Shown piece after piece: positions 1 to 42,988 of a stretch of 42,988 nucleotides of DNA (its first letter is position 1; each line of letters opens with the position of its first letter). The stretch comes from a virus. The stretch spans positions 1 through 42,988 of the IMG/VR virus record IMGVR_UViG_3300046506_000488, one strand, 5' to 3'. A model generated the notes under the pieces. It was not told the DNA's origin. It did not search any database and saw nothing but the letters and a program-made list of their open reading frames with translations. The translations under genes and the position numbers were made by a program.

Positions 1-93
1 ATGATTATTGGTCTGAAGGGCGCGCGCAGAAGCGGGGCTGGCGCCGATGGTCAGCCCCTAGACGAATCGTTCGCAGTTCGTTCTCATGGGCTC

Positions 94-339
94 ATGTCCG
101 GAATCACCGTCGCCGAAATGCTCGCCACCAGCGGCGGCAACATCTGGGTGATCTGCAATCATTGCAGGAACAGCATCGTCGTGGATGTGTCGTGCTGGGA
201 TCCGGCGCTTGAGGTGCCCGAGCTGAAGCGGTTTTTCCGCTGCTCCATCTGCGGCGAGAAGGCCGGGCGGACTATGCCGACGTGGGAAGGCTGGTGGGCG
301 CCGGGGATCGGGCGGCCTGAGCCGGAGGAGGAAGGGTGA
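94..339 (+). CDS. small protein with paired-Cys (zinc-ribbon-like) motif
   Basis: About 81 residues from the internal ATG at 94. An in-frame ATG at position 1 sits on the window edge, so a longer form cannot be excluded. I see two Cys pairs, CNHC near the middle and CSIC about 35 residues later, spaced like a four-Cys zinc ribbon, then a Trp-rich, acidic tail. The thermonuclease gene starts 2 bases after the stop, and the end of this gene (GGAGGAGGAAGGG) supplies its ribosome binding site, so the two are co-transcribed. I do not recognise the family. Zinc binding is inferred from the Cys spacing only. Confidence 0.6.
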   Translation: MSGITVAEMLATSGGNIWVICNHCRNSIVVDVSCWDPALEVPELKRFFRCSICGEKAGRTMPTWEGWWAPGIGRPEPEEEG

Positions 340-340
340 C

Positions 341-817
341 ATGCAACGCCGTTTTAGACGCCGCCGCCGAGTTCCGCGATGGGTGCCACGGCTTGCCATT
401 CCTGCGGCGATCCTGGCCGGCCTCGCAGTGATACCAGCGATCGCCGACAAAGCCGCCAGCCGCACTGAGGCCGTCTATGGCTGCATGGTCACCGATGGAG
501 ACACGATTCGCTGCGGAGATGAGCGCGTGCGCTTGCTTGGCATCGACGCACCGGAGATGCCCGGCCATTGCCGTTCCGGACGAGCCTGCGTCGAGGGCGA
601 TCCTTTTCAGTCCAGCGCCAACTTAGGCGCAGCGATGGGATCGACAATGACGATCGTTCGTGTCGGCACCGATCGCTATGGTCGAACGCTGGCAACTGTC
701 GCCGGCCCGCAGGGCGATCTGTCGTGCTGGCAGCTTACTCATCGCCAGGCTGAATATCGCAGCAAATGGGATAATGGCTTACGCGTCGCGCGCACCTGCC
801 CGAGATCGATCTTCTGA
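341..817 (+). CDS. thermonuclease (SNase-like) family protein, membrane-anchored or secreted
   Basis: A 158-residue protein with an Arg-rich N-terminus and one hydrophobic segment (about residues 18-36), then a staphylococcal-nuclease-type OB-fold domain. The DGDTI motif near residue 52, RLLGIDAPE near 64-72 and DRYGRTLA near 110-117 carry the Arg, Asp, Glu and second Arg that form the SNase active site, so it looks catalytically intact. The family cleaves DNA and RNA using calcium. The N-terminal segment places it in the envelope or periplasm with the nuclease domain outside. Several Cys residues (for example CMVTDGDTIRC) suggest disulfides. A very strong ribosome binding site lies in the end of the preceding gene. 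On a prophage flank it may act as a cargo nuclease, which is inference. Confidence 0.85.
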   Translation: MQRRFRRRRRVPRWVPRLAIPAAILAGLAVIPAIADKAASRTEAVYGCMVTDGDTIRCGDERVRLLGIDAPEMPGHCRSGRACVEGDPFQSSANLGAAMGSTMTIVRVGTDRYGRTLATVAGPQGDLSCWQLTHRQAEYRSKWDNGLRVARTCPRSIF

Positions 818-833
818 TCACTGCTGAACCGAC

Positions 834-886
834 AAAAAAATAGCCTCACGCTACAATTGGCACTTGACCAACATAGCGTGAGGCTA
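834..886 (-). terminator. putative intrinsic terminator reading leftward
   Basis: TAGCCTCACGCTA at 841-853 and its exact reverse complement at 874-886 form a 13-bp stem, extended by a TTGG/CCAA inner stem (857-860 with 868-871). On the minus strand the stem is followed directly by seven T residues (834-840), the layout of a Rho-independent terminator for leftward transcription. It could stop late-operon read-through or a transcript antisense to the leader at 898-1053. The same bases also make two operator-like dyads, so the terminator role is not exclusive. Confidence 0.5.
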
Positions 887-893
887 CATAACT
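841..893 (+). promoter_or_regulatory. promoter with two TAGC-N5-GCTA dyads
   Basis: A sigma-70-like promoter, TTGACC (864-869), a 17-base spacer and CATAAC (887-892), points toward the structured leader and the XRE gene. The spacer contains the dyad TAGC-GTGAG-GCTA (874-886). A second copy, TAGC-CTCAC-GCTA (841-853), lies upstream, 33 bp centre to centre, about three helical turns. This is the geometry expected for a dimeric HTH repressor, and the nearest candidate is the XRE protein at 1074. Autoregulation is inference. Confidence 0.5.
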
Positions 894-897
894 GTCT

Positions 898-1053
898 TGT
901 CAGACGGCAATCCCGCCGCCTGACAATCGGAGAACTGAGATGTTACGTCTCAACCTCCGGTTCAAACTGAAGCGGATCAGACTGATCCTCATAATCCGCT
1001 TCTGACCTGAGCCGGGCTCCGACCCTCCCATAGAAGGAGGGCGGGGTCCGGCC
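898..1053 (+). promoter_or_regulatory. structured 5' leader upstream of the XRE gene
   Basis: Consecutive dyads fill this stretch. 898-908 pairs with 915-925 (11 bp, one mismatch). TGAGATG pairs with CGTCTCA around 936-952, covering the start codon of a tiny ORF. AAGCGGAT (970-977) pairs with ATCCGCTT (994-1001), competing with GGATCAG/CTGATCC (974-988). GCCGG...CCGGC with an inner CCCTCC/GGAGGG stem spans 1011-1052. The predicted transcript start is near 899, so the RNA would begin with the first hairpin. Competing stems around a short ORF resemble an attenuator or a structured regulatory RNA. No riboswitch class is recognised. Confidence 0.4.
940..1005 (+). CDS. 21-residue basic, hydrophobic leader-like peptide
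   Basis: ATG at 940 with GGAG seven bases upstream, stop TGA at 1003-1005. The peptide is almost entirely Leu, Ile, Phe, Arg and Lys in near alternation (it begins MLRLNLRFKLKR and ends IIRF), with about seven positive charges and no acidic residue. The start codon lies in one hairpin and the second half of the ORF in two competing hairpins. It could be a leader peptide that controls folding of the leader, a small membrane-active peptide, or an untranslated coincidence. I recognise no family. Confidence 0.35.
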   Translation: MLRLNLRFKLKRIRLILIIRF

Positions 1054-1073
1054 ATAAGGATAGGCGAACGAAT

Positions 1074-1493
1074 ATGGCGATGCAACCAGAGCTTCTAAAG
1101 GCCATGCGCGATCATGCAGGTATGAGTCAGGGCGATCTGGCTAATGCCATCGGGATGAGCCGCGGCACGATCAGCGACATGGAAAACGGTAAGGCGCCGA
1201 TCGAGCTGCGGACGGAATTAGCGGTCCGTTACGTCGTCGAGAAGATCGCCGCCAACTTCACGAACTATCTTCGAAACGCGTCACCTGCGGCGCAGGCAAT
1301 GGCGGCCCTTGAGGCCGCCGGGCGCGGTGTGGCAAACCGTATCGATCCAGAGATTGCAGGGAGCGGCGCGGGGGTATTGTCCGGCCGAATCGGGCAAACG
1401 CAGGCATCTGCTCGATCTTGGGATGATGTCCGCTCGTGGGATGATCTCTTCGAGGTGCTCGACCAGCGTTACGCGAAGGCGGCCGGGCTGTGA
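1074..1493 (+). CDS. XRE-family helix-turn-helix regulator
   Basis: 139 residues. The N-terminal 55 residues form an XRE/Cro-CI type HTH: residues 16-45 read as the turn (MSQGDLANAIGMS) and recognition helix (RGTISDMENGK). The remaining two thirds is a low-similarity tail rich in Ala, Gly, Ser and Trp-Asp-Asp repeats (SWDDVRSWDDLFEVL). The gene follows a promoter with two dyads and a structured leader, so it probably controls its own expression. A 44-residue ORF overlaps its stop codon. It is separate from the cro/cI immunity switch at 33 kb. Confidence 0.8.
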   Translation: MAMQPELLKAMRDHAGMSQGDLANAIGMSRGTISDMENGKAPIELRTELAVRYVVEKIAANFTNYLRNASPAAQAMAALEAAGRGVANRIDPEIAGSGAGVLSGRIGQTQASARSWDDVRSWDDLFEVLDQRYAKAAGL

Positions 1494-1624
1494 GACTGAT
1501 CTATCAGCGCGGCACGGTCGAAATCTGGCTCGTGAGCGGCGAATATTACGTGTTCGGCGTGACGAAGGATCCGCGCATCGCGCACAGCGAGGACGCGGCC
1601 TTCTCTATTGCTGCGGCAGCTTGA
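1490..1624 (+). CDS. 44-residue small protein, coupled to the XRE gene
   Basis: A GTG start at 1490 overlaps the TGA of the XRE gene (GTGA), the same coupling used throughout this genome. The peptide has a beta-strand pattern (VEIWLVSGEYYVFGVTKDP) and ends in an Ala-rich tail. No family recognised. Support is the GTGA overlap and the regular amino-acid composition. Alternative: non-coding spacer before the next gene. Confidence 0.5.
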   Translation: MRLIYQRGTVEIWLVSGEYYVFGVTKDPRIAHSEDAAFSIAAAA

Positions 1625-1666
1625 TCACGCCACCAATCACGGAAGCGCCAAACAGGAGCGATAAAA

Positions 1667-1894
1667 ATGGGGAATATCGACTGGTTGCCGATCGCCGACA
1701 TCCCACGCAGCCATTTGGACGGCCGCTCAGTTCTTCTGTGGATCGGCGAAGGGACCGAGGCGGATGCCTGCGTAGGAACTTGGCACGAAGACGACTTTGA
1801 CGGTGCGCCTTATGGCTGGGCGGACGTTAGGGAGTTCGGAAAGCGGCTGCGTCCCACATACTGGGCGGAGATCAACACACCTCCATCATGGTGA
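1667..1894 (+). CDS. small phage protein, DUF551-like pattern
   Basis: 75 residues beginning with WLPIADIPRSHLDGRSVLLW, the W-x-P-I-x-D-x-P start followed by a VLLW strand that is typical of short phage proteins of unknown function (DUF551-like). An AGGAG motif lies about 12 bases upstream of the ATG. It is the last rightward gene before the convergent lysis genes, and its stop codon lies inside the hairpin at 1890-1908. Function unknown. Confidence 0.7.
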   Translation: MGNIDWLPIADIPRSHLDGRSVLLWIGEGTEADACVGTWHEDDFDGAPYGWADVREFGKRLRPTYWAEINTPPSW

Positions 1895-1908
1895 CAGATT
1901 CTGTCACC
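1890..1908. terminator. hairpin between convergent operons
   Basis: GGTGACAG-ATT-CTGTCACC is a perfect 8-bp stem with a 3-base loop between the end of the rightward module (stop at 1892-1894) and the end of the late operon (Rz1 stop at 1917). Its position and symmetry suggest a bidirectional terminator. There is no good T-run on either side, so it may work poorly or mainly protect 3' ends. Confidence 0.5.
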
Positions 1909-1916
1909 CTTGGGGT

Positions 1917-2174
1917 CTACGGGCTATTCGGCTTGACCGCCCACGCCTTCAGCGCTTCGAACCGCACCACGACCGTGCGTCCGAACTCGCGTAGCGCGTT
2001 GATATAGGCGGCGGTCGTCCAGTCGTTCGATACCTCGGGCACGGCCGGATCGGCGGGCAGATCAGCGACCAGCTCCGCCGGCGGGACCGGCGGGCTTTGC
2101 GGCCTGATCGGCGGCCCGCAAGCTGGCAAGGAAAGCGGCAAGAGCAGGGCTGCTAGGCGTAGGGTGAGCCGCAT
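1917..2174 (-). CDS. Rz1-like outer-membrane spanin lipoprotein
   Basis: 85 residues with a signal peptide ending in the lipobox LPAC (lipidated Cys at about 19), then a Pro-rich stretch (PPIRPQSPPVPP) typical of o-spanins. It starts inside the Rz-like gene in another reading frame (overlap 2062-2174) and runs past its end, the classical nested Rz/Rz1 layout. After endolysin action the o-spanin joins the inner-membrane spanin to fuse the two membranes, the last step of gram-negative lysis. Identification rests on lipobox, Pro-richness and architecture. Confidence 0.85.
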   Translation of the reverse strand: MRLTLRLAALLLPLSLPACGPPIRPQSPPVPPAELVADLPADPAVPEVSNDWTTAAYINALREFGRTVVVRFEALKAWAVKPNSP

Positions 2175-2454
2175 CGATCGTCTCCGATAGGATTTGCGCG
2201 TCGCGCTTGGTGGTGGTGGCTGCTGCGGCCAGGCCCTGCGCCAGCGCCGTCAGGCCAGCGACGTCGCGTTCCCGCGCGGCAGTCTCGGATTTCAGATTTC
2301 CGCTAAGATCGGAAATCTGCTCGCGCTGTTCCTCGATCGTCGATTGCATGCCGCGAACCCAGAGTACGACTCCGATCAGCGCTATCGCCGAGACGACCCA
2401 TGGCGCGACCTTCAGCCAGAACTGCGCCGTCTTGAGGGAGGCGAGGAACATCAT
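2062..2454 (-). CDS. Rz-like inner-membrane spanin
   Basis: 130 residues. One N-terminal transmembrane helix (about 15-34, VAPWVVSAIALIGVVLWV) is followed by a periplasmic coiled coil (TIEEQREQISDLSGNLKSETAARERD and onward), the standard i-spanin layout. The start ATG overlaps the endolysin stop (ATGA), and its 3' third encodes the Rz1-like lipoprotein in another frame. It spans the periplasm with Rz1 to disrupt the outer membrane at lysis. Confidence 0.85.
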   Translation of the reverse strand: MMFLASLKTAQFWLKVAPWVVSAIALIGVVLWVRGMQSTIEEQREQISDLSGNLKSETAARERDVAGLTALAQGLAAAATTTKRDAQILSETIDAAHPTPSSPALAAFLASLRAADQAAKPAGPAGGAGR

Positions 2455-3146
2455 GCCAGCACCTTCAGCAACCGCGCGCGCCGCGACGCCACCGCCTCAA
2501 GCCCAATCGTGCCGCCGTTGGTGATCTGCCGCGCCTTGCGGAAGTCTCCGCGATCGATCGCATCGTTGACCTTGCCGCGCCGCCAGAACTCTCGCGCGAT
2601 CACCAGGCTATCAGCCGGATCGGCGGCAAGATCCGGTTGTTCGATCAGCGGCAGGCCCACCGCTACGCCATAGAGGGCGTAATTCGCCTTGCCGGTGAGC
2701 TGGAGCATCCCGCGCCCGCGATAGGTATATCCGTCGCGCGAGGGATACGGCGCGTTGCCCATCCGTCCACCATAGGCGCGCGATGCAATCTCAACCGGCC
2801 GGCCCACAGCAGCCGCCGCCTGCGCAGGCGTGAAGTGCGTCGACCATTGTTTGAGCATGGTCGCGGCCGAGTAGCGCAGATCCTCCTCGAACCGGACGAA
2901 ACCGCCAGTTTCGTTGCAACACTGCGCGATGAACTCCGCCAGGCGCGCAGGCTTGTCGCTGATCGGATCATCGGCCAGCCAGTTCGCACCAGCGCGGCCG
3001 ATCGCGCGAATTGTCTCATCCGCCTGCCGGCCGGCGGCATAGGCAAACAGCGCCGTGAACGTCAGTGGGCCCGGCTTTCCGTCGGGCGCACCGCATGCGT
3101 AGCCGGCGAGCGTCAGCGCTCGCTGGCCCTTTGCCCATGCGATCAT
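2451..3146 (-). CDS. endolysin, glycoside hydrolase family 19 (chitinase-like)
   Basis: 231 residues. The N-terminus resembles a short peptidoglycan-binding repeat (GAPDGKPGPLTFTAL), followed by a GH19 catalytic domain. NETGG at about 78-82 carries the probable catalytic Glu, and FEEDLRYSA at 86-94 supplies the second acidic residue. RGRGMLQLTG-x-x-NY near 142-155 is the GH19 substrate-cleft signature. The enzyme would cut the glycan strands of peptidoglycan. It has no signal peptide, so release by the holin encoded upstream is expected. It overlaps the Rz gene by ATGA. Confidence 0.9.
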   Translation of the reverse strand: MIAWAKGQRALTLAGYACGAPDGKPGPLTFTALFAYAAGRQADETIRAIGRAGANWLADDPISDKPARLAEFIAQCCNETGGFVRFEEDLRYSAATMLKQWSTHFTPAQAAAAVGRPVEIASRAYGGRMGNAPYPSRDGYTYRGRGMLQLTGKANYALYGVAVGLPLIEQPDLAADPADSLVIAREFWRRGKVNDAIDRGDFRKARQITNGGTIGLEAVASRRARLLKVLA

Positions 3147-3310
3147 AATGGTTCCAGTTCTGGTTGGGTTTTCAGGCGGGCTGTGGCGTCTTCCAGTGCC
3201 GGCCCTACTGGGCTGGCGGCGCCCGCCTCGGTGGTTTCGTGCAGGAAGCGGCTGAGCGGGCGCCTTGGATCACTTGTCGCCGACGAGCCCGTCGAGGGCG
3301 GACGCAGCAC
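3143..3310 (-). CDS. possible 55-residue protein between holin and endolysin
   Basis: A frame open from GTG at 3310 (inside the holin end) to a TGA at 3143-3145 that overlaps the endolysin ATG. The peptide includes PLSRFLHETTEAG and ends ALEDATARLKTQPELEPL, an acidic helical pattern that looks coded. The downstream overlap fits the coupling seen across the late operon. The start is uncertain, with only a close GAGG upstream. No family recognised. It would fill the otherwise empty 123-base gap between the lysis genes. Confidence 0.4.
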   Translation of the reverse strand: MLRPPSTGSSATSDPRRPLSRFLHETTEAGAASPVGPALEDATARLKTQPELEPL

Positions 3311-3605
3311 GGGCCTCGAATTTTGCCTGCACCAGCCGAATCAACCGCTCGGCCGAAAAGGCCGTTAGGGCTCCGACAACAACCTTGTAGTTGCCCTGCG
3401 CGCGGATGAGATCGGAAAAGAGGATCGCCAGCACCACGACGATCCCGAGCAACAGCACATCGCCGAGAAACCCGCGCCAGGAGAGCGGCTTGTTTTGCTT
3501 GAGCGCCTCGCCGTAGCGCGCCGCCGTACCGATCAACACGCCGACGACGGGCGCAGCATAACGTGCCGCCGCCGCTGTTGCGGCGTCGAGATATTCGTTT
3601 GCCAT
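3270..3605 (-). CDS. putative holin
   Basis: 111 residues with two to three hydrophobic segments, about 18-32 (APVVGVLIGTAA), 46-68 (FLGDVLLLGIVVVLAILFSDLI) and a weaker one at 74-90, then a charged C-terminal tail. Size, membrane pattern and position directly before the GH19 endolysin and spanins point to the holin that times lysis and releases the endolysin. AAGGA lies seven bases upstream of the ATG. The exact holin family cannot be assigned from sequence alone. Confidence 0.7.
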   Translation of the reverse strand: MANEYLDAATAAAARYAAPVVGVLIGTAARYGEALKQNKPLSWRGFLGDVLLLGIVVVLAILFSDLIRAQGNYKVVVGALTAFSAERLIRLVQAKFEARAASALDGLVGDK

Positions 3606-3672
3606 GTGGGGATCCTTCGGCCGGAGAGGAGGGCCACTATGAGACGGTCAGTTGATCAAAGGTCGCAGCGCC

Positions 3673-3897
3673 TCAGTCGAACACCGCATCTGGATCGAGA
3701 TCGATTGTCGGCAGATCGACCAGAAGGTGCCATTTCGCCGCGTGCAGCGGATCCTGCCGGACGCCGTCGCTCAGCGTAAAGTCGCCGGCATTCGGGCCAT
3801 TGTCGATGATGCGCGGATCGCCGTGCGCGCCGGGCGTTGGAATGGCCCCTACTTCGGCGGCCTGTGCTGCGGTGAGCAGTAGAAAGCGGATGGTCAT
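3673..3897 (-). CDS. small protein between tail fibre and lysis genes
   Basis: 74 residues preceded by an AAGGGA ribosome binding site. It begins MTIRFLLLTAAQAAEV and has an HGDPRIIDNG motif, then an acidic C-terminus (DLPTIDLDPDAVFD). The N-terminus could be read as a weak signal peptide. It lies downstream of the tail-fibre genes in the late operon, where fibre chaperones or small structural proteins are common. No family recognised. Confidence 0.6.
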   Translation of the reverse strand: MTIRFLLLTAAQAAEVGAIPTPGAHGDPRIIDNGPNAGDFTLSDGVRQDPLHAAKWHLLVDLPTIDLDPDAVFD

Positions 3898-3940
3898 ATG
3901 TGTCCCTTCAACGGATGGTTTGTTCGACGGCGCGGCGCAT

Positions 3941-4858
3941 TCAGGGAAGTTCGGTCGCCGGGTTCAGATACTCGTCGTCAGCGTACAGCCCACCCGTTGC
4001 TGTCTCCTTGTTGAAGTAGGCGATGATCTCGGCAACCGCGTCCTCGACCGTCCGATCGGAACCGCTTGCCTCCAGATGCTCGGCCGCGGCGACATTGAGC
4101 GTCCAGCTCTGCTGCTTGTTCTGGAAGAACGACGAGCTGCTCAGACCGATCGGTGTGCCCCACAGCCCCATGAAGACGGACAATTGCGATGCCGATGCGG
4201 GCACGGTGCCGGAAAAACCACTGCACACCACGATCTGGAGGCCGAAGCCGGGCTGATCGTAACCGGGGAGGATCGTGCGCGAGATCATCTGCGGAGCGCT
4301 TGAGGGGCGGGTCGTGATCGATGTCAGCGCCATCAGGCCGTTGGTGTTGCCTGTCGTCGTGTTGGTATAGGCCAGCATTGCGTTGATCTCGACGGCGCTG
4401 GTCTGCTGTCGATCGACGTGGAAGATGCGCCAGAATATCCATGTGCCGGCCGCATGCGCATACATATAGTCGCGGGCCCACGTGGACGCCTCGATCTTGG
4501 CGCCCTGATTGGCGTTGTTGTGGTTGACCTGGCTGATGATGCCCTGAATTGCGCCCTTGGCCGTCAGGGCCGCCTTGAAGGATTGCGGCGTGTTGGATGT
4601 GCCGATGGTGAGCAAGGAATCCATTGCGCTTTCCGCGCCGCCGGTCAGCGCGGCGGCCTCCTTGCGCGCAAGGTTTCGGATCACGACGGTCGCGCCGGCG
4701 GCGTTGGCCGGCACGCTGGCCTGCTTATATTGGGAGTTGGTCGGCTCGTGGAAAACGAGCGTCCCATCCTTGATCATCCGGTTAGGGCGAACCTTCTCCG
4801 TCAGCAGAGCGTTATTGAACGAGCGCGAAGCGCGCAGCAGAACGCCGGTATCAGCCAT
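3941..4858 (-). CDS. tail-associated structural protein, unknown family
   Basis: 305 residues, starting 2 bases before the tail-fibre stop with a good ribosome binding site (AAGGTGG). It has no signal peptide or membrane segment and is rich in Ser, Thr, Gly and Asn, like virion surface proteins. The middle contains ARDYMYAHAAGTWIFWRIFHVD and long Thr/Ser runs. The end is acidic. It may be a second fibre component or a fibre chaperone. Only the context between fibre and lysis genes supports this. Confidence 0.7.
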   Translation of the reverse strand: MADTGVLLRASRSFNNALLTEKVRPNRMIKDGTLVFHEPTNSQYKQASVPANAAGATVVIRNLARKEAAALTGGAESAMDSLLTIGTSNTPQSFKAALTAKGAIQGIISQVNHNNANQGAKIEASTWARDYMYAHAAGTWIFWRIFHVDRQQTSAVEINAMLAYTNTTTGNTNGLMALTSITTRPSSAPQMISRTILPGYDQPGFGLQIVVCSGFSGTVPASASQLSVFMGLWGTPIGLSSSSFFQNKQQSWTLNVAAAEHLEASGSDRTVEDAVAEIIAYFNKETATGGLYADDEYLNPATELP

Positions 4859-4859
4859 T

Positions 4860-7064
4860 TTACCACCACCTTTTCAGATCAAAGATTTGAGCGAAGCCCT
4901 TCCGGGCAACTGTGTTTCCGGCCACCGAGAGATGCTTGAAGTCGGGCGCCATCAAGCTGGGCGGAATGACATCGTTGGCGATTGCCGTGTTGTCCGGGCC
5001 AGTTGCCGTGAGGCCGGCGACGGTCAGGCCGCATTCGATAAGGTAGCGGCGTATGTCGAAGAACCGGCCTGCCGTCAGGATATTGCCTGCCGCATCCCAT
5101 GTCGCGCCCCCGAACTGGACGGCGCAGGCATTATTGTGGGCAACGATGCGGTTATAGCCTGTCGATCCGCTATTCTCGGATCCGTCGGACAGCGTCGTGA
5201 TCCCGACGAACAGGATGCGCGGGATCAGGTTTTCGTTGTAGTTGAAAGCGTTGGTATACCCGGCCTGCGTGACGGATGCGTACTGCGTATTGATGTCGTT
5301 GCGGCCGATCCAGATCAGGTTAGCAGCGCGACGGCCAAGGCGGCCCACGTCCGGAATGAAGACCGTACCGGCCGGGCACGCGATCGTCGCGCCCGCCATA
5401 GTGCGCAGGAACGTGTAGGCATCCGACGTATCTTTGATGATCCGCCCCGGTACCGATCCGCTGGGCGTCTCCAGCGTTCCGGATAGCTCGGCATAGATAT
5501 GATAGGCATTGTTCGTCAGCAGCGGGATGCTGAGCGTGACGGCAATAGATCCGCTCGCGGGGATCGTGTTGCCGGCCATCGTAACCTGCGTTGGCTGCGA
5601 ACCCTGCCGGGCCAGAATGCGCACCGTATCCTGCGCAGCGATCCCGCCATGATAGACCGACACATCGGGCCTGAGCGCCGCGAGCTGATCGATGTAGGGC
5701 GAGTTTCCGGTTGCCGTGTCGGAAAGAGAATCTCCCCAGACATACAATTTCTTCGGCGTCGCGGTCGCCTGCCGGGGTGCGGCGCTGCCATTGACCGGCA
5801 CGACATATCGAAGGTTGCCGGTGACGTAGCTGACCAGGCCGCCATCTATAGCCGGTGAACGGGCATCAGTGCCCAACGTCGTGAGGAGGATGGCGCCGCT
5901 GCCATTACGCGCCTCGCTCTCCAGATATTGCCTGCCATCATCGTCCAGGCTGGGGATGACGACATAATTCGCATCATAGAGAAGCGGCTCGGGCACCTCG
6001 ACAGCCGAGGCCCCGGAATATTCCGAACCATCCAGACGGACGCCGTAGGCGATGACATCGTCAGGGTCGGCGAAGACGTAAAGCCAGCCGCTCTCCGGGG
6101 GAAGGCTCTCGAACCTCAGAGCCACCTTCACACCATCCGTGGCCGATGCGACCAGATCGGCAAGGAAAGCCGGCGTCACCTGAAGATCGCCGATATAGAA
6201 TTGGCCATCGGCCTTCGCCCACCAGGAGACGACGCCGGCAGGATCGATATAAGCGAACCCACCACCCGCTTCGGCGGGGAGCTGCTCGAACCGGCCGCCG
6301 ATGGGATCCGCAAACATGCGCGCGATCACGTCCGGCGCAAGGGCGGGCGGGTCGATGCTCTCGGGCGGAGCCTCGAACAAGTCCGGCGCCAGCACACCAT
6401 CGTCGCGCACCAGGCGAACGAAGGTATCGGCGGGATCGCCGATACCGAACATATAGCCGGTTTCAGCCGCCAATGGCTCAACCGTGGCAGCGAGATCGTC
6501 AGCGGTCTCCTTGACGCCATCAATGCGCGTTGCGAGCTTGCCAAGGGTATTGCTGCTCGTGTCGGCCGTGCCGATGAGCGCCGTGGAAGCGGCAATTATG
6601 GCGTCGCCCTGCGCCGCACTCACAGGCTTGTCGGCGTCCGCCGTATTATCGACGCTCTCAAGCCCAACGTCAGCTTTGACGAGGGACACGTCGCCGGCCA
6701 TTCCCGCAACCGACTGAACCGGCGCAGCGGCCGCCGCCTCGGCGGCCGTTACCTTCGTAGCGATTGCGCCGGCCAGCCCAGCTTCGGCGCTTGTAGCGCG
6801 AGATACTTCGGCCCCAATCGCTGCTACCTGGGCGGTGTCAGCGGCACCGCGAGCCGTAGCCTCTGCGTTGAGGTTGCCTTGAATGGCAGTGTCAGCAGTG
6901 GATCGGGTCGTTGCCTCAGTGTTGATATTGGTCTGAAGCCCCGCAGCCGTCGCGATGAGCGAGGCATCCAATGAGCCCAAGGCATCGAGCACGGCCGCGC
7001 CCTCGCCGACCGATACCTCGATAACCTGGCCGCCATTGCTGACGACGGTGACGTCGATGCTCAT
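4860..7064 (-). CDS. tail fibre/spike with C-terminal SGNH (GDSL) hydrolase domain
   Basis: 734 residues from the ATG at 7064, chosen because it overlaps the upstream stop (ATGA); an in-frame ATG lies 45 bases earlier. Residues 20-210 form an Ala/Thr-rich coiled-coil shaft. At about 200-350 there are three imperfect repeats of a Dp-x-x-...-DG-x-x-y-G type (RLVRDDG, AKADGQFYIG, RLDGSEYSG). The C-terminal half holds an SGNH hydrolase: GDSLSD near 444 (nucleophile Ser), a Gly block near 473, GRNDIN near 587 and DFKHLS near 708 (Asp/His). The family includes carbohydrate esterases, so it probably deacylates host surface polysaccharide during adsorption. Confidence 0.85.
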   Translation of the reverse strand: MSIDVTVVSNGGQVIEVSVGEGAAVLDALGSLDASLIATAAGLQTNINTEATTRSTADTAIQGNLNAEATARGAADTAQVAAIGAEVSRATSAEAGLAGAIATKVTAAEAAAAAPVQSVAGMAGDVSLVKADVGLESVDNTADADKPVSAAQGDAIIAASTALIGTADTSSNTLGKLATRIDGVKETADDLAATVEPLAAETGYMFGIGDPADTFVRLVRDDGVLAPDLFEAPPESIDPPALAPDVIARMFADPIGGRFEQLPAEAGGGFAYIDPAGVVSWWAKADGQFYIGDLQVTPAFLADLVASATDGVKVALRFESLPPESGWLYVFADPDDVIAYGVRLDGSEYSGASAVEVPEPLLYDANYVVIPSLDDDGRQYLESEARNGSGAILLTTLGTDARSPAIDGGLVSYVTGNLRYVVPVNGSAAPRQATATPKKLYVWGDSLSDTATGNSPYIDQLAALRPDVSVYHGGIAAQDTVRILARQGSQPTQVTMAGNTIPASGSIAVTLSIPLLTNNAYHIYAELSGTLETPSGSVPGRIIKDTSDAYTFLRTMAGATIACPAGTVFIPDVGRLGRRAANLIWIGRNDINTQYASVTQAGYTNAFNYNENLIPRILFVGITTLSDGSENSGSTGYNRIVAHNNACAVQFGGATWDAAGNILTAGRFFDIRRYLIECGLTVAGLTATGPDNTAIANDVIPPSLMAPDFKHLSVAGNTVARKGFAQIFDLKRWW

Positions 7065-7468
7065 ACCTTGGTTACCCCCGGAACAATAATGAAGGAGCCG
7101 AAAAGCCATTTCTGGCGATCACCGCCGGAGGGCGTGATGTGCATGTCCCAGGCGAGCTGGACCTCTTCGCCGACGCGTAAGGCAGCAGGTGCATGCGAGG
7201 CGTCCGCAAGCGTGCCGACGTTGATCCGCATTTCGACGGTCGAGATCGGATAGAGCCCTGACGTATCGACCCCGGCCAAACGGAGTCCCTCGGCACCGGC
7301 CGAAACGCCGCCGGCTAAGTCGATCAGCGGCGATCCCGGATTGTCGGGCTTCGGGCGTATCTGCGCCTTCAGCGTCGCCCCGGTCAGGTTTATGCCCTTG
7401 AATCGAAAGGTTTCGACATAGGGCGTCCACCGATCGACGCGCAGATCGACCCTGGCAGCTTCAGCCAT
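7061..7468 (-). CDS. tail protein between tip protein and fibre
   Basis: 135 residues with a GGAG ribosome binding site. Predominantly beta, with RWTPYVETFRFKGINLTGATLKAQIR at the start (written here as seen in the first third) and WDMHITPSGGDRQKWLFGSF ending in IIVPGVTKV. Proteins of this length and ending are often encoded just before tail fibres in siphophages and may link the fibre to the tail tip. That assignment is by context. The stop overlaps the fibre ATG. Confidence 0.7.
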   Translation of the reverse strand: MAEAARVDLRVDRWTPYVETFRFKGINLTGATLKAQIRPKPDNPGSPLIDLAGGVSAGAEGLRLAGVDTSGLYPISTVEMRINVGTLADASHAPAALRVGEEVQLAWDMHITPSGGDRQKWLFGSFIIVPGVTKV

Positions 7469-7503
7469 GCTTTGCTCCGATGATGTAGAAGGGATGAGCC
7501 CGG

Positions 7504-10068
7504 TCAGGAGACCGAGGCGTAACTCTTGCTGTCGGGGTAGAGGCCGACGGCGCCGCCGCCGCCCGTGTCGGTCACGGTCACGCGCAGCCAGACGCCCTGG
7601 CCGTCACCGCCGGGGTTGGCGATTGTAGCGCTCCACACCAGCGTTTCGTCTTCGCCCGATGGAATGTTCGATGTCGTCGCCGCCGACCATGTGCCGGCCG
7701 TCCATGGTTGCGACCAGTCCGATCCGTCGAGAGAATATTCGGCGAGCAGGGAACAGCCCGTGGGCCCGCCGGCGGCAGCAAAGTGAACGTTGCCCTGATA
7801 GGTTACGGTCTGGCCGGTGTTGGCGATGACGATCGGCGTATACATCGTCACACCCGTCGAATTGATCGGGACCGCGCCATAAGGCGAGGCTCCTGCGCCG
7901 CCGGTGGCGCCATCGCGAGGTGTCGAGATCGTCACGGCTTGCTTCATCACACGACTGCCGACCGACGCCGTAACAACGGCGGAGGCGGGCGTTACCGTGA
8001 TGTCGGTGATCGTGACGAGCCCGGTGGAGTTCACGGTTGCGTCGCACCCGGTGGTTGCGATCGAATAGGTGGCGGTCTCGTGGATATCCGTGTCGCCGTC
8101 ATAGAAGATGATCTGCGCGGTTACCGGCAGCGCGCCGCTCTTCGGCGTGCCGTCGGCATCGCAGGGGATTGTAAGCGCGCCAGGGCTTATCGCGATCGAG
8201 AGGCCGTTAATGCTGCCGGTAGATTCACCGGACGTGACCGGACCGAGCACGAGACGATCGCCAAGCACGCCGCGGACCCTGTACCGCACCCCTACATAGT
8301 AATCGGTCAGCGGGGTGACGCCGGTAATCTCCTTGCGCGTCACGGTTGCCGCATCGAGCGAAACACTGCGCCAGGTGCTCGATCCGGCCGGCAGCAATTC
8401 GAACAGAACCGCCTCAGCATTCGCATTGCCGACCGATCCCGTCACCACGAGGGCCGCGATCGAGACCCCGCCCTCCGTAAGCGTCGTGCCGGTCAGCGCC
8501 CAGTCGCCAGCATCCGGCGCCGGCAGATCTCCGATATTGGGGATGGACAGATCAGGGGTAGGCGGGGCCACGCCCGTCTTTCCCAGCGCGTAATCGTGCT
8601 TGCCAGGCGTTTCGGTGCGGCAGGTCAGCCCGATCACGAGGCTGGTCGCATCGATCTCGCGCTGCCGGATGATCACGTCGCGCGCGACGAGGTTCGCCTC
8701 CGGAATGTCGAGCGTGACGCAATCGCCGGGGAGATAGCCGATCGCATAGACCTTGGCCGGAATAGAGATCCCGTCGATCTCGCGCATGTTGAGCATGTCG
8801 TAGGTGGCGAGCTCCGCGCCCTGATCCTTGTCCTGCACCAGCGGGTAGCTTATTTCCCTCGGGCGCGAGCCGCCGTCGACGGTCACGTAATCGGTGACGG
8901 TGACCGGCTCCAGCGGCGTCATTTCCCAGCCATGGCTTTCCAGCCGCACGCGCGGGATGATGGTGTTGCGGCGCTGGCGAATTGAGGCGCTCGATGGGAT
9001 GTCGAGGTCGCCCGCCAGATCCTCCGCCGTGATCGTGCCGATCGATACGCGGGGCGCCGAGAACACACACGAGAGGAGGGCTCCACAGGGGAACACCTCG
9101 CCGCCGCCGGCCTGCGCGATCATCTTCAGCACGTCCCAGCCATCATCGGACGTCGTGTAGATCGTTCCGCCGACCTTCCAGTTATTGGCCTCGCACACGT
9201 TCGCCCACTCGACGAACGGGGCCATCATGATGCCGTCGACTTCGAGCCCGCCGCCGGCGACCAGCACGCCGTTTTGGTAGCGGCCATAGGCCCACGTGAT
9301 CGCGTGCAGCGCCGGGTTCTCCGACCAGACGTAGGTATCCTCCTGTCCGATCCGACACGCCCCCGCTCCGCCAGGATAGGTGCTGTCGCGCCGCGGATCG
9401 TAGACGTAGACCCCTTCGTTCACGCGCAGGCGCTGGGGGATTCCCGCCGGATATTTCTTGCCGTTGGTGTCGAACTTGAGGGTCCACAGGTCGGCCGCGA
9501 GCCCGGAAATCTTGGCCGTCGAATCCCAGCCTGGGAATGATCCGAACGGGCCGGCCATAGCGACGGATTCGGGGCACGCACCCAGTTGCTCAGTCAGCCA
9601 CATATAGTCCGCGTAACGCCCCATGGCGGCGCCACCGGAGAAGGTCACTTCCGCGTTATCGATCAGCAGCGGGCCGAGGCTCTTGATCGGGCCGAGGCTG
9701 TGCACGGTCGCCCAGCTCTCATAGGCGTTCTTGGGGCCATAATATTGGCGATGGACGACGCGACCGCCAGATCCGGTTCGCCCCATTTGGTAGGGGATGC
9801 CCGATTCCTTATCGATCGTGAATTTCGTTGCGCTGCCGCCGAGCGAAGACTTCGGCTTCGAGGCGAGCAACACCGCGGCAACGCTCAGCACACCCGCCGC
9901 CACGCTGGCGACTGTCGCCACGGTCGCGATCGTGGCCAGCGTTGCTGCCGTAGCGCTGCCGGCGGCAACGGTGCCAAACGCGCCCAGCGCCGCTGCTGCG
10001 CCGATGCCGGTGGCGATCAGGGCAACGCCGCCCACGATCAGGGCTGCCGTGCGGAGACCCTTACTCAC
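7504..10068 (-). CDS. host-specificity / central tail-tip protein, lambda J-like
   Basis: 854 residues from a GTG at 10068 that overlaps the upstream stop (GTGA). An Ala/Thr-rich hydrophobic stretch fills the first 65 residues, then a J-like tip domain (YQMGRTGSGGRVVHRQYYGP, LGPIKSLGPLLIDNAEVTF), then beta-rich fibronectin-type or Ig-like modules (TPLTDYYVGVRYRVRG; SVDA-like Thr/Val repeats) to the C-terminus. In lambdoid phages this gene follows the tape measure and the L/K-like genes and forms the central fibre that contacts the receptor. Position and size match. Confidence 0.85.
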   Translation of the reverse strand: MSKGLRTAALIVGGVALIATGIGAAAALGAFGTVAAGSATAATLATIATVATVASVAAGVLSVAAVLLASKPKSSLGGSATKFTIDKESGIPYQMGRTGSGGRVVHRQYYGPKNAYESWATVHSLGPIKSLGPLLIDNAEVTFSGGAAMGRYADYMWLTEQLGACPESVAMAGPFGSFPGWDSTAKISGLAADLWTLKFDTNGKKYPAGIPQRLRVNEGVYVYDPRRDSTYPGGAGACRIGQEDTYVWSENPALHAITWAYGRYQNGVLVAGGGLEVDGIMMAPFVEWANVCEANNWKVGGTIYTTSDDGWDVLKMIAQAGGGEVFPCGALLSCVFSAPRVSIGTITAEDLAGDLDIPSSASIRQRRNTIIPRVRLESHGWEMTPLEPVTVTDYVTVDGGSRPREISYPLVQDKDQGAELATYDMLNMREIDGISIPAKVYAIGYLPGDCVTLDIPEANLVARDVIIRQREIDATSLVIGLTCRTETPGKHDYALGKTGVAPPTPDLSIPNIGDLPAPDAGDWALTGTTLTEGGVSIAALVVTGSVGNANAEAVLFELLPAGSSTWRSVSLDAATVTRKEITGVTPLTDYYVGVRYRVRGVLGDRLVLGPVTSGESTGSINGLSIAISPGALTIPCDADGTPKSGALPVTAQIIFYDGDTDIHETATYSIATTGCDATVNSTGLVTITDITVTPASAVVTASVGSRVMKQAVTISTPRDGATGGAGASPYGAVPINSTGVTMYTPIVIANTGQTVTYQGNVHFAAAGGPTGCSLLAEYSLDGSDWSQPWTAGTWSAATTSNIPSGEDETLVWSATIANPGGDGQGVWLRVTVTDTGGGGAVGLYPDSKSYASVS

Positions 10069-10484
10069 GCGCGCCACGCCGCGATATATTCGAGCGGCTG
10101 GAGGATATCCGCGCCCGCCACGTCCTGATGATAGCCAAGCGTGCGGCCGTTCCCCACGGCGATCTGCAGGGCTCCACCGAACGAACCTTCCCCCGGTATC
10201 ATGACCACATCGCAGGGCAGCGCTGCCGCGGGCGCGATGCGCATCAGCCCCAAGGCGTCGAGCGCTTCCGCCAGATCGCTGAATCCCGCGCGCTTGAGCG
10301 CGCGCAACGCTGTCCGTTCGCTCGCATAGGTTCCGGCCTTGCCGAGTTGCGGCCGATGGCCGCGCTGCCGCAGCACGAACGCCGCCAGCCTGACGCAATC
10401 GTTCTTCCCCCAAGCGAACGGAACGTGCCGAAAGCGCTGGATCGCAGCCGTCGCGATCTGCTGGCGCGCGATCAGATCGCTCAC
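10065..10484 (-). CDS. DUF6950-type tail protein (NlpC/P60-like, K position)
   Basis: 139 residues from a GTG at 10484 overlapping the upstream stop. FAWGKNDCVRLAAF near residues 23-36 holds the Asp-Cys of an NlpC/P60-like fold, and GGALQIAVGNGRTLGYH near 107-123 supplies the His-containing strand. The gene sits between the L-like and J-like genes, where lambda has K. In the family the Cys/His pair may cut peptidoglycan during DNA entry or be structural. Activity is not proven here. Confidence 0.75.
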   Translation of the reverse strand: MSDLIARQQIATAAIQRFRHVPFAWGKNDCVRLAAFVLRQRGHRPQLGKAGTYASERTALRALKRAGFSDLAEALDALGLMRIAPAAALPCDVVMIPGEGSFGGALQIAVGNGRTLGYHQDVAGADILQPLEYIAAWRA

Positions 10485-11125
10485 TGATACACCTCGTTTC
10501 CGCGCGGGATGTAGCCGCCCGATTGCGCATAGGTCAGCGAAGAGGGCGGGTTTTCCACGCCCCAATAGCTCGTCTTCTCCAGCCCGCTCATGTTGGCGCA
10601 GCCAGTTTCACCGGGCCAGACAAGCTTATGCCAGGCATCCGACAGGCGCGCGCCGATCTCGGCATCATGAAACACCTCGAGCGCCGAGACGCATCGCCAT
10701 TCGACCGTTCGACTGGCGTGGCCGATACGGAGCCGCGCATAGTCGAGCTTGCCGACGAAGCAGAGCACGGGCTCGGGAAGCAGGAGGCCAGTCGTTCGAT
10801 CGATCACGCCGAGCCAGCCCTTGACCCGGCTACCCTGCACCTCCGCCGCCGTAAGATCGGACACGGCCGCCGTCGATGGCGGCGCGAACGTCAGGTCCCA
10901 ATCTGGGGCTTCGTCCTGCATGCCGTCCTTGAGGTTGCCGGCAGCAATCAGAGCGCCGAAGCGATCGTCACGGCCAACAAACTTCTGCCCGCCGAACATC
11001 ACCTCGCCGGCCCCCACGAGGTGCCGCAGCGTATAATCCGGCAAATCGGCCTGGATGAGTGGCGCGATCGGCGACAGGCCAGCGCGAAGCTCGTCCGTCA
11101 TGCCGGGCGTCAGGCGAAAGCTCAT
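10481..11125 (-). CDS. tail-tip assembly protein (L-like position)
   Basis: 214 residues. The N-terminal half has alternating strands (VMFGGQKFVGRDDRFGALIA). The C-terminal half contains RLSDAWHKLVWPGETGC, resembling conserved stretches in phage tail proteins of the DUF2163/BR0599 type that precede the NlpC-like protein. Cys residues in the C-terminal part could bind a cofactor, as some L proteins hold an iron-sulfur cluster. Overlaps both neighbours by 4 bases. Family assignment is tentative, but a role in the tail tip is well supported by context. Confidence 0.7.
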   Translation of the reverse strand: MSFRLTPGMTDELRAGLSPIAPLIQADLPDYTLRHLVGAGEVMFGGQKFVGRDDRFGALIAAGNLKDGMQDEAPDWDLTFAPPSTAAVSDLTAAEVQGSRVKGWLGVIDRTTGLLLPEPVLCFVGKLDYARLRIGHASRTVEWRCVSALEVFHDAEIGARLSDAWHKLVWPGETGCANMSGLEKTSYWGVENPPSSLTYAQSGGYIPRGNEVYQ

Positions 11126-11715
11126 CCTCGCTCCTGGATCGAAAAGCTGACAGGCTCGCCGCGGTTGCGGCTCATGGCGCCAGCGACATCGCCCGAAAGC
11201 TGGCCCTCGATCATCGGCGCGTCGAAATCACACCCCTCGTTGTCGACCGTGAGGAATCGCAACATTGGCCATATCGGCAGCGCGATAGTGCCGCTCTCCG
11301 ACACGAACGTCGGTTGTCTGATCATGTGCGTATAGCGCACGCCGCCATGGATTATGTTGAAGAACCGTCCGCGCTGTAGCTGGATATTCGGCGTCATCCC
11401 GTCGAGGTTAAGCGTCGAGCCGGATTGCCCACCACCGGTGACGAGCGGCGCGCCGTGGGACGGCTCCCCAGCCATATCCGGCTGGTAGATCGCGATCCGG
11501 GCATCGGCGGTCGTGGCTTCGAAGATGTCGGCAATGAATAGACGGCGCTGATCGTCCTGCCGGAACTGCGCTGTCTTGATGTCGGCGGCGAAACGATCGC
11601 CGATGCGAGGCACGGGCAGCGACCAGCCGCCAAGCGGGCCTTCCTGGTTGCCCGACACCAGCACGGGGCGCATCGACACGCCGGCAATGCGCGTCCAGCC
11701 GATCTCGACGCTCAC
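11122..11715 (-). CDS. minor tail protein downstream of the tape measure
   Basis: 197 residues, mostly beta. PVLVSGNQEGPLGGWSLPVP, then IYQPDMAGEPSHGAP, and GRFFNIIHGGVRYTHMI near 117-133. It overlaps the tape-measure stop by 4 bases and occupies the position of a distal-tail or M-like protein. I do not recognise a named family with confidence. Confidence 0.7.
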   Translation of the reverse strand: MSVEIGWTRIAGVSMRPVLVSGNQEGPLGGWSLPVPRIGDRFAADIKTAQFRQDDQRRLFIADIFEATTADARIAIYQPDMAGEPSHGAPLVTGGGQSGSTLNLDGMTPNIQLQRGRFFNIIHGGVRYTHMIRQPTFVSESGTIALPIWPMLRFLTVDNEGCDFDAPMIEGQLSGDVAGAMSRNRGEPVSFSIQERG

Positions 11716-14120
11716 CAGCTGCGGCCAAGCCGGCGGGTGGCCGTCGCGCGGCTTTCTGCCTGCGCCATGCTCGCGCCGCCAGCCGTGCCGCGAGCCGCGG
11801 CGGCATCGGCCATCGGCGCTGCGACGCCAGCGGCAGTCTGCTGGACGATCACGTCGAACATGTCGCCCTTGATCACCTGCACGCGCAGCCCGCTGCCATC
11901 ATTTGCGGCAAGCATGCGGCGCGTCTGTGCGGCAGGGGTTACGCTCGACCCGCGCGGGAGGCGGATCAGTTCGGGTCCATTCTCCGCCACCCATGCCAAG
12001 CCGCCGGGGGCGTAGTCGGTGCCCGAGGCGAATTTCGGCGCGGTCGCCGCGATCGTGGCGCTCAGATCGGCCGAAGAGATGCCGGTATTGAGCCCGGCGG
12101 CGCCCCCGAAGATCTTGCCGATCGAGCCGAACACGTCGGTCAGCGTCGTCGAGTGCGAGCCGCCGAGCAGGTTCTTCAGCGGATTGATCGCGGCGAGCTT
12201 AAGGAACTCCTGCAGCAGACTCTGGGCGTTGATCTTTCCGCGGGACAGGTCGTCGACCATGCTGGATGTGAAGCTGCGCACCTCGTCGATGGCATCCCGC
12301 GAACGCTCGAGCGCAACGTTCATGGCATCCTGCGCTGCAACGCCGTCGAGGATCGCCTTTGCCTCGTCGTCGGTGATGCCGCGTCCCTGATTTTGCAGCT
12401 CTATCTGTTTTGCGAACTGATCGAGGATAACCTGACGCTTATCGGCAGACATCCCGATCGTGGCCAATTCGAGCTGCGACAGGGACAAGGTATCGCGCTG
12501 GGCGGCGATCTGCTCCACCGCGAATTTCGTGGGCTGCAGTCGCTCCTGCTGTGCATCATCGAGACCCTTGAGGAATTCCTTATAGCTGACCTTGCCGGCC
12601 TCGCCGAATTTATTGGAGAAGGCCTCAATCATCGGCCCAAGCGTCGGCTCGATGTTCAACTTGGCCAGTTCTTTGGCGAGGTCCTTTGCCTCCTTCGTCG
12701 CAACGCGCTGTGACGCCGCCAGCGCCTTATGGGCGGCATCCGCCGCATAGACGGCGGACTGAGCGGCAGTGAGTTCTTTTTGATAGGCAGCCTCTGATTT
12801 CGTGCCGTCCTCAACGGCTTTGCGCCCCTCCACCTGCACAAGGTTGAGGCGGGCTTGAGCCCGCTGCTGCGTGTCCGTCGCAGCGGCGAGCTTTGCCTTT
12901 GCCTCTGTCAGCGAAATATCGGGCTTGTCGCGGCCAAAATCACCAAAGGCCTTCAGTCGGTCATCCGGGCGCCCGTTGCCCTGGAGCAATCGCAGCTGCG
13001 CGTTGAGCGATTGAATACCTCGGCCCTTTGTCACGAGCTCGGCGAGCGCATCGCTCATGGGTTTGATGTATTGTTTGCCGGTATCGCCAAACTTCGAAAG
13101 GCTGGATATCGTGTTCGTCAGTTCGCCGAGTGACCCAGGCACGCCCTTCAGCACCTGGCTGTAGGCCTCCATCGTCTGCGGAAAAACCGAGAACAGGCTG
13201 TCTGCACGGCGCTTAGCGACTTGTAGGTCGCTCAGCGCATCCTTTTTGTCGCCTTGCGTGCCGAGCGCCGTGTTCTGAATGAGTGCTACGTTTTGTTCTT
13301 TAATGCGGCCGGTTGTGCGGTCGATAATAGTCGCCAGATGTTCTTGGCGCTCCGCGAGCTTGTCCGCAGCCGATCCTGTATCAAACAGTTTATCGGCGAA
13401 TCCCGAGGCTAGGACCGTTGCCAGTGTAAGGGCGATGCCGAAGGGTCCATTGAGGAAGGCGCCGACCTTTCCGAGGGCGCCGCCCATCCCGCCGAGAGCG
13501 CCGGCGGCCTGGGGCGCTTGCTGGGCAAATGCACGAAGGACACCCGTCCCACCGACGACCTGCACCGCAAAATCTTGAAACTGGAACCCGAGGTTCTGAA
13601 TCGCAAACTTGCGGGCGTTGTCGTTTGCTGCGCCGCGGCCCTGCTCGGCACGCGCCTGCTCTAGCGCGCGGGTGGAAAGATCAACGGCACGCTTGTGCTC
13701 GCCTTCACTGATTACGCCACGTGCGAGCAGTCCATTCGCAACCTCAAGCTCGTGATCATAGGCCGCCTGGGCGGCGCGCAGCGGGTTAATCGCGTTCAGC
13801 AGCGCGTTGGCCTGGCGCTCCTGTTCCGCGAGCAATCGAGCATATTCGGAGGCACGGGCATTCGCGGATCGATCGTAACCGGTCCCGACCGAACTATCGA
13901 TCCGCGACTGGATCGGTGTCGACATGAAGGCGTCGACCTTGCGAGTAGCATCGACCTGCTTTTTGGTGACGGCATCGATATCGTCGCCGGTCTTCTGCCA
14001 GGCTCCGGACGCGCGCTTCGCCGCAGCGTCGCCAGCATTACCGATTTCCTCGAAACCGGATTTAATCTCCTGCTTGCCCTCCATCCCAAGGCGGAGCGCT
14101 ACGGCTGGCTTACTGGCCAT
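11712..14120 (-). CDS. tail tape measure protein
   Basis: 802 residues with a strong ribosome binding site (GAGGAGG). The N-terminal 210 residues are helical (GMEGKQEIKSGFEEIGNAGDAA and onward). A Gly/Ala-rich hydrophobic segment lies near 210-250 (GPFGIALTLATVLASGF), then long charged coiled coils to about residue 640, and a Gly/Ala-rich end. This is the length-determining protein around which the tail tube polymerises. At about 1.5 angstrom per residue it predicts a tail of roughly 120 nm. It starts inside the end of the GT frame, as in lambda G-T-H. Confidence 0.9.
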   Translation of the reverse strand: MASKPAVALRLGMEGKQEIKSGFEEIGNAGDAAAKRASGAWQKTGDDIDAVTKKQVDATRKVDAFMSTPIQSRIDSSVGTGYDRSANARASEYARLLAEQERQANALLNAINPLRAAQAAYDHELEVANGLLARGVISEGEHKRAVDLSTRALEQARAEQGRGAANDNARKFAIQNLGFQFQDFAVQVVGGTGVLRAFAQQAPQAAGALGGMGGALGKVGAFLNGPFGIALTLATVLASGFADKLFDTGSAADKLAERQEHLATIIDRTTGRIKEQNVALIQNTALGTQGDKKDALSDLQVAKRRADSLFSVFPQTMEAYSQVLKGVPGSLGELTNTISSLSKFGDTGKQYIKPMSDALAELVTKGRGIQSLNAQLRLLQGNGRPDDRLKAFGDFGRDKPDISLTEAKAKLAAATDTQQRAQARLNLVQVEGRKAVEDGTKSEAAYQKELTAAQSAVYAADAAHKALAASQRVATKEAKDLAKELAKLNIEPTLGPMIEAFSNKFGEAGKVSYKEFLKGLDDAQQERLQPTKFAVEQIAAQRDTLSLSQLELATIGMSADKRQVILDQFAKQIELQNQGRGITDDEAKAILDGVAAQDAMNVALERSRDAIDEVRSFTSSMVDDLSRGKINAQSLLQEFLKLAAINPLKNLLGGSHSTTLTDVFGSIGKIFGGAAGLNTGISSADLSATIAATAPKFASGTDYAPGGLAWVAENGPELIRLPRGSSVTPAAQTRRMLAANDGSGLRVQVIKGDMFDVIVQQTAAGVAAPMADAAAARGTAGGASMAQAESRATATRRLGRSW

Positions 14121-14864
14121 GCGTTTCCTCCTCTTCGGATGGGTCGGCCTCGCGGCCGATTAGGATCGCAGATTCCGCCGTGGGCAGCACATCGGCGAGG
14201 AGCGTCAGATCGACGCCGCGGGCTGAGCCGATCGCCATGACGGCGCTATAATCGAGCGCGAACGGGACACCCATTCCGCCGACACGAAGCTGCGATCCGC
14301 AGTCTGTCAGGACGCCCCAAACACCTTCGCCCTCATCGGTAAGCGGCTCGTGCTCTAGGTACGGGCAGCCTTTCGAGCCCGTTTCCGGGGCGGGCTTGCA
14401 CCGGCCTTCGGTTTCGGCGTTGCAGGAGAGCGAGCAGTATCTTTCGCCGGCGTCTCCACCGCTCCAGTGCCAGGAAGCGAGCCGGCCGATGCGTTTTTTT
14501 CCCGATCCCGCATGATCCAGGGGGTGATGTAAGCCTGATCGGCGGCACCGTAGGCGTCGGCGTTCGCGATGAATGCTTCGACCGTCTCAGAATTGACCGG
14601 CAGGGGATTCCCATCGGCGTCGCCGACACCTTCCCACGCCACGATGCCGTGCCGGAGCAGGCTTTCACCGATGGCGTCGCTGGCAGCCACTACCGCGCCT
14701 TCATCGGCGACCAGGATGTCTCGCACCGCTTCGCCCCCAGCCCGCGCCGCCTTCTTACCCACCGGCGCGAAGCACACGCGAACGCCGGGGAGAAGGAACG
14801 GGCGCAGATCCCCCGGATCGTTCGATGGGATGTCGCCCAGCCACTCTGGGGCGAGCTTAAGCAT
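14110..14864 (-). CDS. tail assembly chaperone GT, -1 frameshift product
   Basis: Translation from 14864 to the slippery site AAAAAAC (14499-14493), then a -1 shift into a frame open to the TAA at 14112-14110, gives about 251 residues. The extension has no start codon of its own. It carries a Cys cluster (ERYCSLSCN, then GRC and KGCPYLE) followed by WGVLTDCGSQLRVGG and FALDYSAVM, the LDY-x-A pattern seen in DUF1799-type chaperone extensions. The frame ends 11 bases inside the tape-measure gene. In lambda, G and GT hold the tape measure and recruit tail-tube subunits. The shift is inferred from sequence. Confidence 0.8.
14355..14864 (-). CDS. tail assembly chaperone G (unshifted product)
   Basis: 169 residues from ATG 14864, eight bases inside the end of the tail-tube gene; another ATG lies at 14876. 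The N-terminal domain (MLKLAPEWLGDIPSNDPGDL) is followed by a helical middle (VRDILVADEGAVVAASDAIG) and a Lys/Arg/Pro-rich tail that lies after the slippery site and is replaced in GT. Expected to be the more abundant of the two chaperones. It is lost once the tail is built. Confidence 0.8.
   Translation of the reverse strand: MLKLAPEWLGDIPSNDPGDLRPFLLPGVRVCFAPVGKKAARAGGEAVRDILVADEGAVVAASDAIGESLLRHGIVAWEGVGDADGNPLPVNSETVEAFIANADAYGAADQAYITPWIMRDREKNASAGSLPGTGAVETPAKDTARSPATPKPKAGASPPRKRARKAART
14493..14499 (-). other. slippery heptamer A-AAA-AAC for -1 frameshifting
   Basis: Seven consecutive A residues followed by C on the minus strand. In the G frame the codons read GAA AAA AAC, giving X-XXY-YYZ = A-AAA-AAC, a canonical -1 site. 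Both tRNAs can re-pair after slipping. The -1 frame is then open for 127 codons through a conserved-looking domain. No clear stimulatory hairpin was located immediately downstream. Confidence 0.8.
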
Positions 14865-15807
14865 ATGAGGTAACATCGTTCGTGAGGGTGGCAACAACGC
14901 TGGCGGCGGTCGCGCCACTGGCCTGCCACTGATAGGTGGCCTGGATGCCGTTCGGACCCGAGATGGGGCGCTTCGCGGGCGGCAGGAAGATGCGCGGGCA
15001 GGCGAAGATCAGCCCAAAGGTCGAGACCGCCCAGCCGAAATCGAGCTCGATCGGCGTGCCGGCACTCGCTGCTGCCATCAGCGTCGTATCCTTCCATCGA
15101 ACGGTCGTCGTGCCGCTCATGGTGATCATGCCCGGGTCGCTATCCTCGATCCGGCCATCGGCCTGGATCGTCTCGACCTTCTCCAGTCCATTGGAAAAGG
15201 TGAAATCCGTCGATACGACGCTGCCAAGGACCGAGCCATCTTTCTTCACATAGCCAGTGGCCTGCGGGAATCGCTGGATCGGGAGCGAGGCGGTGGCGCT
15301 GCCACCCGCGGCGCTCGTTCCGGAAACAGCTGTCTCTCCGATCGCGATCAGGCTGCAGGTCGCATTGAGCAGGCCCGATCGCGACATGCTGATGCGCAAC
15401 TGACTGCCGCGCACCCCGCGATGCACCGTATAGGCGGGGATTTCCGGCGCACCGATCTCGACCGACATGCTGGGGAGGCTGGCGGCGCCCGACGTGAAGA
15501 CGTGCTGCTCGAGAGACGAAACTGCGGTTGTCACCGGCGCGCCGAAGAACAGCTTCAGCATGTGCCCGAAGTTCCGCACGTCGACTGGCACGACGATGTC
15601 GCCGTCGTTCGTTGCCACATCCGGCGTCGGATCCTGCATCTCCCGTCCCATGCCGAGCAGGTCGGAAGGGATGAGCGGGCGCTCTTCGCCGAGGGTGTGG
15701 CTGACGAAGGGGATGCCGAACCAGCTGGAGCCACCGGCCGGGACAGTGCCAGGGGTCGTTTCGAAGGCACCAAAGGCCTTCGCATTTGCGCCGCGCGCTC
15801 GTGCCAT
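14857..15807 (-). CDS. major tail tube protein
   Basis: 316 residues with an AGGAGA ribosome binding site. It is beta-rich with few charges: GTVPAGGSSWFGIPFVSHTLGEE near the start, VDVRNFGHMLKLFFGAP near 75-91, and an Ig-like C-terminal part (SGPNGIQATYQWQASG). Position immediately before the frameshifted chaperones and after the tail terminator is diagnostic for the tube subunit. This length suggests a tube domain plus a surface domain. Confidence 0.85.
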   Translation of the reverse strand: MARARGANAKAFGAFETTPGTVPAGGSSWFGIPFVSHTLGEERPLIPSDLLGMGREMQDPTPDVATNDGDIVVPVDVRNFGHMLKLFFGAPVTTAVSSLEQHVFTSGAASLPSMSVEIGAPEIPAYTVHRGVRGSQLRISMSRSGLLNATCSLIAIGETAVSGTSAAGGSATASLPIQRFPQATGYVKKDGSVLGSVVSTDFTFSNGLEKVETIQADGRIEDSDPGMITMSGTTTVRWKDTTLMAAASAGTPIELDFGWAVSTFGLIFACPRIFLPPAKRPISGPNGIQATYQWQASGATAASVVATLTNDVTSYA

Positions 15808-15817
15808 TGGTAGTCTC

Positions 15818-16264
15818 CTAAAGCGGATGCGTCGTGGAATAGGTGGCGGTCAGGAGCGCCTGCGCCTCGCGCGCCGGGGTGGCGCCGGCTTCGAAAAGGC
15901 TTTCGATCGCGGGGGCGAACCCATCGAGATAGTCGACCAGGCCGCCCAAGGTCCGGTCTGCCTCGATCGCCTCGCTGAACGCCTCGAGCATGGCGGCGAC
16001 AGCGGCGGTAGCGCTCTCGCCGATTAGCACCTTGCTGGCAGCGAAAGTCGCGGGGATCTGGTGGCTGTAATTGTATACCGGCGGAGAGAGATCGATCTCC
16101 GGTTCCCCTGGGTCGCCGTATTCGAAGGTGATGCGGCCGCCAGGCGAGAGGCGATCGGAAGCCGGGCGATCATCATCAGGTGACCTGACGTCTATGTCAG
16201 CGGCCGGGATAGCTGCCATCGCCAGCGCCTTCAGAGCGGCGAGGATTTCGAGCTGGATGCTCAC
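15818..16264 (-). CDS. tail terminator / completion protein (gpU-like position)
   Basis: 148 residues from a GTG at 16264 overlapping the upstream stop. It starts with an amphipathic helix (QLEILAALKALAMAAIPA). PPVYNYSHQIPATFAASK in the middle and a helical C-terminus follow. The gene lies between the DUF6441-type protein and the tail tube, the standard place of the protein that caps the tail and stops tube growth. Assignment is by size, order and fold pattern. Confidence 0.7.
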   Translation of the reverse strand: MSIQLEILAALKALAMAAIPAADIDVRSPDDDRPASDRLSPGGRITFEYGDPGEPEIDLSPPVYNYSHQIPATFAASKVLIGESATAAVAAMLEAFSEAIEADRTLGGLVDYLDGFAPAIESLFEAGATPAREAQALLTATYSTTHPL

Positions 16265-16947
16265 CGGCTCCACTCCTCGGTCAGCAACTGCGGCAGGGTT
16301 GCGGCGGCGCGGTTCAAAGCACCCGACAGATCCAACTTTTTCGGAACCTTCACCGACGCGACGAGCGCGAACATGATGACCATCTGCACCGGGCGCGGAT
16401 TCCGCGTCTTCCCCGACAATTCCTTCTGCGAGGCGCTGCGCCACCGGCCGGTCGCCTTCCGCACAACCAGATCACGCATGACCAAATAACCGACGGCGCG
16501 GTGGCGTGTGCTCGGGGTGCGGAAACCCTTATCCGAGGGGCTGATGAATACGAGCCGCCGGCCATATCGCGCCTCGACCTCCTTGGGCGTCATGGCCCTC
16601 CCTGCGCGCACGCGGGGCGCGTCATCGGTCGGAATGGCGAGGAAGCGACGGCCTGCCTTTGCAACGATTGTCGCGCCGCGCGCGTAAGCGTCGATAATGC
16701 CGGGCGCTTTCGACCAGACATAGGCGGCCGGCGTCATGCTCGGGGTGCGCGTTGGATATATCTTGTCCTGCCACGTCTTCGCGAGCCGTTCCGACATGCC
16801 CGCAGCGCGAATCTGTCCGCGCAATTCCTCTTTCAGGCCATCGCCTGCGCGGGCCATCGCTCTCATCGAGCCCTGCGCCACGCCCTTTTCTGCGGCGTCG
16901 AGCGCGGCACTCAGGCCGGTCATCTTCGCCGAGACGCTGAACGTCAT
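16261..16947 (-). CDS. DUF6441-type minor tail / head-tail protein
   Basis: 228 residues. An N-terminal helical region (GLSAALDAAEKGVAQGSMRAM) is followed by RRFLAIPTDDAPRVRAG and RRLVFISPSDKGFRTPSTRHRAVG-type strands, and a C-terminal helix. I recognise this pattern from DUF6441 proteins in alphaproteobacterial phages. It lies where lambda has Z and HK97 has gp10, and probably helps join tail and head. Overlaps both neighbours by 4 bases. Confidence 0.75.
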   Translation of the reverse strand: MTFSVSAKMTGLSAALDAAEKGVAQGSMRAMARAGDGLKEELRGQIRAAGMSERLAKTWQDKIYPTRTPSMTPAAYVWSKAPGIIDAYARGATIVAKAGRRFLAIPTDDAPRVRAGRAMTPKEVEARYGRRLVFISPSDKGFRTPSTRHRAVGYLVMRDLVVRKATGRWRSASQKELSGKTRNPRPVQMVIMFALVASVKVPKKLDLSGALNRAAATLPQLLTEEWSR

Positions 16948-17279
16948 GCCGGCCCGAGGAAACAGGTCCAGGAGAGGCCCTCGACATCGAGACGCGCGCC
17001 GCCCTGGATGAGAAATGTTTCGCGCGAAACCTCGCTGCCCGCCTCGTCCAGCTTTAGCAATGCCAGTTCGCCACCATCGGCCGGTTCGTCGACATCCGAG
17101 CGCATGATGCTGACCTGTTCGGTGTCGAGCAGGATCCCGGTTCCCGCCTCGGCGGATCCTTGCGATCGGATCACCATGATACGTGGCGCCGGATAGCCGC
17201 CAGGAGGGGTATAGATCGCCGCCACCGCAAGCACGGAGCGATGAAGCGCCGCGAGCGCGGTGGCGAACGGATCAGGCAT
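16944..17279 (-). CDS. head-tail joining protein (FII-like position)
   Basis: 111 residues. An N-terminal helix (DPFATALAALHRSVLAVAA) precedes several beta strands (APRIMVIRSQGS, GILLDTEQVSIM) and a C-terminal WTCFLGPA. The length and helix-then-strands layout fit the small FII/stopper proteins that complete the head-tail connector. Context between DUF2190 and DUF6441 genes supports this. Confidence 0.65.
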   Translation of the reverse strand: MPDPFATALAALHRSVLAVAAIYTPPGGYPAPRIMVIRSQGSAEAGTGILLDTEQVSIMRSDVDEPADGGELALLKLDEAGSEVSRETFLIQGGARLDVEGLSWTCFLGPA

Positions 17280-17285
17280 CGCTGT

Positions 17286-17621
17286 TTACGAGAGCTGGCC
17301 GGTCAGCTTGACCCTGCCGGTGGCATCGCCGGAGGCAGCTGCCTGCGTGAACGCGCCGATGAGCTTGTTCGCCCCGGAAGCGGCGCTGGTCGTGAAAACG
17401 AACGCGGTGTTATCCCAATAGGCCAGCTGGCCCTGGGTTGCAGCGCCGGCGGCCTTCGGATGATCGAACACGCCAACGGTGTCGCCCTCGACCGATGCGC
17501 CGCTGGCGGCCGCCGAGGTAGCGATCGCGAAGATGGAGCCGACGAGGAAGCCCGCGCCGCTGGTGAGCGTGCGGGGGGCGGTGAGGGTAAGGACGTTACC
17601 CGGTTGAATCTTGTTCTTCAT
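17286..17621 (-). CDS. DUF2190 capsid decoration-like protein
   Basis: 111 residues with an AAAGGGA ribosome binding site. IQPGNVLTLTAPRTLTSGAGFLVGSIF at the start and EGDTVGVFDH in the middle match the DUF2190 pattern of strands and a Gly-rich turn. Members sit next to the capsid gene and stabilise the shell from outside (inferred from the family's usual context). The sequence is almost wholly small and uncharged residues, as in surface decoration proteins. Confidence 0.8.
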   Translation of the reverse strand: MKNKIQPGNVLTLTAPRTLTSGAGFLVGSIFAIATSAAASGASVEGDTVGVFDHPKAAGAATQGQLAYWDNTAFVFTTSAASGANKLIGAFTQAAASGDATGRVKLTGQLS

Positions 17622-17657
17622 GGGAATCCCTTTCGGATTGCCGGAGGAAGCGAGGGA

Positions 17658-17876
17658 TCAGCCCTTCGCTTTCGCCTTGGATGGATCGGAGGCGGCGATG
17701 TGCACAGCCGGCGCCTTCTCGACCGCGTCGGCCGGGAAATCGTCGGTCACATCTTCGGCGAGCTCGGCCTTGATGAGGCGTTCAGCCTCTTCATCGGACA
17801 GATGCAGCGATCCTTCGTGAGGATGGCGCAGCGCGCCGTTCACGTAGGCCGGCCCGAGCAGATTGACGAACTTCAT
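17658..17876 (-). CDS. small protein next to the capsid gene
   Basis: 72 residues, GGGAG ribosome binding site. Begins MKFVNLLGPAYVNGALRHPHEG and has an acidic middle (DEEAERLIKAELAEDVTDDF). The short strand-plus-helix form resembles small proteins found between the capsid and decoration genes of many lambdoid prophages. Function not known. Confidence 0.7.
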   Translation of the reverse strand: MKFVNLLGPAYVNGALRHPHEGSLHLSDEEAERLIKAELAEDVTDDFPADAVEKAPAVHIAASDPSKAKAKG

Positions 17877-17947
17877 GTCGGTTCTCCCGATGCGGAAGGG
17901 GCGGCGGCGAGCCGCCCCATTCCGAGTTTCACAATGTCAGGTGAGGA

Positions 17948-20101
17948 TCAGGCGCCCGGCTGTTTATATCCCGAGCGCCAGTTGATCGCGCCGACGCCAT
18001 AGTCGTGGCGGATCTTCCATTCGACGCCGTCGATGCGCCAGCCGTCCTGGCTCTCGCTGTACGGCTCGGTGACGCCGTTCAGGAACACGACTTCGATCGT
18101 CGGCGAGAGGTTCGGATCGGCGAAGGCATAATACGCCGTGCCGGTCAGGCGTGGCGTGTCGACCACGTCGTTGAACAGCCCGTTGACGATGTTCGGCACC
18201 TGGAACTTGCTGGTGACGTCGGGATCGTACTGCGCAGCGTTGACGCGGCGAACCGAGCCGCCGAGCGAGAGAGGAGCAACGATGACGCTGGGGCGGATAT
18301 CCAAGAATTCGTTGTTGCTCAGGTCCTTCTGAGAACCCATGGCGACGCGGATCGCATCGAAGGCGGCAACGCTGGGGGCAACGCCGGGGCTGGCAAGATT
18401 GCCATGTGCCGAGGAGAACAGGGCGTTGCCATCGTTCATGGTCGGATTCGAGTTCAGGAGCGCGTAGACGTCCACCTCGATGGTCAGCTTCGCGGCGCGC
18501 CCGAGATCGGTGGCCAGGCCGGAGAAGATCTCCATCTCGTTGTCGTTGACGATCGCCTGCCGGGTCAGGCCGACGATATTGCCGACCGTCTTCGCCTGGA
18601 TGAGCTCCTTGGCAAGATCGGGGATGACCTTGTTCTTGAACTCGCCATGCTCGTTGACCTGATCGAGCGAGCCGAAGGTGCCCTTCAAGTAACGGCTGGT
18701 CGACCGGAAGTCGGTGACAGAACCGGTGCCGCAGAAGCGCGACCACGTGTCCGGCGTGGTGGCATAAGCCGCCTGCAGGATCTTGTGGAGCGCGGTTTCG
18801 AAGAGGACGGGGAAGTCGCTCTGCGTCTGATAGCCACGAGCGCCGCCGATCATTGCCTCGCGGACGACGGCGTCGGGGTTGCGACTATCGAAGCGGACGC
18901 CGGCCATGGCCAGCGCCTCACGGGCGAGGTCGGCATTGCGAACGCCGCGGAACTCGCCCGGATCGAGCCGGATCGTCTCGCCACGCAGCTTCGCGGCGGC
19001 TTCGATCATAGGGGCGACGCCCGCCTTCACGAGCAGCCAATTCGTCGCACCCTCGCGGAACTTGTCGCGAGCGTCCTGGGTGACGACAGCCGGGCTATTG
19101 TGCCCGACATTCTGCGCGTCGCCGGCTTCGGCCAGCTTATCGAGGATCTTCTCGCGGGCAACGGCGAGCGTGGTGTCACCGGCGACGAGCTCGTCGATGA
19201 ACTCGGTCGGCAGTTTGTGCTTGGTGCCGAGAGCGCGGATGCCGGAGACGCGGGCGCGCTCGGTGGCAACGGCCGCCTGGACGTCGGCGGCGGTGAGGCC
19301 CGCGGGCGCAGGCGCCTGAGCGAGGGCGCCGGTGGCCGGGAGCGCGTCCTGCGCGTCGAGGGCGATGGCGGAGCGAGCGATCTTATCGATCTCCTCCTGC
19401 GTGCCGCCTTCGGCCTGGAACTTGGAGATTGCGGCAACCAGCGCCGCGCGGGTCGTATAAAAGTTCATCATTTTCTCCTGCGGAGCTGGTGGGGCGGGCG
19501 GGGCCGCCTTCGGCTTCCCGATCGTGGCCATGGCCGAGATGCGGGAGGTCTTCGGGGCCCTGCGGAACCCGAATGCGGTGACGTCGCAGGCCGCGGCACT
19601 GGATGCCTCGACCACCTGCGTTACGAATTTCTGCTCGAGCGCCTGTTCGCTGGTCAGCCAAGTCTCGGCATCGAGCATCTTGACGAGCGTTTCGGCGTCG
19701 ATGCCGGTCTGCGCGGAATAGATGCGCACAAGCTGGTCACGCAGCAGGTCGAGCTTATCAGCAGCAGCGCGCAACTCGACGGCATCACCAATGGCTACAT
19801 CCCATGGTGGATGGATCATCATCAAAGCATTGTCCGCCATGAGGATTTCATCGCCGGCCATCGCCAGAACCGACGCCATCGAAGCGGCGAGGCCGTCGAT
19901 ATGCGTGGTGACCTTACGCCCCTTCGCCTTTTCCCGGCCGAGCGCGTTGAAGATCGCCAGGCCCTCCATGACGTATCCGCCAGGACTATTGATCCGGACA
20001 TCCAGATCGTCGTCGCCAGCCGATATGCGCGGTACGAGCGTCTTGGCGTCGAGGGCGTCCCATTCGTCGCCAACGATTCCGTAAATGAGTATCTCAGTCA
20101 T
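17948..20101 (-). CDS. ClpP-like prohead protease fused to major capsid protein (Mu gpT-like)
   Basis: 717 residues from ATG 20101, which has GGAGG five bases upstream; an earlier in-frame ATG (20143) lacks this. Residues 1-190 are a ClpP-type serine protease: INSPGG near 36-41, GLAASMAS with the probable nucleophile Ser near 70-77, and MMIHPPW with the His near 93-99. An Ala/Pro linker and an Ala-rich helical scaffold-like region cover about 190-350. The rest resembles a Mu gpT/HK97-fold capsid protein (LRGETIRLDPGEFRG, NNEFLDIRPSVIVAP). Such fusions exist in other alphaproteobacterial prophages. An internal start could make the capsid part alone. Confidence 0.9.
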   Translation of the reverse strand: MTEILIYGIVGDEWDALDAKTLVPRISAGDDDLDVRINSPGGYVMEGLAIFNALGREKAKGRKVTTHIDGLAASMASVLAMAGDEILMADNALMMIHPPWDVAIGDAVELRAAADKLDLLRDQLVRIYSAQTGIDAETLVKMLDAETWLTSEQALEQKFVTQVVEASSAAACDVTAFGFRRAPKTSRISAMATIGKPKAAPPAPPAPQEKMMNFYTTRAALVAAISKFQAEGGTQEEIDKIARSAIALDAQDALPATGALAQAPAPAGLTAADVQAAVATERARVSGIRALGTKHKLPTEFIDELVAGDTTLAVAREKILDKLAEAGDAQNVGHNSPAVVTQDARDKFREGATNWLLVKAGVAPMIEAAAKLRGETIRLDPGEFRGVRNADLAREALAMAGVRFDSRNPDAVVREAMIGGARGYQTQSDFPVLFETALHKILQAAYATTPDTWSRFCGTGSVTDFRSTSRYLKGTFGSLDQVNEHGEFKNKVIPDLAKELIQAKTVGNIVGLTRQAIVNDNEMEIFSGLATDLGRAAKLTIEVDVYALLNSNPTMNDGNALFSSAHGNLASPGVAPSVAAFDAIRVAMGSQKDLSNNEFLDIRPSVIVAPLSLGGSVRRVNAAQYDPDVTSKFQVPNIVNGLFNDVVDTPRLTGTAYYAFADPNLSPTIEVVFLNGVTEPYSESQDGWRIDGVEWKIRHDYGVGAINWRSGYKQPGA
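19466..19479 (-). promoter_or_regulatory. internal ribosome binding site and start for capsid-only product
   Basis: On the minus strand AGGAG (19479-19475) is followed by AAA and then ATG ATG, both in the capsid frame, at the linker between protease and capsid parts (residue 211-212 of the fusion). The second ATG (19468) has a spacing of six bases and would yield a 506-residue protein. Lambda uses the same nested trick for C/Nu3. Use of this start is inferred. Confidence 0.5.
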
Positions 20102-20124
20102 TGCCGCCTCCGGGCGCCGCTGGG

Positions 20125-20676
20125 CTACGCAGCATTTTTCCACTTTCGCCGGGCGGCGATCGCGTTGATGTGGGCGGCGCTGACCCCGAACTGTGTGGCC
20201 AATCGGCGCCTAGAGTTCGGATCCAATCCGAGCAGGCGGATCTCGCTGACCTGACCCGATGTCAGTCTGGCGTGACCGTTTCTTTCGCCATCGTTCTTTC
20301 GGCCGTGAGAAACCTTGTCCGCCTCGTTCTCCACCGGGGTGGCCCATCTCAAGTTCGCAGGGCGATTGTCGAAATGGTCGCCATTGGAGTGGGCGGCCTG
20401 CTTTCCTGCCGGGCGGGCGCCATGGAATGCCGCGCAAACGAGAGCGTGGACCGAATGCGTGTGTCGGCCGCTGTCGTCGGAAAGCTGCAGGATCAAATAA
20501 GGTATGTCGGCGCCGCTCTTGGCGGGCGACAGGACGCGCTCTTTGTACGTGCAGACGGTCTCGCCGCCCCAACGATTGCGACGGCGCGTGATACGCTGGA
20601 GCGATTTGATCCGGCCGGACGACGATGCCTCGTAGAGTCCCTCCCAGCCGGGAATAGCGCGCCATTCCTCCGTCAT
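20125..20676 (-). CDS. free-standing NUMOD4-HNH homing endonuclease
   Basis: 183 residues. The NUMOD4 motif WRAIPGWEGLYEASSSGRI opens the protein, and the HNH core follows near 76-112 (HALVCAAFHG, AAHSNGDHFDNRPANLRW). The C-terminus has a small HTH (RRLATQFGVSAAHINAI) typical of DNA-targeting modules in this family. It overlaps the portal stop by ATGA and lies between portal and protease-capsid, interrupting the usual head-gene order. Likely a selfish mobile gene that spreads between related phages. Confidence 0.9.
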   Translation of the reverse strand: MTEEWRAIPGWEGLYEASSSGRIKSLQRITRRRNRWGGETVCTYKERVLSPAKSGADIPYLILQLSDDSGRHTHSVHALVCAAFHGARPAGKQAAHSNGDHFDNRPANLRWATPVENEADKVSHGRKNDGERNGHARLTSGQVSEIRLLGLDPNSRRRLATQFGVSAAHINAIAARRKWKNAA

Positions 20677-22232
20677 GCTGACCCTCGCTTGTCGCGTTCA
20701 GTCCGAGCTTGGGCTGTCGCGGGGGTGACGGGATTGCCGACGGCGGTGACTTTCCGCGGGTCGCTGTCGAAGGTGAGGCCGAGCGCATCGAGCTTCGCTG
20801 CATCGGCGGCCCACTCAGCCATGAACTTGTCGGGATCCTCGCCGCGCTCGCGCGCCGCGGCGGAAATCGTCGACAGGCCGGCGCGGATCGCGTCGCGGAT
20901 CGCGGGCACCTCGCTCGCCGGGTCGAGCATCTCGGTTGGCGGCGGGGTCCAGCGCATTTCGACATCGGAAACGTTCTCTCCGGTCGCCTCTAGCGCGTCG
21001 AGGAACCAGCGCTCCACCGATCCGCAGAATTGCGGGATGAACATGAGCCACTGCCAGGTGGAGACGGCGCGGCGGAATTCGAGGCGGCCCAACCGGCCGG
21101 AAATGAAACTGACGTTCGACAGATCGCCGGTCAGGACCTCGTATGGAACTCCCAGGCCGACCGAAACCGCGCGAAGCGAGACCTTGGAATATTCAGCATA
21201 ACCGTCGACACCCGGAGGGCTGGAGAACGTGATCTCCTCCCCATTCCGAAGATATTGGTAGGTTCCCGGCTCGACGTAATCGAGCGGCTCTCGGTCAATC
21301 ACGTCCTGGCCGGGAACTTCGGGGTCCTCACCCTCGCTTACGATGCCGGGAATCGTGGCTGCATCGTCATCGCCCTTGACCACGCCGACAAACGCCGATG
21401 CGATTTTCTGGCGGGTAAGCTGGCCGTCTTCGTAATCTGCGAAATCGCGCATCCGAAGCACGACAGGGGCCAGCCAGGTTGCGCCATGCTCCTGCTCGGG
21501 GCGATCAGCGCGGAAGATATGAGCGACCTCGCTCGCGGCAATGAACGTGGAGCCCAGCCGGCCGGTCTGATTCCCGCCGGGATGGCCATTGTAGAGCCAA
21601 TATCCCTCGCGCCGGCCGATCGGACTGAACTGGATTCCGCTGATATTGAAGCCCGAGACGGCGCCAGGTGCCGCGGACATCGGGCCATTCTTCGACGGAT
21701 CGATATAGTCGGGCTCGAGCAGCTGCAGCTGGAACGGGAGTGGGAAGCCATCGCGCCCGCGGCGCCAGCGCCGACGCATGATGACCGCGCCGCTCTCCAC
21801 GATCGAGCGCGCCGCCTGCAACTGCAGCCCATAGAGATCGTGCCGGCCGGAGGCGTCGCACGACGTGGTGTCGAAATGCTTCCGCGCGATCGCGTTCAGC
21901 CGATCGTCGACCTTTCCGTCCCGATAGACCTGGAACGTGATGCCGGCGCCGACGATGTTTTCAGCCACCTTCGCGACGCCGCAGGCCGCAAAGGGATTAT
22001 TGCGCACCAGATCGCGCGCGATCCCGCGCAGAGCGGCCATGACCGCCGGCGTAAGCTCGCCATTCGCGTCCCGCTGCGTGCGCCGCCACCCGGCCGCGCG
22101 TTTGCCCTGCGTCGCGCCGTCATATTCGGCCCGCGAGCCGTGATAGCCACGCCGGATCACCTTGCGAGCCGCAGGCTTGGCCTGCTCCGGTGCCTTCGTC
22201 GAGCGCCCAAAGAGGCGATCAAGCAACCCCAT
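20673..22232 (-). CDS. portal protein, lambda gpB family
   Basis: 519 residues from ATG 22232, overlapping the gpW stop (TGATG). A basic N-terminus (MGLLDRLFGRSTKAPEQAK) is followed by the portal core: ARDLVRNNPFAACGVAKVAENIVG near 75-98, QLQLLEPDYIDPS near 162-174, and EVAHIFRADRPEQEHGATWLAP near 223-244. The C-terminal part is helical and acidic. A dodecamer of this protein forms the DNA gate at one capsid vertex. Length and order (terminase-gpW-portal) match lambda-type heads. Confidence 0.92.
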   Translation of the reverse strand: MGLLDRLFGRSTKAPEQAKPAARKVIRRGYHGSRAEYDGATQGKRAAGWRRTQRDANGELTPAVMAALRGIARDLVRNNPFAACGVAKVAENIVGAGITFQVYRDGKVDDRLNAIARKHFDTTSCDASGRHDLYGLQLQAARSIVESGAVIMRRRWRRGRDGFPLPFQLQLLEPDYIDPSKNGPMSAAPGAVSGFNISGIQFSPIGRREGYWLYNGHPGGNQTGRLGSTFIAASEVAHIFRADRPEQEHGATWLAPVVLRMRDFADYEDGQLTRQKIASAFVGVVKGDDDAATIPGIVSEGEDPEVPGQDVIDREPLDYVEPGTYQYLRNGEEITFSSPPGVDGYAEYSKVSLRAVSVGLGVPYEVLTGDLSNVSFISGRLGRLEFRRAVSTWQWLMFIPQFCGSVERWFLDALEATGENVSDVEMRWTPPPTEMLDPASEVPAIRDAIRAGLSTISAAARERGEDPDKFMAEWAADAAKLDALGLTFDSDPRKVTAVGNPVTPATAQARTERDKRGSA

Positions 22233-22447
22233 CAGAGACCGCTGCGATAGTAGGGTACTCGGCGGCGCACGAGCGACGACGCCGAGGTGGATTGCATGCG
22301 GATCGCTGCTTCGACGACCTTTTCGGCCGCCAGAAGCTGGTCGAGCGACTGGTAGCGCACCTTGCGGCCGTCGGCGTATGTGACTTCCTGAATGCCGGAC
22401 GAGATCGCGGCACGCACACTGGCGAGGTCGGCGGTGGTGTATGCCAT
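22232..22447 (-). CDS. head-tail joining protein, gpW family
   Basis: 71 residues from ATG 22447, which overlaps the preceding stop. MAYTTADLASVRAAISSG followed by VTYADGRKVRYQSLDQLLAA and a helical end is the gpW pattern: helix, beta hairpin, helix. In lambda gpW plugs the portal after packaging and allows FII to bind. Located exactly between large terminase and portal as in lambda. Confidence 0.9.
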   Translation of the reverse strand: MAYTTADLASVRAAISSGIQEVTYADGRKVRYQSLDQLLAAEKVVEAAIRMQSTSASSLVRRRVPYYRSGL

Positions 22448-22671
22448 CAGCACGCGCTCCGCCAATAAAGCCACAGCCAGCGGCGGAATATGGCGAGCGA
22501 AACATAGAAGGACTCGGGCACCCGCCCGTTCCGCAGCGATATCGTGAACGTCATTGGGCCCGTCGAGCCCTCGCGATAGGTGATCCATCGCGCCTGTCCC
22601 GACCGCCAATCGCTGGTGACGCCTGAATGATCCGGGCCATGCCCACGGCGAGCGCATCCAATCTTCAGCAT
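22447..22671 (-). CDS. 74-residue protein between terminase and gpW
   Basis: ATG 22671 lies one base after the terminase stop, and GAGGAGG within the terminase end gives a very strong ribosome binding site. The stop overlaps the gpW ATG. The peptide (MLKIGCARRGHGPDHSG at the start, SFYVSLAIFRRWLWLYWRSAC at the end) has a C-terminal aromatic and hydrophobic stretch that may touch the membrane or pack in the virion. Lambda has no gene here. No family recognised, but the coupling on both sides argues that it is real. Confidence 0.7.
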   Translation of the reverse strand: MLKIGCARRGHGPDHSGVTSDWRSGQARWITYREGSTGPMTFTISLRNGRVPESFYVSLAIFRRWLWLYWRSAC

Positions 22672-22672
22672 G

Positions 22673-24667
22673 CTACCTCCTCGTGAACGGGTTGCGCGGT
22701 TTCGTCGGCGCGGCGCGGCGGAACTGGTCGGGCTTCGCTGGCTTCTTCGGCTCGGTCGCGGCCGTCGGTGGCGGCTCGCCGCCTTCGCCGGTCGGTTCCT
22801 TCTTCGGTGCGCGCGCCGCGCGATCGCCGAGCAGGTTCTGCCATTGCTTGGGCGTCCACCGATCCGCGCCCAGCGATATCGCCACGGCGCGCGCATAGAC
22901 GGCGTTATCGAGAGCCTCGTTGCGGGGTCGAGTAAGCTGCCATTCCGATCGGGTGCGGCCGTTCCGCATTTTCACGCGGACCAGCTGTTCGGCGACGAGC
23001 TGCTTGATCCATTCGTCCGTCGTACCGTCGGGCAGATAGACGTAGCCGTCCGGGTATTCTTCGCCGTCCACCGGGCGATCCAGTTGCAGCTGGCCGTATA
23101 GCTCCAGCTTCAGCATCGACGTGCCGACCGTCCAAAGCCGCACGCCCTTGTTGATCTTCTTGCCGGCGATCGTGACGTCGACCCAGGTGGGCCCCGCTAT
23201 CGCTTGTGACGCCTCCAGCGTCTGTCGCCCCTTGAGGGCCATGACGAACCCGGGGTGCCGGCGTGCCCAACCATAGACAAACTGGGTATTCTCACCGTCG
23301 CCGGAGTCGATACCGACCCGCGCGAGCCGCATCTGCCGCCCGTCTTCGCGCTTCCACAATCCAGCGACAACCGCGTCCAGCTTCGCCCAGGTCTTTTTAT
23401 CGGCGATCGAGCCGGTGACCTCGATATGCTCGACGAAGGCGCGCCGGCGATCGGGACCGAACGCCCAGATATCGAGCTCTATACGCCCGCCGCCTGCGCG
23501 CTGAACGTCTGCCGCTCCAACCAAGAGGCCGGCCCATGCCGGCGGCGTGACGAGAGCCATCTCCTTCTCCCGGCGATCATAGAGGCGTTGCCATTCCGGC
23601 GCCTCGCCGCGCTCCTGCCAGACCTCGCCGAGCACCTGATTGACGAACGTCTTGAGAAGGTTCGGATTCTTGCAGACCGCGATGAATTCTCGGGCCAGTT
23701 CCAGCCAGGCCGCGCCTTCGTGCTGGCTATACGCCGACCAGATATGGAACGATCGGTGGCGTGGGCCGGCATCGGGATTGTGCGCCCGCCACTCGCCGTT
23801 CTCGTCCATCCACGGCTTGTGCGATTCCTCGATCTCGCAGCCGTTTTCGCACTGATACCAAGCCCGGGTGGGCAAATTCTTCGGCTCCCAGCGGATGCCG
23901 GCGCCGGTGCCATCGCCCCAGATGAGATACTGCATGTGCCCGCATTCGGGGCAGGGGACGTAACGGTGTTCCTGCGTTCCCTGGTGGAACAGTTCATCGA
24001 TGCGACTGAGGCCCGCCAGGATCGGCGTCGAGCCGGCCGCGCTCAGCGGCTCGTCGGACGTCAAATTGCGCTTATAGGCCAGCCGGCCGGGGTCTCCCTC
24101 TAGGCCGGACGATTCCGGATAGCCGTCGGGCTCTTCGAGCAACACCACATCGCACGTGACGCGGCGGAATTCCTTCGGGCTGTTCGTGCCCTTGATCTGG
24201 ATCCAGCCGCCCTTGAAGCGCTTCGCCCTGACCTGGTTGTCGCGGTGCCGCGGCTTGAACGTGGCGACGGCGCGGACGGCGGGCCATTGCAGCACCGGCT
24301 CGAGATCGTCGCGGCTGTACTTTTCGGCGTCATCGATCGTCGGCTGGTAGACCAGCATCCGGCGCGGCCGGTGGGCGATGCTGTAAGCGATGAAGTTCTG
24401 GACGATCTGCGAGTAGCCGATGCGGCTGCTCTTCTTGACCGAGATGTATCGGGTGTGCGGATCGGTGAAGGCGTCGGCTATGCCGATCTGAAACGGGAAT
24501 GCCCGGAATCGCTTGCCGCTATCCAGGCGCGCATGCTTCGCCGACCATTCCGAAAGCGATAGATCCGGCCGTGGCTTCCATCCTGCAAACCAGCCGCGCA
24601 CCGCTTGCGCGATCGCGCCACCGGCAACCTCAATCGTCTGGCTCTTCGTCGGGCTCGCTTTCGTCAT
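22673..24667 (-). CDS. terminase large subunit, lambda gpA family
   Basis: 664 residues. The ATPase part has a lambda-type P-loop (VKKSSRIGYSQ near 77-87) and Walker B (VVLLEEPDGYP near 174-184). A zinc-binding element with CPECG near 239 and CENGC near 270 follows, as in GpA proteins. The C-terminal nuclease region includes ADVQ near 388-391 and a Cys-poor Arg-rich tail with Pro/Lys repeats that may bind the portal. It cuts concatemers at the packaging site and drives DNA into proheads. Overlaps the small subunit by 38 bases. Confidence 0.93.
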   Translation of the reverse strand: MTKASPTKSQTIEVAGGAIAQAVRGWFAGWKPRPDLSLSEWSAKHARLDSGKRFRAFPFQIGIADAFTDPHTRYISVKKSSRIGYSQIVQNFIAYSIAHRPRRMLVYQPTIDDAEKYSRDDLEPVLQWPAVRAVATFKPRHRDNQVRAKRFKGGWIQIKGTNSPKEFRRVTCDVVLLEEPDGYPESSGLEGDPGRLAYKRNLTSDEPLSAAGSTPILAGLSRIDELFHQGTQEHRYVPCPECGHMQYLIWGDGTGAGIRWEPKNLPTRAWYQCENGCEIEESHKPWMDENGEWRAHNPDAGPRHRSFHIWSAYSQHEGAAWLELAREFIAVCKNPNLLKTFVNQVLGEVWQERGEAPEWQRLYDRREKEMALVTPPAWAGLLVGAADVQRAGGGRIELDIWAFGPDRRRAFVEHIEVTGSIADKKTWAKLDAVVAGLWKREDGRQMRLARVGIDSGDGENTQFVYGWARRHPGFVMALKGRQTLEASQAIAGPTWVDVTIAGKKINKGVRLWTVGTSMLKLELYGQLQLDRPVDGEEYPDGYVYLPDGTTDEWIKQLVAEQLVRVKMRNGRTRSEWQLTRPRNEALDNAVYARAVAISLGADRWTPKQWQNLLGDRAARAPKKEPTGEGGEPPPTAATEPKKPAKPDQFRRAAPTKPRNPFTRR

Positions 24668-25133
24668 CGAAGCCCCCGCCAGCCAGCTCGGCGACGCGCG
24701 TTGCGCTCAGCTCCTCCAGGGCGTCGCTCAACGCGGTATCGATCCGCTGCTTCAGCGCCACGTCACCCTTGGCTACGATCGCGCCGACGCGCAGCAGGCG
24801 GGCGAGCGACAGTTCGATTACCGACGCGACCGCCGACGTCATATCCGGCAGCGATGCCAGTTCCCTGCGACGCTCCGCGTTTTCCATCGCGACACGATCA
24901 GCTTGCTCGCTGGCAAGTCGCGCTCGCTCAACCTCAAGGCTCAGCGAACTATCGCCGTCGACGATGCCGCGCTTTTTCAGTCGGTACTCGACAAAGGCCT
25001 GAACGTATTCGTCCGCTGTTGATCCGGGTCGGGGTAACTCGCCCGCCTGCATCCTGTCGCGCACCCAGCTGTCGGACATCGCGAGCAGCCATGCGACCTC
25101 GGCTCTAGTGAGAGTGACGGTGTCTATATTCAC
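24630..25133 (-). CDS. terminase small subunit, Nu1-like
   Basis: 167 residues from a GTG (25133) with GGGAGG eight bases upstream. An N-terminal winged-HTH (LTRAEVAWLLAMSDSWVRDRMQAG) is the DNA-recognition part of Nu1-type small terminases. The middle is a long charged helix (SLEVERARLASEQADRVAMENAERR) for self-assembly, and the acidic C-terminus (DDESEPDEEPDD) probably binds the large subunit. It recognises the packaging start site, likely the upstream non-coding stretch 25134-25226. Confidence 0.88.
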   Translation of the reverse strand: MNIDTVTLTRAEVAWLLAMSDSWVRDRMQAGELPRPGSTADEYVQAFVEYRLKKRGIVDGDSSLSLEVERARLASEQADRVAMENAERRRELASLPDMTSAVASVIELSLARLLRVGAIVAKGDVALKQRIDTALSDALEELSATRVAELAGGGFDDESEPDEEPDD

Positions 25134-25226
25134 AAATGCCGCCTCCCTTTATTTGGGATTGGCAGAAATTAGCCAAAATCTATTCTTAGGCGGCGGCACT
25201 TACGCCTATCTCATGGCTACAAAACT
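25134..25226. other. candidate packaging (cos/pac) region
   Basis: This 93-base gap is the only space directly upstream of the small terminase, where lambda-type phages keep cos. It holds two dyads, TTGGC (25159-25163) with GCCAA (25172-25176) around an AT-rich loop, and TAGGCG (25187-25192) with CGCCTA (25203-25208) around a GC-rich core, plus the terminase ribosome binding site. The dyads could be terminase binding or nicking sites. No overhang can be defined from sequence alone. Confidence 0.35.
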
Positions 25227-25952
25227 TCAGCGCTCCCGCCCCCCGCATGCGCAATTCGCCCGCCTAGGACCCAAAGGTGGGGGGCCAGGGGTGGGCAGCA
25301 TCCGATTGTGCCTCCCGAAGTTGCATCCTGCGCAAGCAATGACCACGTTCGAGATCCCGTGCAGCCCTCCCTTGCTCAGTGGGACGACGTGATCGAGCGT
25401 GGCGTCAGTCGGCAAATAGGTCCGCCTGCCGCGCTTGAAAGTAAGGCTGCACCCGCAATGCGCGCACAATTCCGCTGCGGCGAACATTGCCTGCACAACA
25501 TCGGTAGTAAGCGTGCCGTCCGATTGTGACCGCTCACGGCCGCGCCTAGCCTGCTTGGAAGCAATCATCCTGGCTCGGCGCCTATCAGCAGCGGCCTCAT
25601 GCCAGCGCAGGTCGGTGACAGGATCATTGATCAACATGGCCGCACAGAGAAGAATGGCCGCAAGTCGCATCTGATCAATGGCGGCCCTGTCGAGAGCCTG
25701 GCTCTCACGGCCCGGCACGCCGGGCCGAAAGTTGCGGCCTTGGCGAACTGCCCTGAGGCGTCGCGCTTCTTGCTTACCTTCAGTGGTGCGCCACCAATCA
25801 TGCCCTTTACCCCTGGTGTGCGGGGTATGGCACGCAGAGCAACGTCTATATCGCTTTCCGGCCTTGAGCGCGAACACCTCTATGGGCTTTACTTCAGCGC
25901 AGCCCGCGCAGCGTTTGAGGGATCCCCGGATGGGCGCAATCTCACCCGACAT
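25227..25952 (-). CDS. HNH endonuclease upstream of terminase
   Basis: 241 residues. An N-terminal treble-clef-like segment (CAGCAEVKPIEVFAL and CSACH) is followed by a linker and a C-terminal HNH domain: CAHCG near 163, TLDHVVPLSKGGLHGISNVV near 183-202, and CAGCNFGRHN. The HNH His, Asn and His positions and the two Cys pairs look intact. Phages of the HK97 kind carry an HNH protein next to terminase that helps cos cleavage and packaging, a likely role here. Confidence 0.85.
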   Translation of the reverse strand: MSGEIAPIRGSLKRCAGCAEVKPIEVFALKAGKRYRRCSACHTPHTRGKGHDWWRTTEGKQEARRLRAVRQGRNFRPGVPGRESQALDRAAIDQMRLAAILLCAAMLINDPVTDLRWHEAAADRRRARMIASKQARRGRERSQSDGTLTTDVVQAMFAAAELCAHCGCSLTFKRGRRTYLPTDATLDHVVPLSKGGLHGISNVVIACAGCNFGRHNRMLPTPGPPPLGPRRANCACGGRER

Positions 25953-25973
25953 GGGAACACGATAGCAACACGC

Positions 25974-26141
25974 TCATCCTCTCACCACCCGCCGTATCGC
26001 CGACGAGATGCGCTCCGCTTCTTCGATCAACCGATCCGATTGGGCCACCGATGTACGGGGCTCCCGCATATCGAAGGCCAAGGCATGCATGTCGCCAGCT
26101 AGACGCTCGAGTAGGTCAGCAGGGGCAGGGCGAGTGGCCAC
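25974..26141 (-). CDS. 55-residue small helical protein
   Basis: GTG start at 26141, three bases after the preceding stop. The peptide is helical and charged (LLERLAGDMHALAFDM, QSDRLIEEAERISSAIRRVVRG). It is too short for family assignment. It lies in the junction between the early operon and the packaging genes. Good coding composition and tight spacing suggest a real gene. Confidence 0.55.
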   Translation of the reverse strand: MATRPAPADLLERLAGDMHALAFDMREPRTSVAQSDRLIEEAERISSAIRRVVRG

Positions 26142-26144
26142 GTG

Positions 26145-26351
26145 TCAGATGCGGCGCGCGAGGGCGGACGGAGAAATGGGTTTGAGCATAGTGACCGTCC
26201 GCCTCACCTCTTCCTCGATCAACGCTGTACCGAGGTGCGACATGCTCAGCGCGGCCAGGTGGGCTTCCGCATCGATCTGGCTGGAGAACTTCACCTGTGT
26301 GGCGCGGCGGCCGCTGGCGTCAACGATCTCATAGTGCTGGGTCATGGGCAT
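26145..26351 (-). CDS. small protein after the early/late terminator
   Basis: About 68 residues from ATG 26351; a TTG at 26357 and an ATG at 26345 are alternatives. The sequence (HYEIVDASGRRATQVKFSSQIDAEAHLAAL) looks like a short beta-alpha module. It is the first gene after the hairpin terminator at 26369-26386, so it would be expressed only by read-through or from its own promoter. Function unknown. Confidence 0.6.
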   Translation of the reverse strand: MPMTQHYEIVDASGRRATQVKFSSQIDAEAHLAALSMSHLGTALIEEEVRRTVTMLKPISPSALARRI

Positions 26352-26368
26352 GCTCAAGATGCACGAAA

Positions 26369-26386
26369 GCCCACCGTCAGGTGGGC
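26369..26386 (-). terminator. intrinsic-type terminator between NusG-like gene and late operon
   Basis: GCCCACC and GGTGGGC form a perfect 7-bp GC-rich stem with a 4-base loop. On the minus strand it is followed by TTTCGTGC, a short T-run. It lies downstream of the NusG-like gene and before the packaging genes, exactly where a late-gene control terminator would be expected. Confidence 0.6.
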
Positions 26387-26411
26387 ATGGTGTCGGGCAG
26401 GTCTCTAACGT

Positions 26412-26468
26412 CGCGGAAAGCGCATGCTTTCACCGCGTTGGTGGCGAGGGCGGTAAGGTCCGAAGACC
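26412..26468 (-). promoter_or_regulatory. tandem hairpins downstream of the NusG-like gene
   Basis: Two further dyads lie between the NusG-like stop (26497) and the terminator. GGTC-TTCG-GACC (26457-26468) is a UUCG-tetraloop hairpin. CGCGGAAAGC pairs with GCTTT-CA-CCGCG (26412-26437) as a 10-bp stem with a small bulge. They are placed to act in the nascent RNA before the terminator, for example as a loading or pause site for the antiterminator. That role is inference. Confidence 0.4.
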
Positions 26469-26496
26469 AGCCTGACCAATTAACTCACCTGTCCGC

Positions 26497-27051
26497 TCAA
26501 GCGGCAATGCCCGTGTGGGCCGGTGCTTCGTGTACCCCATCTGTTCGCAGTAGGAAAGTGGCAATCTTGAGCCGGAAGCGCCCACCGAACGCGACGAGGG
26601 CGAACTTGCCATCACCGTCTTGCACCACACCTGACAGGCCGGCCGCAGGGCCCTCCGTAACACGCACCGTTTCGCCCTTGGGGAAGACGTGACGCTTCGT
26701 CTTCAACTGCGTCAGGCGATGACGCTCCTCCTCCTTCCGCATGCCCGCAACCTCGCTCTCGGCTATCAGCGGATACCTGCCGAAATGGCGGAAGATTGAG
26801 AATTGGGGGTGGGGGCTGACCGGCTGAGCGATGACTGCCGATAGATCAGCCAGCCGATTAGCGCGGACAAACACGAACGTGGGCATGATCGCGAGATCAA
26901 CCTCGATGGTGACCTTACTGCGCGGGCGTTGACGGCGGAGCACGTGCATCGGCGTCCATGTCTCAAAGCCCGCGCCTGCCAATGACTTGGCGAGCGCGAG
27001 CGTGCGCGCTCCCGATGTGCGGAGAATGCACCAGTCTGCGGCTTTCCTCAT
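26497..27051 (-). CDS. NusG/RfaH-like transcription elongation factor
   Basis: 184 residues with the two-domain NusG layout. The NGN domain (about 5-105) has WCILRTSG at the start, FETWTPMHVLRRQ and the PTFVFV strand. A charged linker leads to a KOW domain (about 125-165) with FPKGETVRVTEGPAAGLSGVVQ. NGN binds the beta' clamp helices of RNA polymerase and suppresses pausing, and KOW contacts Rho, ribosome or RNA. A prophage copy at the end of the early operon, ahead of a terminator, probably acts as a late-gene antiterminator. Confidence 0.85.
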   Translation of the reverse strand: MRKAADWCILRTSGARTLALAKSLAGAGFETWTPMHVLRRQRPRSKVTIEVDLAIMPTFVFVRANRLADLSAVIAQPVSPHPQFSIFRHFGRYPLIAESEVAGMRKEEERHRLTQLKTKRHVFPKGETVRVTEGPAAGLSGVVQDGDGKFALVAFGGRFRLKIATFLLRTDGVHEAPAHTGIAA

Positions 27052-27113
27052 CTAGACCCATCCCGCTCAATCAATGTGGAACATACATGAAACATCGTTG
27101 AAAATCATCAGTC

Positions 27114-27917
27114 TCACATGTCGTCGATGACGCGCCGAAAGAACTCATGCTCATCCTTCGGCGGCACGTATTCCGGAATCGGCGTGGCCTGCCGGCGCGC
27201 GTCCCGCTGAGCGAATATCTCCGTGATCGACAGGCCAGCGATCGGCGCAGCATCGCTGACCTTTGGCGCCCGGACGTCGATACCGACCTCCTTGGCGATG
27301 TCAGCCAGCTCTGACATGGTCGGAGGGCGAGGCTTACCTTTTGGTATGGGGCGCGACGGCGCGGCGTCGTATGGCTCGGTTTTCAGTCCGAACTCAGCCT
27401 TGATCCCTGCCAGCTCTTCAGGCGTTGGTGGTGGAGCGTCAGCGGGTTTCGGTAGCGCCGCCTTCTTGCCGGCCGCCTGAATGCCCTGCAAGCGGTGCAA
27501 AACGCGCTTTCGTTCGACAGCGCGAGAATCGGCGAAGGCCCGCACCTCGCCGACGGTCGGCATAAAACCGCGTGCGCTGACCTTGATTGCGTCGTCGAGC
27601 GCCTGCGAAAGGATGTCCTTTGGAAGGTCCGCCAAAAGTCGGTGTGTTTCGTGCAGCCAGGCCGTAGCCTTCTTGGCGGTCCAGCCCTGCGTCATCGCGA
27701 GCTGCATCATGGTCAGCCGATCATACAGCCAGTCCCGGTCCACCGGATCAAGGCCGCGCTGCGCCTCTTCGATATAGCGTGGAAGCTGATCGATCAGCGG
27801 ACCAAGTTCGCGCCGAGCGCGAAGAGGGCTCCAGTCGAGGCTAGTTGTCACGGCCGAGATTACGGCGCGCGGCAAAGATGGGGTCTTCCCGTCCGTTGTG
27901 GTGATTTCGTTGCCCAT
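27114..27917 (-). CDS. replication-module protein, unknown function
   Basis: 267 residues from ATG 27917, overlapping the end of the initiator gene by 77 bases. The first 150 residues are helical (GWTAKKATAWLHETHRLL, then LPKDILSQALDDAIK and RGFMPTVGEVRAFAD), a pattern I know from proteins encoded after replication genes in alphaproteobacterial prophages. A Pro/Lys-rich linker leads to a helical end. Position after an O-like protein suggests a helicase-loader role like lambda P or DnaC, but no Walker motif is visible, so this is unproven. Confidence 0.65.
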   Translation of the reverse strand: MGNEITTTDGKTPSLPRAVISAVTTSLDWSPLRARRELGPLIDQLPRYIEEAQRGLDPVDRDWLYDRLTMMQLAMTQGWTAKKATAWLHETHRLLADLPKDILSQALDDAIKVSARGFMPTVGEVRAFADSRAVERKRVLHRLQGIQAAGKKAALPKPADAPPPTPEELAGIKAEFGLKTEPYDAAPSRPIPKGKPRPPTMSELADIAKEVGIDVRAPKVSDAAPIAGLSITEIFAQRDARRQATPIPEYVPPKDEHEFFRRVIDDM

Positions 27918-28572
27918 TGCGTCTCTCGCTTCCTCGGGGATCGTAAATTCCGGCCCAGCCTTCTTCGGCGGCGTGCTGCAGGATCCGGCCCGGCGGCCAC
28001 TCGGGATCGGTGAAGGCTTCGATCTGGCGGAGCATCTTGCCGTAGGCGCTGGCGGTGTTCGGCAAGCGCTTCCGCTTCCGGTTGGCGAGAAAATCGATCC
28101 AGTGACCGGCATCCGCCCAATCAGGTCTCGGGAATGGGTCGAGCGCAGCCGATGCCCGCGCAGCCTTTGGAGGCGAAGCCTTCAAAGGTTTGGTGGTTAC
28201 TGGCTGTTTGGGTGCCACTGTGGCGGGCGTGGGCGCCTGTGTGACGCCCGTCTCAGTGACGCCCGTCAGTGTGTCACCCGTCTGTGTGGCGGGTGTGATA
28301 TCATCGGCGATCGGGTGGACCGTGTAGACGCAACCGTGGCGCAACTGCCTGCGCGCGATGTGACCCAGATACTTCAATCGCATGATGGCGCGCTGAACCG
28401 CTCTCTCTGAGAGCTTGGTCTTACCGGTCAAGCCAGTCGGCCCATTGATGGGCGGCCAGCACTGCGCGTCCTCATTCGCCATGATGGCAAGCACGGTCAG
28501 CACGCTCTGCTCAGGCGCGGTGATATCGACGACGGCGATCGCCGCGCGAACAAGGTCGAACCCCGTCAACAT
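27841..28572 (-). CDS. replication initiator-like protein (O-like, winged HTH)
   Basis: 243 residues from ATG 28572 (TGATG overlap with the previous gene; a GTG lies 3 bases earlier). The N-terminal 95 residues form a winged helix (LTGKTKLSERAVQRAIMRLKYLGHIARRQ), as in phage O and DnaD-type initiators. The centre is a Thr/Pro/Ala linker coded by 15-bp repeats, and the C-terminal part (WIDFLANRKRKRLPNTASAYGKM) is a basic helical domain. Expected to bind the phage origin, perhaps within its own gene, and recruit the host replisome. Confidence 0.75.
   Translation of the reverse strand: MLTGFDLVRAAIAVVDITAPEQSVLTVLAIMANEDAQCWPPINGPTGLTGKTKLSERAVQRAIMRLKYLGHIARRQLRHGCVYTVHPIADDITPATQTGDTLTGVTETGVTQAPTPATVAPKQPVTTKPLKASPPKAARASAALDPFPRPDWADAGHWIDFLANRKRKRLPNTASAYGKMLRQIEAFTDPEWPPGRILQHAAEEGWAGIYDPRGSERRNGQRNHHNGREDPIFAARRNLGRDN
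28241..28297. repeat. 15-bp iteron-like direct repeats in the initiator gene
   Basis: GTGACGCCCGTC occurs at 28241 and 28256, GTGTCACCCGTC at 28271 and a degenerate GTGGCGGGTGTG at 28286, exactly 15 bp apart. In protein terms this gives five-residue TGVT-type repeats in the linker. Lambda keeps its origin iterons inside O, so these may be initiator binding sites. No adjacent AT-rich unwinding element is obvious. Confidence 0.5.
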
Positions 28573-28745
28573 CACGGGCGGCCCGCCTCCTGGCGATCCG
28601 CGCGCGCCGTCATACGCTTGGTTTCCCAGCCTTTGGCGGAGGCGCGTGAACGGGGGAGGCGCTCGGCCTTCCGGCGCGCCAAGTCGGCATGGAGCTTACG
28701 CGCCGCCGGCATGACGGAGCGGAGGGGGTCGAGCGCGCTGGCCAC
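28572..28745 (-). CDS. 57-residue basic protein before the initiator
   Basis: GTG 28745 follows the upstream stop directly, and the TGA overlaps the initiator start (TGATG). The peptide is Arg/Ala/Lys-rich (AARKLHADLARRKAERLPRS, GWETKRMTARADRQ) and predicted helical. It could bind DNA or be a small accessory of replication. No family recognised. Support comes from the tight coupling on both sides. Confidence 0.6.
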   Translation of the reverse strand: MASALDPLRSVMPAARKLHADLARRKAERLPRSRASAKGWETKRMTARADRQEAGRP

Positions 28746-29366
28746 CTACACGGCCTCGGTTTCGGGGGCCGCTGGGATGCGAACAACCTTGCCGATGTCC
28801 GGCGTCCACGATGACGCCGTCTGGGCTTGGTTGAACGCGACGAGTGCCGCCTCGATCGCCGCGCCCAGCGCATCAGCGCCGTTCACATGCTCTTCGGCAT
28901 CCTCGAATGCTTCCTCGCACATGTCTTCGATCGCGCGTTCGACGAAATCTGACGCCAACCGCTTCGGATCGATGCTGAGCAGCGCACTGTCACAAGGGTG
29001 CGCCCATTGCCCGGGGTGATCGTCCGAAGCGCTTTCCATGTCGTGGAAATACGTGTCTGTGCCGACTAGGCAGAGCGCGCCACCATCGTATTCAACGACC
29101 GTCGCTTTCGCGATGACGGCCGCGTCTATGCAGCTGCTGCATTTCGTCGAGCTCGCGAACTTGAGCTCCTCGCCGCACGCGCAATGCCGGATCGGCGGTG
29201 GCGGAGGCGGGACGCAGCAGGCTTCGGCGCGGCGCAGGGCTTCTGCACGACCAGCCTCCCCGCCGCCAAAGAAGCGGGGTGAGGTGGCGTTGCCGCATTT
29301 CCCGCACGCATAAAGGCGCGGGGTTGCTTCTGTGTCGTCCGCGAAGATGAGAGGGCGCGCTTCCAT
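28746..29366 (-). CDS. zinc-binding-type hypothetical protein
   Basis: 206 residues from ATG 29366, overlapping the GapR stop. Three Cys pairs in the first 90 residues (CGKCG, HCACG and KCSSC) suggest one or two zinc sites, separated by a Pro-rich CCVPPPPPPIRHC stretch. The C-terminal 120 residues are acidic and helical (DFVERAIEDMCEEAFEDAEEHV). It may bind nucleic acid or protein partners in the replication module. No named family. Confidence 0.6.
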   Translation of the reverse strand: MEARPLIFADDTEATPRLYACGKCGNATSPRFFGGGEAGRAEALRRAEACCVPPPPPPIRHCACGEELKFASSTKCSSCIDAAVIAKATVVEYDGGALCLVGTDTYFHDMESASDDHPGQWAHPCDSALLSIDPKRLASDFVERAIEDMCEEAFEDAEEHVNGADALGAAIEAALVAFNQAQTASSWTPDIGKVVRIPAAPETEAV

Positions 29367-29605
29367 CACGCTAAACCAAGCGCGGATTTGTACGTGTCGA
29401 GCAGCGCCTCGGCTTCGTCCCGGGCGTGCTTTTCCATCTTGCGAAGGCGGACGATGGCCTTCATCGTCCTGGTGTCATAGCCGTTCGACTTAGATTCGTT
29501 GTAAACGTCCCGGATGTCGTCGGCCATGCCGGCTTTCTCTTCTTCCAGGCGCTCAATGCGCTCAATGAAAAGGCGAAGTTGATCGCCTGCTACGTTGTCG
29601 GACAT
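29366..29605 (-). CDS. gapR: GapR-like nucleoid protein (DUF2312)
   Basis: 79 residues with an AGGAGGG ribosome binding site. [20 protein letters not shown], then [19 protein letters not shown] and [15 protein letters not shown], form the three-helix DUF2312 pattern, nearly the full length of chromosomal GapR. GapR of Caulobacter clamps around overtwisted DNA and stimulates type II topoisomerases ahead of moving polymerases. It lies beside a beta-clamp homologue, so it probably assists phage replication or substitutes for the host copy. The chromosomal form is essential or important in many alphaproteobacteria. Confidence 0.88.
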
Positions 29606-29630
29606 TGTGTTTCCCTCCTGTGAAGTTGGA

Positions 29631-30827
29631 TCAGACGCGCATCGGCATCAGGACGCCGGTCCAGGCGGTGTCTGCGGGGTTCTTGATCAGCGCCGGCGCG
29701 GATTGGTCGACGATGCTCATCACCAGCTCGCCGCCGGCTGCCGCCTCGATCATCGAGAGCAGATAGCCGCCGTTGAAGCCGACCTCGAAACCCGCGTGGT
29801 GGTGCTGGCAGCTGATCCGCATCGCGGAATCGATGCTGCTTTCGGCGTAATGTGCCGAGATCAGCGCGGCGTCATCGTCGAAGACCATCTTGACCGCGCG
29901 CACGTTGCCGGTCGCGCAATGGCGTAGCGCCTCGACCGCGCGCCGCAGTTCGGACGCCTGGAAGACGAACGTCTTCGTCGCCTCGGTGGCATGGGGCACC
30001 ACGCGGCTATAATCCGGGAACGTGCCGTCGATCAGCTTCGTCGAGACGCCGACGCTGGCATTGCCGACCTTGAACGACAGCGCCGCGCGCGTCGGGCTGC
30101 CGATCTTTTCAGGCGCGGTGCTCGTCTCGCGATTGGGCGCGTTTCGGTTCCCGACCGCGAACCGCACGCCTTCGTCATGCGACGAAGGCTTGCCGGCCAG
30201 ATGCAGCATCATCCGGATGGCCTTCCGGGGCATGATGACACCGGGCAAGGCGCCAGCCGCGTCGGGCAGGATCAGGTCGACGAAGCAAAGCCGGTGACCG
30301 TCCGTCGCGGCGGCACGATACGTCTGGTCGCCGACATGGTGGATGTAGACGCCGTTGAGATAATAGCGCGTTTCCTCGGTCGACACAGCCGACGCCACAC
30401 GGCTCAGCGAGCGGATCTGCTCCATGCTAAGCGATGCCGAGAAGACCTCCGCTTCCATTCCAGCGTCGGCCGGGAAGTCGTCAGCGGGAAGCGGGCGGTT
30501 GATCGTGAGGCCGAGCGCGCCGGCATCCAACCGAATCTTGCCGGCATCGGTGCTTAGGGCCACGTCATCGGCGCCGCTCGCCTTGATGGATGCGGAGAGC
30601 GATCGTGCGTCGGGCAACATGAATTCTGCCGAAGGCCCGCCGCCATGATCGATCTTGGCGGTGACGAGCACGTCCAGATCGGTCCCGGCTACCTCGAAGC
30701 TACCGTTGGCACGGCAGCGCAGCTGGCCGAGAATGGGGATGGTGTTGCGTCTCTCGACGGCGAGCGACGCGATGGCGACGGCGTGGTGAAAATCCTTCGA
30801 AGCGATCGATATCGAACCTTTATTCAT
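29631..30827 (-). CDS. dnaN: DNA polymerase III beta sliding clamp homologue
   Basis: 398 residues from ATG 30827 with AAGGA upstream; somewhat longer than bacterial DnaN (about 366-375). The three clamp domains are visible. [11 protein letters not shown] and VAGTDLDV occur in domain 1. [25 protein letters not shown] and GVIMPRKAI occur in domain 2. [30 protein letters not shown] and the end GVLMPMRV occur in domain 3. An insertion of about 20 residues ([16 protein letters not shown]) precedes domain 3. It should form a ring that tethers polymerase to DNA. No phage polymerase is encoded here, so it probably recruits a host enzyme. Confidence 0.92.
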
Positions 30828-30994
30828 GGCTCGGTCCTTCTTGGCTGGTGTGTGTGGATTGCGCCGGCCAGGATCCAGGCGGGCGGAGTGTAAGGTCTGA
30901 GCGGAGTGCGGCACTCGCGGCACATGACCGGAGGGCCGGTTGCGGTCGGCGCCTCCGCGCGCTCGCCGCAGGGGCAAGAAAGGAAGGCGGTCAC
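30824..30994 (-). CDS. 56-residue zinc-ribbon microprotein
   Basis: GTG at 30994 overlaps the upstream methyltransferase stop, and its TGA overlaps the beta-clamp ATG. CPCG near residue 7 and CREC near 25 are spaced like a zinc ribbon. The C-terminus is Pro-rich (PLRPYTPPAWILAG). It may help couple the two neighbours' functions, for instance as a clamp adaptor. No family recognised. Double coupling makes translation likely. Confidence 0.6.
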   Translation of the reverse strand: MTAFLSCPCGERAEAPTATGPPVMCRECRTPLRPYTPPAWILAGAIHTHQPRRTEP

Positions 30995-31635
30995 GCCGCG
31001 ATCGCATCGAGCAGTGGCGCCGGCAGAGCGGCAGCCGGAGCGCAACGAGGATCGGGCGAATAATCGAGCCAGTCGAGGAAATGCAGGGTGGATGGCCCGA
31101 CGTGGCCGTGCTCCCAGACGAACCACGCGAAGGCGATCACGCCATGGCCGTCACCGGCTTCGGAGATGCGCCCGCGCTGCATCGGGACGCGACGGGACAT
31201 GATGTAGACGCGCGCGAGCGGGGTCGTGGGGAGCCACTCGCCGCGCCCCTGGCCTTCGAGGAATGCCAAACGGAGGAACATCGCCACCTTGCCGGCGGTC
31301 AGCTCGAGCGCCTTGTCGACGAACTCGCGCGCGAGCCCGAATGGCGGGTTGGTGACGATGTTCGGCGCTCGCGGGGTCCATTCCATGAGGAAGTCGATGC
31401 GCGATTGACCGAAGCCCCGTTCGATCAGGTCGGTGCTGATTACGTCATAACCGGCATCCGACAGGACGCGCGACATGTCGCCTTCGCCGGCGGCGCATTC
31501 CCAGATTGCACCGTCGAACTTCTCTACTGCGAGCAGCGCGGCCGTCGCGCCGGGCCAAGTCGGATAGAAGTCGTCCTTCTCCCGTTTTTCGTGGTCGACC
31601 GTGTGGGCCGACGCATAGACTGCGCCGCCGCTCAT
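30991..31635 (-). CDS. adenine-type DNA methyltransferase-like protein
   Basis: 214 residues from ATG 31635 (ATGA overlap with the upstream gene; another ATG lies 12 bases earlier). Motif I is WECAAGEGDMSRVL near 44-57, followed by YDVISTDL. Motif IV is NIVTNPPFG near 93-101. NPPF is characteristic of N6-adenine or N4-cytosine methyltransferases. No target-recognition domain can be defined. Early expression with replication genes suggests modification of phage DNA, perhaps against host restriction. Confidence 0.8.
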   Translation of the reverse strand: MSGGAVYASAHTVDHEKREKDDFYPTWPGATAALLAVEKFDGAIWECAAGEGDMSRVLSDAGYDVISTDLIERGFGQSRIDFLMEWTPRAPNIVTNPPFGLAREFVDKALELTAGKVAMFLRLAFLEGQGRGEWLPTTPLARVYIMSRRVPMQRGRISEAGDGHGVIAFAWFVWEHGHVGPSTLHFLDWLDYSPDPRCAPAAALPAPLLDAIAA

Positions 31636-32384
31636 ATCTTCGACCACGCTTCGGGATCGAAGCCCTTCGTTTCCGCGAAAGCCACGAGCGAGGCCGCGTC
31701 AAGAGCGCCCTTGCCTGCGACCATCCAGTATCCCTTCCCGTTGTTCGGGAGGTGCTGGCGCTTTTGGAGCGGAAGGACGTCGACCGCATAAACCTGGCGG
31801 GTGCGCTGCAGGAATCGGGCGGCGTGGGTCGCAACGGTAACGTCCGCCGCCAAATATTCGGCGGATTTCCCGCGACGGTGCTTCGGGGTATAGGCGATCG
31901 GTGCAATGCCGGCCTCTTTCAGCCAGCGGTTGATCGTGACGTGCCCAGCGCCGTAATGCTGGGCGAGGCCTGCGACGCCCATGAATTCGGCGGCGCGCGG
32001 GAAGCTGTCGGGCATCGCGCGAAGCGTGCTGATAGCCCTCGACTTAACCCCGGCCTCTTTCAGCCAGCGACGGACCACGGTGTCGCTGCGGCGGTAATGA
32101 CCGGCCAGCTCGACTAGGGTCATCATCGGCGCCACGACCGCGAAATCCGATGGGATTACCGCCGCGCGCTGAATCGACGTGCCGCCGACCGTGGGTATGC
32201 CCGCCTGCACCAGCCAGCGGTGAATGCTCTCGGAACCCGCTTGGTAGTGGACACGCAGATGCTGCTGGCTGGACCGCGAGGCGACCTCGGCGAAGTCGGC
32301 AGGCATCGGCCGGCTCGAAGCACAGCAATTCTCATTCGCGGAAACGGGCTCGACACCCGCCTCCGCGCTCTGAAGCGCAGTCAT
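31632..32384 (-). CDS. protein with three tandem HTH-like units
   Basis: 250 residues, good ribosome binding site (GGGGAGA). Three related units at about 27-63, 77-113 and 124-160 share the pattern P-x-D/S-F-x-x-x-A-x(8)-HY-x(6)-I/V-x-RWL-x-x-AGI/V, each ending in a helix like RWLKEAGV. This looks like a triplicated DNA-binding helix-turn-helix. The C-terminal 90 residues are basic and different. It may bind repeated DNA sites as a single chain, for example to regulate early genes. I know no named family. Confidence 0.7.
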   Translation of the reverse strand: MTALQSAEAGVEPVSANENCCASSRPMPADFAEVASRSSQQHLRVHYQAGSESIHRWLVQAGIPTVGGTSIQRAAVIPSDFAVVAPMMTLVELAGHYRRSDTVVRRWLKEAGVKSRAISTLRAMPDSFPRAAEFMGVAGLAQHYGAGHVTINRWLKEAGIAPIAYTPKHRRGKSAEYLAADVTVATHAARFLQRTRQVYAVDVLPLQKRQHLPNNGKGYWMVAGKGALDAASLVAFAETKGFDPEAWSKI

Positions 32385-32425
32385 CGTTTCAATCTCCCCG
32401 CCGGGTTGCTCCGGCTAGTTGGTCC

Positions 32426-32908
32426 TCAGCGAGCGCCGCCAGCGTGCGCGCTCGAAAGCGGCAGGATGGTGGCAATGATCAGGTCGGCCGCCTCGGTGCA
32501 GGCGGGCAGTTCGGTATGGTCGAAGCGCCCATCGGCGGCCGCAGCGGCGATCGTCGCCAGCGGCTGCATCATGTCGGCGACCAGCTGCATCGGGCGAAGC
32601 TCGTCTTCCCCGTCCAGGGGCGCCGCAGCGTAACCGATCACGCCGACGAGCGAATTGACCGCACGCTCGCCGATGGCGGCCGCAAGCGATAGCGCCACCT
32701 CCAACCGGATCGGCCGATGCTTCGCTTCGTCACGTGAGAGCAGGGCGTCGATCGTGTGGATGTTGACGCCGCTGTCGTTGGCCAGCCCCTGGCGCGTCGT
32801 GACCCGCTCGATATTCACCGCCGAATCCACCAGCCGCCGCATCACGTCGCGAATGCGCGCGTCCGAAACAATCGGTTCTTCTCGGACAGAATTGCTGCGC
32901 TGCGTCAT
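32426..32908 (-). CDS. phage regulator with HTH (CII-like position)
   Basis: 160 residues, start overlapping the upstream stop. TRQGLANDSGVNIHTIDALLSRD near 38-60 reads as an HTH with a long helical follow-on (IRLEVALSLAAAIGERAVNSLVGVIGY). It occupies the place of CII-type regulators, a few genes after cro in the early operon. It might activate lysogeny promoters, but no target was identified. It could equally be a general phage regulatory protein. Confidence 0.65.
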   Translation of the reverse strand: MTQRSNSVREEPIVSDARIRDVMRRLVDSAVNIERVTTRQGLANDSGVNIHTIDALLSRDEAKHRPIRLEVALSLAAAIGERAVNSLVGVIGYAAAPLDGEDELRPMQLVADMMQPLATIAAAAADGRFDHTELPACTEAADLIIATILPLSSAHAGGAR

Positions 32909-33129
32909 GCAGATGCGTCCTCATGATGAAGATCGGAAATTTCGCGGCGAGCGCGAATGCGGGCGACACCAGCGCGAGCGCTGTCGGGCCCGACTGGCAT
33001 GCCGCGAAGGCCGTGTACCGAGCTGACACGAGACCGGGATGCGCGGCGCGCGTCTTCCCGATCCCACTCAGCGCAGGTGCGACCGTCGAGGATCGGGAAC
33101 GGGCCCCTGTAAGCGGTGGCGCGGCTCAT
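32905..33129 (-). CDS. small Arg-rich early protein
   Basis: 74 residues, overlapping both neighbours by ATGA. TCAEWDREDARRASRSRVSSVHG and an Arg/Ala-rich end (ARAGVARIRARREISDLHHED) give it a basic, helical character. Function unknown. The chain of overlaps from cro onward supports translation. Confidence 0.55.
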   Translation of the reverse strand: MSRATAYRGPFPILDGRTCAEWDREDARRASRSRVSSVHGLRGMPVGPDSARAGVARIRARREISDLHHEDASA

Positions 33130-33335
33130 GCGCGCACCCGTGGGAATGACGTGCGCCCGACCGGCGGGGAGGGGGATCGTGCCTCCGGTCGGGCGCTATC
33201 GTGCGACGGGGGGGAGTCGCACGAATTGGTAAGGGGTTGGGGCTGGATCGGGCGCGCTGCGGCTGCCGCGATCTCTTGGAGCGTGGTCCACGCGATGGGC
33301 GCGGTGCGCGGGGTCAAATCGTGAATTTCCGTCAT
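33126..33335 (-). CDS. small early protein after cro
   Basis: 69 residues, ATGA overlaps on both sides. An N-terminal helix (APIAWTTLQEIAAAAARP) precedes a Pro/Ser-rich disordered tail (SPSPPVGRTSFPRV). It is the second gene of the leftward early operon. No family recognised. Confidence 0.55.
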   Translation of the reverse strand: MTEIHDLTPRTAPIAWTTLQEIAAAAARPIQPQPLTNSCDSPPSHDSARPEARSPSPPVGRTSFPRVRA

Positions 33336-33544
33336 GCGGCCACCGCGCGGGGACGGCGAACCGGAAAGTCGGCCGTGCTCAAGGTGACGTTCTTACGAAT
33401 GGCCAAGTCGAGCAGCTTGTCGCGTCGCCATTCGGGCACGAAGTTCGCGCTCTTCCAGCTTTCGATGGTCGTGAGCGGGAAACCCGTCTCACGGGCGATG
33501 CTGGCGGATCCGCCAAGCGCGTCGATGATGTGACTGGCCTGCAT
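33332..33544 (-). CDS. cro: Cro-like repressor
   Basis: 70 residues with a Cro-type HTH: IIDALGGSASIARETGFPLTTIESWKSANFVPEWR reads helix, turn, recognition helix, then wing (the whole HTH spans about 5-40). It is divergent from cI and is the first gene of the leftward early operon, preceded by a promoter that contains a CI-type operator. If transcription starts 6-7 bases after the -10, the mRNA is nearly leaderless. It should compete with CI for the operators and favour lytic growth. Confidence 0.85.
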   Translation of the reverse strand: MQASHIIDALGGSASIARETGFPLTTIESWKSANFVPEWRRDKLLDLAIRKNVTLSTADFPVRRPRAVAA

Positions 33545-33550
33545 GACTAT

Positions 33551-33579
33551 TCACTACGATAAACGTAGCACATCTGCAA
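33551..33579 (-). promoter_or_regulatory. early leftward promoter for cro
   Basis: On the minus strand TTGCAG (33579-33574) is followed by a 17-base spacer and TAGTGA (33556-33551). The spacer carries the operator CTACGTTTATCG-TAG, starting five bases after the -35. The rightward early promoter at 34711 has the same register. A repressor bound here would block the polymerase. The -10 is weak in E. coli terms. Confidence 0.6.
33554..33568. promoter_or_regulatory. CI/Cro operator O1
   Basis: CTACG-ATAAA-CGTAG is a perfect 5-bp dyad with a 5-base centre. It shares its half sites and spacing with the dyads at 34697 and 34722. It lies inside the cro promoter spacer. Confidence 0.75.
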
Positions 33580-33585
33580 GGGGTA

Positions 33586-33600
33586 ATACGAAAGTCGTTG
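33586..33600. promoter_or_regulatory. degenerate CI/Cro operator O1b
   Basis: ATACG-AAAGT-CGTTG matches the operator pattern TACG-N5-CGT and keeps the 5-base centre. It lies 32 bp from O1, three helical turns, suitable for cooperative binding. It also overlaps a possible -35 of the cI promoter. Confidence 0.5.
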
Positions 33601-33629
33601 CGGACGCTCGAACGAGAGACCTTCATTAT
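33598..33629 (+). promoter_or_regulatory. possible cI maintenance promoter
   Basis: TTGCGG (33598-33603) and CATTAT (33624-33629), or TTCATT two bases earlier, are separated by 18-20 bases. Transcription would start near 33636, the GTG proposed as the cI start, giving a leaderless mRNA as in lambda PRM. The -35 touches operator O1b. This is a weak match and is partly inferred from geometry. Confidence 0.35.
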
Positions 33630-33635
33630 CGGCCA

Positions 33636-34265
33636 GTGCTGGGGTCATCAGAATTACTGGAAGCGCTTCGCGGCCTGAAGGCGGCGGGGAAAACTTCGAA
33701 CGCCGATCTGGCTCGGTTGTTGAAGCTGCCGTCCGCTCGCGTATCGGAGATATTCGACGACAAGCGCCGGATCACGATCGATGAGATGAAGAGTCTCGTC
33801 GAGCACTTTCAGTTGGATGGCCAACCGCGTCTGCCAGCGCCCCCGGCGAACGACGACACGGTCGAGATCATCCAGCTCGATCTATCGCTTTCGATGGGGC
33901 CCGGCACGTTGATCGACGACTATGTCGAAGGCACCGCCGTCCGTTTCGACTTGGCATTCATACGAGCAATCACTCGGTCGGCCTCCGATCGTCTGCGCCT
34001 CGTTAAGGGCATCGGCGATTCGATGTACCCGACGCTCAATGGGGGCGACGTGATAATGATCGACACGACGCAGCGGTCGCTGGTGCGGCAAGATGGCGTC
34101 TATTGGGTGTCGATCTACGGCGCCGCCGGCATCAAACGGCTCCGCACGGTAGGACCTCAACGCATATTGGTGGTCAGCGACAACCCGACGATTGATAATT
34201 ACGAAGTCGACGCCGAGGATGTTCGGATCGAGGGGCGCGCCATATGGTTCGCGCGCGACCTGTGA
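33636..34265 (+). CDS. CI-like repressor with S24 (LexA/CI) C-terminal domain
   Basis: 209 residues from the GTG at 33636. An in-frame ATG at 33543 would extend it by 31 residues, but those are coded by operator DNA and the ATG overlaps the divergent cro start. HTH near 14-44 (GKTSNADLARLLKLPSARVS). S24 domain: GDSMYP with Ser near 129 and GIKRL with Lys near 167, the catalytic pair. No Ala-Gly or Cys-Gly cleavage site is evident in the linker, where SMGPG stands. It should maintain lysogeny by binding CTACG-N5-CGTAG operators. Confidence 0.88.
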   Translation: MLGSSELLEALRGLKAAGKTSNADLARLLKLPSARVSEIFDDKRRITIDEMKSLVEHFQLDGQPRLPAPPANDDTVEIIQLDLSLSMGPGTLIDDYVEGTAVRFDLAFIRAITRSASDRLRLVKGIGDSMYPTLNGGDVIMIDTTQRSLVRQDGVYWVSIYGAAGIKRLRTVGPQRILVVSDNPTIDNYEVDAEDVRIEGRAIWFARDL

Positions 34266-34684
34266 TTGCGTTCGTGACCCTAGCGATCCAAGCGGCAACC
34301 GCGGGAGCGGCCGTGGCGCCGGTCGCCATTTCTTGCACGGGCACTGAGACGAAGACGGGGCATGCTGGGCGGAAGCCCACCATCGCGACCAGGACCCGCG
34401 TTTACATCATCGATGAAGTGGCCAAAGACGTGTCCTACTGGAACCCGGTCTACGGGAAATCGGTCTCCCTTTGCATTGGTCGGGACAAATGTGCGCCGGA
34501 GTTCAACCCTCATGTCATCACGTTGAGCGCCGGAAGTGGTGACGACATGGTCGAGGTGACGATCGACCGCCAAACCGGAACCTACTGGCAGCTCTCCAGT
34601 GACAGCATTCAAACTTACCGCTTCAGCGGAGCGTGCAGCCGGACCGCAATGCCCAGCGCCGATTTGTCGAAGAACAAGTTTTAA
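34244..34684 (+). CDS. secreted protein expressed with cI
   Basis: 146 residues, starting 22 bases inside the end of cI. The signal peptide is clear (PVIAFVTLAIQAATAGAAVA, cleavage near 23-26). The mature part has several Cys (ISCTG, SLCIGRDKC, GACS) and strands such as TRVYIIDEVAKDVSYWNPVYG and VEVTIDRQTGTYWQL, a form common in sphingomonad hypothetical proteins. Being co-transcribed with cI, it would be made in the lysogen and act in the periplasm. It might be a lysogenic-conversion or superinfection factor, but function is unknown. Confidence 0.75.
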   Translation: MVRARPVIAFVTLAIQAATAGAAVAPVAISCTGTETKTGHAGRKPTIATRTRVYIIDEVAKDVSYWNPVYGKSVSLCIGRDKCAPEFNPHVITLSAGSGDDMVEVTIDRQTGTYWQLSSDSIQTYRFSGACSRTAMPSADLSKNKF

Positions 34685-34696
34685 GACTTTATCGCG

Positions 34697-34711
34697 CTAC
34701 GATTATCGTAT
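34697..34711. promoter_or_regulatory. CI/Cro operator O2
   Basis: CTACG-ATTAT-CGTAT, one mismatch from the perfect dyad. It abuts the -35 of the rightward early promoter and lies 25 bp from O3. Confidence 0.65.
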
Positions 34712-34739
34712 TGACTGGATGCTACGAATAACGTAGCAT
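34711..34739 (+). promoter_or_regulatory. rightward early promoter
   Basis: TTGACT (34711-34716), a 17-base spacer and TAGCAT (34734-34739), a good sigma-70-type match. It drives the operon that begins at 34779. Operator O3 starts five bases after the -35, the same register as in the cro promoter. Confidence 0.7.
34722..34736. promoter_or_regulatory. CI/Cro operator O3
   Basis: CTACG-AATAA-CGTAG is a perfect dyad in the spacer of the rightward early promoter; outside it GC flanks extend the symmetry by one pair (GCTACG...CGTAGC). Confidence 0.75.
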
Positions 34740-34778
34740 TACCCCATCGCGCCACTCCCGGCGCCATGGGGATGAACG

Positions 34779-35552
34779 ATGGCCCACGCCATTTCCGAAG
34801 AGGTCGCCGACGTGCTCCACCGCTCGACGGTGGACGGCACGATCTTGCGCCTTCCCGGTGACCAACTGCCTCGCCCGCTGTATGAGGCGACGAACAAAGC
34901 GCTCACGATGCTGGGTGGCAAATGGGATCGCCGGAAGGGCGGCCATGTGTTTCCGTTCGATCCCGCAGAGAAGATTGCGGCTGCCCTGGGCGACGGCAAG
35001 GTAGTCAGCCGCCAGCAGAAATTGCAGCTTTTCGAGACGCCGCCCGCGCTCGCGGAGCGGTTGTGCGAAGCCATCCAGATCGGACCTTGCGATATATGCC
35101 TGGAGCCTAGCGCAGGCCGGGGGCGGATCACGAGCGCGATGCGAGCCCGTCATCCGTTCAGCGTCGAAGCGGTCGAGATCGATCCCGACAATGCTGCCAC
35201 CTTGGAGATTGATGGCGATGTAAGTGTCGGTCGACTGGCTGTCGGCGACTTCATGTCATGGGTGGTCCGGGACGAGGCGTACCGCCCGAACAAGATAGCA
35301 ATGAATCCACCTTTCACGCGCAATCAGGATATTCGGCACGTTCGCCGGGCGTTCGATATTCTGCGTCCCGGAGGCCGGCTTGCGGCTATCGTCTCAGAGC
35401 ACGGGTTCACCGGGCAGGAGCGCGAATGCGTCGAATGGCGTGATTGGCTTGCCGAGCATCGCGCTACCATCGAGGTGGTGCCGGCAGGGGCATTTAAGGA
35501 GAGCGGCACGGGCGTTGCCACCCGCATCATCGTGCTTTGGAAGCGCGCATGA
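34779..35552 (+). CDS. class I DNA methyltransferase-like protein (NPPF motif)
   Basis: 257 residues, GGGGA ribosome binding site. An N-terminal module (LRLPGDQLPRPLYEATNKAL then LGGKWDRRKGGHVF) seen in phage methyltransferases precedes the SAM-binding part: CLEPSAGRGRITSAM near 107-121, VEAVEIDPDNAA near 130-141, and KIAMNPPFTRN near 172-182. NPPF indicates amino-methylation of adenine, or cytosine N4. First gene of the rightward early operon, so made early after infection, probably to protect or mark phage DNA. Confidence 0.85.
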   Translation: MAHAISEEVADVLHRSTVDGTILRLPGDQLPRPLYEATNKALTMLGGKWDRRKGGHVFPFDPAEKIAAALGDGKVVSRQQKLQLFETPPALAERLCEAIQIGPCDICLEPSAGRGRITSAMRARHPFSVEAVEIDPDNAATLEIDGDVSVGRLAVGDFMSWVVRDEAYRPNKIAMNPPFTRNQDIRHVRRAFDILRPGGRLAAIVSEHGFTGQERECVEWRDWLAEHRATIEVVPAGAFKESGTGVATRIIVLWKRA

Positions 35553-35779
35553 GCGCCGCAGCTCGCCAGTGCGCACCGGCCTACGGCCCGTGGGTCGACC
35601 GCCTCGTCGGTCCGTGCCCGGTCCACCCGCTCAAGCGGGTCCAGGTCCAGTTTCGCGGGGAAACGCGCGGAGAGGCTGAGTCCAACCAGCACCCCTTCGG
35701 CATGCCCGCCCACCTATTCACTTGGGCGATCGAGAACCATCGGGGCGACATTGTCGCCTGCCGCGAGGTGCTGCGGTGA
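35549..35779 (+). CDS. small hypothetical early protein
   Basis: 76 residues from ATG 35549 (ATGA overlap). Begins MSAAARQCAPAYGPWVDRL and includes a CPVHPLKRVQVQFRG stretch with Cys and His that could bind a metal. No family recognised. Ends in TGATG coupling to the next gene. Confidence 0.6.
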   Translation: MSAAARQCAPAYGPWVDRLVGPCPVHPLKRVQVQFRGETRGEAESNQHPFGMPAHLFTWAIENHRGDIVACREVLR

Positions 35780-35961
35780 TGCGCGCTCAGCCCAAGGGAT
35801 TCACCGGGTGCGCCTGTGGCACCTGCTCCAGCGCTACCGGGCTCGACCGGACGTTTCGGCGGGCCATTGTCGTCACGCTGTTCGCGCTCGGTGCGATGAC
35901 CCTGGGCGCCTATGCGCCGCCCGAGGTCATCTATGCGGCCGTGGTCGGAGGGCAGGGCTGA
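35779..35961 (+). CDS. 60-residue membrane microprotein
   Basis: ATG 35779 overlaps the upstream stop. The N-terminus carries GCACGTCSS, a Cys pair, and a single hydrophobic helix covers about 28-50 (AIVVTLFALGAMTLGAYAPPEV). A small inner-membrane phage protein of unknown role; early expression suggests host interaction. Confidence 0.55.
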   Translation: MRAQPKGFTGCACGTCSSATGLDRTFRRAIVVTLFALGAMTLGAYAPPEVIYAAVVGGQG

Positions 35962-36353
35962 TGTCGAGCCGGCTCCATATCCTGCAGCACTCCCTCGGCG
36001 TCGATCAGTTCGGCCAGGGGCGCCAGTACCGCAACCACTTCGTCACCGGCCCCGGCAGTGACGATTACGACGACTGCATGGCGTTGGTCGAAGAGGGGCT
36101 TATGCGCCGTCATCCGGCATACCCTCTGACGGGCGGCGACGACGCCTTCACCGTCACCGAGGCCGGCAAGCTCTGGATGGCCGCATATAGCCCCGCGCCG
36201 CCGAAGCTGACGCGGTCGCAGGCGCGGTATCAGCGATTCCTCGATTACGACGGCAGCCTCTCGTTCCGGGAATGGCTGAAATACGATCGCGAGCCGGAGC
36301 GCGTCCGCGTGCCGACGGCGGCCGAGATCGCCGCAACTGATGTGCCGTTCTGA
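35961..36353 (+). CDS. phage protein of unknown function
   Basis: 130 residues from ATG 35961. LHILQHSLGVDQFGQGRQYRNHFVTGPGSDD near the start, given in part, and ALVEEGLMRRH, then FTVTEAGKLWM and a C-terminal FLDYDGSLSFREWL. I recognise this as a recurrent type in phage early operons: a short winged-helix-like region with an HFVTGPGS-type turn. Function unknown. Confidence 0.6.
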   Translation: MSSRLHILQHSLGVDQFGQGRQYRNHFVTGPGSDDYDDCMALVEEGLMRRHPAYPLTGGDDAFTVTEAGKLWMAAYSPAPPKLTRSQARYQRFLDYDGSLSFREWLKYDREPERVRVPTAAEIAATDVPF

Positions 36354-36730
36354 TGCTCGCCCGCTCCAAAGCGCGCCCGCGTCGCCAGAACAGCGGCAAG
36401 GCCGACCTCGACCGTCGGTGCGAGCCCTTCCTCCAGTGGATCCGGGGCCGGAAGTGCCTGCTCGCTGACAAGCGCGGGCACGAGTGCTCCGGCAAGGTTC
36501 GCGCGTGCCATGTCGATTATGCGGGCGGGAAGGGCGTTTCCATCAAGGTCGCCGATCGATTCGCAGTGCCGATGTGCGACGGCGCGCACGCTGAGCAGAC
36601 CGACCAGCTGGGCTGGGGCCCGTTCGAAGCGAAGTGGAAGATCAACGCCCTGGAGGAGTCCAAAGACCTCTGGAGCTATTGGTTCAACGGCACTGTCATG
36701 GGCGCCAAGTGGAAGGCGCGCGACCAATGA
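36353..36730 (+). CDS. HNH-like nuclease (DUF968-like)
   Basis: 125 residues, TGATG start. CLLADKRGHECSGKVRACHVDYAGGKG followed by PMCDGAHAEQTDQLGWGPFE (each seen in full, cut here to motifs) matches the C-x-HVD-GGKG...C-x-x-H pattern of DUF968/HNH-type phage nucleases. Key features are the HV-D, the GGKG turn and the C-x-x-x-H. Such proteins sit in recombination modules and may resolve or nick DNA. The assignment is moderate. Confidence 0.65.
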   Translation: MLARSKARPRRQNSGKADLDRRCEPFLQWIRGRKCLLADKRGHECSGKVRACHVDYAGGKGVSIKVADRFAVPMCDGAHAEQTDQLGWGPFEAKWKINALEESKDLWSYWFNGTVMGAKWKARDQ

Positions 36731-37407
36731 GCCGCGCACCTATGACAGTGGGCGACCTCAACTCGCGCCAGCGGCTGACGCCGACGGGATATGCCGAAGA
36801 GGGATACGAGGCGAAGCTGCGTCAGCGCAGGCCGATGCCTATAGGGCCGGCTGGGCTCCCCGTGCCCGATCCGAAGGCCATCTTCCGCAAAGGCGAAGAC
36901 GGCCTGCTCCTCAAGAACATCGCCCGTAAGGCGTACCTCGCCCATTACAGGCGGGCGCTACCGCATTCGGACGAAGCGGCCGTCGTCGCGGAGATCCACC
37001 GACTGTGCCTGGAGCATTTCCCGCCGGCCGACATGGCGGTGCTGGAGCGCTACGGCCTCGCACGTCCGTGGGAAAAAGTGGCCGTCGAGTTCAAGGTTGC
37101 GGGCGGTTACGAGAAAGCTGCCATGTTCGATCTGCCGGCGGTGACGCTCGCGCGGACCATGCCGACCTTCCACGTTGACCTGGGCGGCACCAGCGCCAGC
37201 GGACTTGCGCTACCGGAATCGCTGACACCCTACTTCACGAAGGCCCTCGCGCTCCGTCGCGATCGGAAGCGCTTCGACACCCTGACCGAGTTCCCCGGCC
37301 AGTTCCGGATCCGCGAAGGCCGGTTTCCCCGATGGTTCGAAATCGAGCGCCAGGTGCCCGAGGTGGCGTCGTGGCTCGCTCAGCAACGGAAAGGTGCGTC
37401 GAAATGA
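36727..37407 (+). CDS. hypothetical early protein
   Basis: 226 residues from ATG 36727 (ATGA overlap). The N-terminus is basic and Pro-rich (RQRRPMPIGPAGLPVPDPKA). The C-terminal half holds FRIREGRFPRWFEIER and ends in WLAQQRKGASK. No recognised domain, signal or membrane helix. Position among recombination and regulatory genes is the only clue. Confidence 0.6.
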   Translation: MSRAPMTVGDLNSRQRLTPTGYAEEGYEAKLRQRRPMPIGPAGLPVPDPKAIFRKGEDGLLLKNIARKAYLAHYRRALPHSDEAAVVAEIHRLCLEHFPPADMAVLERYGLARPWEKVAVEFKVAGGYEKAAMFDLPAVTLARTMPTFHVDLGGTSASGLALPESLTPYFTKALALRRDRKRFDTLTEFPGQFRIREGRFPRWFEIERQVPEVASWLAQQRKGASK

Positions 37408-37607
37408 GCGCTCAGGTCGAGCCCGATCGTCTGCTGAAATTGGCCGAGGTCATCCCGCTCGTCGGGCTGGGGAAAACGATGATCTACCGCCTCGAGCGCG
37501 AGGGCAAATTCCCCACCCGGTACAAGCCCGGTGGGCACGCGTCGCGCTGGAGCGAAGCCGAGATCCGCGCCTGGAAAGAGCGCTTGTCCGAGCAGAGGGC
37601 CGCATGA
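37404..37607 (+). CDS. AlpA-type excisionase-like DNA-binding protein
   Basis: 67 residues from ATG 37404 (ATGA overlap). LLKLAEVIPLVGLGKTMIYR, EREGKFPTRYKPG and RWSEAEIRAWKERL are the AlpA/MerR-like winged-HTH signature. These small proteins bend DNA at att sites or activate integrase genes. A second AlpA-like gene lies next to the integrase at 41478, so this one is more likely a regulator. Confidence 0.8.
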   Translation: MSAQVEPDRLLKLAEVIPLVGLGKTMIYRLEREGKFPTRYKPGGHASRWSEAEIRAWKERLSEQRAA

Positions 37608-37987
37608 TGTCCGATCAATCCGAAAGCCACCCCCCAATGACCGCAGAGACGCAGGGGCAAGGCAAGTCCCCGTTTGCCATTTTCGCGATCGAGCTTCGAA
37701 AGCTAGGTTTCTTCAAGGCGTGGAACAGCACGGCCGGCGGTATGCGCTGCACCTTGTGGACGCGCACGACGCCCGATGCGCCGACGCTGGGATATCGGCA
37801 GTTGCGGGTGCAGATCTGGGCTGATGGTCACCACAGAGTGAGCCACGGGATCAACAACCGTGAGACCACCGAGCCAACTGATTTCGAAACGGTTGCTGGG
37901 CTGCATACCGCTGTCGCGCACGAGATGACCCGGCTCGACAATCTCAACGTCGCCACCGCTCTCGCCAAAGCGGAGACGGGGCGGTGA
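37604..37987 (+). CDS. hypothetical early protein
   Basis: 127 residues (ATG 37604, or 37607). After a Ser/Pro/Glu-rich start comes FAIELRKLGFFKAWNSTAGG, then beta strands (LGYRQLRVQIWADGHHRVSHG) and an acidic helix (DFETVAGLHTAVAHEMTRLD). The alternating strands suggest a compact fold, family not recognised. Its TGA overlaps the GTG of the following Dam gene. Confidence 0.6.
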   Translation: MMSDQSESHPPMTAETQGQGKSPFAIFAIELRKLGFFKAWNSTAGGMRCTLWTRTTPDAPTLGYRQLRVQIWADGHHRVSHGINNRETTEPTDFETVAGLHTAVAHEMTRLDNLNVATALAKAETGR

Positions 37988-38478
37988 GCCACTGGGAAAC
38001 CGCTGGCGCATCCGACGAATGGTACACGCCTGCCTTCGTGTTTGAGGCGCTGGGCGAGCGGTTCGATCTGGATGTAGCATCCCCAGAGTGTGTCAGTCTG
38101 ACACATGTCCCGTGCAGCGAATGGCTGTTCCATGACGCGCTCAACCATCCGTGGTTCGGGTTCGTTTGGATGAACCCGCCGTTCGGTGGCCGTAACTCGC
38201 TGGAGCCGTGGCTGGATCGCTTCTTCGAGCATGGCAATGGCATCGCGCTGACGCCGGATCGCACGTCGGCGCCGTGGTTTCAGGATGCATGGCGCAAAGC
38301 TGATGCCGTCCTGTTCACGCGCAAGATCCGCTTCCTTCGCCCCGATGGCAGCGAAGGGAAATCACCATCGAACGGCACCGCCCTGATGGCTGTCGGTCAC
38401 CGTGCGGAAGTTGCTCTGCGCCGCGCTGCAACCGCTGGCCTCGGCGTTCTCGGGCGCCCCGAAAGGATCGCAGCATGA
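37984..38478 (+). CDS. dam: phage N6-adenine methyltransferase (Dam family)
   Basis: 164 residues from a GTG overlapping the previous stop. ASDEWYTPAFVFEALGERFDLDVAS opens the protein (motifs only: DEWYTP near 11-16), and FVWMNPPFGG near 60-69 is the DPPY-type catalytic motif IV of the phage Dam family. Members are short like this one and usually methylate adenine in GATC-like or similar sites. Third adenine-methyltransferase-like gene of the phage. Confidence 0.88.
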   Translation: MSHWETAGASDEWYTPAFVFEALGERFDLDVASPECVSLTHVPCSEWLFHDALNHPWFGFVWMNPPFGGRNSLEPWLDRFFEHGNGIALTPDRTSAPWFQDAWRKADAVLFTRKIRFLRPDGSEGKSPSNGTALMAVGHRAEVALRRAATAGLGVLGRPERIAA

Positions 38479-39395
38479 CCATGCAGACTGACACCGTAGC
38501 TGTTGAGCAGATCGACCGGGAGGCGGCTGCGACATTTTATGGCGCGCATCTGTCTCGCCCCAACGAGGTTCCGGTTACAGCGCACATGCGCGCCGGCAAG
38601 ATCGACGACAGCCCGTTGATCCAATCCTTCGCCCGCCATCGCCTCGCCGCCATTCAGCATCCCGGCGAGATCGGTGCGAAAAATGCACAGAATGGCGGGC
38701 TGGATGGGGCGACGGTTGAGGCGTGCGCGAAGGTGGCGGAACGACAGGCCGCGTGGGATCGCGGGCAGATCGAGGGATCGAAAACGCAGCGGGAGGTGAT
38801 CGCCCACACCAATGCGGCCCATGCTTGCGAAACGGTCGCATCCGCCCTCCGCGCGCTGCCAATTGCGGCGGGGGAGGGGGAGAAGGATTGCACCTGCCAT
38901 CCTGACGATCGGCCAGTCGGCCCTTGCCGGCGGCGCTATGCAGCTTCCGAATGCCAAAGTGATGCCCTCCGCTCCACCGCCGAAGCTGAAGAAATCGCAT
39001 CCACCGCTGACAGATTGGCTCGGCGCATGGGTGGCCGGTTCGTACCGAATGCCGCCGAAGCGGGGGAAGAGGCGAAGCACTGGACGCTACGAAAGTTCGT
39101 AATTCATCCCAATGGGCAGACTCTCGAAGATGCTCTGTTGGACGGCTTGGACGCAGAGCCGCATGACGAAATGGCGGGAACGGTCTACGCCGCATTTTAC
39201 CGGCTAGCAGCCTTCGTCGCCTCCTCCCCACCCGCCGACCTGGCCGAATGCCTGAGACGCTTAGTCGATGTGGCGCGATCAACGCATGACAATGTGCTGA
39301 AATATGAGCGGGACGGCATAGGCGTTCAATTCACGGGGCTTGCCATGGCCTGCGACGATGCCGCCGCCCTCCTCTCCAAGCTCGGGGCGAAGTGA
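38475..39395 (+). CDS. hypothetical phage early protein with Cys cluster
   Basis: 306 residues, ATGA overlap. The first 110 residues are helical and Ala/Glu-rich. A CTCHPDDRPVGPCRRRYA element near 138-155 has a CxCH...C pattern common in phage early proteins of this type. The rest is acidic and helical (ALLDGLDAEPHDEMAG). Function unknown; the middle may bind a metal. The mixed composition could reflect fusion of two small early proteins. Confidence 0.6.
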   Translation: MTMQTDTVAVEQIDREAAATFYGAHLSRPNEVPVTAHMRAGKIDDSPLIQSFARHRLAAIQHPGEIGAKNAQNGGLDGATVEACAKVAERQAAWDRGQIEGSKTQREVIAHTNAAHACETVASALRALPIAAGEGEKDCTCHPDDRPVGPCRRRYAASECQSDALRSTAEAEEIASTADRLARRMGGRFVPNAAEAGEEAKHWTLRKFVIHPNGQTLEDALLDGLDAEPHDEMAGTVYAAFYRLAAFVASSPPADLAECLRRLVDVARSTHDNVLKYERDGIGVQFTGLAMACDDAAALLSKLGAK

Positions 39396-39604
39396 TGGGG
39401 GAAGTGACCAGCAATCCACAGAAGATGGAGGAGTATTTCGCAGACCTGCATGTGCTCGCCTCGATCGAGGTTATTTGCACGCAGAGCATCCTGCGCACCG
39501 ACAGCGGCCGGCGCCTCGCGAGCAAGATCGCAAAGCTTTGTCGCGACGGGCAAGCCTTGCAACTGCGCGGATACGACCGCGAGCGCGCGAAAGGTTCGTC
39601 ATGA
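39395..39604 (+). CDS. small hypothetical early protein
   Basis: 69 residues from ATG 39395 (TGATG; a GTG lies 3 bases before). Helical and charged (MEEYFADLHVLASIEVICTQ, RRLASKIAKLCRDGQAL). No family recognised; retained because of coupling and coding composition. Confidence 0.6.
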   Translation: MGEVTSNPQKMEEYFADLHVLASIEVICTQSILRTDSGRRLASKIAKLCRDGQALQLRGYDRERAKGSS

Positions 39605-39825
39605 CCGACCTGACCGCGCTCGCTGAGGGGCTGACGGAGGCGCAGCAGAGCCGTATTTGCACGCTCAATCCGGATGACGTCGATCGCTTCGGATACGCGC
39701 CATTCAAGGGCTGCTCTCACGGATTGTTCGAAATCGCGCCGGGCTGGCAGCGCATGCAGCTTTCGCCGATCGGTTTAGCCATGAGGGCCCACCTCCTGAA
39801 AGGAAACGGTGATGCAGATGCTTGA
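39601..39825 (+). CDS. small hypothetical early protein
   Basis: 74 residues from ATG 39601 (ATGA). LTALAEGLTEAQQSRICTL and FKGCSHGLFEIAPGWQ suggest a helix-then-strands module. Overlaps the next gene by 14 bases. Unknown function. Confidence 0.6.
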   Translation: MTDLTALAEGLTEAQQSRICTLNPDDVDRFGYAPFKGCSHGLFEIAPGWQRMQLSPIGLAMRAHLLKGNGDADA

Positions 39826-40291
39826 ACTGGCGGGGCGGGTTATGCCCGCTATCCATGAACTTGAGCGGGCATGCACCGCTGCTGTCGTTGAATGCGTTCC
39901 GGCCGACCACCAGTGCGGCGTGATCCATGTCAACGAAGAGCAGTGGAACCGATCGAGCGATATTTTTGGCAATCGCGATGCCTTCTTCGCAGCGATGATG
40001 CCGACCGAGCAGGACGCAATTCGCATCCTGAATGCGGCTTACCAGCGGCTGAAATCGCTCGACTGGAATGATCCGATCTATTGCCCAAAGGACGGCAGCG
40101 AGTTCGACGCGATCGAGGCTGGCAGCACCGGCATCCACAAGGCACACTACGAAGGCGAATGGCCGAACGGTCACTGGTGGATCGCGGCTGACGGTGATCT
40201 CTATCCGTCTCGGCCCGTCCTGTACCGCCGCACCGAAGCGGAAAAGGCGCGTTGGGCTGAGATCCGCGCCCGCGCCGGGGGTCAGGCGTGA
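39812..40291 (+). CDS. hypothetical early protein
   Basis: 159 residues from ATG 39812 with AAGGA seven bases before it. Helical first half (ELERACTAAVVECVP), then EEQWNRSSDIFGNRDAFFAAMM and a beta-rich end with GHWWIAADGDLYPSRPVLYRR. No signal or membrane helix. No family recognised. Confidence 0.6.
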   Translation: MQMLELAGRVMPAIHELERACTAAVVECVPADHQCGVIHVNEEQWNRSSDIFGNRDAFFAAMMPTEQDAIRILNAAYQRLKSLDWNDPIYCPKDGSEFDAIEAGSTGIHKAHYEGEWPNGHWWIAADGDLYPSRPVLYRRTEAEKARWAEIRARAGGQA

Positions 40292-40767
40292 TGGCGGGGG
40301 AGATATGGGAAGCCCGCGATTTCGCGCTGAAGGCCCACGGCAACCAGCTTTACGGCGGTGCGCCCTATGGCGTGCATCTGTTCGACGTCGTCGCGGTCGC
40401 GAAGGATTTTGACTGCAGCATTGTACAATGGAAGGCCGCATTCCTGCATGATGTGCTGGAGGACACCGCAGTCACATCCGATCAGATCCTGGACCTGTTC
40501 GGCGAAGACGTGCTGCGGATCGTCTATGCCTGCACTGGCGAAGGCGAGGAGCGTCGCGATCGTGTCGCCTGCATCTACCGTCGCATAGCTGAACATCCGC
40601 CGGCCGCGTTGGTGAAGCTGGCAGATCGGATTGCCAACGTCGAAGCAGCTACGCCCGGCGGGCACCATTGGCGGCGCTATAAATCCGAGCAGTCCGACTT
40701 CCGCGCCGTCATTCGGCCGCACGTCCCCGAAGCGATGTGGCAGCGCCTCGAAAGGAACTGGTCATGA
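40291..40767 (+). CDS. SpoT-like HD-domain hydrolase
   Basis: 158 residues from ATG 40291. The HD signature is intact: GVHLFDV with His near 29, FLHDVLEDT with the HD at 53-54 and ED at 57-58, and KLADRIANVE with Asp near 112. This is the pattern of the (p)ppGpp/SAH hydrolase branch (RelA/SpoT N-terminal, MESH1-type), without a synthetase domain. Such small hydrolases remove (p)ppGpp or toxic alarmones. A phage copy may lower the stringent response or counter toxic alarmone synthetases. Substrate not proven. Confidence 0.8.
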   Translation: MAGEIWEARDFALKAHGNQLYGGAPYGVHLFDVVAVAKDFDCSIVQWKAAFLHDVLEDTAVTSDQILDLFGEDVLRIVYACTGEGEERRDRVACIYRRIAEHPPAALVKLADRIANVEAATPGGHHWRRYKSEQSDFRAVIRPHVPEAMWQRLERNWS

Positions 40768-41432
40768 CCGCTACCGCAGAGCTGGTTGGGCGGCTGAGGG
40801 GGCTGCTGGAGAAGGCGACGGCGCTTCCCTGGAGCTATCGGCCGGATCCGTATGACGATTGGGGCTTCATTCGCGGGCCTGCGATCGAGCTAAGCTATGG
40901 GCCGGGTCAACCTGTCGTTGCGATCTCGCGAGACAATGAGTTTGGCGCTGACCATGATGAGCATCGGCGCAACAAGACCGATCCTTTCGAACCGAACGGT
41001 CGCCTGATCACCGAAGCCGTCAACGCCCTCCCCACGCTCCTCACCACCATCGAAACCCTCGCTGAGGCGCTGGCGGAGGCGACCAAGGCGGACGAGGAGA
41101 CGTACCAGATCGGCAAGCGCGACGGGCACGAATTCGCCGTCCAATGCATCGATATCGAGACCGGAGGCGATGGCGTCTACCGCTACTGTCTAGGCGGTGG
41201 GCACTGGCCGGAAACCCATTGCCCAGACGCCGGATCGATGAAGATGCGCATACAGCGCCGTTTCTCGGAAGCCGAAGCCCGCGCCGGCGCAGCGGATGCC
41301 GAGCGCGATCGATATAAGACGGCGCTGGAGGAAGCGCTTGCCCATGTCAGAAATGGAGCATTCACCATCTATTTAGAGCAGTTTCTCGACCAAGCGCTCT
41401 CTCGGGATGGGGGTGGCGATGGCGCAAGCTGA
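40764..41432 (+). CDS. Ead/Ea22-like early protein
   Basis: 222 residues from ATG 40764 (ATGA). AELVGRLRGLLEKATALPWSYRP and the later LITEAVNALPTLLTTIETLAEAL are the recurrent Ead/Ea22 pattern of lambdoid early regions. The centre contains an IGKRDGHEF-to-HCPDAGS stretch with Cys and His, and the end is a long helix. Function in phage biology is not known. Confidence 0.65.
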   Translation: MTATAELVGRLRGLLEKATALPWSYRPDPYDDWGFIRGPAIELSYGPGQPVVAISRDNEFGADHDEHRRNKTDPFEPNGRLITEAVNALPTLLTTIETLAEALAEATKADEETYQIGKRDGHEFAVQCIDIETGGDGVYRYCLGGGHWPETHCPDAGSMKMRIQRRFSEAEARAGAADAERDRYKTALEEALAHVRNGAFTIYLEQFLDQALSRDGGGDGAS

Positions 41433-41477
41433 GCGGGCGTCAGTCCAAATCCACTCTATAACGGAGGAACCACGCTG

Positions 41478-41687
41478 ATGGGCGCCGACCGCACAAAAGA
41501 CAGCCTCGTCCGGCTGCCGGAGGTAAGGCGCCGTACCGGCCTGTCGACTGCCACCATCTATCGGAAGGAATCGCGCGGTCAGTTTCCGCATAAGGTTCGG
41601 CTGAGTGCAAACGTCGTCGCGTGGTACGAGAGCGATATCGGCGCGTGGGTGGCCGATCCGATGGGGTGGGGCAGGGCGGCCGCTTAG
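41478..41687 (+). CDS. xis: AlpA-type protein, probable excisionase
   Basis: 69 residues, GGAGG ribosome binding site. LVRLPEVRRRTGLSTATIYR followed by RGQFPHKVRLSANVVAWYESDIGAW is the AlpA/Xis winged-helix pattern. It is convergent with and overlaps the end of the integrase gene by 4 bases, the usual Xis-Int neighbour pairing. It would direct excision by binding arm sites at attP. Confidence 0.85.
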   Translation: MGADRTKDSLVRLPEVRRRTGLSTATIYRKESRGQFPHKVRLSANVVAWYESDIGAWVADPMGWGRAAA

Positions 41688-42988
41688 CGCGCGCCGCCAA
41701 GCAGTGCGTCTGCCGGCCCAACACCTTCGAGCAATAGATCTGCCCATTCCTGAGCGAGCTCAATCCGACGCGGCATATGTGTCGCGCGATTATACGCCAT
41801 CTCCGACCCAGAAACGCCCTTCGGCTTGTGGGCCAGCATCCCGTCGATAACGGCGCGATCGCTATCTCGACCGGCCTCCGCCGCGCGCTCGTTCATGACG
41901 GTGGAGAACGTCGATCGCCAACCGTGAGGCACATGCCGCCCCTGATAGCCGACGCGATTATACGCATAGCCAAGCGTGTTGAGGGACATCGGTCGCCGAT
42001 TTGACCGCACGCCTGGGAACAGCAGTTCGATCGCGCCCGTCAGCCGCGCGACTGTTTCAATGACCTCAACCGCCTGTCGCGACAACGGCACCAGATGATC
42101 AAATGCCTCCTCATCCTTGAGCTCAAGCTCAAGCTTCATGCGCGCCGCAGGGATGCGCCATAGCGGACGGTTGATCTGGACCGGTTCGCCGGCGCGGACG
42201 CCGAAGCGCGGCTCTAGATCCTCAAATTCTGTCCACGTCGCAGCGCGCACGATGCCAGGCCTGACCGCAGTGAGCGCCAGCAACCTTGATGCGAGCTTTG
42301 TAAGTGGACCGGCGGTCGCTGCCTCAACATCGACGAGCACCTTACGAGCCTTTGCGATGTCGGTAAGCGCGGGTTGGCGGCCCTTGCGCGGAATCGGGAG
42401 CAGCGCCTTGCCGACGGTCGCGGCTGGATCCGTGGCGGCGACCCCCTCCGACATGCCAAACACGAACACGCCCGATACATGCTGGCGGATCCGCTTTGCC
42501 GTGTCGATCGCGCCGCGCGCCTCAATCCGTCGGAGCATCGTCAGCACCATCGGCCCGTCGATGTCTCTGACCGGTAGAGCGCCGATGTAGGGGAAGACGT
42601 CGCGCTCGAACGCCCGAAGCGTTTGCCAGCGATGGACTGGTGACCAGCGCGCCTCTTGTGCCTTGTGCCAGGCGCGCGCGACCTTCTCGAAGGTCATTTC
42701 CGACGAAGCGGTTGCCGAGGCGCGCAGCTTCATACGCTCGAGCGCGGGGTCTATATGATCGCGCAGCAGCCGGCGGGCGGCATCGCGCCGATCGCGAGCT
42801 TCCACGAGGCTTACCTCGGGGTACAGCCCGAATGTCAGTCGCTTCTCCTTGCCGGCGAACCGGTATTTCATGCGCCAGGATTTCGCCCCGTTCCGCGTGA
42901 CATAGAGGTAGAGGCCGCCGCCATCTGCGAGCTTGTAATCGGTTTCCCCCGGCTTGGCCTTGCGGGCCGCGGCGTCGGTTAAAGCCAT
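41684..42988 (-). CDS. int: tyrosine site-specific integrase (DUF4102/P4-type)
   Basis: 434 residues; the ATG is the last codon of the window, so the gene is complete but its promoter and attP are outside. The N-terminal arm-binding part (LADGGGLYLYVTRNGAKSW, LTFGLYPEVSLVEAR) is DUF4102-like, followed by a SAM-like core-binding domain (about 100-200). The catalytic domain has TAVRPG with Arg243, HGWR with His355 and Arg358, LAHKPKG with His387 and the nucleophile in MAYNRATH (Tyr399). It catalyses recombination between phage and host att sites. Confidence 0.93.
   Translation of the reverse strand: MALTDAAARKAKPGETDYKLADGGGLYLYVTRNGAKSWRMKYRFAGKEKRLTFGLYPEVSLVEARDRRDAARRLLRDHIDPALERMKLRASATASSEMTFEKVARAWHKAQEARWSPVHRWQTLRAFERDVFPYIGALPVRDIDGPMVLTMLRRIEARGAIDTAKRIRQHVSGVFVFGMSEGVAATDPAATVGKALLPIPRKGRQPALTDIAKARKVLVDVEAATAGPLTKLASRLLALTAVRPGIVRAATWTEFEDLEPRFGVRAGEPVQINRPLWRIPAARMKLELELKDEEAFDHLVPLSRQAVEVIETVARLTGAIELLFPGVRSNRRPMSLNTLGYAYNRVGYQGRHVPHGWRSTFSTVMNERAAEAGRDSDRAVIDGMLAHKPKGVSGSEMAYNRATHMPRRIELAQEWADLLLEGVGPADALLGGAR

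Follow-up and report, generated by a model that had tools for sequence, protein, structure and literature searches.

NusG is a universal transcription factor, and paralogues of it are known to activate operons for capsules, toxins and antibiotics; one of them, RfaH, reads a 12-nt DNA element (ops). In phage lambda, the Q protein reads through a promoter-proximal terminator. LoaP, a NusG paralogue, depends on a hairpin in the leader RNA of the operon that it targets (PMC12691694), UpxY works close to the gene that encodes it, in the leader 5' of upxY (PMC7819879), and the loading site of lambda Q is a DNA element (PMC7171158) that belongs to its own late promoter. RNA takes part in processive antitermination in conAn of pLS20, with a protein, and in HK022 put, without one.

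The stretch of DNA analyzed here (the window; all 42,988 nucleotides of the IMG/VR record IMGVR_UViG_3300046506_000488) carries on its minus strand, in this order, genes for an integrase, a DNA-clamp-like protein, a GapR-like protein, an O-like replication initiator, an unknown protein and a nusG-like protein. On the same strand there follow a small ORF, an HNH endonuclease (25227..25952, the first annotated late gene), the small (TerS, 24630..25133) and the gpA-like large (TerL, 22673..24667) terminase subunits, a portal, a protease, tail proteins, a holin and an endolysin, in agreement with the initial annotation, which had placed the packaging, morphogenesis and lysis genes downstream in one direction. 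There is good evidence for a NusG paralogue at this boundary between early and late genes in temperate phages. Among the early genes, the GapR-like DNA-binding protein is full-length (29366-29605, minus strand; Pfam E 6e-34). Among the late ones, a long stable hairpin (25115-25205, minus strand; z -3.8) lies upstream of and over the TerS start and pairs the GGGAGG ribosome-binding region of TerS, a possible case of translational control.

The nusG-like gene (26497..27051, minus strand) is an ORF encoding 184 aa: an NGN domain (residues ~1-100), a linker helix, a KOW domain (~121-172) and a disordered tail (173-184) with the final residues TGIAA. In profile searches the protein matched PHROG 6386, "transcription antiterminator" (E 9e-27), and the NCBIfam models of UpxY (E 4e-12), RfaH (2e-6) and NusG (8e-5), the three NCBIfam scores lying below the curated cut-offs (46.4 bits against 100, 27.9 against 144.5 and 22.5 against 135.7, respectively). 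UpxY was the closest curated model for all 27 proteins scanned, and PF02357 was matched by 17 of 27 relatives. The AlphaFold2 model, computed from an input of 27 relatives, consists of NGN and KOW domains (mean pLDDT 90.5), and its best PDB matches are NusG and RfaH structures (E 2.6e-7 to 1e-5), recruited RfaH being among the fold matches. ORF, profiles and predicted structure thus agree with the earlier claim that the gene preceding the late genes encodes an NGN-KOW protein. As the phage-protein profile also picks up housekeeping NusG (~1e-9) in more than 100 Sphingomonas genomes, the family link to NusG is secure, the phage protein being a paralogue in its own right; it is distinct from housekeeping NusG, which is encoded separately in the same genomes. 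Judged by profile matches and the predicted fold, the window protein is a specialized paralogue of the NusG/RfaH/UpxY type within the NusG/Spt5 superfamily. A TBLASTN search of the protein against about 50,000 phage records gave no match even at E 1, and no annotated isolate with the protein was found there.

A conserved structured RNA of about 90-110 nt (26397..26505, minus strand) starts within the last codons of this gene and comprises four helices, all given here on the minus strand. P1 (26492..26505) is the hairpin GCCGC-UUGA-GCGGA with the stop codon UGA (26499-26497) in its loop; in P2 (26443..26489), GGUGAG (26489-26484) pairs with CUCGCC (26448-26443) and encloses a UUCG hairpin (26468-26457); P3 (26412..26437) has the form CGC...GAAAGC-AUGC-GCUUUC...GCG and is the 10-bp hairpin reported before; and P4 (26401..26409) is a tiny triloop hairpin, GUU-AGA-GAC, of 2-3 bp, which covaries and marks the 3' edge of the element, conservation fading within a few bases past it. 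The two hairpins initially described after the gene, at 26468-26457 and 26437-26412, are both present and lie inside the covarying RNA, but the UUCG loop of the first is not conserved, the inner P2 loop of relatives being UU, AUCU, GACU and others. A second subclass of the element (L101, L105, L108, L110-L113, L257, L041, L046 and L081) has an unchanged P1, and its P2 contains an internal loop whose two sides carry conserved GAUCU(G/U)G and UUGCG, respectively; this loop is a candidate that could serve as a protein-binding surface.

The case for an RNA rests on covariation: folded as a single sequence, the window element shows no unusual stability (z -0.33), although its minimum-energy structure contains P1, P2 and P3. 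In a plain MAFFT alignment of 15 loci, not fitted to the structure, 29 cells showed double-sided changes that keep the pair, versus 9.5 in shuffles. In a set of 31 sequences aligned with the model, which leans towards the model by construction, 93% of cells were paired, 15 of 21 pairs had double changes, and double-change cells numbered 84, compared with 24 in shuffles and at most 17 in partner-slid controls. Changes on both sides were seen in relatives for five of the six P2 pairs and for all three outer pairs of P3. G-U pairs (27 seen versus 51 in shuffles) are tolerated and A-C pairs (five versus 31) much less so, which points to an RNA of coding sense. The covariance model R1, built without the window, located the window element (26505-26397) at E 2.3e-7 and 42.3 bits, the next best site in the window having E 0.014, and the model R2 gave the element 52.9 bits. 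From the alignment A5, unguided RNAalifold recovered no helices other than P1 and P2, and an Rfam scan yielded no match at E 5 in the window region and none at the element in relatives. When the downstream hairpin is included (26366-26510, minus strand), the minimum-energy fold of the window flips to a long helix between the inner region of P2 and the P4 region; this helix is absent, by eye, from the nearest P4 variant (L019), and possibly it is a window-specific switch or due to chance.

The initial annotation had proposed a check for conserved sequence between the gene and the terminator in homologous phages. With R1 and R2, the covarying RNA was found directly 3' of the nusG-like gene, nearly always in a single copy, in 27 of 35 non-redundant viral loci taken from IMG/VR. 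No clear element was seen in the eight other relatives (L026, L036-L039, L042, L045 and L047), which include the most divergent proteins; these proteins may work without the element or with another site. Scans blind to the protein were made in several sets. In about 200 Sphingomonas genomes 16 of the 18 matches at E 0.01 adjoin a nusG-like gene, as do nine of the 11 elements that were new relative to the protein searches; of the two exceptions, one (L079) resembles a decayed prophage remnant and the other (L082) is at chance level. Two new elements were found in 299 genomes of the family and two in 94 viral loci picked by short DNA patterns, all four adjoining the gene, which brings the newly found elements of the protein-blind scans to 13 of 15 next to a nusG-like gene. 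The 298 genomes of the order contained only four elements, all of them previously known cases. Of 289 genomes from the class, only the query's own Sphingomonas genome encoded the protein, so the range of the system seems limited to Sphingomonas and its near relatives. The short DNA pattern AGCGGCCNGCGACGA was also tried as an element finder in viral contigs and discarded, as its matches were mostly due to chance.

Several individual loci deserve mention. In L074 (genome G203) the nusG-like gene is spread over two reading frames and the RNA element is still strong (77 bits), as in a recently broken prophage copy. A GIY-YIG-like ORF follows the nusG-like gene in L026 and L029. The prophage L002 has up to three element copies (5535-5618, 6287-6367 and 6795-6874) between the nusG-like gene and the terminase; a GIY-YIG-like ORF has entered behind the first of them, possibly by homing into the site.

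Compared with the described systems, the locus shares with LoaP and the dfn/mln operons of Bacillus velezensis a NusG paralogue, a nearby target and an RNA hairpin linked to the paralogue. LoaP, however, uses a single UNCG-type hairpin in the leader of a biosynthetic operon, whereas the phage element has four helices and starts inside the regulator's own gene, and a UNCG-type tetraloop is found in the inner P2 of the window (UUCG) and replaced by other loops in relatives. UpxY of Bacteroides is the closest curated model and likewise acts near its own gene; here the differences are that the phage protein scores below the family cut-off (46 vs 100 bits) and that the phage element lies downstream of the gene. 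RfaH is, similarly, an NGN-KOW paralogue recruited to chosen operons, but its signal is 12 nt of DNA and that of the phage a long covarying RNA. The geometry of lambda Q and tR', which had been invoked for this locus, holds for position only, the gene being the last early one before the late genes: the protein is unrelated to Q, as had been noted, the conserved signal is an RNA located where the regulator gene ends, and neither a conserved terminator nor a late promoter was found. Such a signal resembles LoaP/dfn, lambda N/nut or conAn more than it does Q; what the locus would share with conAn and put is an RNA element in processive antitermination, the sequence comparison of the RNA having consisted of the negative Rfam scan.

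The GC-rich hairpin that had been described as a terminator with a T-run does exist (7 bp, 26386-26369, minus strand), but the run, TTTCGTGC, has only three T's and the structure fails a standard terminator scan. Together with its TTT (26366..26386) it is a weak, window-specific and non-conserved terminator candidate. In 27 loci, a search by pattern and by hairpin strength showed no enrichment of terminators or strong hairpins behind the element, and a conserved terminator at this place was rejected on that search. No sigma-70-like site was found on the minus strand between 23500 and 30000 with the E. coli consensus, which may not fit the host.

We propose, with a probability of about 0.62, that the NusG paralogue and the cis RNA form a bipartite late-gene switch giving processive antitermination. 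The nascent transcript would fold into P1-P4 as the host RNA polymerase moves past the 3' end of the nusG-like gene; the newly made paralogue would recognize this element, or the complex paused there; its NGN domain would dock it on the polymerase, host NusG being displaced or excluded; and the modified polymerase would resist pausing and termination, Rho-dependent or intrinsic, over the head, tail and lysis region of about 24 kb. The folded RNA is probably the docking site from which the NusG relative lets the host polymerase into the virus-building genes. The data establish the protein family, the RNA and its covariation, its near-exclusive pairing with the gene and its position ahead of the late genes; direct binding, recruitment, antitermination and the identity of the terminators overcome are inferred. 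Precedents are LoaP with its UNCG hairpin (PMC12691694), conAn with protein plus RNA (PMC8955417) and HK022 put (PMC9378689). The earlier suggestion of the hairpins as a possible loading site agrees with these data, as both lie within a conserved RNA found almost exclusively beside this gene, and the site is best called putative. Speculatively, the spacing of P3 and P4, with P4 10-15 nt behind P3, is reminiscent of a pause hairpin with its pause site, and P4 might act as an ops-like DNA hairpin. The lack of a conserved terminator or strong hairpin after the element, the eight of 35 relatives without a clear element and the ordinary stability of the single-sequence fold count against the switch.

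The linkage of gene and RNA would also be expected if the RNA merely regulates the nusG-like gene, as a 3'-end element acting in feedback, translational coupling or mRNA stabilization, while the protein acts elsewhere. Such a role agrees with the overlap of P1 with the stop codon and with the fact that the element nearly always touches the gene. Overlap is not required, however: measured from the first base of the stop codon, the start of the element in viral loci ranges from 15 nt ahead to 39 nt behind, and in four of them P1 lies 11-39 nt past the stop. Moreover, P2-P4 reach about 90 nt into the region ahead of the late genes, and the NusG paralogues LoaP and UpxY work in leader regions (PMC12691694, PMC7819879). 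We regard regulation of this gene only as unlikely.

It is likewise doubtful that the RNA alone modifies the polymerase, in the manner of HK022 put, with the NusG paralogue adding processivity only, like ConAn1 with the conAn2 RNA. There are precedents for both parts of this explanation, since put RNAs (about 70 nt, two stem-loops) need no dedicated protein (PMC9378689), and in conAn the RNA antiterminates and the protein confers processivity (PMC8955417), but the phage element is almost never present without the nusG-like gene.

In most loci the element lies 1-3 kb upstream of TerS/TerL, where its inverted repeats could be a site for DNA packaging (cos/pac). Yet a single family of elements stands before diverse terminases: in 32 loci (window included), the first large downstream ORFs match large subunits from several unrelated PHROGs (phrog_9 in 16 loci, phrog_15 in 10, phrog_2 in three, and others), so that the cassette is linked to the boundary between early and late genes and not to one kind of packaging machinery. 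The tolerance of G-U and avoidance of most A-C pairs is, furthermore, a sign of RNA, and the element tracks the nusG-like gene; a packaging site is therefore disfavoured and seems highly improbable.

Twenty nine of 35 non-redundant homologues end in Ala-Ala, the residues just before being variable. The underlying DNA pattern, GC[C/T]GC-NNNA-GC[G/A]GC, runs across the stop codon in two registers and lies wholly past the stop in several loci, the position of P1 in relatives being independent of frame. Because the P1 pattern spans the stop codon, the near-universal Ala-Ala is a by-product of P1, and because the pattern shifts register or passes the stop, leaving a protein without Ala-Ala, the conserved signal resides in the nucleic acid. 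That the frequent Ala-Ala is instead a ClpXP-type degron, with DNA conservation as its consequence, is very hard to credit and is refuted for most members (exceptions are L036-L038 and L045), as P1 is kept past the stop in L003, L017, L031, L034 and L062, whose proteins do not end so, and conservation runs 90 nt past the ORF. The distant relatives L036, L037, L038 and L045 end in Ala-Ala and have no clear element; in L036-L038 the start of the next ORF overlaps the nusG-like stop codon.

Beyond the proposed switch of NusG paralogue and cis RNA, we see even odds that this phage lineage has swapped Q/N-type late control for a NusG paralogue that loads on host RNA polymerase via a new family of structured RNA, encoded where the paralogue's gene ends; a single transcript would then supply both the factor and its docking site. 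Those parts of NusG-family reviews that a search for "phage" covered mention no phage late-gene regulator of such a kind. If true, the arrangement would represent a new means by which temperate phages of alphaproteobacteria express their late genes, and the dozens of diverged protein-RNA pairs would form a natural series for studying how NGN/KOW proteins read RNA. The covariance model can be used for annotating Sphingomonas prophages.
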